Origin: Acidimicrobiia bacterium
GTDB lineage: Bacteria > Actinomycetota > Acidimicrobiia > Spongiisociales > Spongiisociaceae
DNA length: 64,000 nucleotides
Reading direction: 5' to 3'
NCBI GenBank assembly: GCA_003229305.1
Contig: QIDH01000058.1
Coordinates: 27,774 to 91,773, forward strand
The notes under the pieces are model-generated. The model worked only from the letters and a program-made list of their open reading frames with translations, did not search any database and was not told the origin of the DNA. A program made the translations under genes and the position numbers. Positions 1 through 64,000 of the stretch are shown one piece after another; position 1 is the first letter of the stretch, and each line of letters opens with the position of its first letter.

Positions 1-554
1 CCCGTTGTAGGGAGATGGCCGAAAAACACGGGCGGGCGTTGATTGTTACCGGTGACCCGACCGATCCCGAAGTACTCAGCGAGTTCCAGATCGACGACGA
101 CGACGCCGTGATCGCCTTGACCGAAGACGACGAGACAAACATAATGGCCGGCCTCGTTGCCAAGGCCCTTGGGGCCGCAACCACCGTGGCCAGAGTCAAC
201 CGTCTGAGCTACGTCGGATTGATCTCAGGCTTCGGCATTGATGCGACCGTCTCGGTCCGCCTCGCCGCAGCGAATTCGATTCTCCGGTTCGTTCGCAGGG
301 GCAAGATCCACTCGGTTGTCACCTTCAACGACACGGACGCCGAGGTCATCGAGCTGGAGGTGAACGAATCGAGCGAGGCGGTCGGCAAGAAGCTTTCTGA
401 GCTTCCGTTGCCGGAGGGGGCGGTCATCGGCGGAATCATGCGCAACGGGGACGCAATCGTGCCGACCGGCGCAACGGAGATCGGATCCCACGACCACCTC
501 ATCGTCTTTACGCTGCCCCAAACAATGGCAAAAGTGGAGAGTTTGTTCGGGTGA
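1..554 (+). CDS. trkA: TrkA-type potassium uptake NAD-binding protein, C-terminal RCK part (5' truncated by window edge)
   Basis: RCK_N/RCK_C-like protein ('DPEVLSEFQIDDDDAVIALTEDDETNIMAGLVAK'); overlaps the trkH start; N-terminus lies before the window. Confidence 0.85.
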   Translation, partial: RCREMAEKHGRALIVTGDPTDPEVLSEFQIDDDDAVIALTEDDETNIMAGLVAKALGAATTVARVNRLSYVGLISGFGIDATVSVRLAAANSILRFVRRGKIHSVVTFNDTDAEVIELEVNESSEAVGKKLSELPLPEGAVIGGIMRNGDAIVPTGATEIGSHDHLIVFTLPQTMAKVESLFG

Positions 555-2059
555 GCCGCCCTCGAGGTGTGTCGGCCGAACGGAGATCGGCCCACTCGGT
601 TTCGATGGGCCGCCGGCTCGCGTACGTGATCGGAGCGGTGGTCATGGCCGCCGGTGTTGCGATGGTGCCGGCCGCCGGCATCTCGGCGATTTACCGGGAG
701 TGGGACGATGCACTGTGGATTCTGGTAGCCGCCGGAATCACCGTGGCTGCTGGGTACATCGGTTGGCGAGTCGTCGGCCGCCAGGGAATCGTCACAACCA
801 AAGAAGGTTTCGCAACGGTCGGCCTCGCCTGGTTCGCCCTGGCCTTCTTCGGGACGCTCCCATACCTATTGACCGGGTCAATCGGCAACCTCACAGATGC
901 ATTTTTCGAGACCGCCTCCGGATTCACGACCACCGGAGCGTCCATTCTCCCTGACCCCTCCGTCCTGTCACATGGCATGTTGTTCTGGCGTTCGCTCACT
1001 CAGTGGCTCGGCGGGATGGGAATCATTGTGCTGTCGCTCGCCATCCTCCCAGTCCTTGGAGTTGGCGGGGTGCAGCTCGCCAAAGCGGAATCGCCCGGCC
1101 CAGAACCAGACCGGCTGACCCCTCGCTTCCGCGACACCGCTAAACGCCTTTGGTACGTCTACGCCGGTATCACGCTCATCGAGGTGATCTTCCTGGTCTT
1201 CGGCGAGATGGACTTGTTCCAAGCGATCAACCATGCATTCACGACAATGTCAACTGGCGGATTCAGCACAGAGGCCGGGTCGGTCGGCGCCTTCGGCCTG
1301 TACACCCAATGGGTGATCATCATGTTCATGTTCATGGCAGGCGCGTCGTTCGCCCTTCACTATCGGGCCCTGACCAGACCCGGCATCTACTTCAAAAACA
1401 CAGAATTCCTCCTGTATTCCACGATGGCGGCAGGCGCAGTTGTGATCATCGGAGGTGGTATTTGGGGTGAAACAGAGTTCGCCCAAACCCTCACCGATGC
1501 CGTCTTCACGTCGCTGACGCTCATAACCACAACGGGTTTCGGTACCGCGGACTTCGGTCAGTGGGACTCGGGCCTGCAGATCTTCATAGTCGGACTGATG
1601 TTCCTGGGGGGCATGGCCGGTTCGACGGCCGGTGGGATCAAGACCTACCGGATCGGAGTGCTCACCAAGGCCGCCTCTGCCGACCTACGCCGATTGGTCC
1701 ATCCTCGAGGAGTATTCATCACCCGGTTCGGAAAGGACGTCGTGCCCGATCCGATAGTCGAGTCGGTGCAATCCTTCTTCCTCTTCTTCATGTTCTTGTT
1801 CATGACCGGAACTTTCGTGATGGGGTTCATCGCTTCGACGCTGCCGGGAGCCGAGCTCGATCTGGTCACCAGCGCATCGGCAGTCGCCTCCGCTCTGGGA
1901 AACATCGGTCCTGGCCTTGGCGAAGTCGGTCCGGCCTCCAACTATTTCGGCATTCCATGGCCAGGCAAATGGCTACTGAGTTTCCTGATGATGGCTGGTC
2001 GACTCGAGATCTTTCCCGTGCTGCTGCTTTTCACACGAGAGTTGTGGAGACGCTCCTAA
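551..2059 (+). CDS. trkH: TrkH-type potassium transporter subunit
   Basis: Multi-TM protein with repeated filter-like segments ('SGFTTTGAS', 'STGGFSTE', 'TTTGFGTAD', 'GGMAGSTAGGIK'); 4-bp overlap with trkA. Confidence 0.93.
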   Translation: MSRPRGVSAERRSAHSVSMGRRLAYVIGAVVMAAGVAMVPAAGISAIYREWDDALWILVAAGITVAAGYIGWRVVGRQGIVTTKEGFATVGLAWFALAFFGTLPYLLTGSIGNLTDAFFETASGFTTTGASILPDPSVLSHGMLFWRSLTQWLGGMGIIVLSLAILPVLGVGGVQLAKAESPGPEPDRLTPRFRDTAKRLWYVYAGITLIEVIFLVFGEMDLFQAINHAFTTMSTGGFSTEAGSVGAFGLYTQWVIIMFMFMAGASFALHYRALTRPGIYFKNTEFLLYSTMAAGAVVIIGGGIWGETEFAQTLTDAVFTSLTLITTTGFGTADFGQWDSGLQIFIVGLMFLGGMAGSTAGGIKTYRIGVLTKAASADLRRLVHPRGVFITRFGKDVVPDPIVESVQSFFLFFMFLFMTGTFVMGFIASTLPGAELDLVTSASAVASALGNIGPGLGEVGPASNYFGIPWPGKWLLSFLMMAGRLEIFPVLLLFTRELWRRS

Positions 2060-2103
2060 TTGGATCCGTCTGGGGCACTCCTTGAAGGCAAGGCCGATGG
2101 GCT

Positions 2104-3216
2104 TCAGCCGTCAAGGACGACGAGGTTGTCACGGTGTATCAACTCGCCGTCCCAACCAATCAGTTCGTTGCTTCTCTTGCCCAATGCGCCTCGCGCCACC
2201 TCCGAACCGACATTCATCGTCCCCTTGGCCATCAGCCGTCCCGCCAGATTGTGGATTTCGACCGCAGCCCCTGCACCGAAGTTGCCGGTCACAGAGGTGG
2301 CTCCGACCACGAGCAACGAACTACCTCGCTGCGTAAGCGCCATCGCAGCCCCATCGTCCACTTGAACCTGGCCTTCTGAGGCGAGTCCGAAGGCTATCCA
2401 AAGCTTGCGGGACGCCAGTTTCTGTGAGTGAGGGGCGACCCAGGTCCCTACGTCCTCACCATTCGCTGCCCTGACCGTCGCGTCTGTCGACTTGGCGGGA
2501 GCGATGACTGTCGGAATACCTGACCAGGCTGCCATCCTGGCCGCGATGACCTTCGTCCCGACGCCGCCAGAGCCGAGCGGACCGGATCCTCCTGAGGCCA
2601 GCTCATCCAGCACCGCATCGTTGTGCCTCAACGCCCCGAGCAGCTCCGCGTCCGCGTCGAAGCGCGGATCCCTCGCATAGAGACCTTCGGTGTCGGTCAG
2701 GAGAATCAGGAGTTTGGCTCCAACCAGATGCGAAACGATTGCTGCCAGTCGATCGTTGTCTCCGAGCTTTAGTTCCTCGATGGCGACAGTGTCGTTCTCG
2801 TTGACTATCGGCACGACACCAAGTTCCAACATGCGCTCCAGGGCCTGACGAGAGTGCAAATACTGATTGCGGATTCCAAGAATGTCCTTGGTCAGCAAGA
2901 CCTGACCGACCACCCTTGCCTCGTTGGCAAAAGCCCGCGAGTAGTTCTCCATCAGGCGCCCCTGGCCGATGGCGGCAGCCACTTGCAATCCGGTGATCTC
3001 GGTAGGTCGCCCGTCGAGTTCGGGGATTCCGGCTGCTACCGCCCCCGAACTGACGAGTACGGTCGGGTTTCCCCGGTCCCAGAGTGAGCAAACCTGCTGC
3101 ACCGTCCTGGCAATGGCGACCAGGTCGACGCCGCCACCCGGTTTGGACAAGCTCGAAGATCCCACCTTTACGACGATGGGGGCTCCGACCGGGACCGCCA
3201 CCCGCTCAGTCCGCAT
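2104..3216 (-). CDS. proB: Glutamate 5-kinase with C-terminal PUA domain
   Basis: 'IVVKVGSSSLSKPGG', 'VLVSSGAVAAG', 'NENDTVA..ELKLGDNDRLAA'; start moved to MRTERVAV, slightly overlapping the obg end. Confidence 0.93.
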   Translation of the reverse strand: MRTERVAVPVGAPIVVKVGSSSLSKPGGGVDLVAIARTVQQVCSLWDRGNPTVLVSSGAVAAGIPELDGRPTEITGLQVAAAIGQGRLMENYSRAFANEARVVGQVLLTKDILGIRNQYLHSRQALERMLELGVVPIVNENDTVAIEELKLGDNDRLAAIVSHLVGAKLLILLTDTEGLYARDPRFDADAELLGALRHNDAVLDELASGGSGPLGSGGVGTKVIAARMAAWSGIPTVIAPAKSTDATVRAANGEDVGTWVAPHSQKLASRKLWIAFGLASEGQVQVDDGAAMALTQRGSSLLVVGATSVTGNFGAGAAVEIHNLAGRLMAKGTMNVGSEVARGALGKRSNELIGWDGELIHRDNLVVLDG

Positions 3217-4552
3217 CGTTGCGCTGCCCCTCCGTTTCGATTCCTGGGCTGACGGCATCATCGGAGTCGATCTCTCCTTCGTCTTCTCGGGCAAGATCTG
3301 TTTGAAGAGGGTCCTGGAATTCGAAGACGATATCTCCGATGGCCACATCGTCGCCAGGAATCGCTCCCGCTTCACGCAGGGCGGCGTCAACTCCAATTTG
3401 TGCCAAACGGGTAGCAGCAAACGCGGCTGCCTCTGGCAACGTCAGGTCATTGAGAGACACGGCACGCTCCGCGGCGCGGCCCTCCACTACCCACGTCGCA
3501 TCTCTCCGGCTCACGGTGAATGGAATCTCGATCGGACGATGCAGGACAAACCCCTGTCGTTCTGGCGCTTCACGTTTTGCAGTATCGACCGCATCGGCCA
3601 CCGCATGAAGCAGTCGCTCGAGCCCTTCGCCGGTAATCGCACTGAAAGCGAGGAGCTCGCCGTCCACAAGCCCGGCAAGCTCTCGCAGGTCGGATGCACC
3701 GGTGTCCACCTTCGACACCGCGACAACCATCGGGCGTTTCGCCAGCTGAGGTGAGTGAGCCGCGAGCTCCCGCACCAACACCTCGTATTGGGTGACGACC
3801 GAATCGGTCTGCAGATCCGAAGGGTCGAGCAGCACGACCAACGCTCTCGCCCTCTCGGTGTGCCGCAAGAACTCGTGTCCCAGCCCTTTGCCGTCCGCCG
3901 CCCCCTCTATCAGACCAGGGATGTCAGCGAGCACAAACTCGCGTTCGCTGTGTGATACGACGCCCAGATTCGGTTCAAGGGTCGTAAACGGGTAGTCGGC
4001 AATCTTGGGTTTAGCAGCAGAAACCTTGGATATCAGAGTGCTCTTGCCCGCGTTCGGGTACCCAATGAGCGCGGCGTCTGCGACCAGCTTGAGTTCCAGG
4101 GAAAACCATTCGGCGAGGCCATATTCGCCTTGCTCTGCAAAGGTCGGATGCCGGTGTCTGCGACTGACGAAGCCCGCATTGCCTTTGCCACCTCGGCCGC
4201 CCGAAAGCACCTTCGCCGACTGGCCAGGCAAAACAAGGTCGGCAACAACCACGCCGTCACTGTCGGATACCACGGTCCCGGCCGGTACGAAAAGTACGAG
4301 ATCCTTTCCGAATTTCCCGTGGCGAAGGTCGCCCTCACCGTGCTTACCGTCGGTCGCCGAGTGATGTGGATTGCGTTTGTACCTGAGTAGGGTCGGAATG
4401 TTGGCATCGGCGGCGATAGTCACACTTCCCCCGGAACCACCTGAGCCGCCAACCGGGCGACCCTTCGCGTGTCGACCGATCTTGAGGAAGCTAACGACGC
4501 CCGCCCCGCCGTTGCCGGCGCGCAGACGCACGCGGACCTCGTCGACGAACAT
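3206..4552 (-). CDS. obg: GTPase Obg/CgtA with C-terminal OCT domain
   Basis: 'MFVDEVRVRLRAGNGGAGVVSF', 'GYPNAGKSTLISKVSAAKPKIADYPFTTLEPNLG', 'DIPGLIEGA'. Confidence 0.96.
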   Translation of the reverse strand: MFVDEVRVRLRAGNGGAGVVSFLKIGRHAKGRPVGGSGGSGGSVTIAADANIPTLLRYKRNPHHSATDGKHGEGDLRHGKFGKDLVLFVPAGTVVSDSDGVVVADLVLPGQSAKVLSGGRGGKGNAGFVSRRHRHPTFAEQGEYGLAEWFSLELKLVADAALIGYPNAGKSTLISKVSAAKPKIADYPFTTLEPNLGVVSHSEREFVLADIPGLIEGAADGKGLGHEFLRHTERARALVVLLDPSDLQTDSVVTQYEVLVRELAAHSPQLAKRPMVVAVSKVDTGASDLRELAGLVDGELLAFSAITGEGLERLLHAVADAVDTAKREAPERQGFVLHRPIEIPFTVSRRDATWVVEGRAAERAVSLNDLTLPEAAAFAATRLAQIGVDAALREAGAIPGDDVAIGDIVFEFQDPLQTDLAREDEGEIDSDDAVSPGIETEGQRNDAD

Positions 4553-4574
4553 GGCGAAGGTCGGGAGCGTCTCC

Positions 4575-4826
4575 CTATTCGGGAAGGACGCTCACCAGTC
4601 GACGCCCATGGCGAGCGTGATATTGCACAATGCCAGGACGTTTCGCGAATAACGTGTCGTCTCCTCCACGCCCAACATTGTCGCCAGGGTGGATCCGAGT
4701 TCCCCTCTGGCGCACGATGATCGATCCGGCTGTGACCACTTGGCCATCAAAAACCTTGGGTCCGAGTCGCTGGGACTGAGAATCCCGCCCGTTCTTGCTG
4801 GAACCACCGGCCTTGGTTTTGGACAT
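4575..4826 (-). CDS. rpmA: Ribosomal protein bL27
   Basis: '[29 protein letters not shown]...[10 protein letters not shown]'; adjacent to rplU and obg. Confidence 0.97.
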
Positions 4827-4828
4827 TC

Positions 4829-5278
4829 TCAGGCTCCTTCGGTTTGGTCGGCGTCTTTGGCTTTCTTGGCAGGCTTGGCAGCCACCTTCTTGGCAGGCTT
4901 GGCTGCCGCCTCTTTGGCAGGCTTGGCTACCGCCTCTTTGGCAGGCTTGGCAGCCGCCTTCTTGGCCTTCGGAAGATCTATGGCGGTGATCTCCAACTGG
5001 GTGTAGCGCTGGCGATGACCTTGCCGGCGGCGGTAGCCGGTCTTGTTCTTGTATTTGAAGATGTCGATCTTGTCGCCTTTGGTCTCGCCGAGAACCTTGG
5101 CGCGGACTTTCACGTCGCCGAGCGCGGCTCGCCCGGTGATCGAGTTGCCTTTGTCATCGACCACAAACAGCGGGGTGAACTCGACCTCTTCTCCGACGTT
5201 TTTTAGGCGTTCGACATCGATGACGTCGCCCGGTGTGACCTTGGCCTGTTTGCCACCGGACCTGATGATTGCGTACAT
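4829..5278 (-). CDS. rplU: Ribosomal protein bL21 with Ala/Lys/Pro repeat tail
   Basis: '[23 protein letters not shown]' bL21 core, then four ~8-aa KPAKxxxA repeats. Confidence 0.96.
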
Positions 5279-5374
5279 AGTTCAACCCTGCTGATCGTTT
5301 GTATTCAGAAAGAATTCGGGACCAGACATGATAACCCCTCTTCAGATGCCCTCCGTCGGGTATTACCCAGCCGG

Positions 5375-6973
5375 CTAATCCTTCGACGACTCGTGAGCCT
5401 GCGACTCGATCGGGGTTCCTACCGCAGCGGCGTCCGCGTGCAGCAACACACCTCTGCCGTTGCACGTAGGACAGGTGTCGGAGAAGGACTCGACCAGGCC
5501 TTCTGAGACGTTCTTGCGGGTCATCTCGACGAGCCCCAGGTTCGAGACATCGAAAACTTGGGTACGCGTCTTGTCTTTGGCAAGGGTCTCGTTGAGCCGC
5601 CGCAACACCGCCCTGCGGCTCTTTTCGATCTCCATATCAATGAAGTCGATGACGATGATGCCGCCTATGTCGCGCAGGCGCAGCTGACGGCCGATCTCCT
5701 CGGCTGCCTCGAGGTTGTTGGCAAGCACGGTCTCTTCGAGGTTGGACTTACCGACGAACTTGCCGGTGTTGACATCAATGACGGTCAGCGCCTCGGTGCG
5801 GTCGATCACCAGATGTCCACCGGACGGCAGCCAAACCCTGCGATCCAGCGCCTTACGCAGCTGATCTTCGACGTGGAAGCGCTCAAAAAGAGCGAGGTCC
5901 TCGTCTTTGTAGCGCTGCACCTTGTCCAGCAGATCTGGAGCAGTCTCTTTCAGGTAGGCGGACACCTTCTTGTTGGCTAGATCGTCATCGATCATGAGCC
6001 GACGGAAATCGTTGGTGAAGTGCTCCCTGATCACTCGCAGAAGCAGACTTGGTTCCTCGTAGACGGTCCTTGGTGCAGGTCCGTCTCCAAGAGAAGCCTG
6101 AATCGTCTCCCATCGATCCACTAGCCGATCAATGTCCAAGACGATCTCCTCGCGACTCGCCTTGGCGGCCGCCGTCCTCACGATCACACCAAAGCCGTCC
6201 GGCTTGGCTTCCTCGATGATCGTTCGTAACCGGGCGCGCTCATCGTCCGGGAGCCGCCTTGAAATGCCCTGGATGTCGGAATCAGGTACGAGCACGAGGT
6301 GTCGCCCTGGCACGGTCACCTCGTTCGACAACCTGGCACCCTTGCTGCCCATCGCATCCTTGACGACCTGCACCAGAATCTCATCGCCAACCTTGAGCGC
6401 CTCCTCGATCCTGGGACGCCTCCTGCCGTGCTTGCCTCGGTCGTACGAGATATCCCCGGCGTAGAGCACCCCGTTTTTCTCGGCCCCGAAATCGACGAAC
6501 GCCGCCTCCATACCTGGCAACACGTTCTTGACCTTGGCCACATACATGTTGCCGGCCAACGATGTCTTGTCATCCTTGGCGACGTAATGCTCGACCAACA
6601 CAGGGCCCTCAAGAACGACGATCTGGGTCTGGTGGGGCTTGACCCTGACCAACATCTGCTTTCTGGCAGATTCGTCCGGAATGATGATTTCTTCGTCACG
6701 GAGCTGCCCGGCCCTGCGGCTCGGGCGGCGATCAGCACCCTGGGACCGGTTCCTGTTTCGTTGTTGGGAACGGCGATCGTTTTTCGACCCTCCGTTCCGG
6801 TGGCGATTCCCGGCCCTGCCGTTTGCCTTGGAGCGATCCGAAGTCGGAGCCTCTACTACTCGCCTAACACGAACTTTCTCGCTGCCGACCTTGCGCTCCT
6901 TGCGCGTCTCGGTGGCGGAATCGCCTACACCCCTTCGAATGACTTCGGGAGCCCTGCGGCGGAACAATGCCAT
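5375..6973 (-). CDS. rne: Ribonuclease E/G family protein
   Basis: S1-like 'MYVAKVKNVLPGMEAAFVDFG', 'VIDVNTGKFVG', 'GGIIVIDFIDME', 'CPTCNGRG'; ATG at 6973 preceded by AAAGGAGAG, so the longer 7306 start is unlikely. Confidence 0.92.
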   Translation of the reverse strand: MALFRRRAPEVIRRGVGDSATETRKERKVGSEKVRVRRVVEAPTSDRSKANGRAGNRHRNGGSKNDRRSQQRNRNRSQGADRRPSRRAGQLRDEEIIIPDESARKQMLVRVKPHQTQIVVLEGPVLVEHYVAKDDKTSLAGNMYVAKVKNVLPGMEAAFVDFGAEKNGVLYAGDISYDRGKHGRRRPRIEEALKVGDEILVQVVKDAMGSKGARLSNEVTVPGRHLVLVPDSDIQGISRRLPDDERARLRTIIEEAKPDGFGVIVRTAAAKASREEIVLDIDRLVDRWETIQASLGDGPAPRTVYEEPSLLLRVIREHFTNDFRRLMIDDDLANKKVSAYLKETAPDLLDKVQRYKDEDLALFERFHVEDQLRKALDRRVWLPSGGHLVIDRTEALTVIDVNTGKFVGKSNLEETVLANNLEAAEEIGRQLRLRDIGGIIVIDFIDMEIEKSRRAVLRRLNETLAKDKTRTQVFDVSNLGLVEMTRKNVSEGLVESFSDTCPTCNGRGVLLHADAAAVGTPIESQAHESSKD

Positions 6974-7662
6974 GAATTCTCTCTCCTTTGGCGGCCTCGC
7001 GGGCCGGCCGAATACTGCGAATCGTCGGCAAACCGGAAATCCCGGGGCCGAGCGTCCTCCCACAATCTGCGGATCGGCGGCGGGCGCGGATCCTGTGGGA
7101 GGCATGTGCGGGACCCGATTGCACAGAAAGAGCCGCTCCTCGCCGCCGTCGAGCATCGCTCGGACGTCGGCACGAAGCATTGACTTTCTCAACAACCAGG
7201 TCGGTGAGCCTGCAGAACACAAACAGGCACGCGGCCTGTTCAATAACAGTGATCCTTTTCGCCGTGCGGCCGGGTCCACCGTGGTCGACCATGCCCGCAT
7301 GGACAAGTTCTGTAAAGGTGGCGGAGCCGACGCCGGTGGGCAAACTCCGAAGCGGAGTCATACCGGTGCCTCCGAGGCTCGAACAATTCGGTCAACGTGT
7401 GACCTGCCACTCAGCGTAGCAGCGTGACCCCAACTTTCAGGAACCCCCTGCTCAGAGAGGCGTGCCAAGCAACGAATTCTGCGACGAGGAGCCCCAGCAA
7501 ACAACTCGGCTCCTCTCCGGATCGGGTGGTTGCTCGTAGGAGGGCGGTCGGCAATCCCCTAGTCACCATCAATGGCCGGGCCATACGTCAGGCCGGCTGA
7601 TGAAGGAACCTCTGCGATCGACACTTTCCGACCACCCTCCTAGTTTGTTTAGTATCGGCGCG

Positions 7663-8250
7663 CTACTGCTCGAAGCTGAGCTGTTGTGCCTCGTCCGGGT
7701 CAAAGCAGAGCCGACACCTCGCCTCGTAGGCGTCGGTAGCGCCCAGCATGACCAGTTCGGTCGACTCGACGATGCGTTGGGTGAAATTTGCCGGACCGCC
7801 GCACCTGTGACAGACCGCCAGCATCTTTGTGACGTACTCCGCCCGCGTCGCCATCGTCGGGAGGGGCTCGAATGGCCGCCCGAGGTAGTCGAGATCCAAT
7901 CCTGCAACGATGATCTGTTTGCCCGCCAAGGCAAGTTGTTCTACGACTCCAATGATGTCGGCGTCGAAGAACTGCACCTCGTCAATGCCTATCACCTCCG
8001 TCTTGTCTTCAACCTCGTGGAGAAGTTGATCAGAGTCTGCGATTGCCATTGCCTCGACCTTGAGCGAACTGTGGGACACCAACTCGGTCGTCGAGTAGCG
8101 GTCGTCGATGCCCGGCTTGAAGATCTGCACCGGAATTCTGGCGATCTTTACCCTGACCATTCGCCGAATCAGCTCTTCGCTCTTGCCAGAAAACATCGGC
8201 CCGCAGATCACCTCAAGCCAGCCACGGTCGCCACGTCGATACATGGCCAT
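7663..8250 (-). CDS. tdk: Thymidine kinase (type II)
   Basis: 'GPMFSGKSEELIRR', 'IGIDEVQFFD', 'AGLDLDYLGRPFEP', Zn-ribbon 'CHRCGG...CRLC'. Confidence 0.95.
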   Translation of the reverse strand: MAMYRRGDRGWLEVICGPMFSGKSEELIRRMVRVKIARIPVQIFKPGIDDRYSTTELVSHSSLKVEAMAIADSDQLLHEVEDKTEVIGIDEVQFFDADIIGVVEQLALAGKQIIVAGLDLDYLGRPFEPLPTMATRAEYVTKMLAVCHRCGGPANFTQRIVESTELVMLGATDAYEARCRLCFDPDEAQQLSFEQ

Positions 8251-8293
8251 GCACCATAGCGAGCAGGTTCGGGCTGCGATCCGGCGAGCTCGT

Positions 8294-9466
8294 TCAGCGC
8301 AACGGCACGTACTCGCGACCAGGGACGGGCGACCTGGAGCGCCAAATGTTGTTTACGATCCCCAGGCCTCCCCCCATGGCGATCATGGCAGATCCTCCTG
8401 CGCTGACGAACGGCAGGGGAAGACCAGTTACAGGCGCGACACCGACCGTCATGCCAATATTGATAAACACGTGAAAGATCAACATCGTGGCTATCCCAAC
8501 GGCTACGAGACTGCCGAATCTGTCCGGTGCGCTGTTGGCAATTACCAGAATCCGCCAGATCAATAGTCCATAAGCGCTGACAACCAGCGCACTTCCGATG
8601 AAGCCGAGCTGCTCCCCGATGGCGGTGAAGATGAAGTCAGACGTCTGGAACGGAACGAAGTTGAGCAAGGTCTGGGGACCCTCGAACAGACCCTGCCCAA
8701 ACAATCCTCCGTTCCCGATCGCGATTCGAGACCGGTCAAGGTTGTAGTTCAGACTCTGAAGGTCAGACTGCTGATCCAAAAATCCAAGAATGCGATTCAC
8801 CTGATAGTCATCGAGCAACTCGAGCTGCCAGAAGGCCACGACAGTTGCCACCCCAGCTCCGATGAGAACGAGCAACTGGCGGAAGGTCGTGCCTGCCACA
8901 AAGAGCATGGCGAGGGTGATGAAACTGAACACCATCATCGTTCCGAGGTCTGGTTGTCGAAAGATCAGGAACGATGGAAGTGAAACCGCGAGCAATGTGG
9001 CGATCAACCGTGCCCAGCGCATACCTGTCTCAGATGCAGGCGCGAGCACCGTCCCGACAACCATGATCACGCCAAGCTTCGCGAATTCTGATGGTTGGAG
9101 CTGGAATGAACCGATCGGGATCCATCGCTGGGCGTTGCGTTGCTCTGGCATGAACAAGACGGCGAACAAGATCAGCACCACCGCGATGAAAACGAATGCA
9201 GCCGTGTTGCGGTACTGCCGGTAGTCAATGATCGAAGCCACCACAAAGGCCAGGATCGCGATGCCTGCGAAAACCATCTGACGGCGCATTGGTCCCGTCG
9301 GATCGAGACCTTCGGCTTCGAGACGAACGAAGGTGGCTGAGTAGACCATGAGGACACCAAGCGCCATCAAGGCAACCATTATCACGAACATCACGACGTC
9401 TGGAGTCGGCTTCCGTCGATCCGAGAGTAATCCGCCACTGCTCCGAGGTCCGCTTAGCACCGCCAT
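8294..9466 (-). CDS. rodA: Rod-shape determining peptidoglycan polymerase (SEDS family)
   Basis: SEDS multi-TM pattern 'YSATFVRL', 'GQRNAQRWIPIGSFQLQPSEFAKLG', 'NIGMTVGVAPVTGLPLPFVSAGGSAM'. Confidence 0.94.
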   Translation of the reverse strand: MAVLSGPRSSGGLLSDRRKPTPDVVMFVIMVALMALGVLMVYSATFVRLEAEGLDPTGPMRRQMVFAGIAILAFVVASIIDYRQYRNTAAFVFIAVVLILFAVLFMPEQRNAQRWIPIGSFQLQPSEFAKLGVIMVVGTVLAPASETGMRWARLIATLLAVSLPSFLIFRQPDLGTMMVFSFITLAMLFVAGTTFRQLLVLIGAGVATVVAFWQLELLDDYQVNRILGFLDQQSDLQSLNYNLDRSRIAIGNGGLFGQGLFEGPQTLLNFVPFQTSDFIFTAIGEQLGFIGSALVVSAYGLLIWRILVIANSAPDRFGSLVAVGIATMLIFHVFINIGMTVGVAPVTGLPLPFVSAGGSAMIAMGGGLGIVNNIWRSRSPVPGREYVPLR

Positions 9467-11403
9467 CAGTCGGCATCCACGCCGGCGACCAGGGGCGTTG
9501 GACTGCCACCAAGGAGCTGCGTCAGGATCCGGGCGGCGGCCGGGGCCGCTACTGCACCTCCCGAACCTCCCTCGTCAACCATCACCACAACAACGAACTC
9601 AGGGTTGCTGATTGGGGCAACGCCGGCGAACCAGGCCGTTGCTGCGTGCCGTAGCCCCTCTGCATCAACGAAACCCTGAGCGGTACCGGTCTTGCCTCCC
9701 ATTTGGAGCTCGAGACCGTCCAGCCCTGAAAAGGCGGCCGCGGCCGTTCCGCCTGTGCGAACCACCGAACCCATGTCGGCCAATAGGCTCGCAACGACGG
9801 ACGGGTCGATTTCTGGGGTCCGCAATGGGCGTGGCCCAAAATCTCTCACAATCTCGCCGTTGGCATCCACGATCTTGTCTACAACCTGGGGTTGGTAGAC
9901 GGTGCCGCCGTTGACCATCGTCGCGTATGCGGTGGCCAGCTGAATCGGCGTGACAAGAATCGATCCCTGCCCCACAGCCAAGTTCATCAGATCGCCACCA
10001 AGCCAGCCCTCCTGCCTGACCCGCCATGGCTGCGTGACCTGCCACTCGTCGAAGAGTTCACGGTCTGGCAGGATGCCGGCGGTCTCGAACGGGAGATCGA
10101 CCTGGGTCCTGCGCCCAAACCCAAGCACCGATGCCCAGTCTTGAAGGATATCTTCGTCTTCTGTGCCCTTGAAATCGCGCCAGATCGAGAGGGCGAGCTC
10201 CCAGAAGTAGATATTGCACGACCGTCGAAAAGCGTCGTGGATGTTCTGGAACCCGTCTGACGCCCTCGTCCAGTTCTGGTAGACGAGCTGGGAGTCGTCC
10301 ACGAAGTCGGCCCTCAGCTGAGCAGAACACTCGATCGTCTGCTCTACGCTCGTCGTATCCCTAGGAAATATGCCTTCCATCATCGCGGTGATGTAGGTGA
10401 CGGCTTTGAAAGTCGACGCCGGCGGCTTTAGACCTTGTATCGCCAGGTTGTTGAAGGCGAAGTCCTCGGAAAGGCTCGCGAACTCGTCCTCACCGATGCC
10501 GCCGACAAAGGCCTGGGGCTCAAACGACGGATACGAGCCCATGGCAACGATCTCGCCAGTGTCAACCCTCATCACCAGCGCCGTCGCTCGCTCCGTCGGC
10601 AGCGTTCTCCTATCGGCCGGTTCCTTTTCGTCCTTGCGGTCTTGAGCGAGCACAATGACGTCGGCCAGGATCTGTTCGACGACCCGCTGAGTGACCGAAT
10701 CGATCGTTAGCCAGAGGGTATCTCCCTGAACCGGATCGGATGCGTCCACCTGGTCGAGGATGTCTCCCTGGGCGTTGATCGTGTATCTGACCAGGCCTGG
10801 GGTTCCCTGCAGAAATGTGTCGTATTCTCGTTCCACACCAAGCTTGCCAACGACAACGTTGGGATCGAGGTCTGGGTTCCGCTCCAGATCACCACTCGAG
10901 GGAAGGCCTATGTGGCCAAGCACGTGGGCCATCAAAGAGCCTTCGAGGTAGAGGCGCTCTGGCAAGGCCTCGACAGTGACACCAGGCAGATCGAGACGCT
11001 GCTCCAAAACCGTGTATGCCATGTCTGCGGTGATATCCATGTCCGAAATGAAGGCGACCTGGCCACTGCCGGCCCTCTCCAATTCGGATCGAATCACGAT
11101 TGGGCCGACTTCGAGAATCGCCGACAGCCGCGAAACCACCTGATCCTCGGCTTCGTTGCTGAGTACGGCTCGGTCCACGACAACTACCAGCTCTGAGCGG
11201 CTGGTCGCAAGAGGGATCCCGTTGGCATCGACTATGTCGCCCCTCGGAGCGATCTGGGATTCCGTAGCGATGGTGCTGTTTTCCGCCGCTGCCGCATAGA
11301 GGGCTCCTTCAGCGAGTTGAACAAACCACAAGCGGACAAACAACACCGAAAGCAGGCCGGCAAAAACCACGCCAAGGGTTGCTAGACGCCAACCAAACCT
11401 CAT
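9466..11403 (-). CDS. mrdA: Penicillin-binding protein 2 (transpeptidase)
   Basis: 'GLKPPASTFKAVT' (SxxK), 'GGKTGTAQ' (KTG), N-terminal TM; next to rodA. Confidence 0.94.
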   Translation of the reverse strand: MRFGWRLATLGVVFAGLLSVLFVRLWFVQLAEGALYAAAAENSTIATESQIAPRGDIVDANGIPLATSRSELVVVVDRAVLSNEAEDQVVSRLSAILEVGPIVIRSELERAGSGQVAFISDMDITADMAYTVLEQRLDLPGVTVEALPERLYLEGSLMAHVLGHIGLPSSGDLERNPDLDPNVVVGKLGVEREYDTFLQGTPGLVRYTINAQGDILDQVDASDPVQGDTLWLTIDSVTQRVVEQILADVIVLAQDRKDEKEPADRRTLPTERATALVMRVDTGEIVAMGSYPSFEPQAFVGGIGEDEFASLSEDFAFNNLAIQGLKPPASTFKAVTYITAMMEGIFPRDTTSVEQTIECSAQLRADFVDDSQLVYQNWTRASDGFQNIHDAFRRSCNIYFWELALSIWRDFKGTEDEDILQDWASVLGFGRRTQVDLPFETAGILPDRELFDEWQVTQPWRVRQEGWLGGDLMNLAVGQGSILVTPIQLATAYATMVNGGTVYQPQVVDKIVDANGEIVRDFGPRPLRTPEIDPSVVASLLADMGSVVRTGGTAAAAFSGLDGLELQMGGKTGTAQGFVDAEGLRHAATAWFAGVAPISNPEFVVVVMVDEGGSGGAVAAPAAARILTQLLGGSPTPLVAGVDAD

Positions 11404-11909
11404 AGAAGCGACACCTTGTGGTGCCGATCGTCTCCGATGTACGACGTCACCAGCGGCAATACTGCCAAACCGAGAATCACGTTGTAGACAGGGACCAACA
11501 AGAGTGACCTCTGAACCTCAGGATCGTTGAGCATTCCCTGACCGAACAGAGTACCCACGACTGCAACCAACAGGACACCAAGGAGAGAGAGCAAGCCGAC
11601 CGCAATCCCTGTTGCAACTGGGCTGAAGTCGTAACGATCCCTAGTCCGGACTCCGACCAGGGCCACGAGGGTGAACGACAGAGCCTGGAGGCCGAGCGGG
11701 GCTGAGCCAAACAGGTCGATCAGCACCCCACCGGTGAATCCGAGTAATACTGCCGGCTCCGAATCCAGCCAGCGGATACAGGCTATGACCGTCACAAGCA
11801 CGATGTCCCCCGCCACGTCGAGGGGACGCACCCTTGCGAACAGAGTCGTCTGCAGAAGCACCGCGAGCACGACGGACAGCAGCGAAAAGCCGATCTCACG
11901 CGTTTGCAT
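11400..11909 (-). CDS. mreD: Rod shape-determining protein MreD
   Basis: Small multi-TM protein between mreC and mrdA; start at MQTREIGF. Confidence 0.85.
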   Translation of the reverse strand: MQTREIGFSLLSVVLAVLLQTTLFARVRPLDVAGDIVLVTVIACIRWLDSEPAVLLGFTGGVLIDLFGSAPLGLQALSFTLVALVGVRTRDRYDFSPVATGIAVGLLSLLGVLLVAVVGTLFGQGMLNDPEVQRSLLLVPVYNVILGLAVLPLVTSYIGDDRHHKVSLL

Positions 11910-12858
11910 CTGGGTCCTGCTCGCCTTCGCCTGACTCGTCGCCAGGGATCGTGGTCGCGGTCGGCTCGCCGTCTGTTGACTCCTCGACGATGGGATCCTC
12001 TTCAACTGGAACCGCAGTATCGGGCGGCCACGGGATGATCGAGACGAACGTCAGGCGTTCGATGTCGGCGAGCGGCGCTACCTCGACCTCGAACTGTCCT
12101 GCTACCGGAGCGGCAGATTCGAGGGCCGTGCCGACCAGCAGCCCCCTCGGGTATTGCGTGGATGACTCGTAAGGTCCGTAGGTTCTGAGCAGATCTCCCT
12201 GAACCACCAGCGTGGCCGTGTCAGAGAACACCCGAAGGGTCAACGAACCGTTACCGCCTGCCTGAACGAGACCACGGGTCTGGTCCTCGAGCAAGACGAC
12301 GATCCCTGGTGCGTTGGGCGAAGTAATGGGAACAATCGACGAATTCGCCTCTGACACCTCGGCGACGACACCGACCAGGGCGCCCTCTGCGTCGACCACA
12401 GGCTGGCCAACGGCCACACCGTCCACCGTCCCCTTGTCCACGGTGAACGCGAAATCGAGCGTACCTCCCCTTCCGGTGACTTCGGCAGCAATTCCAACGT
12501 CTTCCAGGTCGTCCGGCAAGTCAAGGCCAAGCAGGTCGCGTAGCGCTCCGTTCTCGTTGGTGATCGTGTCCACCTGGGCGACGTTCTGCTCGAGCTCGGT
12601 GATGCGATCGCGCAATCTGGCGTTCTCTTCTCGGAGTCCCGCAAGATTGGCCAAGCCGTCCGCAAAGTCGACGATCGGATCAACAACCTTGTTGAGCAGG
12701 CCCTGGACAGGAGAGGCCAAGCTCTGTGCGCCGCTGCGAAGCGTGCCGGCGACGCCTTCGCTTGAAGATCTTATGTCGAATGTCATGAGGAGGAACGACA
12801 GAACGACCAGGCTCGTGGCCACAACGGCCGAACGATCGGTTCGACCGTACGGTCTCAT
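11896..12858 (-). CDS. mreC: Rod shape-determining protein MreC
   Basis: N-terminal TM, coiled coil, 'VTGRGGTLDFAFTVDKGTVDGV'; between mreB and mreD. Confidence 0.93.
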   Translation of the reverse strand: MRPYGRTDRSAVVATSLVVLSFLLMTFDIRSSSEGVAGTLRSGAQSLASPVQGLLNKVVDPIVDFADGLANLAGLREENARLRDRITELEQNVAQVDTITNENGALRDLLGLDLPDDLEDVGIAAEVTGRGGTLDFAFTVDKGTVDGVAVGQPVVDAEGALVGVVAEVSEANSSIVPITSPNAPGIVVLLEDQTRGLVQAGGNGSLTLRVFSDTATLVVQGDLLRTYGPYESSTQYPRGLLVGTALESAAPVAGQFEVEVAPLADIERLTFVSIIPWPPDTAVPVEEDPIVEESTDGEPTATTIPGDESGEGEQDPDANA

Positions 12859-12919
12859 GGGCGCGCCCCAGGCAGGTCACCAGATACGCCGGGTTCCGGC
12901 CTCGTAGTCTGCACTTCTA

Positions 12920-13951
12920 TCAGGGACGACTCGAAGACACCAGCACGCTGTGAAGCAGTTCGAATTCCTCGAGACACTTGCCAGAACCGATAACGACCGA
13001 CTGCAGCGGACGATCGGTTGTCACGATCGGCATGCCGGTCTCGTATGCGAGCCTGTGGTCCAACCCCCGCAGCAATGCGCCACCACCGGTTATCACAATT
13101 CCGTGCTCCATGATGTCGGCGGCCAACTCAGGAGGGGTCTTGTCAAGCGTGTATTTCACTGCGTCGACGACCGACTGGACCGGCTCTTCGACGGCCTCAC
13201 GAATCTCCGGACTCGAAAGCAGGACTGTTTTGGGTAGACCTGAGATAAGGTCTCGACCCCTGACCTCCGCGCTGGGTTCCTCCGGATATGGGAAGGCCGA
13301 GCCGATCGCCATCTTGATCTGTTCGGCCGTTCGTTCGCCCAGCAACAAATTGTATTCCTTCTTGACCCAGTCGATTATCGCCTCGTCGAGTTCGTCACCA
13401 CCCACCCTGACGCTCCTGGACACCACGATTCCGCCGAGAGAAATGACCGCAACCTCGGTCGTACCGCCTCCGATGTCGACGATCATTGATCCAGCCGGTT
13501 CATGCACCGGCATGCCTGAGCCGATGGCGGCCGCCATTGGCTCTTCGATCGTATAGGCCCGTCTGGCACCAGCGTGATATGCAGCTTCTTCCACCGCTCT
13601 GCGCTCGACCCCTGTGATCCCTGACGGCACACAGATGACGATGCGAGGCTTGGCCCACCGGCGCCTGTGGACCTTCTGGATGAAGTAGCGCAACATCTTT
13701 TCTGTTATGTCGAAATCGGCGATGACCCCATCACGGAGTGGCCGGATCGCCCTTATATGCGAAGGGGTCCTGCCAATCATCCGTTTGGCCTCCATCCCGA
13801 CCGCCAGCGCCTGGTTGGTCTCCGTATTGATGGCGACAACCGACGGCTCATTCAGGATGATGCCGCGGTTGCGAACGAATACAAGTGTGTTGGCGGTCCC
13901 TAGATCTACGGCCATGTCCTGGCCAGCAAAGGAAAAGGGGCTGTCAGCCAT
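12920..13951 (-). CDS. mreB: Rod shape-determining protein MreB
   Basis: '[30 protein letters not shown]', '[21 protein letters not shown]'. Confidence 0.97.
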
Positions 13952-14035
13952 ACCTACCCCGAGGGTTGATTACGCACCGTGGAGTCTAGTTGGATCGGCG
14001 GCGATAGCCAGACGAGTTGTTTTTTGGCATCTCGA

Positions 14036-14440
14036 TCACGAAAACCAGATGGCCAGCTCTCGAACCGCGCTGTCGAGCGAATCGCTCCCATGCACGAGAT
14101 TCTCCTGAACCTCCGTCGCGTGATCACCACGTATCGAGCCAGGCGACGCCTCGGCAGGATTCGTTACGCCAATCGTCAACCTCGCAGCCGAGACTGCCGA
14201 TTCTCCTGACCACTCCATCGCCATCACCGGGCCAGAGGTGATGAACTCGATCAGCGAACCGTAGAACGGTTTGCCATCATGCTCTGCGTAGTGGCGTCCG
14301 GCGAGTTCCTCGCTCGGTGTCAACAAATGGGCCCGTTCAAGGCGAAAACCTTTGCGTTCAAATCGGGAGATTACCTCACCAATCAGGCCACGTCTCACGC
14401 CATCTGGTTTCACCATGATGAAAGTCTTCTCGGATGCCAT
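14036..14440 (-). CDS. ndk: Nucleoside diphosphate kinase
   Basis: '[28 protein letters not shown]', '[14 protein letters not shown]', active-site 'NLVHGSDS'. Confidence 0.95.
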
Positions 14441-14538
14441 GCGGCCAATCCCTCGTTCGATGTCGGCGTACGATCCTACAGGTGCTCCGGCGATCAGGAG
14501 CCGGTCTGGGTCGATTGGTTTCGGTCGGGTCGGGTCAG

Positions 14539-15843
14539 TCAGGTCAGCGACATCAGAACGGGACGCGCTTCGCCAATTACATATAGAGATCCGGTCACCA
14601 AGAGGGCGCCATCACGTTCGGTGATCGCCAAGGCCTCGGCCACGGCCTGACCTACGCCTGGGACAACGATTACTTCGTCTGATTCTGTCAACACGCTGCG
14701 AACAGAATCTTCGAGCACCTCTGGATCGGTGGCACGCGGAGAGTCGGCCGCAGTCACGATTGCCGTCCCGATCAGGCCATCGAGGTGCGCCAACATACCT
14801 CTTACGTCTTTGTCATCCAGTATCCCGATCACGAGATTCCACCGATAGTCATCGAACTCCTCCACGATGGTCTCGGCCAACGCTCGCATCGCCTGCTCGT
14901 TGTGCGCCCCGTCGACCAACACGAGCGGATCTCGGCTGATGACCTCGATCCGACCAGGAGAACGGACTTCTGCAACACCTTGGCGTACCGCATCCTCAGA
15001 TAGTGGTCGCCCGAAGATTTCCTCGGCGGCGGCAATCGCCACTGCCAAATTGCTGACCTGGTGTCGACCGTATAGGGGCAGGGCAACGCCTGAGTACTTC
15101 TCATGGACACCCTGGATATCCGCGAGATGCCCGCCAACGGCGGCGAAATCCTCGGCGACCGAAAAATCACGATCGAGTGCCCGCCAGCTTGCTCCCACGT
15201 CTGCCGCTCTCCTGGCCGCCATCTCGGAGACCACTTCGGGGACATCACCGGTGATCAGGGTGGCTCCTGGCTTCACAATTGCCAGCTTCTCGGCAGCGAT
15301 CGACTCGATCGTGTTACCGAGATACTCTGTGTGATCGATGGCGACAGACGTCAGCACTGCGACCTGCGCGTCTGCAACGTTCGTTGCATCCAGTCGACCG
15401 CCGAGCCCGACCTCAATCACCGCGATGTCCACGGCATTGGTCGCGAAGAAGGCGAAGGCTCCAGCCGCAGACAGCTCGAAATAGGTTGCCCTCTCGCCAG
15501 TGCGCCTTTCCAGCAGGTCCACGAAGGGCGCGACGTCTGCAATGGCCTCCGCAAACTCCTCTCGACTGGCCACCTCGCTCGCAATCGCGAACCTCTCCTC
15601 GATACGTTCGAGGTGAGGAGAAGTGAAGGTTCCTATCTTTAGACCGTGGGCCGTGAGGATCGAGGTGATGATCCTGGCGACGGTGGTTTTTCCATTGGTG
15701 CCTGTGACGTGCACCATCGCCATCGAATCCTGCGGCCGACCCATCAGATCCAGGAGCTCTCTGATGCGATCCAGGCCAGGCCTGACTCCGAGGCCTACAT
15801 GGGAATCCAGGTACTCAACCGCCTGCTCGTAGGTCTCGATCAT
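14539..15843 (-). CDS. folC: Folylpolyglutamate/dihydrofolate synthase
   Basis: '[14 protein letters not shown]', '[13 protein letters not shown]', '[12 protein letters not shown]', 'VDGAHNEQA'. Confidence 0.95.
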
Positions 15844-18440
15844 TCGCCGAGGTCTGCCAGTTGGGCGACCAACCGATCAATGATCGATCTAGCTTCGGCA
15901 GCTTTGCCCTCTTCCTTCGCAACAACCTCCGCAGGCGCCTTGTGTCGGAACGTGGAGTTGCCAAGTTTGGCCTCCGCCTTGCTCAGATCGACTCTTGTCG
16001 CTGCCAGGCGCTTGAGCACCCGTTCGCGTTCCGCCTCCAGGTCGATCAACCCCTCAAGGGCTACAAAGACCTGGACCGGCCCTGCGACAACGCGTGAATA
16101 GCCCTCCTCTGAATCCCGAGTTCCTTCCAGGAGTGTCGCCGAGGCCAGGGACTCGAGCTGGGTACGCCACCAGGGTTCCACCAATCCGTCCGGGTCGTCG
16201 AGGATCGGTGCCAAGGGTTGGCGAGGTGAGATGGCGTGATCTGATCGGAATCGGCGAATACCCGAAACCAACTCTTGCAACCTGTCGACGTTCAAGGGGG
16301 CCTCGACCTCAAGAGGTGTTGGCCATTTGGCCGTGATCAGCAAGCCGTCAGCCACCAGGTGAGACCAAAGCTCCTCGGTGACGAACGGAATGGCAGGATG
16401 AAAATATTTCAGAATGTCCCTGAGCACGACTCCCAGGGTCGCCTTCGTATTGGAGGCCATGGCTCCGTCGCCCTGCAGAGCAGGTTTGGCCATCTCCAGG
16501 TACCAGTCGAACACCTCTGACCAGGCGAATGAGTACAGAGCGGAAAACGCATCGGAGAACCGATATTCTTCCATCAGCCGATCAACCTCAGTCCCAACTG
16601 TCGCCAGCCGCGCCAAGATCCATCGATCCTCTGGACTTGGATTATCCGGATATCCACCGCTCGATGGTGTCTCACCTATATCCAGGTATTGGCGGGCGAA
16701 CCGCACCGCGTTCCAAAGTTTGTTAGCAAACCTCCGAGCCGCGTCGACCCATTCTTCATTGAATGGGACATCGTGGCCTGGGGCTGCCGCTTGGAGAAGG
16801 CTGAGCCTCACAGCGTCGGTGCCATAGGCCTGCGCGAGCTCACGTGGATCGACCGCGTTCCCGCTCGATTTTGACATTTTCGAGCCGTCGGCGGCGCGTA
16901 CCAGACCGTGGATCACAACGTCTGAAAAAGGTGCCTCACCTGTGAACCGCAGGCCCATCATCATCATCCTGGCCACCCAGAAAAAGATGATGTCAAACCC
17001 GGTCACGAGAACGTCTGTTGGGTAGAAACGCTCCAGGTCGTCTGTCTCGTTCGGCCACCCCAGTGTCGAAAACGGCCACAGGGCACTCGAGAACCAGGTG
17101 TCGAGCACGTCCTCATCCGGTCGGAACGCCGAACCGCCGCACTCCTCGCACTCCGTTGGCGGCTGAGCGGACACCACGACGCGGCCGTCGGCCTCGCAGT
17201 AGAAGGCGGGAATCCGGTGACCCCACCAGAGTTGTCGGCTCACGCACCAGTCCCGCAGATTCTCCATCCAGTGGAAATAGTTCTTCTCCCACCGCTGTGG
17301 AACGAAGCGGGTCTTGCCCTCCCTGACAGCGGCGATCGCCGGGCCAACGAGGTCCTCGACCTTCACGAACCACTGGGTCGACAGCAACGGCTCGACCACC
17401 TGGCCACTCCTCGAACAGTGCCCGACGCTATGTCGATGGGGTTCGACTTTCACCAAAAAGCCCCCTGCCTCCAGAGCCTCCTTTACGGCCAGGCGTGCTT
17501 CGAAACGATCGAGCCCGGCGAACTCTCCGGCGGCTTCAGTCATGGCCGCGTCCTCACCGATCACCGCAATGGCCTCGAGGCCTGCTCGCTGACCGATCTC
17601 GAAATCCATGGGATCGTGAGCCGGTGTCACCTTGACGGCCCCCGTCCCGAATCCGATCTCGACCGCCTTGTCCCCAACAATCGGAATCTCCCGACCCATC
17701 AACGGAAGGAGCAGCTTGGAGCCGATCAGATGCTGGTATCGCTCATCTTCAGGATGCACGGCAACCGCAGTGTCGCCGAGCATGGTCTCGGTCCGAGTGG
17801 TCGCCACAGTGATCGAACCGTTGCCGTCGACCAGTGGATAGGCGATGAACACGAGCTCGCCATCGACGTCCTTGTAGTCGACCTCGATCTCTGACAGGGC
17901 GGTCTGCAAGCCTGGCGACCAGTTGATGATTCGCTGACCCCGATAGATCAGGCCTTCTTCATACAGGCGAATGAACACGGTCGTGACCGCATCCGACAAG
18001 CCCTCGTCCAGCGTGAAGCGCTCCCTCGACCAGTCGCAGGAGAATCCCAACGTGCGCATCTGGTCACTGATACTTCCACCGAACAACGCCTTCCAACGCC
18101 AGATCTGTTCTACGAACTTGTCTCGGCCCATTTCGTGGCGATCCAGGCCTTCATTCGCCAGGTCTTGCTCAACCACCATTTGCGTGGCGATCCCGGCGTG
18201 ATCCATGCCTGGCACCCACAACGCCGCATAGCCCTGCATGCGGCGGCGACGGATGATGACATCCTGGATCGAGAGATCCAGGGCATGACCCATATGAAGC
18301 ACCCCGGTCACGTTCGGTGGAGGGATGACGATCGTAAAGGGATCGCCATCGGGATTTATTTCAGGTCGAAACGAACCTGACGACTCCCACAATTCATACC
18401 AACGTTGCTCGACTGCTTTCGGATCGTACGTGGATTCCAT
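15840..18440 (-). CDS. valS: Valyl-tRNA synthetase
   Basis: '[15 protein letters not shown]' (HIGH-type), '[12 protein letters not shown]' (KMSKS), C-terminal coiled coil. Confidence 0.97.
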
Positions 18441-18523
18441 AACGACCTTTGCTAGTCAGTGAAGCCGGTTCTGATGGGCCGGCGGCGGCAGAATACCAAG
18501 AGGGCGAGCGCCGGGTGCTTCTT

Positions 18524-19397
18524 CTAGCCGGCCCTGGCCGCCACGAAGGCTTTTACGGCGCCGACGATGGTCAGAAGACCTGCGATGGCGAAGCCGGCGA
18601 CCAGCAGAGGGGCGTCCTGGTCAGCCACTCCGTCGATGATGTCACCTGCCGATGGAAGAGCGACCCGCTCACCTCCGGCCTGATCGGCGGCCTGGCCGCC
18701 ACTCTCGCCGCCAGCCGATTCGCCGGCCGCCGATGGGCTCGTGGTCGTCGTGGTCGTCTCAGCCTCAGCCACAAGCCCGTCGTCCAGCGCGGCAGAGGTC
18801 GTCGGCGTCGTATCACTGTTTGGCGGCTCTTCGACAATGGACGTCGAGGTGACCCCCTGGTCCCCGGTAGTGGTTGTTGTGATTGGCACCGAGGTCGATG
18901 TGGTCGCAGTCGAAGTCGCCGGCGGAATTCGAGGCCCAATCGTGGTCGTTGTGCTGGAAGTGGCCGGCTGGAGACTCGTCGTCGTAGTGGTCGCAATCGT
19001 TGAAGTTGGCGGCGCAGGTTGGGTTGTAGGCGGGGGTTCGACAACGGTGGTCGTGGTAGGGGCAGAGGTGACCGTCGTTGTGCTGGGGACCGTCGTGGTC
19101 GTGGAGGTCCCGACGGTGGTGGTCGTCGTGGCAGCAGTGGTGGTTGTTGCGCCCGTTGTCGTCGTCTGGGCCTTGGTCGTAGATGTCGTGCTCGCTGGTC
19201 GGCTGTGGTGTGGATGCCCAGGCGGATCGGTTGGCGAGGTCGTATGGGTCGTCACCGTAAGGGCCAAGACACCATCGCTGCAAGACACCTGGTCCGAGCA
19301 CGCAGCAGCCGAGGCCGCCCCGACCCCCAACGCCAGTGAGGCCGCTCCAACCAGAATCAAGGCCGTCGCGGCCCCTATCACCCTGCGGATGTCGAGA
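18524..19397 (-). CDS. Thr-rich secreted/membrane-anchored protein of unknown function
   Basis: Signal-peptide-like N-terminus 'MSLDIRRVIGAATALILVGAASLALGVGAASA', long Thr-rich region, C-terminal hydrophobic helix 'LLVAGFAIAGLLTIVGAV'; strong strand-specific codon pattern. Confidence 0.7.
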
Positions 19398-19574
19398 GAC
19401 ATTCCGCACTTCCCTTCTCGCCAGTTCAGATCCAGCACTATATCCCTGGCACGATCGGGCAGAATACTGCGCCGAAATCACAAGCTTGGAATTTTCGGGT
19501 AGGTATTGCCAAGAACTACCGGAAAATGGGTCTGACGACCTATGAAAAAACTCCCCCTGAACACCCGATCGAGA

Positions 19575-20840
19575 TCAGGCTGATCGTTCTTGCGGCTCGT
19601 CGAGCTCATGAAGCGGGATGAGCGTCGGGTTCATGTTCGAGGACACGGCGTCTTCGTCGATCACCACGCGTCCAATATCCGAGCGAGAAGGCAGCTCGTA
19701 CATGGTGTCGAGAAGCACTTCCTCCATAATGGCGCGCAGCCCCCTCGCTCCTGTGCCACGCAACATCGCCTGATCGGCGATTGCGCCAAGTGCTTCCGGA
19801 GTAAACGCCAGTTCGACGCCGTCTAGCTCGAAAATGCGCGAATACTGCTTCACAAGAGAGTTCTTGGGCTGCTCGAGAATTTCGATCAGGGCGTCGAGTT
19901 CCAGATCATCAACCGTTGCAACAACCGGCAGCCGTCCGACGAATTCAGGAATGAGCCCATATTTCATCAAGTCTTCCGGCAGCACCTTGGCCAACAACTC
20001 ACCAGGACGACTGTCTTCCCTCTGCCGAACGTCTGCGCCGAACCCGACCGCCCTGTTCCCGACGCGTTTGCCGATCACATCTTCGAGACCGGCAAACGCT
20101 CCCCCGCAAATGAACAGAACATTGCTGGTATCGATCTGGATGAACTCCTGGTGCGGATGTTTGCGGCCGCCCTGGGGCGGAACCGACGCGATTGTCCCCT
20201 CGAGGATCTTGAGCAGGGCCTGTTGTACGCCTTCACCAGAAACGTCTCTTGTAATGGAGGGATTCTCGGCTTTACGAGCAATCTTGTCGATCTCGTCGAT
20301 GTAGATAATGCCTTGTTCCGCTCGTTTTACATCGTAATCGGCGGCCTGGATCAGCTTCAGGAGGATGTTCTCCACGTCCTCACCGACGTACCCCGCCTCC
20401 GTCAAAGCGGTCGCGTCCGCGATGGCGAACGGAACGTTCAGCTGCCTGGCAAGCGTCTGGGCAAGCAACGTCTTGCCGCAGCCGGTCGGGCCGACCATCA
20501 AAATGTTTGACTTGGCCAACTCGACTTCGTCTCGCCTCGTTTGCCCAGCCCGTACCCGCTTGTAGTGGTTGTAGACGGCCACCGACAAAACCCTCTTGGC
20601 CCGAATTTGGCCGATGACATAGTCGTCCAGGAAGGCCAGGATGTCTGCTGGTTTCGGAAGTTCAGCGAATTCGAGTTCTTCGGTGGTCGAGAATTCCTCC
20701 TCGATGATCTCGTTGCAGAGATCGATGCACTCGTCGCAGATGTAGACGCCAGGGCCGGCTATCAGCTTCTTGACCTGCTTCTGCGATTTGCCGCAGAAAC
20801 TGCACTTCAGGAGGTCGCCGCCCTCGCCGAACTTTGGCAC
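19575..20840 (-). CDS. clpX: ATP-dependent Clp protease ATP-binding subunit ClpX
   Basis: Zn finger '[13 protein letters not shown]...CDECIDLC', Walker A '[15 protein letters not shown]', '[13 protein letters not shown]'. Confidence 0.97.
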
Positions 20841-20841
20841 C

Positions 20842-21534
20842 TCAGGACCCGTCGCCGGTCACCGCCGCTAGCTCTCGGCGGCTCAGGATTTCATCGATGG
20901 CCCCGTACGCCTTTGCCTCTTCTGCGAGCATCCAAAAGTCTCTGTCGGTGTCGCTCGCGACCTTGTCGACGTCTTGGCCGGTGTGGTCTGAAAGGATCTG
21001 GTTCAACTGCTCACGCATCTTGAGAATGAGTTTCGCCTGAATCTCGATGTCGGTTGCCTGGCCTTGGGCTCCGCCGTGTGGCTGGTGGAGCATCACCCTT
21101 GCATGGGGAAGGGCGAACCGCTTGCCCTTGGCGCCTCCGGCCAGGATGACGGCAGCCGCTGAGGCAGCCATACCCATGCACACCGTGTTCACCTCAGGCT
21201 TGATGTACTGCATCGTGTCGTAGATGGCGAACAAGCTCGTGATCGAACCGCCCGGAGAGTTGATGTACAGGAAGATGTCCTTGTCGGCATCCTCGGACTC
21301 GAGATGGAGCATCTGGGCCATGATCAGGTTGGCAACCGCATCGTCGATCGGTGTGCCCAAGAAAATTATTCGGTCCTTCAGCAATCGTGAGTAGATATCG
21401 AATGCCCGCTCGCCGCGGCTGGTCGTCTCGACAACGGTCGGGACCAGGTAGTTCTCAGCTCGCATCAGTTCCCCCTTCGGGTTCGTCGTCCCCGCCGTGT
21501 TGGGCATCGGGGTCGGTGTCGTCAGAAACGTCAT
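20842..21534 (-). CDS. clpP: ATP-dependent Clp protease proteolytic subunit (start may be 21465)
   Basis: '[25 protein letters not shown]', '[16 protein letters not shown]' (Ser), 'MLHQPHGG' (His). Confidence 0.95.
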
Positions 21535-22963
21535 GTGGCTCCTTCAAAGCTGGCTCACCCTCTTGAGCTTCCAACCCGTTGTCGGCTTCAACATCACCAG
21601 ATCCGCCCCCACCGTCTCCCGGTTCTTCTACACCGCCTTCTTCATCAGCGGAGTCGAATTCGAGGTCGAACGATTTCCCGTTCTCGTCGATAGGAACGGC
21701 GCTTTGCAAAATTGCGGCAAGTGCCTTCCGCCTAAGGATATCACCGACTATTCGCTTCTCCTGCACACTCTCGGAGAGGCGTTCTCGAAGCTCGCCCGCG
21801 CTCTCGTCCGTCTGCGTGGCCAGGGCCTCATACATGGCATCGACCTCTCCATCGTCGAGGCTGAGTGTCTCCGCTTCCGCAACGGCGTCGAGCAGGACAT
21901 CGGTCTGAACGCTGCGGGTCGCCTGCGCCTTCAGGTCATCGAGGAAGGCCTCTTGGGTTTGCCCACTCAGTTCCAGGTAGTCCGAGAATTCGATTCCTGA
22001 TTCGGATAGCTGATGGCTGAAACGATGAAACGTCCCTTCCATTTCGTTGTCGACGACTGCTTCTGGAATCTCGATATCCATTTCATCGAGAAGATCGCCG
22101 ACCACCTTGGATTGGAACGCTTCCCTGACGGAGTTGAGCCGCATCCCGTCAAGGCGCTCGATCAGCTCACCCCGGATCTCTTCAACCGTCTCGAACTCGG
22201 TGAAGTCTGACACCCACTCATCGTTCAACTCAGGAAGCTTCTTCTCCTTCACTTCCTTGATCAGAACCTGCATGGACACTTCCGTACCGCCGAGTTCACC
22301 GAACCCCGCAGGCAAGGTGGTCTCGAATTTCTCGATGTCGCCTGCCGAGCGGCCGAGCGTCTTGCCATCGAGCCCCTCGATGAAGCTGTTGCTCCCCACT
22401 TCGTACAGCAGGTCGGACGCCGAGGCAGCTTCCAGCGGCTGCCCATCCTTGGTGGCACTCAGATTGACTGCAACGAAATCGCCGTCGACCGAGGGGCGTG
22501 AAACAGTATCCAGCTCTGCGAACTGGTCTCGAAGTTTGTCCAGCTGCTCCTGGATGGCCTCTTCCGGCAGGTCCGGATTCTCAACCTCAAACTCACGGCC
22601 AGAGTATTCCGGGACGGTCTCGAGGGTCGGCCACATCGTGACCTTGACCTCGACCTCGAGGCCAGATTCGATATCTCTGAGCTCCTCGACCGAGGGGGGC
22701 ACAGCCGGTGTCAGATTCACTTCGGCGAGCGCTTCGGTGACGATGTCCGGCAACAATTCCTCGATGGCCTCGGCCCTGACCCGTTCGACTCCAACAGACG
22801 CCTCGACAATCCTGCGTGGCGCCTTTCCAGGACGGAAGCCCTTGATCTTGAGCTCGCGCGAGATTCGCCTCGCCGCCCGGCCTTTGGCAGCCTCGAGATC
22901 CGCCTCAGCGAATTGCAAGGTCAGCAGTTTTTCGAAAGGACCTAGGTCCTGCATCGTGCTCAT
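21455..22963 (-). CDS. tig: Trigger factor with long acidic C-terminal tail
   Basis: '[23 protein letters not shown]', PPIase-like middle domain; adjacent to clpP. Confidence 0.94.
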
Positions 22964-23121
22964 CGCACCCCTTCGGCTACTTCCTTGCCTTCAGCAAGGC
23001 TCAAATATGGCGATCTGCTTCCCGTAGTCGGTGGATCCACCGCAAAACGCGCGCAAAGGCTGCTGCCACATTCGACGCGCAGATGGTGCGGAGCGACGCA
23101 CCGCTCCATCCACTACCTTCG

Positions 23122-23197
23122 GGTGACCGAGGGGATTTGAACCCCCGACCTCCTGGACCACAACCAGGCGCTCTAACCAAACTGAGCTACGGCCACC
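23122..23197 (-). tRNA. tRNA-His (GTG)
   Basis: Reverse complement GGTGGCCGTAGCTCAG...CCTGG-TTGTGGT-CCAGG...GGTTCAAATCC...CGGTCACC; encoded G-1 opposite C73. Confidence 0.95.
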
Positions 23198-23267
23198 ATG
23201 CGCGGAGGGCCAGGCTTTCGGCTTTCGCCGCAAGCTCGGCCCAGGCCGCAATCGGGATTCGCTCCCG

Positions 23268-23340
23268 CGCCCCCGGGAGGATTCGAACCTCCGGCCAAGA
23301 GCTTAGAAGGCTCCTGCTCTGTCCACTGAGCTACGGGGGC
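23268..23340 (-). tRNA. tRNA-Arg (TCT)
   Basis: GCCCCCGTAGCTCAG...GGAGC-CTTCTAA-GCTCT...GGTTCGAATCC...CGGGGGC. Confidence 0.94.
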
Positions 23341-23376
23341 AGACCCCAAAAACGAGACGACCACCGGCCGCCTGCG

Positions 23377-23447
<71 letters not shown>

Positions 23448-23524
23448 ATGGTCGACCATTCTAACCCTGACACACCGGGCAGAGATCGGAGATCAGCCCT
23501 TTCGTGTCGTGTCGGGCGCCGTCG

Positions 23525-24310
23525 TCAGCGCTTCTTGATTTGCTGCAGATAACGCTCCGCCGAGGCTCTGCCTTCCGGGTCGTTCAGCCCGGCCATCAAC
23601 CCGTCTGCGTCTGCCCAGGACCGCGTTGAGCCAACCATCTGTTCGGTAACCGCGTTGACATGCCGCTTCGTCGCCAGCAGCGCCAGTCTCGGTTTGCCTA
23701 CCAGGGCGGCTGCCAGATCATCGACTGCAACGTCGAGATCTGCCGCGTTCACGACCGAATTGAGGAATCCGGCTGCCTTCGCCTCGGTGGCGCTGAACGG
23801 TCGACAGGTCATAACCAACTCCTTTGTCAACGCCGGTCCTATCTCTCTCACCAGGCGTGGTATGCCACCCCAGGAGAGCGGGATGCCGAGATCGATTTCC
23901 GGGATGGAGAAGTATGTGTCCTCCGCGGCGAGTCTGAGATCGCAGGCGGCGGCCAGAACTACCCCACCGCCGATACAGTGGCCATGAATTTTGGCTATCG
24001 CCACCTGCTGCATATTTTCCACTGCTTCAGCCATTCGACGGCCGCCGTCTGCAACCCTGCGAGCCTCGGCACCTTGGGGAATCTGCTCAAAGACCGAGAC
24101 CTCCGCACCCGCCGAGAAAGACTGCCCGAGGCCGGACACCACCACGATCAGAATCGATTCCTGCGCATCGATCCATAGTGCCGCAGCCTCGATCTCCGCG
24201 AGGCTCTCAGGTGAGAGCGGATTTCGTTTCTCCGGTCGTGCTAGAACGAGGTCGGCCCGCCCCCCATCGACTAGCAATGTGATCGTCCGAAATTCAGGAA
24301 TTTCCATCAT
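23525..24310 (-). CDS. Enoyl-CoA hydratase/isomerase family protein
   Basis: Crotonase fold 'GLGQSFSAGAEVSVF', 'KIHGHCIGGGVVLAAACDLRLAAEDTYFSIPEIDLGI'. Confidence 0.88.
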   Translation of the reverse strand: MMEIPEFRTITLLVDGGRADLVLARPEKRNPLSPESLAEIEAAALWIDAQESILIVVVSGLGQSFSAGAEVSVFEQIPQGAEARRVADGGRRMAEAVENMQQVAIAKIHGHCIGGGVVLAAACDLRLAAEDTYFSIPEIDLGIPLSWGGIPRLVREIGPALTKELVMTCRPFSATEAKAAGFLNSVVNAADLDVAVDDLAAALVGKPRLALLATKRHVNAVTEQMVGSTRSWADADGLMAGLNDPEGRASAERYLQQIKKR

Positions 24311-24381
24311 CTGACGGTACCAGCGCAGTGGCAGGGGCCGTGGCTGTGGCTGGCGCCGTGGCTATTAGCATGGTCGCTCAT

Positions 24382-24458
24382 CGGGCTGTGGCGCAGCTTG
24401 GCAGCGCGCCTGCTTTGGGAGCAGGAGGCCGTCGGTTCGAATCCGACCAGCCCGACCA
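24382..24458 (+). tRNA. tRNA-Pro (TGG), CCA encoded
   Basis: CGGGCTGTGGCGCAG...CCTGC-TTTGGGA-GCAGG...GGTTCGAATCC...CAGCCCGACCA. Confidence 0.95.
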
Positions 24459-24525
24459 ATTCGGAGTTTTCTGCGCGCTCAGCCCCTTCGCCACGCGCCG
24501 TTCCCAGCCGGTAGCCTCGGGGGGT

Positions 24526-25269
24526 ATGTCCACTCAACTTGTCATCATCTCTGGAGCGTCGAGCGGAATCGGTCGCTCATTGGTCGAGACCTGTCCATAT
24601 CCGTCTCCGACGATCATCGACCTCTCCCGTCGGGGCGGCGGGGCCGCAGAGCATCTGTTCGCCGATCTGTCGACTCCGGCCGGGTGGGATACAGCACAGG
24701 CCACGTTCGATTCGAGAGTTGCGGGCTTCGAAGGCGACCGGGTTGTTTTCATCCACAACGCCGGCACCCTCAATCCCATCGGATTCGCGGGAGACGTCGA
24801 CCAGAGCGCCTATCAAGCGAACGTTCTTCTCAACAGCGCCGCTCCCCAGATCCTCGGGGATGCATTCTTGAGAGCGGCGGCCAAGACCACGGCTCGCAGT
24901 GATCTCGTTCTGATTGGTTCAGGAGCGGCGACCAAGGCTTATCGAGGCTGGTCGGCATACGGTGCCGGCAAGGCTGCTTCGGCCCAGTGGGCACTCACGG
25001 TGGGCCTGGAGCAGGCCGACCAGGCGAACGGATCCCACGTCTGGTGGATAGCGCCAGGCTTGGTGGCAACCTCGATGCAGGCAGACGTTCGGATGTCGCA
25101 GGAGGACTCGTTCCCAGATGTCGAAATGTTCCGCCAACTCCACGAAGACGACGAGTTGGAGGAACCAGGCGTCGTCGCCGCCCGGCTGTGGGCGGTTCTG
25201 GAGCAGGATCACCCAAATGGAGCGATCCTCGACCTTCGCAATCTCGACTGGCAACCAACGGGCGCGTAA
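24526..25269 (+). CDS. Short-chain dehydrogenase/reductase
   Basis: 'LVIISGASSGIGRSL', 'FIHNAGTLNPIG', 'YGAGKAA' (YxxxK); start MSTQLVI, after the tRNA. Confidence 0.86.
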   Translation: MSTQLVIISGASSGIGRSLVETCPYPSPTIIDLSRRGGGAAEHLFADLSTPAGWDTAQATFDSRVAGFEGDRVVFIHNAGTLNPIGFAGDVDQSAYQANVLLNSAAPQILGDAFLRAAAKTTARSDLVLIGSGAATKAYRGWSAYGAGKAASAQWALTVGLEQADQANGSHVWWIAPGLVATSMQADVRMSQEDSFPDVEMFRQLHEDDELEEPGVVAARLWAVLEQDHPNGAILDLRNLDWQPTGA

Positions 25270-25306
25270 CCCGGCCAGGGTTCTGCACGTCGCGTGACGG
25301 GGCCGA

Positions 25307-25795
25307 TCAGTGCCCGGTAGACACTCCGGCCCACTTTCTGACCTCTGCTTCCAGGTCTAGTTGATCCACCGGAGCAGCTGAGTCGTATTCACCCCATTGG
25401 TCGAGCGGCAACATCCACATGACTTCGAACTCGTTTCCATCCGGATCGACCCCATAGAGGCTCTTGGTTGCTCCATGGCTCGACTCGCCGGTCAGCGCCC
25501 CCAGTTCGGCCAAAGTGCCACGAGCCTCGACGAGCTGATCGATCGTGTCGACCTGCCATGCGAGGTGATAGAGCCCTACCGATCTTCCAGGCGGACGCTC
25601 TGGCACAGGACCGACTCCGAACAAGCCCAGATCGTGGTGGTTCGACCCCTGGCCCAGCCTCAAGAATGCTGCGTTTGCTCTTGGTTCACGGGCAATCACA
25701 GCCATGTCAAAAGCAGAAGTCCAGAAGCCGATCGACCTGTCGAGGTCGGTCACGAACAGCACGGCATGATTGAGACGGACGGCGGGAATGTTCAT
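25307..25795 (-). CDS. VOC (glyoxalase/dioxygenase) family protein
   Basis: 'RLNHAVLFVTDLDRSIGFWTSAFDM', 'GLYHLAWQVDT', 'DPDGNEFEVMW'. Confidence 0.85.
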   Translation of the reverse strand: MNIPAVRLNHAVLFVTDLDRSIGFWTSAFDMAVIAREPRANAAFLRLGQGSNHHDLGLFGVGPVPERPPGRSVGLYHLAWQVDTIDQLVEARGTLAELGALTGESSHGATKSLYGVDPDGNEFEVMWMLPLDQWGEYDSAAPVDQLDLEAEVRKWAGVSTGH

Positions 25796-25916
25796 ATCTT
25801 GGTCCTGACGGTCGGAAAAGCCACGAAGCCAACGGGTCCATCTTCGCACCGAGATCCGGCTAGTCGGACGACCCTCGCTCAGAATTCTGCAGGTTGGTCC
25901 CTGCTAATCTGTCGCC

Positions 25917-25990
25917 GGGTCGCTAGCTCAATTTGGCAGAGCAACGGACTCTTAATCCGTAGGTTGTGGGTTCAAGTCCCACGCGACCCA
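25917..25990 (+). tRNA. tRNA-Lys (CTT)
   Basis: GGGTCGCTAGCTCA...ACGGA-CTCTTAA-TCCGT...GGTTCAAGTCC...GCGACCCA. Confidence 0.95.
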
Positions 25991-26045
25991 CCGCCGGTTT
26001 GGCCCTAGCGGGCCAAGCCCTAACCGAGTTTGCTTCGCAAGCTCG
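25991..26045 (+). repeat. Interspersed hairpin repeat, copy A (directly 3' of tRNA-Lys)
   Basis: CGCCGGTTTGGCCCTAGCGGGCCAAGCCCTAACCGAGTTTGCTTCGCAAGC; two potential hairpins; matches copies B and C. Confidence 0.75.
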
Positions 26046-26083
26046 CCCGCTACACGCCTCCTCAGCTTGAAAGAGATCCCACA

Positions 26084-26098
26084 ACCCACCGCCGGTTT
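26084..26098 (+). repeat. 15-bp direct repeat of the tRNA-Lys 3' end/flank (first copy 25986-26000)
   Basis: ACCCACCGCCGGTTT exact at both positions; upstream TCCCAC also shared. Confidence 0.7.
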
Positions 26099-26141
26099 CG
26101 TTTCACATGCCCGCAACGACTACGGGTTATCATGGTCTCTG

Positions 26142-26225
26142 GCGGACGTAGCCGAATTGGTACAGGCGCCAGACTTAGGATCTGGTGGGTTTTTCCCGCT
26201 GTGGGTTCGAGTCCCACCGTCCGCA
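26142..26225 (+). tRNA. tRNA-Leu (TAG)
   Basis: GCGGACGTAGCCGAATTGG...CCAGA-CTTAGGA-TCTGG, variable arm, GGTTCGAGTCC...CGTCCGCA. Confidence 0.95.
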
Positions 26226-26258
26226 CGCAAGGTCAGATCGACATGGGCCAATCACCGG

Positions 26259-26840
26259 TCAACGTGAATGCAATGCGTCCGCCAATGCCCTCATCGCCAC
26301 AGCCCTGTGGCTGATGGCCGACTTCTGTTCGGCCTTCATCTGAGCAACGGTTACCCCGTCGATCTCGAAGATTGGGTCATATCCGAACCCGTTCGTCCCC
26401 CTCGCAATCTCGGCGATGCGACCGACCAGTGCGCCTTCGACGACCAACTCCCGTCCATCCGGCTCACAAAGCACGACGACCGTCCGGAAGGTCGCTCTAC
26501 GGTCGGAGACTCCGCGCAACGCATCCAGCAGCGCAACCACGTTCGACTCATATGTGGCGTCCGGTCCGGAGAATCGAGCGCTGTGAACGCCAGGTGCGCC
26601 GTCGAGCGCGTCGACTTCGAGCCCTGTGTCGTCGGCTATGGCCGCAAGTCCGGTCTCGGACATCACCGCCCTGGCTTTGAGCAGGGCGTTCGCCTCGAGC
26701 GTGTCGCCGTCTTCAAGGACGTCTTCCCAATCCACGTCTCTGACGATCTCGCCGACCAGGTCCAGCTCGGCAAGAACCGACTCGATCTCCGTGACCTTGT
26801 CGACATTCTTGGACGCTACGACCGCCCGCTCGATCCTCAC
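26259..26840 (-). CDS. rdgB: RdgB/HAM1 family XTP/dITP pyrophosphatase
   Basis: 'ASKNVDKVTEIES', 'AIADDTGLEVDALDGAPGVHSARFSG', 'GTNGFGYDPIFE', 'KSAISHRAVAM'. Confidence 0.94.
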   Translation of the reverse strand: MRIERAVVASKNVDKVTEIESVLAELDLVGEIVRDVDWEDVLEDGDTLEANALLKARAVMSETGLAAIADDTGLEVDALDGAPGVHSARFSGPDATYESNVVALLDALRGVSDRRATFRTVVVLCEPDGRELVVEGALVGRIAEIARGTNGFGYDPIFEIDGVTVAQMKAEQKSAISHRAVAMRALADALHSR

Positions 26841-27547
26841 TACTCGACCAAGGCCTGCTGGGCGGCCCCCAGTTCGGCAATTCCTTCCTCGGCCAGGCCC
26901 AACATCTGATCCAGATCTTCACGACTGAACGGAGCCCCCTCCGCCGTGCCCTGAACTTCAACAAGCAGACCCCTGCCTGTCATGACGACGTTCATGTCGA
27001 CTTCTGCCGCAGCATCATCGACGTATTCGAGATCGAGCAAGGTCTCGCCATCGACGATGCCGACGGAGATCGCCGTGACCCGATCGATGATCGGATTGCT
27101 TTCCAACACTCCCCTGGCGATCGCGGCCTCGAACGCATCGTGCATCGCTACCCATGCCCCGGTGATCGCCGCGGTCCGGGTTCCACCGTCGGCTTGGATC
27201 ACGTCGCAATCGACCCGCATCATCATTTCGCCCATCTTCTTGAGGTCCACGATCGAGCGCAGCGCTCTGCCGATGAGTCGAGAGATCTCTTTCGATCGGC
27301 CGCCGGTGTAGTTGTCTCGTCTTATCCGGTTGTCGCTCGAGCCCGGCATCATGCCGTACTCCGCTGTGACCCAACCCTTGCCCTCCCTTTCCATCCAACG
27401 AGGGACCCGTGAGTCAATTGAAGCTGTGCAAAGCACTCTCGTCCTGCCGACTTCGATGAGCACAGATCCGGGAGTCATGTCAGTGAACCCCCTGGTCATG
27501 CGCACCGCGCGAAGCTCGTCAGGGGCTCGGTCACGATTGGTCGGCAA
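26840..27547 (-). CDS. rph: Ribonuclease PH
   Basis: 'RTRVLCTASID..VPRWMEREGKGWVTAEYGMMPGSS', 'VDCDVIQADGGTRTAAITGA'. Confidence 0.96.
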   Translation of the reverse strand: MPTNRDRAPDELRAVRMTRGFTDMTPGSVLIEVGRTRVLCTASIDSRVPRWMEREGKGWVTAEYGMMPGSSDNRIRRDNYTGGRSKEISRLIGRALRSIVDLKKMGEMMMRVDCDVIQADGGTRTAAITGAWVAMHDAFEAAIARGVLESNPIIDRVTAISVGIVDGETLLDLEYVDDAAAEVDMNVVMTGRGLLVEVQGTAEGAPFSREDLDQMLGLAEEGIAELGAAQQALVE

Positions 27548-27562
27548 TGGTCCTCCTGGGTT

Positions 27563-28309
27563 TCAGATCTGGATGCGGTTGCCAGGAACCGCCAAACTCA
27601 CGGTTCCGTCGAAGTATGCCTCGGCTTCAGAAATCGAGCGATCTCGATCGAATGAAGGACCGATATGGGTCAATACGAGACGACCCGCACCGGCTTGCGT
27701 TGCCATCTTGCCGGCCTCCTCCGCGGTGAGATGGTGGGCATATCCCTTGTCGGCGGCAGGTCCCTGCAACGCAGCTTCGCTGAGAAGGACGTCGACGCCC
27801 TCGGAGAGCTCTGTCACCGCCTCGCTTTCACCGGTGTCTGCGGTATAGACAAAGGAGCGACCCGCCGCCAGCATTCTGACCGCATTCGTCGGCACAGGGT
27901 GGTTCGTCCTCTCGAAAGTCAGGTCAATCTCGCCGATCCTCACCGCTGAGTCAGGGCCGACTATTCGAAAATCGAAAACCTCTCTGAGTGTTTGCTCAGA
28001 GTAGAAGGCCAACCCGACAAAAAGGTCGTCAAGACCTTCGGGTACGTACACCGGTAGCCCGGCCCGACGTTTCGTGCCATATTTTGCGTAACGGTGGTAC
28101 GCAATCAGGTCGATGCAGTGGTCGAGGTGTGAGTGGGACAGGAAGATTGCATCGATGTCGGCAGGCTCGAGCTCTGCGCACAGGGCCATGAATGTGCCGA
28201 AGCCTGCGTCCATCCAGATCGAGGTTTGGCGTTGCCGCACCAGATATCCAGACGTCGGACGCGCCGCAGTCGGATAGGTGCCGTTTGATCCGAGGACAGT
28301 GATCTCCAT
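27563..28309 (-). CDS. MBL-fold metallohydrolase (RNase Z-like)
   Basis: 'IFLSHSHLDHCIDL' (HxHxDH), 'FVYTADTGES', 'LVLTHIGP'. Confidence 0.87.
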   Translation of the reverse strand: MEITVLGSNGTYPTAARPTSGYLVRQRQTSIWMDAGFGTFMALCAELEPADIDAIFLSHSHLDHCIDLIAYHRYAKYGTKRRAGLPVYVPEGLDDLFVGLAFYSEQTLREVFDFRIVGPDSAVRIGEIDLTFERTNHPVPTNAVRMLAAGRSFVYTADTGESEAVTELSEGVDVLLSEAALQGPAADKGYAHHLTAEEAGKMATQAGAGRLVLTHIGPSFDRDRSISEAEAYFDGTVSLAVPGNRIQI

Positions 28310-28345
28310 GTCAGGATCGTAACGCCCCAGATGGATCAGCCTCGG

Positions 28346-28789
28346 TCACCGAACTCCAAAAACAAGGGCAGCGCCCCCCGAAGAACGTTCGGCGAACTCG
28401 AACGCTTGCAATGTCCACCCGTTTTGGCCGGAGACGCTCCGATCTCGAGATCCGATGAAAGAAACCCACGCTCGATCCGGCCATTCTTCAATATCGACCT
28501 TGGACGGCTCTGCCGGTCCATAGGGGTGGGAATGAAAATACCCTGCCACCTCGTCTCCGCAGGACTCGACCCTGGTGATAACCGAATGAAGCGCGCCCGG
28601 TTCCATGACGAAGCGCGACTTGGACCGGGCAGCGTTTGGCACCGGAAAAAAACCCGACCATTGGCCACCACCATCCCTGGACAACAATCCACAAGCCTCG
28701 ATGGGGGCGCAGGCGACAGCGTGGTCGAGCATCGACGCCTCGAGCCATTTTGGAATCTGGATCACGGCGCCAATCGCTCGATGCGCCAT
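28346..28789 (-). CDS. JAMM/MPN-type metalloprotease family protein
   Basis: 'EACGLLSRDG', JAMM motif 'GYFHSHPYGPAEPSKVD'; start uncertain (28789 or 28732). Confidence 0.78.
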   Translation of the reverse strand: MAHRAIGAVIQIPKWLEASMLDHAVACAPIEACGLLSRDGGGQWSGFFPVPNAARSKSRFVMEPGALHSVITRVESCGDEVAGYFHSHPYGPAEPSKVDIEEWPDRAWVSFIGSRDRSVSGQNGWTLQAFEFAERSSGGAALVFGVR

Positions 28790-29406
28790 CCGTCTCCATC
28801 TCTGACGTAGCGGGCGCGGTCGTGCAACCGATGAACCCTGCCTTGCCAGAATTCGATGGATTTCGGAAACACCCTGACCCCACCCCAATGGGCCGGCCGC
28901 AGAACCGGTCCATCGCCCACTTGTGTGTCCAGTTCCTCAATCGCCCGCTCCAACTCCAGGCGATCATTGACAACTCGGCTCTGCGGGGAAATAGCAGAGG
29001 CCAGCTGTGCCCCTCGCGGCCGGGAAGCAAAGTAGTCATCCGATTCTCGATCACTCACCATGGCGACCGAACCCTCGACACGAACCTGTCTGTGCAGCTC
29101 GCCCCAGACGAAGGTCAGGGCGGCTATAGGGTTCGCTCTCAACTGAGTGCCCTTGTCGCTCTGGAGGTTGGTGAAGAACACGAAGCCAGACCGATCGAAT
29201 CCCTTGAGAAGAATAGCCCTGGCGCTGACCACACCCTCTGCGGCAGTCGCCAGCACCATCGTATTCGGCTCCACCACGCCGGCATCCACGGCCGCGGAGA
29301 ACCAGCTCGAGAATTGGTCGATCGGATCAGGTTCCAGTGACGAAAAATCGAGCCCATCGGCCTCGTACTCTGACCGCAACTCGTCAATCGTCGACTTATC
29401 TGACAT
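28762..29406 (-). CDS. pdxH: Pyridoxamine 5'-phosphate oxidase family protein
   Basis: 'VSARAILLKGFDRSGFVFFTNLQSDKGTQLRANPIAALTFVWGELHRQVRVEG', C-terminal 'EFWQGRVHRLHDRARY..DGDGWRIERLAP'. Confidence 0.94.
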   Translation of the reverse strand: MSDKSTIDELRSEYEADGLDFSSLEPDPIDQFSSWFSAAVDAGVVEPNTMVLATAAEGVVSARAILLKGFDRSGFVFFTNLQSDKGTQLRANPIAALTFVWGELHRQVRVEGSVAMVSDRESDDYFASRPRGAQLASAISPQSRVVNDRLELERAIEELDTQVGDGPVLRPAHWGGVRVFPKSIEFWQGRVHRLHDRARYVRDGDGWRIERLAP

Positions 29407-29466
29407 CGGGCCACCATACCCCTGCCAACCACCAAGACCTCAGGCGAAGACGCGTATCCTCTCCAG

Positions 29467-29853
29467 ATGCAGCGACCTTCTGTCTTCCGCCGGCTCGGAT
29501 GGGCTCTGGGGATCCGCTGCCCCAACTGCGGGAGACGCAAGATCTTCAAACGCTGGTTCCGTATGGACAAGCAGTGTGGGAATTGTCACCTGATTTTCGA
29601 ACGAATGCCGGGATACTGGGTTGGCGCGATGATCATCAACTTTGCAGTCACCGCTGGGGCGTTCCTTCTGATGTTGATTGTGGGAATGGTGGTCACCTGG
29701 CCGGACGTCCCCTGGACGACTCTCACCTTCGTCGGCCTGGCGATCGGTGCCCTGATGCCGGTTGTCGCCTTCCCTTGGTCCCGGACGATTTTCGCCGCTC
29801 TAGAACTCGCAGTTCGTCCGACCGAACCGGGCGATTTTGCTTTGGACGACTGA
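29467..29853 (+). CDS. DUF983 family membrane protein
   Basis: 'RCPNCGRRKIFKRWFRMDKQCGNCHLIFER.PGYWVGAMIIN', two TM segments. Confidence 0.82.
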   Translation: MQRPSVFRRLGWALGIRCPNCGRRKIFKRWFRMDKQCGNCHLIFERMPGYWVGAMIINFAVTAGAFLLMLIVGMVVTWPDVPWTTLTFVGLAIGALMPVVAFPWSRTIFAALELAVRPTEPGDFALDD

Positions 29854-29881
29854 TGCTCAGGAACCTTGTCACCTGGACCGG

Positions 29882-31327
29882 TCAATCGCGGTGCTCAAGG
29901 CACCGGTGGACCCATTCGCACCATTCGCACCATTGGCCAGGATTGGCAAGGGGTTCCGTTGCGTCTTGCGGATGCAAAGCGGCGATGCGGGCGGCAACTG
30001 TCTGAAGCCGTCGGATCGCTCTGCCCACTTCTTCGCTGTCAAAGAAATGCCTCTCGCATTCGGGAGGATCATTGCGGAGGTGGTGAAAATGGACGGCGAC
30101 ACCATCTACGTCTCTTCCGGTTTGGTCCAACGCAGCCCACGCGGACGCGGCATACAGATCCGCCTCGTTGTCGAGGGCCTTGGAGGCGACGCCGGTGCGA
30201 TGTTCGACGACCGCCGCCACGTTCTCGGACTCCCATCCGTTCACATCCGTGGCGCACATCATCGTGACTGCGACCGGCTTTGACCGAGTGATGCCGCGAG
30301 AGTCGGCCGCCAGGCCGTCGACAACCAGCGTGACACCGAACTGATACTCAGTGTTGTGGGCAGTCACCGGATGGGCTTCAGATTCCCACAGACGGCCATG
30401 TCGATCGAAGAGCGATTGCAGATCGTCTGCCTCACTTTTCGGGACAGTGTCACACGCCGCCCCGAACACGGCATCAGGATCCTCGGCGAGCAGCGCGGCG
30501 GCCACCGCCTCGTGGAAGCTGTTGCCGAGAGCGAGCCCAGCCGAAGTGGATTCGCCCTCATCTGGGTCGTCCTTCGGGATTGCATACAGGGCAGGCCAAA
30601 GGCTCGATCTTTGGCAGCGCTCCAGCGCGGCCAGACGAGTCTTCGAGATTCGGATCGTCCTGGTCCATCGGCCGATGTCTCCGACACCTCCCTCGATGAC
30701 CGGATACTGGCCACACCGGGCCGGCCGGTCGCACGAATAACAGTGCAGACCCGCCACCCTGTTGTGAGGCCGGTCGATGGTCGCGTCCCAGCGCCTTGCT
30801 ACATCTACCAAAAGCCGTCCTGATGCGTCCGGATCTGGTCTCGGAATGGTTACACGATCATCTGCGCTCAGTTGCACGTCTACCAGGATTCGTTGCTCTC
30901 CTGGCCTGTAGAAGGCGGCAGCTTCGAGCTCTGTGGTACCGGACCGGCCCGTCTTGATCCGCACTGCTTCCCAGTTCCCACCGTCGTGCACATCGAGCTG
31001 GACACCAACCGTGACCTTGGTATTCGTCTCACGATGATCCCAACGGCCTCCCTCCGGATTCACATCGACGTCTGTGACGCCAGGGTGGTGAAGCCGCCGG
31101 TACGCGGTGAACAACTCAACCAGAATCGCTCTCTGGACCGGGTCCCAGGTTGCGAATATTCGTGACTCGATGTCGGCGACAACCTCGGGCGCCTGGGACG
31201 CCCCCGCGTTGTGCCATTCGACTACCGCCTCGTACACGGCCTTCCATCTATCGAGGTTGGCCGCTCCGAAGGCGCTGCCCGAACCTTTCGCGGCAGGACA
31301 GGCCTCTCGAAGTTCGAGTTCGTGCAA
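29882..31327 (-). CDS. Tandem PD-(D/E)XK nuclease-like protein with two Cys clusters
   Basis: Domain 2: 'ISKTRLAALERCQ', 'GNSFHEAV', 'VVEHRTG', 'EADLYAASAWA', 'CEWCEWVHRC'; domain 1: 'LREACP', 'LDVHDGGNWEAVRIKTG', 'CYSCDRPARC'. TTG start; frame stays open upstream so the N-terminus is uncertain. Confidence 0.7.
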   Translation of the reverse strand: MHELELREACPAAKGSGSAFGAANLDRWKAVYEAVVEWHNAGASQAPEVVADIESRIFATWDPVQRAILVELFTAYRRLHHPGVTDVDVNPEGGRWDHRETNTKVTVGVQLDVHDGGNWEAVRIKTGRSGTTELEAAAFYRPGEQRILVDVQLSADDRVTIPRPDPDASGRLLVDVARRWDATIDRPHNRVAGLHCYSCDRPARCGQYPVIEGGVGDIGRWTRTIRISKTRLAALERCQRSSLWPALYAIPKDDPDEGESTSAGLALGNSFHEAVAAALLAEDPDAVFGAACDTVPKSEADDLQSLFDRHGRLWESEAHPVTAHNTEYQFGVTLVVDGLAADSRGITRSKPVAVTMMCATDVNGWESENVAAVVEHRTGVASKALDNEADLYAASAWAALDQTGRDVDGVAVHFHHLRNDPPECERHFFDSEEVGRAIRRLQTVAARIAALHPQDATEPLANPGQWCEWCEWVHRCLEHRD

Positions 31328-31500
31328 TGAAAGCTTTTCTGCTGGTTCATGTCCGTAGGTCAGCGCACACCTCGCAAGGGATGATGAAGGCTAGAGCCAC
31401 AGCTACAACTACGGACGACCGGGCTCGTTCGGGTGGTGCGCAATTTCGATGTTGCGAAGGAACCAGCCCGGCTTCATCCTCGGGCGAGGCAGTGAGACAG

Positions 31501-31525
31501 CGAAGGACCCCAGAGGGGTCCTTCG
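31501..31525 (+). terminator. Strong hairpin, possible intrinsic terminator
   Basis: CGAAGGACCCC-AGA-GGGGTCCTTCG perfect 11-bp stem followed by TTTG on + strand. Confidence 0.55.
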
Positions 31526-31534
31526 TTTGCATTC

Positions 31535-31557
31535 GGTTTGGCCCTTGGGGCCAAACC
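31535..31557. repeat. GGTTTGGCCC hairpin related to the interspersed repeat family
   Basis: GGTTTGGCCC-TTG-GGGCCAAACC, perfect 10-bp inverted repeat. Confidence 0.65.
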
Positions 31558-31566
31558 AGCGTGGAC

Positions 31567-31617
31567 GTTTGTGAAGCAAACTCCCTTAGGGCTTGGCCCG
31601 CCAGGGCCAAACCGGCG
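31567..31617 (-). repeat. Interspersed hairpin repeat, copy B (directly 3' of tmRNA)
   Basis: Reverse complement CGCCGGTTTGGCCCTGGCGGGCCAAGCCCTAAGGGAGTTTGCTTCACAAAC aligns to copy A with few substitutions. Confidence 0.75.
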
Positions 31618-31964
31618 TGGAGGTGCGGGGAGTCGAACCCCGGTCCGTCGAGATTTCAGCGTCGGCATCTCCGAGCGCAGCCGACAGTGAGCATTCGGGC
31701 CACCAAGACTCTGTCGGCAAGCGACTCGGGGCCCTAGTCGGAGTTGGTCTTTCGCCGCCGGTCCCGACATCCCGGCGGCGGCATCCTGCTAAGCGACGCC
31801 CAACACCAGGAGACAGGAAGCTCCTTGGGTGGACGAGCTGTCAATTAAGCAGCCAGTGCGAAGTTATCTTCGGCACTTATGTTGTTTCCGGTTTGTTGAC
31901 GAGGCTCCGGACCCCGGCTCGCTTCCGGCGCTTCAACTCTCGACGTCGAAGCCAGTTCACCCCC
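31618..31964 (-). ncRNA. ssrA: tmRNA (ssrA)
   Basis: 5' GGGGGTGAACTGGCTTCGAC; tag frame GGA AAC AAC ATA AGT GCC GAA GAT AAC TTC GCA CTG GCT GCT TAA (...NFALAA*); 3' CGGGGTTCGACTCCCCGCACCTCCA; ends pair; next to smpB. Confidence 0.95.
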
Positions 31965-32036
31965 ATATGGGTACGAACCAAGTGTACAGCCTCGAGCATT
32001 GCATGGAAAGGAGACTCTCGCGTATCCGCCCGCCCA

Positions 32037-32501
32037 CTATTGGTCGATTCGACCCCTCCGACTCTGGGCCTTGTCCATCTCCCGCTTCTCCTCACGGGCC
32101 CGGATCTTGTGGCGCTTGTCGTACTGGCGGGAACCTTTGCCGAGGCCGAGCTCTACCTTTGCTACTCCGCCTTTGAAATACATTCGGATCGGGACGAGGG
32201 TTGAACCCTGACTTGCCAGCTTGCCGGCAATCTTGGTGATCTCGTGACGATGCAGCAGCAGCTTGCGTTCCCGTTCCGGTTCATGTCCCCCGAGACGCGC
32301 ATAGTTGTACGGGGCGATGTGCACACCGATCAGGAACACTTCGCCTCGTCTGACGAATGCGTACCCGTCTCCGAGGTTGGCCTGTCCGGCTCTGAGGCTC
32401 TTCACTTCTGACCCGGACAGAACGATTCCTGCCTCGAAGGTGTCCTCGAAGTCGTAGTCGAAACGCGCCTTGCGGTTGGTTGCGATGGCCTTGATCGTCA
32501 T
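32037..32501 (-). CDS. smpB: SsrA-binding protein SmpB
   Basis: 'TNRKARFDYDFEDTFEAGIVLSGSEVKSLRAGQANLGDGYAFV', 'KVELGLGKGSRQYDKRHKI'. Confidence 0.97.
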   Translation of the reverse strand: MTIKAIATNRKARFDYDFEDTFEAGIVLSGSEVKSLRAGQANLGDGYAFVRRGEVFLIGVHIAPYNYARLGGHEPERERKLLLHRHEITKIAGKLASQGSTLVPIRMYFKGGVAKVELGLGKGSRQYDKRHKIRAREEKREMDKAQSRRGRIDQ

Positions 32502-32508
32502 AGCCCGA

Positions 32509-33747
32509 TCAACCGTTCAGATACTTGGCAGGGTTGACCGGATTACCGTTCTCGCGGGTTTCGAAGTGAAGATGCGGGCCGGTCGAAAATCCTGTGCTGC
32601 CAACCCAGCCGACCACGTCGCCCGTCGACACCGTCTGGCCACGTGTGACATTGATGCCGTTCATATGCGCATAGAAAGTGGTCAATCCGCCGCCGTGATC
32701 AATGATGACCGCGTTGCCGTAGCCCCCAAACCACTGAGCCAGGATCACGGTTCCGGAACCGGCGGCCCTGACGTTCGTCCCCGTAGGCGCGGCCAGGTCT
32801 ATTCCTGTGTGAAGCTTGACAGCTCCAGTGATCGGATGCACCCGGTTGCCGAATGGCGACGACAACCGACCGTTGACCGGCCACGACAGAACGCCAGGGT
32901 TCGTTCCACCGCTGCTTTGGCGAGCTGCAATCTCGCGTTCGAGGGCCACGGTGTCAGCCGCCAGCGCGACCATCTCGTTGTCCCAGGCCGCGATGTCATG
33001 ATTGATCGCCGCAATCAATTCCTGCTGCTTTTCCAGCTCTGCGTCCAAGTCGACGTGCACCAAATCAAGAGCGGCCTGATCCTCTTCGACCTCCCGTCGA
33101 TCCGAGTCGAGGGCGGCAAGAACCTCCACCTGTCTGGCCTTTTCGGCGGCCAAGAGTTCTGCCTGGCTGGTCTCCAGGATTTCAAGCAGTTCCAACGATT
33201 TGAGGAGCGCCTCGGTATCAACGAGGAGATTCTCGGCGTACTCGTAGCCCACCTGGAAATCGGCCGAACCGTCAACCGCGAACACCGCTCCACCCAGCCC
33301 ATAAACACCACTGATGTACATGTCTACGGCACGATCTTGAACCGTGCTGCGGGTATCTCGCTTATCGAGCTGGGTCGCTGCCAATTCCGCAGCCAGGATG
33401 TCGATAGTCCGCTCGGTCTCAGCGATTACTTCTTCCTGGAACTCGATATTCGAAGCAATCCTGTCGATTTCGGCCTGGGCAGCGTTGAGTTCCGCTCGGA
33501 GTACACCCATCCGCTCTTGGGTTTCAACGAGTTGGCCTGCGTACACCGAGCGGCTGTGCTCTGCCTCCTCGATCTGAGCGAGCAGGTCCTTGATTTCAAG
33601 ACCGTTGGCCTCGATCTGCTCTTCTTCTGACGTTTGGGCACTGACAGGCGAACCCTGATCCGAGAGGCTGATCAGCAGGAAAAAACCAACCGCGACAACG
33701 GCAACCACACCCGCTCTGCGAGTCCGTAAAGAGGTCATACCGATCAA
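32509..33747 (-). CDS. M23-family peptidase with coiled coil (murein hydrolase activator type)
   Basis: Signal/TM, long coiled coil, 'HTGIDLAAPTGTNVRAAGSGTVILAQWFGGYGNAVIIDHGGGLTTFYAHMN...GPHLHFE'. Confidence 0.92.
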   Translation of the reverse strand: MIGMTSLRTRRAGVVAVVAVGFFLLISLSDQGSPVSAQTSEEEQIEANGLEIKDLLAQIEEAEHSRSVYAGQLVETQERMGVLRAELNAAQAEIDRIASNIEFQEEVIAETERTIDILAAELAATQLDKRDTRSTVQDRAVDMYISGVYGLGGAVFAVDGSADFQVGYEYAENLLVDTEALLKSLELLEILETSQAELLAAEKARQVEVLAALDSDRREVEEDQAALDLVHVDLDAELEKQQELIAAINHDIAAWDNEMVALAADTVALEREIAARQSSGGTNPGVLSWPVNGRLSSPFGNRVHPITGAVKLHTGIDLAAPTGTNVRAAGSGTVILAQWFGGYGNAVIIDHGGGLTTFYAHMNGINVTRGQTVSTGDVVGWVGSTGFSTGPHLHFETRENGNPVNPAKYLNG

Positions 33748-34616
33748 ACCTTCAGGAACCGTCTCAGGCCAAGCGAGCTACCGATGAATCCGGCGAAGCC
33801 ACCAAACAAGAAGATTGCAACGCTCCATCGGAGAAGAAAGTCACCCGAGACCTGCAAGAGAATGAAGAAGTCGGGATTGGTTCCCGACAGAACGTAGTGG
33901 CCGAATAACACAGCCCCCACGGCCAAGGCGCCACCTATCAGTCCTTCGATGATGCCCTCGAGGATGAACGGAATACGGATGAACCAGTTTCCTGCCCCCA
34001 CCAACTTCATGATTCCGACCTCCTCTCTCCTCGCATAGATCGCCATACGGATCGTATTCGCGATCAGGACCACGGCCGCAGTGGTCAACAGGATGACGAG
34101 GCCGATCCCGATCGCAGACAATGCCCTCGTCACGGACAGCAGCCGTTCGATTGCCTCGACCTGTACGTCGATCTTGCGGACCACTGGTTCGCCGACGAGT
34201 CGGAACTGTACGTTCTCGTACAAGTCGACATCCGTCAGTTCGATTCGGATTGAGGCCGGAAGTACGTTCGGATCTACCTCATCGAGGATCGCAGGGTTGT
34301 TTGCGAACATCTCCTGAAATTCCTGATAGGCCTGCGCCTTGTTGAAATAGTCGGCGGTCTTGACCTCTTCGTAGTCCAGAATCTGGCTCAGGAGATCCGT
34401 GTGGGCATTTGGACCGAGATCATCCTGAAGCCAGACGATTATGTGGTTGCCCTGTTGCCATCTAAGAGTATTGAGGTTCACCAGTTCGTTGAATACCAAT
34501 GCGCTGAAGGCCAGCGCCAAAGAGATGAAGACCGCGAGAACCGCCGCACTCACTACCAGGACGTTGCGACGAAAGCTGGTCAGCGCCTCACCGAGAAGAT
34601 ATACGAGCCGAGTCAT
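33744..34616 (-). CDS. ftsX: Cell division protein FtsX
   Basis: 4-TM permease pattern, 'RMAIYARREEVGIMKLVGAGNWFIRIPFILEG'; adjacent to ftsE. Confidence 0.93.
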   Translation of the reverse strand: MTRLVYLLGEALTSFRRNVLVVSAAVLAVFISLALAFSALVFNELVNLNTLRWQQGNHIIVWLQDDLGPNAHTDLLSQILDYEEVKTADYFNKAQAYQEFQEMFANNPAILDEVDPNVLPASIRIELTDVDLYENVQFRLVGEPVVRKIDVQVEAIERLLSVTRALSAIGIGLVILLTTAAVVLIANTIRMAIYARREEVGIMKLVGAGNWFIRIPFILEGIIEGLIGGALAVGAVLFGHYVLSGTNPDFFILLQVSGDFLLRWSVAIFLFGGFAGFIGSSLGLRRFLKV

Positions 34617-35299
34617 GCCGTCCCCTCGTATCCACTCTCACGCTGATCACGAACGACCCGGCCGCGATCCAACTGGACCACCCTGCGCTGCATGGCGTCG
34701 ACGATCGCATGATCGTGGGTGGCCATCATGATGGTGGTGCCTGTTCGGTTGATACGGTCCAGCAATCGCATGATCCCGACCGATGTTGCCGGATCGAGGT
34801 TCCCGGTCGGCTCGTCCGCCAAGAGAATCGGCGGTCGGTTGACAAATGCCCTGGCGATCGAAACTCGCTGCTGCTCGCCGCCGGACAATTGGTGCGGGTA
34901 GCGATCTGCCTTGGTCGACAAACCTACCAACTCGAGCACCTGTTGCACCTGCCGTCTCGCCACAGCCCTTGGTCGACCGATGACCTCGAGCGCAAACCCG
35001 ACGTTCTCGCCGACCGTCTTCGAGGGGAGGAGCTTGAAGTCCTGAAAAACGGTTCCAACCGAGCGTCGCAAGTAAGGAATTTTCCAGTTTGGGAGGGTAG
35101 CGATGTCTTTGCCTGCCACCCAGATCACGCCCTTGGTCAAACGTTCCTCACGCAAACACAGACGGATGAGGGTCGATTTGCCCGATCCAGACGGCCCGAC
35201 CAGAAACACAAACGCGCCCTTGCGAATATCGAGATCGACGTCACGGGCAGCGACGATACCGCCGTTATAAACCTTGGTGACGCCTTCGAGTCGAATCAT
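34613..35299 (-). CDS. ftsE: Cell division ATP-binding protein FtsE
   Basis: 'MIRLEGVTKVYNGG', 'VGPSGSGKSTLIRL', 'LSGGEQQRVSIARAFVNRPPILLADEPTGNLDP'. Confidence 0.96.
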   Translation of the reverse strand: MIRLEGVTKVYNGGIVAARDVDLDIRKGAFVFLVGPSGSGKSTLIRLCLREERLTKGVIWVAGKDIATLPNWKIPYLRRSVGTVFQDFKLLPSKTVGENVGFALEVIGRPRAVARRQVQQVLELVGLSTKADRYPHQLSGGEQQRVSIARAFVNRPPILLADEPTGNLDPATSVGIMRLLDRINRTGTTIMMATHDHAIVDAMQRRVVQLDRGRVVRDQRESGYEGTA

Positions 35300-35436
35300 G
35301 TTTCGATGGCCTCTTGAAGTCTTGGAAATTTCGTCGGTTCAGAACCGAGCCGAGAGGCCCTCGCCTTCCACCGGCCTGATCCGCCGCCTGGCAGGATACT
35401 TTGACCCCGCCCGCTACCCAAAGACCACAGCCACAG

Positions 35437-36562
35437 CTAGCCAGAGTTTTCGGCGCGCTCTTGGTTTGCTCTGCGCCAATGGAGGTAGGACTCCGAGAAA
35501 GGGGTGAGCGCACCATTCAGGACTCCCTGGACGTTGCCGACCTCCAAGCCGGTGCGGAGGTCTTTGGCCATTTGGTATGGCTGGAGCACGTAAGAGCGGA
35601 TTTGGCGGCCCCAGGCGGCCTCCTTCTGTTCTCCTCGGATGGAGTCCAACTGGTTTTGCCGCTCTTGACGGGCCAGGTCAGCAAGGCGGGCCTTGAGCAT
35701 CACCATCGCCTTGGCCCGGTTCTGGATCTGGCTGCGCTCTGCCTGACATTCGACCACGGTGTTGGTCGGTATGTGGGTGATCCGCACGGCCGAGTCTGTC
35801 GTGTTGACATGCTGGCCGCCAGCGCCTTGCGAACGGAACGTGTCGATCCGCAGATCGTCTGAGATGATCTCGATCTCTGTGTCCTCGACCTGGGGAATGA
35901 CGTCGACGGCCGCGAACGAAGTGTGACGACGAGAATTCGAATCGAACGGGCTGATCCGCACCAGCCGATGCACGCCGCGCTCCCCCTCGAACGTTCCGTA
36001 CGCGTACTCGCCTTCAATGGTCAATGTGACCGACTTGATCCCGGCCTCCTCGCCCTCCGAGTACTGGTCGACCTCGAAACTGAACCCGTTGGTTTCCATG
36101 AAACGTGAGTACATGCGGAGCATCATCTCCGCCCAGTCCTGGGCGTCTACGCCCCCTGCGCCCGCGTGGATACTCACGATGGCCGTATGGTCGTCATATT
36201 CACCGAAGTACAGGGATTCGACTTCGAGGGTCGCTAATTCCCCCTCGGTCGACACGAGTTCGTCTATGACTTCGGACCGGGCAGAGGCGTCTGCTTCTTC
36301 GTCGGCCATTTCGAGAAGTACCTCAGCGTCGTCGAGGGAGGTGGACAGCCGGTCAACCTTGCCGATGATGCGCTCGAATCGAGCCAGTGTCCTGGTGACC
36401 TTGGTGGCGTTGTCTGAATCTTCCCAGAGATCGGGGGCGGAGGCCTGTTCCCTCAGCTTGTCTAGTTCGGCGGCCTTGCCTTCGACGTCAAAGGAACCTC
36501 CTGGCATCGGACAAGCGGGTGCGGAGATCCTCTATTGCTACTTTTGGGTCGTCGATATTCAT
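35437..36562 (-). CDS. prfB: Peptide chain release factor 2, expressed via programmed +1 frameshift
   Basis: 'GAGGQHVNTTDSAVRITHIPTNTVVECQAERSQIQN' (GGQ); short frame from ATG 36562 (MNIDDPKVAIEDLRTRLSDARRFL*) reaches AGGAGG-TTC-CTT-TGA-C. Confidence 0.96.
36488..36502 (-). other. prfB programmed +1 frameshift site (internal SD + CTT TGA C)
   Basis: Minus strand 5'-AGGAGGTTCCTTTGA-3' with TGA as codon 25; RF2 sequence resumes in +1 frame (DVEGKAAELDKLREQ). Confidence 0.93.
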
Positions 36563-36610
36563 GGCAAGCAAAGGCTAGTTCCAAAACGAAGGGCCTCGGT
36601 TGCTACCCTC

Positions 36611-36650
36611 ATATTGATATATTGACATATATCAATATATCAGATACGGT
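36611..36650 (+). promoter_or_regulatory. Promoter with overlapping perfect inverted-repeat operator (ArsR/SmtB-like)
   Basis: ATATTGATATAT-TGAC-ATATATCAATAT (36611-36638) overlaps -35 TTGACA (36622-36627); 17-nt spacer; -10 TACGGT (36645-36650). Confidence 0.7.
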
Positions 36651-36678
36651 TCCTGCACACCACGAACAGGACCCAAAC

Positions 36679-37989
36679 ATGAACGCGAAATCCGCCGATC
36701 ATCCCGTCATCGTCATCGGAGGGGGCCCTGTCGGACTGGCGGCTGCCTCCCACCTCATCGAAAGAGGGCTCGAAACCCTCGTATTGGAAGCGGGTTCGGC
36801 CGTCGGGCACACGATCCGAGATTGGGGCCACATTCGCATCTTCTCCGATTGGCGCTCCGTCATCGATGGCGCGTCCAGGAGGCGCCTCGAATCTACCGAC
36901 TGGCAGGCACCGCCACCTGGTGAAATCCCTACAGGCAATGACCTCGTGACCGACTATCTGGAGCCGTTGGCGGCGACACTCGGTGACCGCATTCGCTTGC
37001 TCAGCAAAGTCACATCGATCTCCAGGCTCGATCTGGACAAGGTCGTCACCAGCGGACGCGAACTCCAGCCATTCCTGGTCAGGGTCGAAACAACCGACGG
37101 AGACGTCGAATTGCTCGCCAGCGCAGTTGTCGACGCATCTGGCACTTGGCTCAATCAGAATCCGCTCGGGTCGTCCGGCCTGCCGGCCAGGGGCGAGTCG
37201 GCTACGACTCGGATTCGCTACGGCATGCCTGACGTGCTGGACAAAGAACGGTCCCGGTATGCAGGCAAACGGGTGTTGGTGGTCGGCGCAGGCCACTCCG
37301 CTGCCAACACGCTGCTCGACCTCACCGAGCTCGCCCTGGCCGAGCCCGAGACCGAGCCCATCTGGGCGATCCGGCGCCCGGTCGCCACAAGGACCTACGG
37401 AGGACTGGAGAACGACCAGCTTCCCGGTCGTGGCAAACTCGGCCTCGAATTGAGGCACAGGGTCGAGAACAGCCGGGTCGAGCTCGTTGCGGATTTCAAG
37501 GTCACTGACATCGTAGAAACCGACAACATGGTTGCAGTGACCGGAGTCGGTACCGATGGGTCAAGCCGAACCGTGGTTGTTGACGAGATTGTGGCCACGA
37601 CGGGCCAGCGGCCAGATCTGACGATGACCCGCGAATTGCGCCTCGACCTCGATCCGTGGCTGGAGGCGCCCCGCCAACTGGCTCCGCTCGTCGATCCCAA
37701 TGTGCACTCATGTGGCACGGTTCCTCCTCACGGGGTCGACGAGTTGAGCCACCCTGAGGCGGACTTCTACACCGTCGGAATCAAGAGCTACGGCAGAGCG
37801 CCCACCTTCCTGATGGCGACCGGCTACGAGCAGGTTCGCTCAGTGGCAGCCGCCATCGCAGGTGATTGGGAAGCAGCCCGCCGCGTGGAACTGGAGCTAC
37901 CGGAATCCGGTGTCTGTGGCATCGCCGCCCCCATCGAAGTGGGAGCGGCCCAGAGCACTCCGGTCGAGGCGCAGTCTGGCTGCTGCTGA
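36679..37989 (+). CDS. FAD-dependent NAD(P)-binding oxidoreductase with C-terminal Cys-Cys
   Basis: 'VIVIGGGPVGLAAASHLIERGLETLVLEAG', 'RVLVVGAGHSAANTLLDL', 'VATTGQRPDL'; ends 'EAQSGCC*'. Confidence 0.85.
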   Translation: MNAKSADHPVIVIGGGPVGLAAASHLIERGLETLVLEAGSAVGHTIRDWGHIRIFSDWRSVIDGASRRRLESTDWQAPPPGEIPTGNDLVTDYLEPLAATLGDRIRLLSKVTSISRLDLDKVVTSGRELQPFLVRVETTDGDVELLASAVVDASGTWLNQNPLGSSGLPARGESATTRIRYGMPDVLDKERSRYAGKRVLVVGAGHSAANTLLDLTELALAEPETEPIWAIRRPVATRTYGGLENDQLPGRGKLGLELRHRVENSRVELVADFKVTDIVETDNMVAVTGVGTDGSSRTVVVDEIVATTGQRPDLTMTRELRLDLDPWLEAPRQLAPLVDPNVHSCGTVPPHGVDELSHPEADFYTVGIKSYGRAPTFLMATGYEQVRSVAAAIAGDWEAARRVELELPESGVCGIAAPIEVGAAQSTPVEAQSGCC

Positions 37990-37998
37990 ACCGACTTG

Positions 37999-39477
37999 CT
38001 ACGGGATCGTGAAGGTGGTCTCGACGCCACACAGTTCGAGCGTGTCGCCCCCGCATTCTTCACCGATGAAGACCTGGTAGTCGCCGGGTTCAAGACCGTC
38101 TATGGGCAACCAGAAAGCACCGTAGGTAGGAAGCCAGGAGGCGTAGATACCAAACAGCTCGCCGGAAACGACGCTTGTGAACCCGTCCGGTCCGACAATT
38201 GAGCTGCTGCTGACTTCTGCTGACCCTGCCGAACCGTCGGCCGCGGTGATGCGCACCAGCCCTTGAGCCTCAAAGAATCGAGCGAAACCGACGACCTCGA
38301 CTTGGGCGTACTGGCCACCAACGACCGGAGGACCGGCAAGGATTGTCAGCCCCTCTCCAGTAATCCAGGATGGTAGATCATCAGGATCCGTGCCTATCAG
38401 GTCGACAATGACCCGAGCCGGGTTGGCACGAAACGACAGGGCGACGCCGTCGTAGGCCCCAACCAGCCGCAACTTGAACAATCCCTCCTCGACCGGAGGG
38501 GTGTCGGTGGCCAGGATCGCAAGAATTGATCCAAACCGGTCGATCGTGGCCGTCTGCACAACCTCCGTCAGACCGAGAGGCAGCGAAACAATGTCGTCGG
38601 CAGCCGGATCGACGATCATGGTTCCGTACGCACTGAAGGACGCCACCGGCTCAACGGTGCCCGTCTCGAAATCAGTGTTGCCCAACACGATCACCAGACG
38701 ATCGCAGCCCTCGCCCTCGACCCGGACCATCCCAACAACGGTATTCGGCTGGTCCCCGAGATCCACCTGCTCGAAGCTGTCCTGGCCGAAGTCTGGCGTC
38801 TCCTCAAGTCCACACAGGTCAGCAGGCACGTCTGCGACCCAGGAGAGTGGGGGTTCGAGGAAGTCCCGATTCACAAAGCCTTCGGTGCCGTCTGGCAGGT
38901 TGACTCCCCACCAGCCATGGCCATCCGTATCTGTCGATCCCTGACCGTTCAGTTTCACAAGTTCGGAGTCCGGGGCATACGTCCCCACGATTTCACCGGT
39001 GGCGTCTGGGGTGGCCCTGACATTGAGGACATCATCAGCCGCCACTCTCGCCACTCGCCAACCCTCGCCCAAAAAGACCGGTTGACGGTTGCCGACCGCA
39101 TCAATCGTCGTCGTGGTGGCCGAAGTTGGGACGGTGCTGCCGTCAGAGGAGACGATTGATGTTGGAGTGGAGCCCTCGGCCAGTCCGGCGGATTCATCCG
39201 GCTCGCCAGGTGCGCCAACCATCGCAACCGTGGTAGCGGTCGATTGGTCTGTGCTCGCCGCAACCTCGCCGCCCTGACCAGGGCCCCGATTGGCAAAGGC
39301 GACGACGCCGACCGCGACGACCACCACCGCCGCGGCGACGAGGGCACGGGTCCAGCCAGGAACGTTCGTACGTGAAGAGGTAGACATCTGGAGCCTGGCG
39401 AGACCTGGCTCGGGGTTGGCGTGGCGAGCCTGACGTTGCAGTTCTTCGAACTCTCTGCGGATGCGTTCGTCGCTCAT
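37999..39477 (-). CDS. Membrane-anchored extracytoplasmic protein with SH3-like domain, coupled to ECF sigma factor
   Basis: Start MSDERIRREFEELQ, one TM 'ALVAAAVVVVAVGVVAFA', SH3b-like 'VLNVRATPDATGEIVGTY...WWGVNLPDGTEGFVNRDFL'; ATGA overlap with sigma gene. Confidence 0.72.
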   Translation of the reverse strand: MSDERIRREFEELQRQARHANPEPGLARLQMSTSSRTNVPGWTRALVAAAVVVVAVGVVAFANRGPGQGGEVAASTDQSTATTVAMVGAPGEPDESAGLAEGSTPTSIVSSDGSTVPTSATTTTIDAVGNRQPVFLGEGWRVARVAADDVLNVRATPDATGEIVGTYAPDSELVKLNGQGSTDTDGHGWWGVNLPDGTEGFVNRDFLEPPLSWVADVPADLCGLEETPDFGQDSFEQVDLGDQPNTVVGMVRVEGEGCDRLVIVLGNTDFETGTVEPVASFSAYGTMIVDPAADDIVSLPLGLTEVVQTATIDRFGSILAILATDTPPVEEGLFKLRLVGAYDGVALSFRANPARVIVDLIGTDPDDLPSWITGEGLTILAGPPVVGGQYAQVEVVGFARFFEAQGLVRITAADGSAGSAEVSSSSIVGPDGFTSVVSGELFGIYASWLPTYGAFWLPIDGLEPGDYQVFIGEECGGDTLELCGVETTFTIP

Positions 39478-39959
39478 TCGGATGTTCCCTCGTTTAGTCG
39501 TGTGGCGAGGGCCGCTCGGCCCTGGTGGAGGTGGGCTTTGGCCGTATTGGCCGCACACCCCAGAATCTCCGCGATGTCGTCTACTGATCGATCCTCTAGG
39601 TAATAGAGGGCAACAGCGGCACGCTGTTTCGGTGCAAGATCGGCCACCGCTCCCCACAACTCATCGTCATGGAACGTGATGTCCAGAATGCTCGAATCAC
39701 CTGCAACCCTGACACGTCCGTCCCGCTCGTATCTCTCACGCCTCCTGCGGTTGGTTGCGAGATTGATCGTGACCCTGCGCAACCAGGCCCCAGGCCGGTC
39801 ATAGGCGGAGATCTTCGACCACTGGCGATGAGCCCTGACCAACGCTTCTTGGGCAATGTCTTCGGCAAAAGAGCCGGACCCGCTCACCGCGGCTGCCAGG
39901 GCGACCATGCCCTGGTACTCGCGGCGATAGAACTCATCGAAATCGATCTTGTCGGTCAT
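39474..39959 (-). CDS. ECF-family RNA polymerase sigma factor
   Basis: 'FYRREYQGMVALAAAVSGS..AEDIAQEALVRAHRQW', 'AWLRRVTINLATNRRRR', 'LAPKQRAAVALYYLEDRSVDDIAEILGCAANTAKAHLHQGR'. Confidence 0.93.
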   Translation of the reverse strand: MTDKIDFDEFYRREYQGMVALAAAVSGSGSFAEDIAQEALVRAHRQWSKISAYDRPGAWLRRVTINLATNRRRRERYERDGRVRVAGDSSILDITFHDDELWGAVADLAPKQRAAVALYYLEDRSVDDIAEILGCAANTAKAHLHQGRAALATRLNEGTSE

Positions 39960-40079
39960 CGTGATGGTTCCGTTCACAGCCCACACACACGTGGGGACCC
40001 CCTGAGGTTTAGTCCGAGAACCTAGTGAAGAATCGCAGCCCCGGGTAGGCGATCCGTCATCCGCGGCCGCGAGCCCCAA

Positions 40080-40141
40080 GCAAACTCGGTTAGTGAGCGG
40101 AGCGAACGGCGGGCTTCTGGCCCGCCAGGGCCAAACCGGCG
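40080..40141 (-). repeat. Interspersed hairpin repeat, copy C (directly after secA stop)
   Basis: Reverse complement CGCCGGTTTGGCCCTGGCGGGCCAGAAGCCC...CTAACCGAGTTTGCTTG shares both ends with copies A/B, with a longer centre. Confidence 0.7.
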
Positions 40142-40142
40142 A

Positions 40143-42803
40143 TTAGGTGGTCGGCGCGGCGGCGAAAGCCATGCACGACTCTGTTTCGTCGCATTTCTTG
40201 GCCTTCTTTCCAGAACCACACGGACACGGCGCGTTGCGACCGACTTTCGCCGACGTGGCCTGCCGCTTGCTCAAGCCTCCGCCGCCGCTGGTGATCACCG
40301 CCTTGGGCTTCTGCACCTCGGCCGGTCGCTGCACAACCTCCACGTGGAAGATGTAACGAACGGCATCCCTCTTCACGGAGTCGACCAGCTCTGAGAACAT
40401 GTCGTAGCCCTCGCGCTGATACTCCGTCAGCGGATCCCGCTGCCCCATCGCCCTGAGCCCAATTCCAGCTCGCAGGTAGTCCATCTCTCCGAGATGTTCT
40501 CGCCACTTGTTGTCGATCAGCGACAGCATCACCCGGTTCTCCAACTGACGCATCACGGCAGGCGTCAGTTCCACCTCGCGCTCCTCGAATTTTGCGAGAG
40601 CTTCCTCCGTAGAGGCAATGGCAACCGTGTCTGCGGACAATTCACCTGATGAATCGAGGCCCTCTCTGGTCAGCTCGGTCGGGTAGAGAACGGTCAGCTC
40701 TTTCATGAACTCATCCCAGTCCCAGGTGGCGGGAGGTACAGATTCATCAAGAAGCTCATACACAGTTTCGGAGACAGACTCCTCGATCCATTCGAGCATG
40801 AGGTCACGACTCTCAGAGGTACGCAGGATGCTGTTGCGCCACTTGTAGATGACTTCCCGCTGACGGTTCATCACCTCGTCGTACTTCAAGACGTTCTTGC
40901 GAATCTCATAGTTGCGAGACTCGACCTGGCTCTGGGCTCGCTCGACGGCCTTGGAAACCATCTTCGCCTCGATCGGAACCTCATCCGGGATTTTGAGGCG
41001 ATCCATGATGGCGCTGACCCGATCGGTGGCGAAGCGTTCCATGAGATCGTCCTGGAGGGAGAGGTAGAAGCGGGATTCGCCTGGGTCACCCTGACGGCCG
41101 GCTCGACCTCTCAACTGGTTGTCGATCCGGCGACTCTCGTGCCGCTCTGTGCCGAGGATGTACAGGCCTCCGGCATCCAGCACAGACTGACGCTCGGCCT
41201 CGGTCTCTTCGGTGAATCTGGCCAGTGCCGCCTCGTACTCGTCCTGCCATGCCTGACTTCCGCTCTCGGCTTCAGAACGAAGCATCATGGCCTTGGCCAG
41301 GCCCTCAGGATTCCCACCAAGGCTTATGTCGACGCCACGTCCCGCCATGTTGGTCGCGACAGTCACTGCACCGGCCCGTCCGGCCTGGGCGATGATCTCG
41401 GCTTCTCTGACGTGCTTCTTTGCGTTCAACACTTCGTGCTTGATCTTGGCCGAATCGAGGGCCCCGCTGATCGCCTCTGACCGGTCGATCGAGACCGTGC
41501 CAACCAGCACCGGCTGGCCTTTCTCGTTGCGATAGGCGATATCTTCGACCAGCGCATCGAATTTGGCTGCCTCAGACTTGTACACGACATCCGCTTGGTC
41601 GAGCCTGTCGATCGGCCGGTTGGTCGGGACCTCTACGACCTCGAGGTTGTAGATCTGCATCAGTTCGGTCGCTTCGGTCAGAGCGGTACCCGTCATGCCC
41701 GCCAGTTTTTTGTACATCCGAAAGTAGTTCTGGAGCGTGATCGTGGCCAGCGTTTGGTTCTCTTCCTTTATGTCCACGTTTTCCTTGGCCTCGATGGCCT
41801 GGTGCAGCCCCTCCGAATAACGACGACCGTCAAGGACACGGCCAGTGAACTCATCGACGATCTTCACCTCGCCGTCGGCGAGGATGTATTCCACGTCCTT
41901 CTTGTAGAGCTCCTTGGCACGCAAAGCCTGTTCGAGATGGTGCACAAAGTCGACCGCCGCATGGTCGTACATGTTCTCTATCCCCAAGATCCCCTCGACC
42001 TTGGAAACGCCCTCTTCTGTGGTCAGAACCTGACGCTTGCCCAGATCCACCTCGTAGTCTCGGTCTGGCTTCAGTCTGGCTGCGATTTTTGTGAAATCCC
42101 GATACCACTTGGCCGTGTCTGCGACCCGGCCTGAAATGATCAGCGGCGTCCTCGCTTCGTCAACGAGAATCGAATCCACCTCGTCAACCAGGGCAAAATA
42201 GTGACCACGCTGAACGAGGTTGGCCGTCTGCATGGCCATGTTGTCTCGTAGATAGTCGAACCCGAACTCGTTGTTGGTTCCGTACGTGATATCCGCGGCG
42301 TAGGCAGGGCCTCGCTCGGATGGGACATCGCCGTTCTGGATGATTCCAACGGTGAGCCCGAGGAAACGATGAATTCCACCCATCCACTCGGCGTCTCTCG
42401 CAGCCAGGTAGTCGTTGGTAGTAACGACATGGACGCCCTTACCAACCAGTGCGTTCAGATACACCGGCATGGTCGAGACCAGAGTCTTGCCTTCTCCTGT
42501 GCGCATCTCGGCGATCTTGCCGCGGTTGAGCGCGGCGGCACCAACGATCTGGACGTCGTAGTGCCGCTGACCGAGCACTCGCTTCGCAGTTTCTCTGACC
42601 ACCGCGAAGGCTTGCGCCTCGATGTCGTCGATCGACGCCCCGTTCGACAGTTGGTCTCGAAACTCGGTGGTCTTGGCGACGAGCTGATCGTCGCTCATGG
42701 CTTCCATAGACGGTTCGAATTCGTTGACCTGCCGAGCCAGCTCCTCGAGATTTTTGAGGGTCTTGCCTTCGCCAACACGAAGGACCTTTGACATGATGGA
42801 CAT
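40143..42803 (-). CDS. secA: Preprotein translocase ATPase SecA
   Basis: 'EMRTGEGKTLVSTMPVYLNAL', 'VDEVDSILVDEARTPLIISG', 'TNMAGRGVDISLGG', C-terminal SEC-C 'CPCGSGKKAKKC'. Confidence 0.97.
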   Translation of the reverse strand: MSIMSKVLRVGEGKTLKNLEELARQVNEFEPSMEAMSDDQLVAKTTEFRDQLSNGASIDDIEAQAFAVVRETAKRVLGQRHYDVQIVGAAALNRGKIAEMRTGEGKTLVSTMPVYLNALVGKGVHVVTTNDYLAARDAEWMGGIHRFLGLTVGIIQNGDVPSERGPAYAADITYGTNNEFGFDYLRDNMAMQTANLVQRGHYFALVDEVDSILVDEARTPLIISGRVADTAKWYRDFTKIAARLKPDRDYEVDLGKRQVLTTEEGVSKVEGILGIENMYDHAAVDFVHHLEQALRAKELYKKDVEYILADGEVKIVDEFTGRVLDGRRYSEGLHQAIEAKENVDIKEENQTLATITLQNYFRMYKKLAGMTGTALTEATELMQIYNLEVVEVPTNRPIDRLDQADVVYKSEAAKFDALVEDIAYRNEKGQPVLVGTVSIDRSEAISGALDSAKIKHEVLNAKKHVREAEIIAQAGRAGAVTVATNMAGRGVDISLGGNPEGLAKAMMLRSEAESGSQAWQDEYEAALARFTEETEAERQSVLDAGGLYILGTERHESRRIDNQLRGRAGRQGDPGESRFYLSLQDDLMERFATDRVSAIMDRLKIPDEVPIEAKMVSKAVERAQSQVESRNYEIRKNVLKYDEVMNRQREVIYKWRNSILRTSESRDLMLEWIEESVSETVYELLDESVPPATWDWDEFMKELTVLYPTELTREGLDSSGELSADTVAIASTEEALAKFEEREVELTPAVMRQLENRVMLSLIDNKWREHLGEMDYLRAGIGLRAMGQRDPLTEYQREGYDMFSELVDSVKRDAVRYIFHVEVVQRPAEVQKPKAVITSGGGGLSKRQATSAKVGRNAPCPCGSGKKAKKCDETESCMAFAAAPTT

Positions 42804-42976
42804 ACGTGATTCCCAATGTAAGAGGGTCGTTTGGATGTCGAGGCGCTCTCACGGCCGGTGAGGAAGATCGTCCGATACTGTCGCCTTCGTTTCGGAGTTT
42901 ACGGCTATTTCACCGACATTTTGAACAACGATACGGCGGCCAGTTCTGTTCCAGCAACGCGGGCTACGACATGGCC

Positions 42977-44302
42977 CTACTCGGTCATGGACTCGAGCAT
43001 CGAGGCAGGGTCGATCCCGACGCTGTCGGAGGTGAGCTGTTCGACCACCTCCCCAGGGTCGATCTGCATGGGCTCAGGCTCCGGGATCCGAGTCCCGCCC
43101 GTGTCAATCACCCGCACTCCTTCAGGAACATCGACTCGAGACGCCTTGGTGACCATGGCTATGGAACCGTCCCGCATCCTGACCAACGAACCAGGAGGGT
43201 AGACGCCGAGCAGGGCGACGAGGCCTCTGACCATGTCAGGGTCGAAATGAGCGCCCATGCCCTGGGTGAGCACATTCACAGCCTGCTGGGGAGTCTCGGC
43301 CCGACGGTACGAACGCCTCGTCGTGAGCGCGTCATACACGTCTGCTGCGGTGACCAGGCGCGAGAAGAGATGCTTTTCGCGGTTCGCCGAACTAGCCGGG
43401 TACCCGGCGCCGTCGAATCGACCGTGATGTTCGAGCGCTACCACCGCGGCGATTTCCTGACCAGGCTCTGCGGCAGCCAGGATGGCGGATGCGCCTTCCT
43501 GAGGGTGCAGCTTGATCTCGGCCCACTGTTCGGCGTCTAGCCGCCCCGGGTACTGGAGGACCGCTGCGGAGACCCGCAGTTTGCCGATGTCGTGCAGCAG
43601 GGCACCCAACGCCATCAGCTCGAGCGTCTCGTCGTCCATACCGAGAAATCGACCCATCGTGATCGACAGGATGCAGACGTTGACCGAGTGGTAGAACGTA
43701 TATTCATCGTGGCTCTTCATCGTCGAGAGCAAGACCGAGGCGCCTGGCTGGGCGAGGGTCTGTTCGAGGAGGTTCTCGACCACGAGCGAAGCACCGGACA
43801 GATCGAATTCCTGACCGGCGCCAACCGCCATGCCAATGCCACGCAGAACGTCAAGGGACCGAGCGTATGAACGACGCAACCCGGACATAGTCGCGCCACT
43901 TTGTAGGTCTGAAACCGTGAACGAGGATGTGTTGAGTCGCACGGTGCCCTCGGCAGGAAGGTCCCCTGTGCGTCCCGCGATCAGGCTCGCCACATCTGCC
44001 AGATCGCCGCTGGAGACATGGCCGGCGAAGGTTATCGAGTCGATTCCGGCAGACTGGAGGCGGCGCAGGAATCCGTTGAATTCGAGTGAGGCGTGGGCGA
44101 GCAGACCTCTGCCCAGATAGAGCGAATCACCGAGGACCGTCAGAACCGTCTCACCATTCTGACCAACCATCTCATCAGCGGCCTTGGTGGCGGCTCCCAG
44201 CGCATCCTCTACCGCAGGGTGTCCAGGCGGATAGAGCGAGAGTTGGGTCACAACCCCGCGTAGAGCGGACAACGTGGCCCGAACGTATGACTCAGCCATC
44301 AA
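42977..44302 (-). CDS. HD-GYP domain protein (putative cyclic-di-GMP phosphodiesterase) with N-terminal domain shared with its neighbour
   Basis: 'HSVNVCILSITMGRFLG', 'LLHDIGKLRV', 'LEHHGRFDGAGYP', 'VTAADVYDALTTRRSYR'. Confidence 0.88.
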   Translation of the reverse strand: MMAESYVRATLSALRGVVTQLSLYPPGHPAVEDALGAATKAADEMVGQNGETVLTVLGDSLYLGRGLLAHASLEFNGFLRRLQSAGIDSITFAGHVSSGDLADVASLIAGRTGDLPAEGTVRLNTSSFTVSDLQSGATMSGLRRSYARSLDVLRGIGMAVGAGQEFDLSGASLVVENLLEQTLAQPGASVLLSTMKSHDEYTFYHSVNVCILSITMGRFLGMDDETLELMALGALLHDIGKLRVSAAVLQYPGRLDAEQWAEIKLHPQEGASAILAAAEPGQEIAAVVALEHHGRFDGAGYPASSANREKHLFSRLVTAADVYDALTTRRSYRRAETPQQAVNVLTQGMGAHFDPDMVRGLVALLGVYPPGSLVRMRDGSIAMVTKASRVDVPEGVRVIDTGGTRIPEPEPMQIDPGEVVEQLTSDSVGIDPASMLESMTE

Positions 44303-46199
44303 ATTCCTCCAGGGCTTTGCGGGCCGCGTCTCGAACCTGACGAGCTGCTGCGGTAATCACGAACTTCTTCTTGGCCATCCTGGTCAACACGTTGCGTGCA
44401 TCCTCGCTCCCGTCGCGACCGACCAATTCGATTGCTCTGGCCCGCTGAGCGGCCGACAGCGAAGACGAGGCCAGAACATCGATCAACTTTTCGGTCGCGT
44501 CGTGACTCGAAAAACTTCCGAGCGCCGATATGGCCGAGGAGCGGACAGTCTCTTCGGGGTCCGAAAGCAGAGCGGCGATGCCGTCGATTCCGTCCTCGCC
44601 TTCGAGCACCGCAACACCACGAACCGCTTCCACCCTTACACGATGATCAATGTGCGCCAGGAGATCACGCATGGTCGGGGCCAGGTCCTCGCGCCCAGAA
44701 CGCCTCAAGGCGACTGCCAAGTTTCGGACGAGAAACCAGCGTTCATCCTCAAGCGCGGCGACAACGGGGCCAGGATCGATCGCTGCAACGATCGAGATGA
44801 GCTCCGTGAGGATCCTCCTCGTCGGAGCGTCATCCGCCCCTGCCAGCAGCTCGATCATCGGTGGAGCGACCTCGATTCCGAGGATACCCATAATGCGAAC
44901 GATGGGCTCCTGATCTTCCAGGTCCGAGTAGTAGCCGACCAGGTGTCCCAGCAGCTCTTGGCCACAAAGTGATCGAAAACCTGCTTCGACCGCAGCACGT
45001 CGATCGTCTGGATAGGTCGGATGATCTCGCACCGCCCTGATCCAGAGTTCGGCCCTCCTCAGGTCCTGGCGCCTAACAGCAGACAGGACCTTGCCTGTCC
45101 AGATCCGCATGAGGCGACCGAAACGATCGTCTCGTTCTTCGACGGAGAGCAAATCACGGAAACCATCCAGAACTGTGTAGAAATATCTGCGTCTGTCCGG
45201 CATTTCGATGACGACCCCGTCCGAGCCCACGTCCTCAGAACCCCGCACCAATGCGCCGTAACGGTCATCAAGGTGGCTCGCGATCTTCTGCCTGGCCGTG
45301 GAGACAACGCCGGGTCCCTGTTTGAGAAGCTGCAGCAATTCTGACGATCTGGCGTCTGCCTCCGGATCGGTGACGACCGACGCATATTCCATGAGCAGCG
45401 CCATCGCCTGGGTGTCCAGATTCTCGGAAAGTTTCGCCAATTCATGTCCGGCAAACTGGTCGAGGAACGCCCGATCGTTCAGATCTTTGTGATCGATGAG
45501 GAAGCGCTCGAGCACCGCCACCTGAGCACCGTCCGGCAGATAGAAGAAGGCCTCCACGAAGGCTTGCACGACTTCTTCACGGCCGACGATGTCCTCCTCG
45601 GCGACCCTTGCGAGTACATCGTGATACTTCTCCCAGATGATCTTCGCCACGAGCTGCTCATCGCCGTCCACGGCCTCCATGAGAGATTCTGCGAAAGACT
45701 CAGGATCGAGACCTCCTGCCATGACTTCGGAGACGGCATCATCACGCTCGACGTCGTCACGCCCATCGCCGACGTCCCCAAGCGGCGCTCTTTCGATAAC
45801 CGTGAAGGCAGAGACGCCGTCTCTGGCGAGCGCTGCCTCCACCCCGCCTGCCCTGGCGACCACGTCCGGTTCACGTCCCAGGACCGCAAACAACCGGACC
45901 ACGTCTCGATCAGACGGAAGTTCCGAGATCCGCAGGGCGTCGACGTTGTGGACGAAGAATCGAGTCGCCAACCGCTCGGCAGCCTGGCGGTCGGTCCGAA
46001 ACTCCTCACCCCCGATGATGAAGGACCCCGGTCCGATGGCCACAGAGAGGGATTCGCCCGCGGCCGCGGTGCACACATCGTCTACGGCTCGCTTGAACGC
46101 CTGTTGCTTTTCTGGGTCGGGGTACAAGCCGTGGATTGTCCAGGCCACCCCCAACGCATGGACCACCTCAGAGGCCAATGCCTCCGGCGAGCGTGCCAT
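44292..46199 (-). CDS. HEAT-repeat protein with N-terminal domain shared with the HD-GYP neighbour
   Basis: C-terminal HEAT repeats ('HRVRVEAVRGVAVLEGEDGIDGIAALLSDPEETVRSSAISALGSF'); ORF conserved across operon-like overlaps. Confidence 0.78.
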   Translation of the reverse strand: MARSPEALASEVVHALGVAWTIHGLYPDPEKQQAFKRAVDDVCTAAAGESLSVAIGPGSFIIGGEEFRTDRQAAERLATRFFVHNVDALRISELPSDRDVVRLFAVLGREPDVVARAGGVEAALARDGVSAFTVIERAPLGDVGDGRDDVERDDAVSEVMAGGLDPESFAESLMEAVDGDEQLVAKIIWEKYHDVLARVAEEDIVGREEVVQAFVEAFFYLPDGAQVAVLERFLIDHKDLNDRAFLDQFAGHELAKLSENLDTQAMALLMEYASVVTDPEADARSSELLQLLKQGPGVVSTARQKIASHLDDRYGALVRGSEDVGSDGVVIEMPDRRRYFYTVLDGFRDLLSVEERDDRFGRLMRIWTGKVLSAVRRQDLRRAELWIRAVRDHPTYPDDRRAAVEAGFRSLCGQELLGHLVGYYSDLEDQEPIVRIMGILGIEVAPPMIELLAGADDAPTRRILTELISIVAAIDPGPVVAALEDERWFLVRNLAVALRRSGREDLAPTMRDLLAHIDHRVRVEAVRGVAVLEGEDGIDGIAALLSDPEETVRSSAISALGSFSSHDATEKLIDVLASSSLSAAQRARAIELVGRDGSEDARNVLTRMAKKKFVITAAARQVRDAARKALEEFDG

Positions 46200-46849
46200 C
46201 AGTCGATCGAGATCAAATCTTCCCGGAGGGCATACATGACCGCTTCGTTCCGGGAGTGGAGGCCGAGCTTGTCCAAGATGTTCCTTACATGATTCTTCAC
46301 CGTGTTCTCAGAGATGAACAGTTTCTCCCCGATCTCACGGCTGGTCATGCCCTGGGCCACTAACTGCAAAACCTCAACCTCACGCCCCGTCAGGGTCGGC
46401 CGCCTACCCGCAACGATGTCGCGATGCCTCAGCAGCTGACGAACGTTGGCGAAGAGCTTCGATGCCATCTGCGGCGAAATGACCGAGCCGCCTGCCACAA
46501 CGTCTCGAATGTCTGAGACCAGTTGGGGAAGCGGGGTGTCCTTTACGACGTAGCCGCTGGCTCCCGCCTTGATGGCGGCCAGGAGGTCCTCCTCAGATTC
46601 TGAGGCGGTCAGCAGGACGACCTTGGTTCCTGGCGAAGAATCCACGATTTTGTCGAGAACCTCGAGGCCGGACAGTCCCGGCATCAGTACATCGAGGATC
46701 ACGATATCTGGCCTTAGCTGCCGAGTCTTGGAGACCGCTGCCATGGCGTCTTGTGCCTGGCCCACGATCTCAAATCCGGCGTTGTCCAATGCAGCCGAAA
46801 TCCCCGCCTGAAAAAGCGGAGCGTCATCTACGACAAGTACTGTGGTCAT
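46199..46849 (-). CDS. NarL/LuxR-family response regulator
   Basis: 'TTVLVVDDAPLFQAGISAALD', 'DIVILDVLMPGLSGLEVL', 'LTGREVEVLQLVAQGMTSREIGEKLFISENTVKNHVRNILDKLG'. Confidence 0.94.
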   Translation of the reverse strand: MTTVLVVDDAPLFQAGISAALDNAGFEIVGQAQDAMAAVSKTRQLRPDIVILDVLMPGLSGLEVLDKIVDSSPGTKVVLLTASESEEDLLAAIKAGASGYVVKDTPLPQLVSDIRDVVAGGSVISPQMASKLFANVRQLLRHRDIVAGRRPTLTGREVEVLQLVAQGMTSREIGEKLFISENTVKNHVRNILDKLGLHSRNEAVMYALREDLISID

Positions 46850-47433
46850 GCGGGTTCGATCAATCCCAGTTGTCCGTCATTGCGCTTGTACAGCACACTC
46901 GTCTTGTTGGAGTCCGCGTTGAGAAACACGAAGAATTTGTGACCTAGCTGCTCCATCTGGAGCGCCGCGTCCTCCGGTGTGAGAGGCTTCATCACAAACT
47001 GCTTCACTCGTACGATCTCCGGCGAGTCTCCATCATCTTCGGCCCTGTGACTAGATAGGTTTAGTTCTTTTCTACTGGCTCCCCGGTTGCGGCTGACCAG
47101 CCGATCATGCAGCTTGCGGAGGTTTCCGCTGAACCGGTCGATCGCCTTGTCGAGGGCGGCCTCCGGGCTGGTGGCGTTGGCTCCACCCCTGACCTCCTGG
47201 CCGGCAGCCAGCGTCGAGATCTCGACCGTGAACCGACCCTCGGACCCGCCCTTGCCCGTATCGCGGTTGTGAATGTCGACGACGGCCTCGCCGGCTCGAT
47301 CAAAGAACCGGGCAGCCCTCGCAACCTTCTTTTCGGCGGTCGATCGAAGCCTGTCGTTTACCACCAGGTTGTGGCCATGCACCCTGACTTCCATATACCA
47401 CTCCTTAGCGCGAGCTCCCCGTTTGGCCCGCAT
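46846..47433 (-). CDS. hpf: Ribosome hibernation promoting factor, long form
   Basis: 'MEVRVHGHNLVVNDRLRSTAEKKVARAARFFDRAGEAVVDI', C-terminal 'VRVKQFVMKPLTPEDAALQMEQLGHKFFVFLNADSNKTSVLYKRNDGQLGLIEP'. Confidence 0.94.
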   Translation of the reverse strand: MRAKRGARAKEWYMEVRVHGHNLVVNDRLRSTAEKKVARAARFFDRAGEAVVDIHNRDTGKGGSEGRFTVEISTLAAGQEVRGGANATSPEAALDKAIDRFSGNLRKLHDRLVSRNRGASRKELNLSSHRAEDDGDSPEIVRVKQFVMKPLTPEDAALQMEQLGHKFFVFLNADSNKTSVLYKRNDGQLGLIEPA

Positions 47434-47447
47434 CGGCTCACCTCAAA

Positions 47448-48173
47448 CTACACCGGTGGGGCCGGTTTGGGCGCGCCCGATCCGGCCGATCTTGACGGCG
47501 CCCTGCTCGCTGCTGCCTCCGTCGTGACCGATATCGACATCGTGAAAGCCAGACTGCCGACAACTCCCCCTCCGGCGGCTGCTGCCGCGGATTCGAGGGT
47601 GGTTCCGGTGGTGACGACATCATCGATCAGGAGAATTCCTCCCGCGGCCGCCTCACTCAGGAGACGGAACCGCTGGGCGCGCCGCGAATTTCGCCCGTGG
47701 CCGGCATGGGGCGGCCGCCACACAGGGGACCTCAGCAGCCGGACGCTGGGAAGTCCCACGATCCGACCCAACTCCTTGGCCAGAAGGACGGATTGATCGA
47801 CGCCGTAGCGGACTCGGCGAACGATGGCCCTCGGAACCGGGACGAGCACCAGTGCATCAGGCGGGACCAGGGGGGCCATGGCCTCGGCTAATTCCCTCGC
47901 GAGACCGGCCACGGCGTCGTATTTCAGGCGGTGGACGAGCCGTTTTGCTGCTCCTTCGTGGGCGAAGCTCGCGCCAACTCGCAAGCCGGATTCCAGGCGG
48001 CGGACGGGTGCCGGCCGCAGAGAGTGGTCGCATTTCTTACAGAGGGCGAAAGACACTGTCGCATCTTGCACAGAAGTCTTTCGATTGCTCACACATACTC
48101 CGCAAGCCAGGCATAGCATGGGGTCACGGTAGGGGTTGGGTGTGACATGGTCTACAGACACTCCCAACATCAC
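47448..48173 (-). CDS. ComF family phosphoribosyltransferase
   Basis: 'CLACGVCVSNR', 'RLVHRLKYDAVAGLARELAE', 'LLIDDVVTTGTTLESAAAA'. Confidence 0.9.
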   Translation of the reverse strand: MMLGVSVDHVTPNPYRDPMLCLACGVCVSNRKTSVQDATVSFALCKKCDHSLRPAPVRRLESGLRVGASFAHEGAAKRLVHRLKYDAVAGLARELAEAMAPLVPPDALVLVPVPRAIVRRVRYGVDQSVLLAKELGRIVGLPSVRLLRSPVWRPPHAGHGRNSRRAQRFRLLSEAAAGGILLIDDVVTTGTTLESAAAAAGGGVVGSLAFTMSISVTTEAAASRAPSRSAGSGAPKPAPPV

Positions 48174-48203
48174 TCTCAGTGGCCAGGAGAGAGGGCGAGC
48201 GCA

Positions 48204-50069
48204 ATGGATACAACGGTGGCACTAAAACGGGAAAACGTCCGGCGGAAGCGCCTGTGGCGCTTGGTTGCTGTCCTGTCGGTCTTGGCCGCCTGGTTCTGGG
48301 GCCGGGTCCTATCGGATTCTCCGCTACTGCCACAGCCACCGAGCCTTGGCGAAGACGTGATTTTCTGGCTCCCTGGGATGGTGATCATTCTGCTTCTTGG
48401 CCTCGTTCTCGTGCTGCCGATGCTGAGCAACTCGAAATCGCCGCACGTCATCTACAGGCCAGAACAGATAGAGGTCGGGTTTCAGGATGTGGTCGGGCTC
48501 GGCAGGGTGGTCGACGAGGTCGACCACACGCTGAGAATCATGCTCGACCACGAATCTTTCAGAAAAGACATGGGCGGCAGGCCACGGCGCGGCGTGCTCT
48601 TCGAGGGTCCTCCCGGCACCGGCAAAACCCATCTAGCGAAAGCGCTAGCCAAGGAGGCCGGCGTTCCGTTCCTCTTCGTGTCGGCCACAGCCTTCCAGTC
48701 GATGTGGTTTGGCATGACTGCCCGAAAGATCAGGGCATTCTTCAAGGCGATGCGCAAGGCTGCGCGAAAAGAAGGCGGAGCCATTGGCTTCATCGAAGAG
48801 ATCGATGCAATTGGCCTGCAGCGGAGCGGCGTATCTTCGATGTCGGAGACCAACCTCGCGTCAACCATCAACAGGTCGGTCAGCAGCGAGACCGGAAGCA
48901 TGGTCAACGAGTTGTTGATCCAGATGCAGAGTTTCGACGAGCCCTCGGCCGGCGAGCGATTCCGCGGCAAATTCATCAGTACAGCCAATCTGTTCCTGCC
49001 CCCCCATCGCCTACTCAAAAAGAGGGTTCCGCAGTATTCGAATATCCTGTTGATCGGCGCGACCAACCGGGCCAGTCAGCTCGACCCGGCACTGGTGAGG
49101 CCTGGCAGGTTCGATCGCATTCTTCATTTCGACATCCCGGGTCGGACGGCTCGGATGCAGTTGCTCGAATATTTTCTGGCTCGCAAATCCCACACAGACG
49201 AGCTCAATAGCCGTGAAGCCATTGAGGATCTGGCCTCTGCGACCCTCGGATATACGCCTGCGTCCATAGAGCGCCTGTTCGACGAGGCGCTGCTGCTGGC
49301 GGTGAAGGACGAACGAAACGCGATGACGTTGCTGGACCTGCGCCGGGCCCGTCTGGAGATCGAGGTCGGCCTGCCGGAACCCACCGACTACGAGAAATCC
49401 GAGGCCGCGACCATCGCATGCCACGAGGCCGGTCACGCGACCGCTGCCTACCTGGTGGGCAAAGGTCGCAAGTTGGAGGTTCTCTCCATCATCAAGAGGC
49501 GAGATGCCCTCGGATTCTTGGCCCACCGGCTAGCGGACGAACGACATACTCAACGACAGAGCGAACTACTGGCACTCATCCAGATCTCGTTGGGTGGCAT
49601 GGTTGCCGAGGAGATCTTCTTCGGAGAATCAGGAACCGGACCAGGCGGAGACCTGATCGGGGCTACGAATGTGGCTGTTGAGATGGTCGGCTCCCTCGGG
49701 ATGGGGGGATCGCTGGTCTCATATCGAGCCCTGGAGATGGGCGCGATCGGTGGCAACCTGGCCGCCAAGGTGCTCAGCGACAAACAGGGACGTGAAGACG
49801 TCGATCGCATCTTGAACGACAACAAGGTGTTGGTCACCCAGCTGCTGCTCGAGAACCGGCACATCGTCGAGGCCTTGCGGGACGCTTTGCTCGATCGAGA
49901 GGAACTCATAGACGATGAAATCCTGGATGTTATCCGGGCCGCCGAAGCAAGACACGAGGCGACCGGTGCCGAAGTGACGGTTATCGACCTGAGAGCCGAA
50001 ACGATCGCTTCCGCCGCGATCAAGAACGAAGATCGATGGGCTCCAAGCGAAGGAGCATCTGAGGCCTAG
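48204..50069 (+). CDS. FtsH-like membrane AAA+ zinc metalloprotease (divergent)
   Basis: Two N-terminal TMs, Walker A 'GPPGTGKTHLAKALA', 'GFIEEIDAIG', 'ATNRASQLDPALVRPGRFDR', M41 'HEAGHATAAYL', 'AEEIFFGESGTGPGGDLIGAT'. Confidence 0.9.
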   Translation: MDTTVALKRENVRRKRLWRLVAVLSVLAAWFWGRVLSDSPLLPQPPSLGEDVIFWLPGMVIILLLGLVLVLPMLSNSKSPHVIYRPEQIEVGFQDVVGLGRVVDEVDHTLRIMLDHESFRKDMGGRPRRGVLFEGPPGTGKTHLAKALAKEAGVPFLFVSATAFQSMWFGMTARKIRAFFKAMRKAARKEGGAIGFIEEIDAIGLQRSGVSSMSETNLASTINRSVSSETGSMVNELLIQMQSFDEPSAGERFRGKFISTANLFLPPHRLLKKRVPQYSNILLIGATNRASQLDPALVRPGRFDRILHFDIPGRTARMQLLEYFLARKSHTDELNSREAIEDLASATLGYTPASIERLFDEALLLAVKDERNAMTLLDLRRARLEIEVGLPEPTDYEKSEAATIACHEAGHATAAYLVGKGRKLEVLSIIKRRDALGFLAHRLADERHTQRQSELLALIQISLGGMVAEEIFFGESGTGPGGDLIGATNVAVEMVGSLGMGGSLVSYRALEMGAIGGNLAAKVLSDKQGREDVDRILNDNKVLVTQLLLENRHIVEALRDALLDREELIDDEILDVIRAAEARHEATGAEVTVIDLRAETIASAAIKNEDRWAPSEGASEA

Positions 50070-50087
50070 CCGAGGATAGCGGCCCGC

Positions 50088-51428
50088 CTATCCTGGGACG
50101 ACGGCCTTCACCTCGGCGACCAGCGCCGCCACCGCCTCTGGGTCGGGGGCCTCAACATTGAGACGGAGCAACGATTCGGTATTGGACGGTCGCAGGTTCA
50201 ACCAGCGATCTGGCCAGGTGACTGTCAGCCCGTCTAGAAGATCGATCTGCTCGCCTGCGTAGCGGCTCGCCACCAGATCGGAGGCGATGGCCCGGTCGTC
50301 AACCATGAGATTGATCTCCCCTGAAGACGCGTATGGCTCATACGGCAGGCGAAGTTCCGATAGCGGTACGCCCGCCTCCGAAATGACCTGAAGCAGGACA
50401 AGCATTGCCAGGGTGCCCGAATCCGCGTAGTAGTTGTCCCTGAAGTAGTAGTGACCGGAGTGTTCGCCTCCAAAGACCGCTCGGGATTCGGCCATTACGG
50501 CCTTGATGAACGAATGACCCACCCTGGTCCTAATCGGCCTGCCACCTGCCGCCCGAACCAGCTCCGGCACAGCTTTGGAGCAGATGAGATTGTGCACGAT
50601 CGTCGCGCCTGGCTCGCGAAGCAGGAACCAATCTGCGATGATCGCGGTGGTAGTCGAGCCGCTGATCGGCTGGAGACGGTCGTCGATGAAAAACGCCCGG
50701 TCGGCGTCTGCGTCGAACGCCACGCCTACGTCCGCTCCGCTGGTTCTCATGAACTCGACGAGATCGACGAGGTTGGCAGGGTCGATGGGATTGGCAGGAT
50801 GGTTGGGGAAGGTGCCATCCGGCTCAAGAAATAGACCCAACAGCTCCGCGTCCAGGCGGTCGAACACATCGGGAATGGCGACTCCTGCCATGCCGTTACC
50901 GCCGTCGACCGCTACCGCCAATTGGGATATTCGTTCAGGATCGATGATCGAAAGCATGTGGTCGACGTAGCCGGGAGTCGGATCGACCTTCGAGACCTCT
51001 CCGCCTACCGCGCCTGAGTCTAGGTCGATGCTCGCAGCCAGGGTCGCTATCTCACTCAAGCCGGACTCTGCGCTGATCGGCGCTGCACCCGCGCCGCTCA
51101 ATTTGATGCCGTTGTAGGCCGGCGGGTTGTGGGAGGCGGTGATCATCGCCCCAGGGATGCCGTGTTTGCCTGAGTAGTAGTACACCACGTCCGTCGCCGC
51201 CTCGCCTAGATCGACGACCGCGACTCCCGCCCGATGCAAGCCTCGTATGAACGCTTCGCTCAGGCCAGGCGAGCTCTCCCTACAATCCCTCGCCACCGCA
51301 ATCTGGCGGTCTCCGGTGGTCTTGGCGAAGCCGTATCCAATCCGTTCGGCTGCGTCCTCATCCAACTCGCCGTTATCCACACGTCCGCGGATGTCGTACG
51401 CCTTGAAGATGACCTCTAGTTGTCCCAT
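50088..51428 (-). CDS. manB: Phosphomannomutase/phosphoglucomutase
   Basis: 'FKAYDIRGRVDN', 'MITASHNPPAYNGIKLSG', 'FDADADRAFFID', 'GGEHSGHYYF'. Confidence 0.94.
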   Translation of the reverse strand: MGQLEVIFKAYDIRGRVDNGELDEDAAERIGYGFAKTTGDRQIAVARDCRESSPGLSEAFIRGLHRAGVAVVDLGEAATDVVYYYSGKHGIPGAMITASHNPPAYNGIKLSGAGAAPISAESGLSEIATLAASIDLDSGAVGGEVSKVDPTPGYVDHMLSIIDPERISQLAVAVDGGNGMAGVAIPDVFDRLDAELLGLFLEPDGTFPNHPANPIDPANLVDLVEFMRTSGADVGVAFDADADRAFFIDDRLQPISGSTTTAIIADWFLLREPGATIVHNLICSKAVPELVRAAGGRPIRTRVGHSFIKAVMAESRAVFGGEHSGHYYFRDNYYADSGTLAMLVLLQVISEAGVPLSELRLPYEPYASSGEINLMVDDRAIASDLVASRYAGEQIDLLDGLTVTWPDRWLNLRPSNTESLLRLNVEAPDPEAVAALVAEVKAVVPG

Positions 51429-51518
51429 TCGGTATCTCTCCGAGCGCCAGGGCGTGACGATAGCCAGCGGTCCGGCGCCCTCCTACAATCGTCCGACCAT
51501 GAGCAACGAGGCAAGAAA

Positions 51519-52238
51519 ATGGGCGTCGACTACGCCATCGTGATCCCGATCCACAACGAGGCCGATTTCCTCGACGGCGCTCTCGCCGCATTGATCGGGG
51601 AGGTCGACGAAGTCACGTCCTCCTACCGAATAGTTCTCTCGGAAAACGGTTCGTCCGACGAAACGCTGGCCAAGGCGCAAGATGCGGCATTGACGGACGA
51701 GCGCATCAGCGTCCTCACCATGAACACTCCTGACTACGGAGGGTCGATGCGGGCCGGCATGGGTTCGGTCCGCAATGCTGAGTGGATCGTCACGTTCGAC
51801 ATCGACTACTTTTCGGGCGCCTTCATCCGAAGTGTGGGCGAAGCCGCCGAGCGATCGGACATCGTCATCGCATCCAAACGAGCGCCGGGATCCGAAGATC
51901 GAAGATCCGTCGTCAGAAGACTCGGAACATCTGTCTTCAACATGCTTCTGCGGAGGTTGGTCGGATCGGGGGTCTCGGACACCCACGGGATAAAGGCGTT
52001 TCGGGCCACTGTTGTGGAGGACCTCGTCCCATTGGTCGTTCTGCGTCAGGATCTGTTCGACACCGAACTCGTCATTCGAGCGGAAAGGGCCGGGTACCGC
52101 ATTACCGAGATACCGATAGTCGTCGAGGAACGGAGGGCGGCCAGAAGCTCTCTGCTCAAGCGCATCCCCCGCACCATCCGGGGAATTTTCGTACTCAGAA
52201 AGACCTTGGGGAAGGTCAGGCGGATAGGTGAGAACTAG
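51519..52238 (+). CDS. Family 2 glycosyltransferase
   Basis: 'YAIVIPIHNEADFLDGALAALIGEVDE', 'VLSENGSSDET', 'GVSDTHGIKAFR'. Confidence 0.88.
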   Translation: MGVDYAIVIPIHNEADFLDGALAALIGEVDEVTSSYRIVLSENGSSDETLAKAQDAALTDERISVLTMNTPDYGGSMRAGMGSVRNAEWIVTFDIDYFSGAFIRSVGEAAERSDIVIASKRAPGSEDRRSVVRRLGTSVFNMLLRRLVGSGVSDTHGIKAFRATVVEDLVPLVVLRQDLFDTELVIRAERAGYRITEIPIVVEERRAARSSLLKRIPRTIRGIFVLRKTLGKVRRIGEN

Positions 52239-52683
52239 GGGTGCGGTCCATCGAGTCGAGGGATCTCTTGAATACTACATCCCGATACGCGGCGAACTTT
52301 GGGATGATCACCAGCCCCGTCGCAACCACCGAAGCCAGATTCGTGCCGATTCTGCTCAACGGACCCCATTTGCGATCTGCCAACTCCAATACGATGACCG
52401 TAACTGCCCAGGCTGCCAGATTCACCAGGAAGAATTTGGAAGTCTCCCTGGCATTGCCAACCGATCCGTCGGCTATCCGGAAACTCCAGCGGCGGTTGAG
52501 AACGTAGGAGAGGCCAGTTGCCAGAACGAAGGCGATCGTGACGGACCAAAACCCGGTCAGCCACGTCAAGGCAACGTTGAGAATCGCGAAATACACAAGG
52601 GTGTTGAAGCCGCCGATCAAACCCACCCTGACCACTTGGCCGAGGGTTTTGCGATTGAAAAACGTTCGAAGGTAGCTGCTCAA
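52216..52683 (-). CDS. GtrA-family membrane protein (TTG start overlapping upstream stop)
   Basis: 'VVRVGLIGGFNTLVYFAILNVALTWL', 'LSYVLNRRWSFR'; TTGA overlap with next gene. Confidence 0.85.
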   Translation of the reverse strand: MSSYLRTFFNRKTLGQVVRVGLIGGFNTLVYFAILNVALTWLTGFWSVTIAFVLATGLSYVLNRRWSFRIADGSVGNARETSKFFLVNLAAWAVTVIVLELADRKWGPLSRIGTNLASVVATGLVIIPKFAAYRDVVFKRSLDSMDRTPSSHLSA

Positions 52684-55082
52684 GATACCCGCCTCCTGGT
52701 GACCCGAACGGCGAAAACGACCCCGATAATCCCGAGTATCGACAGCGCCAATCCTGACTTTTCGGCCCAAGTGGACTTGAACTGAAGGGTGACGTCGCTC
52801 TGGGTGGGAATCACCATCATCAGCGAAGGACTGACCCTGAACGGTCCCTCGGCTCCCTCCACCTGCCAGTTCGGGAAGTATGAGACCTTGACCATATGCG
52901 GAACGCCGATCGCGGTAGTGCTGAACGAGACGCGCTCGTCCTCGATCTCCACGTCGCTCACCTGTCCGATGGTGGCGATCGGTGTTCTCTCGCTCGGATA
53001 GTCAACCTCAACCGTCGGCGGTCTGAGGCCTTCACTATCGTCCACTGCTTTGGCTGTGACCCTCGCCCAATCGTCAGGGCCCTCTTCGACAATCCACTGA
53101 TCCAGAAGATCGAGATCGTCGTACCAATCGAGGGCAACGTCCACAAAATCGGGCTCTTCACTCGGAGAAAACACACCGGTCATCGATGACAGGAAACTGC
53201 TATCGCCCGTTTCGTAAACCCATGGTTCGAAACGAGCGATGTCAACAAGTGAACTCTCTGGCAGTTCGAAAATCGTGAACGGCGTCGTCTCGGCGATCAG
53301 GGAGAAGTCCGGGTGGGAAAGAGCTTCCGCCCTTGCCTCTTCGGTGAACGTCACGTAGTACTCGACGTTGAAGAGCTGCATGTGGGCCGATCCTCGGTCG
53401 AAATCGAAATTCCGATAGGCCAGGCCAGGGATGGGATTGGACGGCTTCCTGCTCAGCTCGGCCGCGTTCAGAAAGTGGAATGGGGTTGTCAGCGAAGATT
53501 CAAAGAAGAGACCCTCCATCGAGGGGTTGGCGCCTTGGGACCAATACGGAAACAGCATCAGAGCCATTGGTGTCCCGTACTGGTTCAGCTCGCCATTGGC
53601 CTCCCATTGCACCCTGCCAGGGCCGAGTGCGGCTACACGTTCGGTAACTGCCTGATACTCGGCGAACGGACCCTTCTGCTCGTAGCCCGAATAATTCCAC
53701 CTTGCCCATCCATCCACGTATGCCTCTTCGGTCACCGTCCCAACTGCGGCCGCACCGATGATGAGCGAGGCGGCGATCGCCGGAATCAGGGTGGCGCTCT
53801 GCATGCGAGCCGGCGCCAAGAACAGGCCCACTATCAGCGCAGCTCCTACGATTCCGACCAGCCAGCGCATCTCGATCTGACCACCGGCAACATCGACCTC
53901 TCGCCTGGCGTTGGCCGCGGCCGTCATCATGAACACCGCAAACGAACCGACCGCGATCTGAGCCCACCAGGTGCTGAGACGCCTCGGGAGCCGCCTGGCC
54001 AGCTCGACCGCAGCCATCCCGACGGCCAGACCCGCAAAAACAGACACTCCAAAAAACCAATGGGGAAGCAACCGGCCATTCCACAGCTTGCTCCCCTGAT
54101 CGAGCTCGACGAAACCGCCGATCGGAAGCAAGAACGTCAGCACGGCGAACGGCGCAACCTTGCGGGTTCGGATCATCGACCAGACCAGGCCAACCGTCCC
54201 TGCGATCAGGATCGGCCACAGCTCGGGAGGAAGGAGCTCATCCAGCCCTTCGAGGGGTTGCCAGTTCATGTCAGTGGTCATATTCAATCTCACCAGGAGC
54301 GGCAGCGCCCAGAACGCCGCAACCGCGAACCCCAGCAGCCAAGTGAGCGGAACGTAACGACGGCCCCGTTTCCAGAACAGCATCACCAGGGTCGCGATGA
54401 CTGCGGTGATCGTGGTCAGCACGTGAGTCAAGGCAGTGAGGGCCAAGAAGAGGGCCGCCCACGGGCCATATTTACGGTCTTCGTGGATCGTTTTGGTGGC
54501 GAGGCTCAGGTACACGAGGGCGAGAGCGAACGACCACGAGTAGCTGAACTCACCCGCCAGGGTCGAGGCGATGGTCCCGCCAAAAATCTGGGGGGTGGGG
54601 TTTTCGAGAAAAGCGAAGGCTGCACCGGCCGTTCCTGTGACCATCGCCACAGCTCGGCCGAAGCCCATCGCCCGAGCGAAGTAGTAGGTAGCACTCGGCA
54701 GAGCCAGCAGGCCGATGACGGTGACGATCTTGAATGCAACGCCGTAGGGAAGGAAGAGGTCAAGGAAGACGATGACGAGAGACGGGAGCGGGAAATAGAA
54801 ATAGAAGATCGGAAAGCCGGCGAACCACGAGTTACTCCAACCCTGGATTCTCCCCCTTGGCAGCAACTCGTCACGCAGAAACGCAGGGCCGAGAACGTGG
54901 GCACCCATATCGCCGCCTGACGGGGTTGTGGCGGTGAATATCAGCCCTGGATTGAGAACGAGCAGAATGATGACGGTCGAAACCGCCAAGCCGCCGATCA
55001 CAAGCCATTTGGCGCTCGGGTTGATGGAACGCCTTATGTGATCTGGTGGCGCGGCGGGGAGCCGCTCCGAACGAAGAGCCAT
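52680..55082 (-). CDS. Large multi-TM membrane protein (GT-C/YfhO-like glycosyltransferase candidate)
   Basis: Many TM helices, 'SGGDMGAHVLGPAFLRDELLPRGRIQGWSNSWFAGFPIFYFYFPLPS', large C-terminal extracytoplasmic part. Confidence 0.78.
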   Translation of the reverse strand: MALRSERLPAAPPDHIRRSINPSAKWLVIGGLAVSTVIILLVLNPGLIFTATTPSGGDMGAHVLGPAFLRDELLPRGRIQGWSNSWFAGFPIFYFYFPLPSLVIVFLDLFLPYGVAFKIVTVIGLLALPSATYYFARAMGFGRAVAMVTGTAGAAFAFLENPTPQIFGGTIASTLAGEFSYSWSFALALVYLSLATKTIHEDRKYGPWAALFLALTALTHVLTTITAVIATLVMLFWKRGRRYVPLTWLLGFAVAAFWALPLLVRLNMTTDMNWQPLEGLDELLPPELWPILIAGTVGLVWSMIRTRKVAPFAVLTFLLPIGGFVELDQGSKLWNGRLLPHWFFGVSVFAGLAVGMAAVELARRLPRRLSTWWAQIAVGSFAVFMMTAAANARREVDVAGGQIEMRWLVGIVGAALIVGLFLAPARMQSATLIPAIAASLIIGAAAVGTVTEEAYVDGWARWNYSGYEQKGPFAEYQAVTERVAALGPGRVQWEANGELNQYGTPMALMLFPYWSQGANPSMEGLFFESSLTTPFHFLNAAELSRKPSNPIPGLAYRNFDFDRGSAHMQLFNVEYYVTFTEEARAEALSHPDFSLIAETTPFTIFELPESSLVDIARFEPWVYETGDSSFLSSMTGVFSPSEEPDFVDVALDWYDDLDLLDQWIVEEGPDDWARVTAKAVDDSEGLRPPTVEVDYPSERTPIATIGQVSDVEIEDERVSFSTTAIGVPHMVKVSYFPNWQVEGAEGPFRVSPSLMMVIPTQSDVTLQFKSTWAEKSGLALSILGIIGVVFAVRVTRRRVS

Positions 55083-55197
55083 GGGAACGACGCTAACTCG
55101 TTGGGAGAATTGTCAGAAGTTCGAAGCGCAGAGAGTAGGCGAGGCCATCGGGCTACAGGTCCCAAGTCACCTGGACCTGTGGCCGTCCAGGCGTAGC

Positions 55198-55371
55198 TCA
55201 GCGGGACTGGCGCGCGATGTCGAGCACTTGAGACAGCGTTATCGACTCGCCATTGCGGTCCCACCACTTGTGCTCGCACCGGTGGCACGCGCAGAAATAG
55301 ACCTCTGTCCCGTCCGGGAGCCGTTGCTGAATCTCGATGACGTCTTCGACGCCGCAATCAGGGCACTTCAT
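55198..55371 (-). CDS. Small zinc-ribbon protein
   Basis: 'MKCPDCGVEDVIEIQQRLPDGTEVYFCACHRCEHKWWDRNGE'; CxxC pairs. Confidence 0.65.
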   Translation of the reverse strand: MKCPDCGVEDVIEIQQRLPDGTEVYFCACHRCEHKWWDRNGESITLSQVLDIARQSR

Positions 55372-55444
55372 ATCCGAACCAGGATAACCGCATAAGCTCC
55401 ACATCGGAAGAGATCAAGAATTCGACACATTCGACGTGGTCGGG

Positions 55445-55702
55445 TCACTCTTCATCCAACAGTTTGCCGACATACCGGCTTCGCCGTTTGCCGTCTTGCG
55501 TCCAGTACGCGTACCAATACGGTCCGTGCGGACATCTGGTACACGCCGGTTTGCCACATTTCACGTGTCGAGGCCGCAACCGGACCTCAGGGCGTTCGGC
55601 GATCGGACCCCCAAGACGGGCCTCGGCCAAGATCATCAGCCGCCGCAGCCCGTGCTCGTCGAGGTCTTTGACCGCGTCGATCAGATCACGATCGAGCGAC
55701 AC
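55445..55702 (-). CDS. Small Cys-containing protein, DUF6788-like
   Basis: 'HVKCGKPACTRCPHGPYWYAYWTQDGKRRSRYVGK'. Confidence 0.65.
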   Translation of the reverse strand: MSLDRDLIDAVKDLDEHGLRRLMILAEARLGGPIAERPEVRLRPRHVKCGKPACTRCPHGPYWYAYWTQDGKRRSRYVGKLLDEE

Positions 55703-55706
55703 CCGA

Positions 55707-55928
55707 CTACGCGACCTCGAGAGGAGCGAACAAAGGGGTAACGGTTCGCCGGTCGGCCAGACGCCAGCCGAGCGGAGGAGTCAGCTTGTCGGCACATCGG
55801 GCGCACATCGGGTAGCCCTGGCCTGGTTTGGGTGCAGCCAGCAGGTCTTCAAGCCACACTTCTGCGCCTTGATAGTCGAAAGCCATTAGCGCCGCACCCG
55901 GAGCTGCGCATCGAACACAGTTGGTCAT
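55707..55928 (-). CDS. DUF3499-like small Cys protein
   Basis: 'MTNCVRCAAPGAALMAFDYQGAEVWLEDL...YPMCARCADKLTPPLGWRLADRR'. Confidence 0.72.
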   Translation of the reverse strand: MTNCVRCAAPGAALMAFDYQGAEVWLEDLLAAPKPGQGYPMCARCADKLTPPLGWRLADRRTVTPLFAPLEVA

Positions 55929-56219
55929 GGCGACAACGATATCCCCGATAGGCCCTGCGACCAAGGACTCACCGTCGCACGCCGCGACGGTCCCCGCCAT
56001 CGCTATCCGCCTTCCGTTCTCAGCCATCCGCATTCCGTCGCGGCCTGTCGCTCCTCCAGATCGCACTGCGACTCTCGCAGCCAATGGAGCCGGGCCACAC
56101 AGGGTTCTTACGCGCGGGATCGCGCGTAAGACGATTTTGTCATTCATTCCATTCCTTGGAAGACGAGCTCAGAATGCAAACCGGAAGGCCGACACGGAAA
56201 GCGGAAAGCGGACAACCCC

Positions 56220-56627
56220 TCAGAATCGTGAGAGGCGTTTCTTCCACTTGGCCAGCGAAGCCCCGTCCGGCAATCCAACCACATCATCGAGTACGCGTCC
56301 CAGACTGTCGACCAGGACAACTGTCGGAACCGAGTCCACCCCAAACGCGACCCAGCCGTCCGGGTCGTCTTCCCAGGCAATCTCCCGAAAATCATCGCCA
56401 AGGCTTTGATTGAGGACCAGCCGAGCCTCTTGACAAGAATCGCAGGTTCTCGAGCTGAAGAAGAAGATCCCTGGCCCTTCAAGAACCCCAATCGGCCAGT
56501 CGTGGCCAGGGCCGGCCGGACGCCTGGCGATCAAGCATACGCCAGCAGCAACCACCGCCACCACTCCAAGCCTTAGCGCGATCTCAGCCACCTGTCCCGG
56601 TCCCAACCACTGGTATCCCAGCGACAT
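56220..56627 (-). CDS. Membrane-anchored thioredoxin-like protein (start 56627 or GTG 56591)
   Basis: One TM, 'GIFFFSSRTCDSCQEARLVL' CxxC, 'FGVDSVPTVVLVDSLGRVLDD' cis-Pro motif. Confidence 0.78.
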   Translation of the reverse strand: MSLGYQWLGPGQVAEIALRLGVVAVVAAGVCLIARRPAGPGHDWPIGVLEGPGIFFFSSRTCDSCQEARLVLNQSLGDDFREIAWEDDPDGWVAFGVDSVPTVVLVDSLGRVLDDVVGLPDGASLAKWKKRLSRF

Positions 56628-57912
56628 AACCGACTCCAGGAACGTCGATGACGCTCCAGGCGACGCTGAACGGACTCGCCGCCTCGACGATTAGCCCGGC
56701 CGCTCCCAGATCGCTGAGGTCTACCGAAGCGACCGCCCCAGCCGCGACTTCGAGCTGCCCATCAACTGTTCCTCCGCTAGAACCGTAAGACACGACAACG
56801 GTGTCGACTCCGGTGTTGAGCACCCACATCCGGTACTCGGCGCCTGGCTCCACATTCACGCCAGGCAGGATCCACTGGCTCGAAGGATTTCGGACTCCCG
56901 CCATGGCTGCCCTTGCGTCTTGCGCTACACCGACCACAACGGCGCCAAAAGGTCCGTCCCCTGTGATCCGGGCCCCGTATGTCGCTTCGCCCAAATCGGC
57001 CAGCGGTATCACCGTTTGGCCAGGCCCCTCGATTCCTCCCGTCACCGGAGTGCTGACCTCGGCTTGGGTACTGAAAACGTCGATCGAGAACTCAACCGGC
57101 AATATCGAGGAATTGGTCAGGATGATGCTGCCGGTCAGGCCTCCGTCAACGGTGAGCGGAAGCTCCCAGGTATCACTCTCCCCGACTCCCGACCAGACGG
57201 CCACATCACCCCCAGAACCACGCACGAGCGCGGGGATCACTGCTCCGTCGACGTTGTCCACAAAAATGGACAGCGATTGCCGCCCAGGCAGGACTGCACC
57301 GATATCGATCGTTTTCGTGCTCCTGGCGGGGATAGAAACACCCTCGAATCCGGTCGCCGCCTCTGCGCCCAATTCACTCACGACCGTCAGATCGACCCTG
57401 GCAACATCCAGGAAGGGGTTGAAGAGCCGCAGCGTCAGACGGTCTCCATCCGCAGTCGATCCGCCGCCAACATGCCAGACGTCCGGTAATTCGGACGGAC
57501 ACACGTCCGCAGCTGCGAGTCCGTTTCCTGCCGCCAACACATCGGCGCCGGCCGGCCCCAGACCGAACTCGACTATTGCAGAAGACTCTCCGACAGGTTG
57601 GAGCGAGGAGATTTCGATCGATGTGGCACGATCGTTTTGAATCTCGCGTTTCCCGAGCGTCGACATCTCTCCGTTGAAGGGCAGCGAGATCAGATAGTCC
57701 GTCCTCGACCTGCTCAACCCGCTCACCGACGTGTCGTTCACGCCATCTGCGAGTGCCCATGGGCAAAAGAAAAAACGAGGGTCGATATCTGCGTCTGTCG
57801 CGTCGACCTGAACGGTTTCGACGATGCCGGGATCGAGATCAGCGGGCGGATTCAGTACGGCTGCACTGGCTCCGAGCGCCACAACCACAATGATGACCGA
57901 AAGACGCTTCAC
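56584..57912 (-). CDS. DUF5719 family secreted protein
   Basis: Signal-peptide N-terminus, beta-rich protein; between thioredoxin-like and GT2 genes as in actinobacterial F420-proximal loci. Confidence 0.72.
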   Translation of the reverse strand: MKRLSVIIVVVALGASAAVLNPPADLDPGIVETVQVDATDADIDPRFFFCPWALADGVNDTSVSGLSRSRTDYLISLPFNGEMSTLGKREIQNDRATSIEISSLQPVGESSAIVEFGLGPAGADVLAAGNGLAAADVCPSELPDVWHVGGGSTADGDRLTLRLFNPFLDVARVDLTVVSELGAEAATGFEGVSIPARSTKTIDIGAVLPGRQSLSIFVDNVDGAVIPALVRGSGGDVAVWSGVGESDTWELPLTVDGGLTGSIILTNSSILPVEFSIDVFSTQAEVSTPVTGGIEGPGQTVIPLADLGEATYGARITGDGPFGAVVVGVAQDARAAMAGVRNPSSQWILPGVNVEPGAEYRMWVLNTGVDTVVVSYGSSGGTVDGQLEVAAGAVASVDLSDLGAAGLIVEAASPFSVAWSVIDVPGVGYVAGIPVVGTGTGG

Positions 57913-60731
57913 TGGTCCCTCCTCTCGACCGGCTGCCTGCCCCAGAGGGCGAGCAATACGACCATAAGGAGCAGCGCTCCGACCAACCTCGCCATCAGAC
58001 GGAAAACGCCGACTCCGCCGAATTCAACGAAGCCGTCCGAAGCGTCGACCCGATTGGACCACTGATCCTGAGACCAGGTTCCCGGACCCCAGCGAGAATC
58101 TGCATTCTCCTTGATGAGCACTGTTCCCTGCTGGGCTTCGCCTTGGTAGTCGGCGAGCCCGTATGTCCAGGGCTTCCCGTCATCGGTAACGGCCCTCGGA
58201 GCTGGCATCTCTGTCTCGAACACGGTCGCGTCCAGCTGTTGCAGAGGTCGGAGATCGAGCTGGGAACGCAATGACCTGTCCAATATCACTCCGGCAGTTC
58301 CACCCATTTCAGGGTCGGTGAACACAATCCATCTGACGCCGAACGGCACCATCGATTCCCCGGGTCGGAGCTCTACATCTTCGGCCAGCCTGTTCAGAGC
58401 ACTGGCCAGCGCCTGGTCGCCGAGCTTGGGTTCAGGAAGCCAGGCCTGGGCAAACGTAGGAACCGGGCCCGATACCAGCCGATAGGCCGTCCCGTCCTCC
58501 AACCGGTAGACCTCACCAGGCAGCTGGTCGGCGGGACCGACGAGCAACAAGCGGTCTGGGCCGTGTGGATCGGCCCGCGAACTCGCAAAGGCAAGGGAGG
58601 AGCCATAGTCGTCGGCCGGTAGCCCGGCCCTACCTTCCGGGAGCAAGCCAAACGTGAAGAGAAGAGCTAGCGCGGCGCCCACGATTCCGAGTGTGACAAT
58701 CGAGGATCGGACGGCGCCCGCATTCTCGGAGGCCTTCTTGCCGTCAAGGGCCGCGCCGACGATCAGGGCAAATCCGATTCCCGCAGTGACGCCGCCGGCC
58801 ACTGTGAGGTCGAGGCCGGAGCCCAGAGATCCTGACCGAGCGGCAAATGCGCCTAGAGCGGCGAGAATCGCGCCGAGCCCACCAGTTCGAAGTGCTGCCC
58901 CAGTCGCACTGGTCAAGACGGCGGAGCCGGCCACAAGTATTCCGACGATCGACACCCAGGACATATCGAACCGGATTGGTTCGCCACCTGTGAAAATCGA
59001 TGACAGATCTACGGCCGCCAGCCACGGAAAAAGGAAAGGTACGCCCAAACCGCTTACCAGTAGACCCCGACCGGCCGGTCCTAGGTCCCTCCGAGCCACA
59101 GCCCATATCAGCCCGAAGATCGCCGGGAGGAGGACCAGGGGTGGAACCATCGCCGCCGCCCAGGCGACCGCCAGTGCGATTCTGGCCAAACGGCCGAGGC
59201 GACTCCGCCATCCGGCCGGGAAAGGTTCGAGCACCGCCGCCAGCGCCCAAGGAAGGGTGCCCATTGCAAGAAGGGCCGGCCAATAGCCCAACGACCCGAT
59301 GACAGTCGCGGCCGGGCCGGCCACCACGATGATCGAAGCCGCGTAGCGAGGAATCTGACCGATACCCAATCGTCTCAGAAGGCGAACGGTGCCTCCGATC
59401 GCCAGGGTCGCTGCCCCAATCGTCATCGCAGTGGCGGCCAGAGGGGCTGAAGAGCGCGTCACGAATTGCACAATCGCGGTCGCGCCCACTGCAGGGGGCA
59501 TCGGCTGCCCGCTGCCGAGACCGCCGAGATTCCATCCGCCCGCGTATGCCCGCAGGACATCGTATGCGTGGTCGGCCAGGGGCAGCGTGAAGCCCACGGA
59601 TGGCATTCCATCAGACCACAAGGAGCGAGTGAGAACCGCTACGTAGGCGACCCCGACAGTTGAGGCCACAAGTCCGGGCCTGTGCCACACGGCTGAGCTC
59701 TGGCTGAATAGCTGGTCCAGATCCTGCTCGTCATCGTCTGCGTCGTCCTGAATAATCGACCCGAACTGAGCAGCAAGGCCGTTCATCTCTACCGAGCCTC
59801 TTATCTGATACCTGAACAGTTCGGCGTCACCGGCCTGTCGACTTCGCCTCGCCCGAGCCCGCTCCGTAAGCGTGCTGCCAAAGTGCAAGACGTTCCACAA
59901 CCAGGCCCGCCCCCAATCCACCAAGGCGAACGGCCTCGCATTGAATGACCAGTAGATCGCAGTCACCAAACCGATGAGTAGGAGGGTCGGTATCGCCCAC
60001 AGCAGCGTTACAGCCTCGTAGACCTTGAGCATCGAACGGATGCGGCCCGCTTGTTCACGCCACGTTGAGGACCGATCTCCTCTGAACCCTTCGTAGAGGA
60101 CCTCAGAGGTCGGGGCCACCACCACCCTGCCTCCTGCCAACCTGGCACGCTGACAGAAGTCGAGTCCAGAGGCGAGGTATGGCACAAGGGGGTCGAGACC
60201 GCCAAGTCCGATTGCGAGGTCTCGTCTGACCAGCATCGAAGCGGATTCGACGTACGCAACATCACGTATCACGTCGTACTGCTCCTGGTCTCGTTCACCT
60301 GCTTCGAGGCCGCTGTACGGATGGCCAAAGATGTCGGTGGCCTCTCCGACGGATATCAGCTCTTCCGGCGCGTCGGCCCTGAGGATCTTCGAGCCAACCA
60401 CCGAGGCGTCGATCTGGTCTGCGGTAGAAACAAGGGCAGCAAGCGCATCCGGTCTGGGCCTGGCGTCCTGATCGACTATCCAGACGAATGCCACTTTCGC
60501 ACTCAGAGCGCCCAGCGCATCAGCAACAGAAGCGAACGACTTGATACCTGGACCAATATTGGAGTGCGCGTTTGCGGCGCTGATCACAGAAATCGATTTT
60601 GCCTCGTACACTTGCGCTTCTATTGCACTCACGACATCGTCGACGTCACCGGGCCGCCTCGTCACGACAAGCGCGGAGACGTGGCGAGACGCGTCAGAAT
60701 TGTCAGAGTTCGGGGGGGCAGGGGCATCCAT
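57909..60731 (-). CDS. GT2-type glycosyltransferase with large C-terminal membrane region
   Basis: 'SALVVTRRPGDVDDVVSAIEAQVYEAKSISVI', 'VAFVWIVDQDARPRPDALAALV', many TMs downstream. Confidence 0.85.
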   Translation of the reverse strand: MDAPAPPNSDNSDASRHVSALVVTRRPGDVDDVVSAIEAQVYEAKSISVISAANAHSNIGPGIKSFASVADALGALSAKVAFVWIVDQDARPRPDALAALVSTADQIDASVVGSKILRADAPEELISVGEATDIFGHPYSGLEAGERDQEQYDVIRDVAYVESASMLVRRDLAIGLGGLDPLVPYLASGLDFCQRARLAGGRVVVAPTSEVLYEGFRGDRSSTWREQAGRIRSMLKVYEAVTLLWAIPTLLLIGLVTAIYWSFNARPFALVDWGRAWLWNVLHFGSTLTERARARRSRQAGDAELFRYQIRGSVEMNGLAAQFGSIIQDDADDDEQDLDQLFSQSSAVWHRPGLVASTVGVAYVAVLTRSLWSDGMPSVGFTLPLADHAYDVLRAYAGGWNLGGLGSGQPMPPAVGATAIVQFVTRSSAPLAATAMTIGAATLAIGGTVRLLRRLGIGQIPRYAASIIVVAGPAATVIGSLGYWPALLAMGTLPWALAAVLEPFPAGWRSRLGRLARIALAVAWAAAMVPPLVLLPAIFGLIWAVARRDLGPAGRGLLVSGLGVPFLFPWLAAVDLSSIFTGGEPIRFDMSWVSIVGILVAGSAVLTSATGAALRTGGLGAILAALGAFAARSGSLGSGLDLTVAGGVTAGIGFALIVGAALDGKKASENAGAVRSSIVTLGIVGAALALLFTFGLLPEGRAGLPADDYGSSLAFASSRADPHGPDRLLLVGPADQLPGEVYRLEDGTAYRLVSGPVPTFAQAWLPEPKLGDQALASALNRLAEDVELRPGESMVPFGVRWIVFTDPEMGGTAGVILDRSLRSQLDLRPLQQLDATVFETEMPAPRAVTDDGKPWTYGLADYQGEAQQGTVLIKENADSRWGPGTWSQDQWSNRVDASDGFVEFGGVGVFRLMARLVGALLLMVVLLALWGRQPVERRDQ

Positions 60732-60791
60732 GAAGCCCACATTGTGGAACGAGTCGGGCGGCAAGGCAATCTTGGTGCTGGGAGGACGGGA

Positions 60792-61712
60792 ATGACAACG
60801 AAAGTCGTGCTGCTATCCGGCGGTGTTGGCGGGGCGCGCCTCGCAAGAGGCTTCGAGCAAATCACCGAGGTCGAGCTCACCGTCATCGTGAATGTCGGCG
60901 ACGACGATCGCTTCTATGGGCTCGACGTTTCACCTGACCTGGACACCATGATCTACACCCTCGCAGGGGTGGAGGGCGGCGAGGGGTGGGGGCGACAGGG
61001 CGACTCGTCGACCGTCATGGAACATTTGACCGCGCTCGGCATCGACACCCAGTTCATGATCGGGGATGCAGATCTGGCAGTGAATCTCTACAGAACGGAT
61101 CGAATACGCCGTGGCGACTCCCTCCAGGCGGTGACCGATCAGCTGGCGTCAACTCTCGGAATTAGTGCTCTCATCCTGCCTATGACCAATGATCGGGTCG
61201 AGACGCAGGTCAAGACGGAGGATGGCTGGCTGGGATTTCAAGAATATTTCGTTTTGCGCGGACATCGTGACGAGGTGCTCGACGTGAAGTTCGAAGGAGC
61301 CGCAGCGGCCGAACCCTGCCCAGGCGTGATCGAGGCCATCAGGGCAGCGGATGCCGTGGTCATCGGACCTAGCAACCCTCCTCTGTCGGTATGGCCGATC
61401 CTGGCGGTTCCAAAGGTCTCCGATGCGATTGCTCAGGCTCGCAGGGTCGTGGCGGTCAGCCCTCTCATCAGCGGCCGCCCGATCAAGGGCCCTGCGGACC
61501 GGGTTCTGCTGTCGCTCGGATTCAGCCCCGGCAATGTCGGCGTACTCGAAGCGTATGACGACCTGGTGGACGATCTCGTTATCGACACCCAGGATGGTCA
61601 CGAACGCTCCCGTCTCACCGAACGAGGGGTTTCGGTCCACGTTGGCAGCACCCGGATAGCCGAGCCCGAATCGGCGGCCACCCTCGCTCGTTGGATGCTC
61701 GAATTCGTATGA
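60792..61712 (+). CDS. cofD: 2-phospho-L-lactate transferase (F420 biosynthesis)
   Basis: 'KVVLLSGGVGGARLARGFEQ', 'VNVGDDDRFYGLDVSPDLDTMIYTLAG', 'IGPSNPPLSVWPILAV'; start after GGAGGACGGGA. Confidence 0.95.
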   Translation: MTTKVVLLSGGVGGARLARGFEQITEVELTVIVNVGDDDRFYGLDVSPDLDTMIYTLAGVEGGEGWGRQGDSSTVMEHLTALGIDTQFMIGDADLAVNLYRTDRIRRGDSLQAVTDQLASTLGISALILPMTNDRVETQVKTEDGWLGFQEYFVLRGHRDEVLDVKFEGAAAAEPCPGVIEAIRAADAVVIGPSNPPLSVWPILAVPKVSDAIAQARRVVAVSPLISGRPIKGPADRVLLSLGFSPGNVGVLEAYDDLVDDLVIDTQDGHERSRLTERGVSVHVGSTRIAEPESAATLARWMLEFV

Positions 61713-62413
61713 AGGTCGAACTGATCCCCGTGGAGGGGATCCCGGAGGCATCCTCAGGAGACGACGTTGCCGACCTGGTCATGGGTGGACTCTCTGCGTC
61801 TGGAATCGACTTGGTGGATGGCGATGTGGTGGTGGTCACCCACAAAATCATCTCAAAATCCGAGGGAAGGGTCGTTCCTCTGCAAGACCCTGGACCCGAC
61901 GGACATCGCTACCTGGTCGAGCGCGAAGCCAGCACGATCCTGAGGCGAAGAGGGTCGCTGGTCATCGCCAAGACCCGTCATGGGTTCGTGTGCGCCAACG
62001 CGGGGGTCGATCGATCGAACGTTGCGCCTGGCAACGCCTTGTTGCTACCGCTTGACCCTGACGCATCCGCCCACCGGATCAGGGTTCGCATCGAGCGGGC
62101 CCTCGGAGTTTCCATCGCAGTGTTGGTGACCGACACCTTCGGACGCGCTTGGCGGAACGGATTGGTCGACGTCACTATCGGCATCTCAGGCCTGATCCCA
62201 ATAGTCGACTACCGAGGCACCAAAGACACGCATGGCAACACGCTGGAGGTCACCGAGGTAGCAATCGCAGACGAGATCGCGGCCGCAGCAGACCTGGTGA
62301 TGGGCAAGGCAACAGGAATCCCGGCCGCGGTTGTCAGAGGCGTCGACTACCCGAAAGGCCCTGGTCGCGCCACAGACATGGTCCGCGATGCGTCCGAGGA
62401 CATGTTCCGGTAG
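61709..62413 (+). CDS. cofE: Coenzyme F420-0:L-glutamate ligase, stand-alone CofE
   Basis: 'VVVVTHKIISKSEGRVV', 'LPLDPDASAHRIR', 'VLVTDTFGRAWRNGLVDVTIGISGLIPIVDYRG'; ATGA overlap with cofD. Confidence 0.94.
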   Translation: MKVELIPVEGIPEASSGDDVADLVMGGLSASGIDLVDGDVVVVTHKIISKSEGRVVPLQDPGPDGHRYLVEREASTILRRRGSLVIAKTRHGFVCANAGVDRSNVAPGNALLLPLDPDASAHRIRVRIERALGVSIAVLVTDTFGRAWRNGLVDVTIGISGLIPIVDYRGTKDTHGNTLEVTEVAIADEIAAAADLVMGKATGIPAAVVRGVDYPKGPGRATDMVRDASEDMFR

Positions 62414-62530
62414 CCGTTTGGATGCCGCGCCCCCGAGGCGAGCACGGCAAGGCTGAGCGAAACCATCACACACCGCTGACCCCCTGTGTGTTCGCGGGAT
62501 CCGCCAACAACAAGACACTGCCCACCATTA

Positions 62531-62857
62531 CTAGTAGCGGGGCGGAGCCCGGTGCAATTGGGTACGCAACAGAGCGATCAGTTCGCCCGTAGGCGACAAC
62601 GAGGGCCAAGTTGTACCCATGTGGATCGCTGCCGACACGACGACGACCCACCAAACGATTCGATCAGGGAGCCCGACAACGAATAGCACCAGGACATTGG
62701 CAACCGCCGCCGCAGCAACAACCGCCCAGTGTCTCAGGCCTGTCGGTCTGTCTGAGTGGCGCCGCTTGGACCAAACCCGCGGTCCCCTTCTTGTGCTCGT
62801 ATGGCGGGGCGGGACAGAACCCTTGGCGCAATCAAAGGGGATTCCATTGTCACTCAT
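62531..62857 (-). CDS. Small membrane protein of unknown function
   Basis: MSDNG start, two hydrophobic segments 'HWAVVAAAAVANVLVLFVVGL' and 'IVWWVVVVSAAIHMG'; no family recognised. Confidence 0.4.
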   Translation of the reverse strand: MSDNGIPFDCAKGSVPPRHTSTRRGPRVWSKRRHSDRPTGLRHWAVVAAAAVANVLVLFVVGLPDRIVWWVVVVSAAIHMGTTWPSLSPTGELIALLRTQLHRAPPRY

Positions 62858-63015
62858 ATGAGCATGTGAGCCCACATCGAAGGGGGCGAACAATCTGACA
62901 TCATTTGGCACCCAAAGGTACACTCACGCCGAGGTTCTGGTCTCCTGACAAGACTGAGAAATCTCGCCCTTTCCCCTGGCAGACCTCTGTTTCTTGTCAC
63001 AGCCGTCTGATAATA

Positions 63016-63031
63016 TCGAACATATGTTCGA
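63016..63031. promoter_or_regulatory. LexA/SOS box
   Basis: TCGAACATATGTTCGA perfect 16-bp palindrome matching the actinobacterial/Gram-positive TCGAAC-N4-GTTCGA pattern. Confidence 0.8.
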
Positions 63032-64000
63032 CACACTGCTACAAGAAGAACCAGACACAGGAACAGGCGATGTGTCGACCGATGCCCGTGAACAACGCAT
63101 CTTGGACTGCGAACGGGTCATCGCCCAACTGCGCTCCTTGCAAGCCCAAGAACTCGCAGTATTGGACCGCCAACAGGTAGCGGCCGCCGACGGTGCCAGA
63201 ACCCTGGTCGAATGGTGCGCCGCCCGCTTCGACGTCTCCCGCCAGGCTGCCCGCGATCTGGTATTGGTCGCCCGGAGCCAACATTCCGACATCAACATGG
63301 CGTTGGCAGACGGTGACATCAACTTTGACCGTGCCACCCAAACCACTCGTTTGGCCAACACCGGCTTTGCCGATGCTCTGCAACGCACCGCCGGCTACGA
63401 CGTCGGAGCACTCAAACGGCTCCGCATCTCCAGAGAACCGCTGGCCCCAGGCGACGAAACCGACATCCATGAGCACCGCAGCCTGGCCCTGCAACCCCGC
63501 CTCGACGAATCGCACTACACCGGATGGCTCACCATGGCCGGCACAGACGCCAAACTCCTAGAAACCGCTCTGATGCGCCGAGCCGAGCAACTAAGCCAAG
63601 AGTTGCCCGATGGCACGGTCCTGTCTCGTGGGCAGTTGCTGCACGACTCTCTGGTCGACATGGCCACAGACGACCTCGCCCAAAGCGCCCAAGGTGTGGA
63701 TAGTCCTGGGGCGATCATCTCAGTGTTCGTCGACCCCCAACCAGCCCGGACCGGCCAACCGGCCAGAACCGGTGACCGCCAGCCAGCCGCGCCAGCACCG
63801 GTGGTCCGGCTCGACAACGATGTTCGGATCGGACCAAACGCTTTGCAACAACTCCTCTGCGGTGGAGCTGTCGTGGAACTCAACCAGAGTTCCGAACCGC
63901 TCGGAGTCGGCAGAACTAGCAAGGCTGTTCCCCCCAGACTCAAACGATGGGTCATCCACCGCGACCTCGGCGCCTGCACCATCGCGGGATGCAACTCGAC
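63024..64000 (+). CDS. DUF222/13E12-repeat family protein (probable HNH endonuclease), 3' truncated by window end
   Basis: ATG 63024, open to the edge: MFDTLLQEEPDTGTGDVSTDAREQRILDCERVIAQLRSLQAQELAVLDRQQVAAADGARTLVEWCAARFDVSRQAARDLVLVARS...RWVIHRDLGACTIAGCNS; absent from the ORF track because no stop is reached. Confidence 0.85.
   Translation, partial: MFDTLLQEEPDTGTGDVSTDAREQRILDCERVIAQLRSLQAQELAVLDRQQVAAADGARTLVEWCAARFDVSRQAARDLVLVARSQHSDINMALADGDINFDRATQTTRLANTGFADALQRTAGYDVGALKRLRISREPLAPGDETDIHEHRSLALQPRLDESHYTGWLTMAGTDAKLLETALMRRAEQLSQELPDGTVLSRGQLLHDSLVDMATDDLAQSAQGVDSPGAIISVFVDPQPARTGQPARTGDRQPAAPAPVVRLDNDVRIGPNALQQLLCGGAVVELNQSSEPLGVGRTSKAVPPRLKRWVIHRDLGACTIAGCNS

Follow-up and report, generated by a model that had tools for sequence, protein, structure and literature searches.

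A candidate double DNA-damage switch at multicopy DUF222/HNH genes of actinobacteria: a PafBC-type promoter joined to a LexA box that covers the start codon

The analysed window, a stretch of 64,000 nucleotides from an Acidimicrobiia bacterium (contig QIDH01000058.1), ends in a multicopy DUF222/HNH gene that is probably headed by a fused double damage switch, that is, a leaderless promoter that would be activated by PafBC and blocked by LexA. A LexA (SOS) box, the perfect palindrome TCGAACATATGTTCGA, occupies 63016-63031 (no strand assigned) and contains the ATG of the gene (63024-63026, plus strand); it was assigned by the exact match and by the same motif at repair genes. The -10 element TAATAT (63011-63016, plus strand) has the TANNNT form kept at this position in boxed and unboxed relatives, and the LexA box begins with its last T, as in nearly all boxed genes. 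Exactly 12 nt before the -10 element, at 62995-62998 on the plus strand (about -28 to -25), stands the TGTC of a PafBC/RecA-NDp-type promoter. The complete promoter string TTGTCACAGCCGTCTGATAATAT lies at 62994-63016, and its form in the window is TGTCAC-N10-TANNNT. The first-pass annotation of this DNA had proposed a palindromic LexA site around the start codon with a -10-like element upstream. The palindrome with the ATG inside it was confirmed and the -10 element is real, being best read as TAATAT, but the TGTC had been overlooked, and judged from these elements the control of the gene is probably dual, of LexA and PafBC type.

The LexA box stands out from the background of the genome. In the window, 63016-63031 is the single exact site of TCGAACNNNNGTTCGA, and the number of further matches with one or two mismatches (eight) falls inside the range of shuffled sequences. 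In the window's genome assembly (G000), eight exact sites of TCGAACNNNNGTTCGA were found against about 0.12 expected by simple arithmetic from 12 fixed bases and 1.95 Mb, while the looser pattern GAACNNNNGTTC occurs at 38 places. Six of the eight boxes lie over the ATG that starts a DUF222/HNH gene, always in the register GAACNN-ATG-TTCGA; a genome scan thus adds five boxed genes (L012, L020, L022, L033 and L035) to the one in the window. The remaining two lie 27 nt upstream of a gene for a dnaE2-like polymerase (PHP, DNA_pol3_alpha) and about 60 nt upstream of a gene for an exonuclease/GIY-YIG protein. Since the box is also found at these two repair genes, it can be taken as a mark of damage genes in this organism, and within this assembly only the nuclease family has it on the start codon. 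The pattern TCGAACNNATGTTCGA was found in 119 of the 138 genomes of the order, and a control pattern read backward gave almost none. Boxes also precede the lexA genes of relatives, mostly with one or two mismatches. The LexA-site consensus given in the first-pass annotation, TCGAAC-N4-GTTCGA, is therefore matched exactly in the window and present at two repair genes of the genome, and the comparison with recA and lexA promoters that it had proposed gave LexA-like sites before both genes in relatives, often with one or two mismatches. An open reading frame for a 2OG-Fe(II) oxygenase (AlkB-like; L092, 1501-2096) likewise has its initial ATG within a LexA box, with TATCAT immediately upstream.

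A palindrome that includes coding sequence could be maintained by a PafBC-driven gene for reasons other than LexA binding, for instance by selection on the MFD codons, because ATG TTC GA encodes MFD or MFE, the N terminus of all boxed proteins. We regard this explanation as very improbable: the upstream half TCGAAC, which is non-coding, is just as invariant, and the palindrome is non-coding before the dnaE2-like gene and occurs with mismatches before lexA and recA genes.

Both regulators are widespread among the relatives of the organism. LexA was found in 55 of 59 relatives and PafC in 56 of 59, each of them in all 41 of the good-quality relatives and in the congener (G001). In the assembly that holds the window (112 contigs, 72% complete), LexA, RecA and PafC gave no match, which is consistent with the incompleteness of the assembly. 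A genome without LexA had been named in the first-pass annotation as grounds against its reading, and this is literally what the assembly presents, but the assembly, at 72% completeness, gives no RecA match either, and the congener has LexA.

The PafBC-type element is defined by its spacing. In Mycobacterium tuberculosis the PafBC motif is TGTC(GG/AG/AC)-10N-TA-3N-T (PMC8151990), and the spacing of the window element, which has the TGTCAC form, is identical. PafBC places sigmaA-RNA polymerase on promoters that have a -26 element instead of a -35 element (PMC11804915). The arrangement TGTC-N12-TANNNT was found in 20 of the 23 boxed genes of subfamilies A and B, or in 22 if GTC is accepted, and for the other spacings between 6 and 18, TGTC is seen in at most one of them. 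At a spacing of 12, TGTC was present at none of 19 other boxed sites and in none of five genes of the C subfamily. The arrangement does not depend on the box: 26 of 30 unboxed A-type DUF222/HNH relatives of the order, nearly all of which were collected by homology and not by motif, carry TGTC-N12-TANNNT, as do 16 of the 17 recA promoters of the order with readable upstream sequence, most of which have a separate LexA-like site further upstream. The conservation check in homologues suggested by the first-pass annotation thus had a divided outcome, the PafBC-type promoter being widespread in the order and the LexA box variable. From these promoter sequences, the leaderless PafBC-type promoter seems to have the wider distribution in the order, while the LexA box is present in some relatives and missing from others.

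The C subfamily (L077, L080, L081, L134 and L135) has the box on the start codon together with a TTGACG sigmaA-type promoter and no TGTC, which suggests that it is under LexA control alone. This combination indicates that the two inputs are separable. It also fits a simpler account of the window gene as a plain SOS gene, in which LexA alone matters and TGTC-N12 is merely the ordinary promoter of the family, retained by descent without any role of PafBC. The mitomycin C induction of five HNH endonuclease genes of M. tuberculosis, which is RecA-dependent (PMC8151990), points in the same direction. We nevertheless consider this account unlikely, because the spacing of TGTC-N12-TANNNT is kept between subfamilies that are only about 25% identical, because the element is present without a LexA box in the great majority of the unboxed relatives, and because it also stands at recA of the same order. 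Another way to overlap both inputs is seen at L175, in a genome from another family of the phylum (G175), where the -10 element TACTGT lies inside the LexA box TCGAACTACTGTTCGA behind TGTC-N12.

The distance between the -10 element and the start codon is 7 nt in the window and 6-9 nt in most matching relatives, and in unboxed relatives the ATG usually follows the -10 element after 6-7 nt. A start codon a few nucleotides after the -10 element leaves no room for a ribosome site. The distance stays the same when the box is absent, and no other observation speaks more strongly for a leaderless transcript; the 7-nt gap and its retention in relatives support the near-leaderless start proposed in the first-pass annotation. 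The transcription start would accordingly lie at 63023-63025 on the plus strand, at or next to the A of the ATG. The true start of the gene could also be elsewhere in the N-terminal region.

We propose the following mechanism for the fused switch. TGTC, about 26 bases before the start, would let PafBC activated by single-stranded DNA recruit sigmaA-RNA polymerase to a promoter that lacks a good -35 element. The -10 element would run directly into the LexA operator, at roughly -7 to +9, so that uncleaved LexA would block the polymerase and at the same time cover the start codon. The position of the box, over the edge of the -10 element and both starts, agrees with the earlier suggestion that bound LexA would sit on the transcription start and the start codon together. 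The first transcribed base would be the A of the ATG or one beside it, which would give an mRNA without a leader. Full expression would need cleavage of LexA through RecA plus activation by PafBC, an AND gate that would read single-stranded DNA by two routes. Whereas the elements, their fixed spacing and their conservation are observed directly, we infer the binding of both proteins and the AND logic from them. The product would belong to a multicopy set of DUF222 proteins that carry an HNH domain at the C terminus, and would most likely serve as a DNase only during DNA damage.

The last base of the window is the last base of the contig, and the gene runs off it: only the 5' part is present (63024-63998, plus strand; 325 aa, MFDTLLQEEP...), and it stops short of the HNH motif. 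The 325-aa fragment alone gave no match to a Pfam family, and its assignment in the first-pass annotation to the DUF222/13E12 HNH family, 13E12 and DUF222 being names for what we take to be one family, rests instead on full-length paralogues, which contain HNH and partly DUF222. L012, L020, L033 and the window gene share 73-75% identity among themselves, and the three paralogues continue to the HNH motif. The HNH domain scored above the Pfam cut-off in L012, L033 and L022, and DUF222 did so in L022 and L041; the DUF222 score of L012 (21.4 bits) was below the cut-off of 24.4. L022 and L035, in which DUF222 and HNH are clear, belong to another subfamily that shares about 25% identity with the first. 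HNH domains are thus present in the paralogues, from which a nuclease activity of the window product may be expected. L041 (351-1460, contig C55 of the same assembly) is a 38% identical DUF222/HNH gene that starts with MFS and has neither an exact box nor an exact TGTC-N12-TANNNT. A search for related loci in genome contigs returned three. The proteins of L012, L020, L033, L043, L022 and L035, from two distant DUF222 subfamilies, end in PP followed by the stop codon, an ending that is common in alignment A4. Upstream of the nuclease gene in the window, the open reading frame at 61691-62413 resembles, by eye, an F420-biosynthesis gene (CofE/FbiB-like).

Several features bear on what the product does. 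A damage-triggered defence or self-killing nuclease would suit the tight double lock and the weak resemblance of the HNH part to modification-dependent McrA enzymes. No convincing match to a defence family was found, however, and the neighbours of the copies, which were only skimmed, included no obvious partner or immunity gene, so that we view this role as rather improbable. The AlphaFold model of L012 (pLDDT 78.8, pTM 0.47) gave no fold match at E below 0.001; its weak matches, to ParB/Noc DNA-binding domains and to McrA HNH, were not counted as evidence.

The alternative in which these genes form a selfish, homing-like or repeat element whose spread is timed to DNA repair is somewhat less doubtful, yet still unlikely. 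A complete genome of 2.46 Mb from another order of the class (G153) contains 30 modules, some copies are broken, and where several G153 copies resemble one another in DNA, the resemblance reaches upstream no further than TGTC or a few bases from it. Upstream similarity could, however, have been lost through long divergence by itself, and the flanks inspected around G153 copies had no shared ends or duplications. L020 and its counterpart in the congener (L043) adjoin the same open reading frame, prolyl-tRNA synthetase-like by eye, and from this shared neighbour at least the L020 copy was inherited in place. dN/dS between copies was 0.15-0.31, a range that indicates purifying selection on the gene copies. 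The mobile-element idea of the first-pass annotation is therefore left without direct support by the syntenic copy in the congener and these dN/dS values. The similarity between G153 copies stops about 100 nt before the stop codon. A candidate explanation, that copies take their stop codon from flanking DNA, was dropped, because the copies have a conserved end in common, which follows a variable linker.

The fused arrangement of TGTC-N12, -10 element and box seen in the window extends well beyond this organism. All 20 DUF222 genes examined in G153 carry the fused module with the box on the start, and a reversed-pattern control found none in this genome. The 30 modules of G153 are L198-L217, L382, L395, L401, L403, L405 and L407-L411; the 20 DUF222 genes are 60-94% identical over the part compared. 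Across the phylum the fused module was found in 13 of 398 genomes and the control pattern in none. Among the 30 modules listed from the phylum, most open a DUF222/HNH frame, and the rest open short or broken frames. Outside G153, the TGTC-N12 spacing was present in 8 of 40 sampled DUF222 genes of the phylum, and the fused module is thus common in some lineages and absent in others.

Eight viral contigs also contain the full module. In six of them the box starts the gene of a small HExxH protein, and the five of these proteins that were run against Pfam all match M78 peptidase. These prophage-type contigs (L258, at 10535-10953, L259, L260, L262, L263 and L265) carry TGTC-N12-TANNNT-CGAACNNATGTTCGA at the start of an M78 (ImmA/IrrE-type) peptidase gene, with the start ATG in the box as in the DUF222/HNH genes, although the peptidase, found by motif search in viral contigs, is unrelated to the DUF222/HNH protein. 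In another viral contig (L264) the same TGTC-N12-TANNNT-box module starts an HD-domain protein. In a sample of viral contigs with a bare box and ATG, the TGTC-N12 element was present at 0 of 80 sites, and this result makes it unlikely that the eight fused-module matches are background. The fused module measures about 40 bp, counted from TGTC through the last base of the box. Whether it serves as a reusable actinobacterial damage AND gate, standard for the DUF222/HNH family and acquired independently by the prophage M78 peptidase genes, is in our judgment evenly balanced.

Parts of this system have precedents. The 13E12 (REP13E12) HNH genes of M. tuberculosis are part of the LexA regulon (Davis 2002 and Smollett 2012, cited in PMC4181829), so that LexA control of this family is already known and the core idea of the first-pass annotation is not new. 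The window gene resembles them in being part of a multicopy HNH family with LexA boxes of the same consensus; we found no description of M. tuberculosis 13E12 genes in which the box covers the start codon and is joined to a PafBC-type promoter. The mycobacterial recA has two promoters, the PafBC-dependent P1 and the LexA-dependent P2 (PMC5656591, PMC8223512), and genes with both a RecA-NDp motif and an SOS box are known (PMC8223512). As is proposed for the window gene, both damage pathways act on recA, and the TGTC-N12-TANNNT motif is the same. At recA, in this order too, the LexA box stands apart as its own site, whereas here a single promoter would hold both inputs and the start codon within about 40 bp. 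The lexA gene of M. tuberculosis was shown by experiment to be leaderless (PMC2897130), and it is a damage gene whose translation start coincides with the transcription start, as we expect from the spacing at the window gene, which is a different gene. We found no description of a fused PafBC and LexA start-codon architecture over a large gene family in the open-licence literature, which is weak evidence of absence.

The two DNA-damage pathways of actinobacteria have usually been seen as running side by side, each with its own site at genes that both control, for instance recA. In the present case a single promoter seems to bring the two together, the LexA operator covering the start codon, and as many as 30 copies of it occur in one genome; this candidate double switch heads dozens of related genes across actinobacteria as well as some prophage genes. 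The combination of LexA release with PafBC activation becomes directly testable with a 40-bp module, which also offers a regulatory handle on the long-unexplained DUF222/13E12 proteins.
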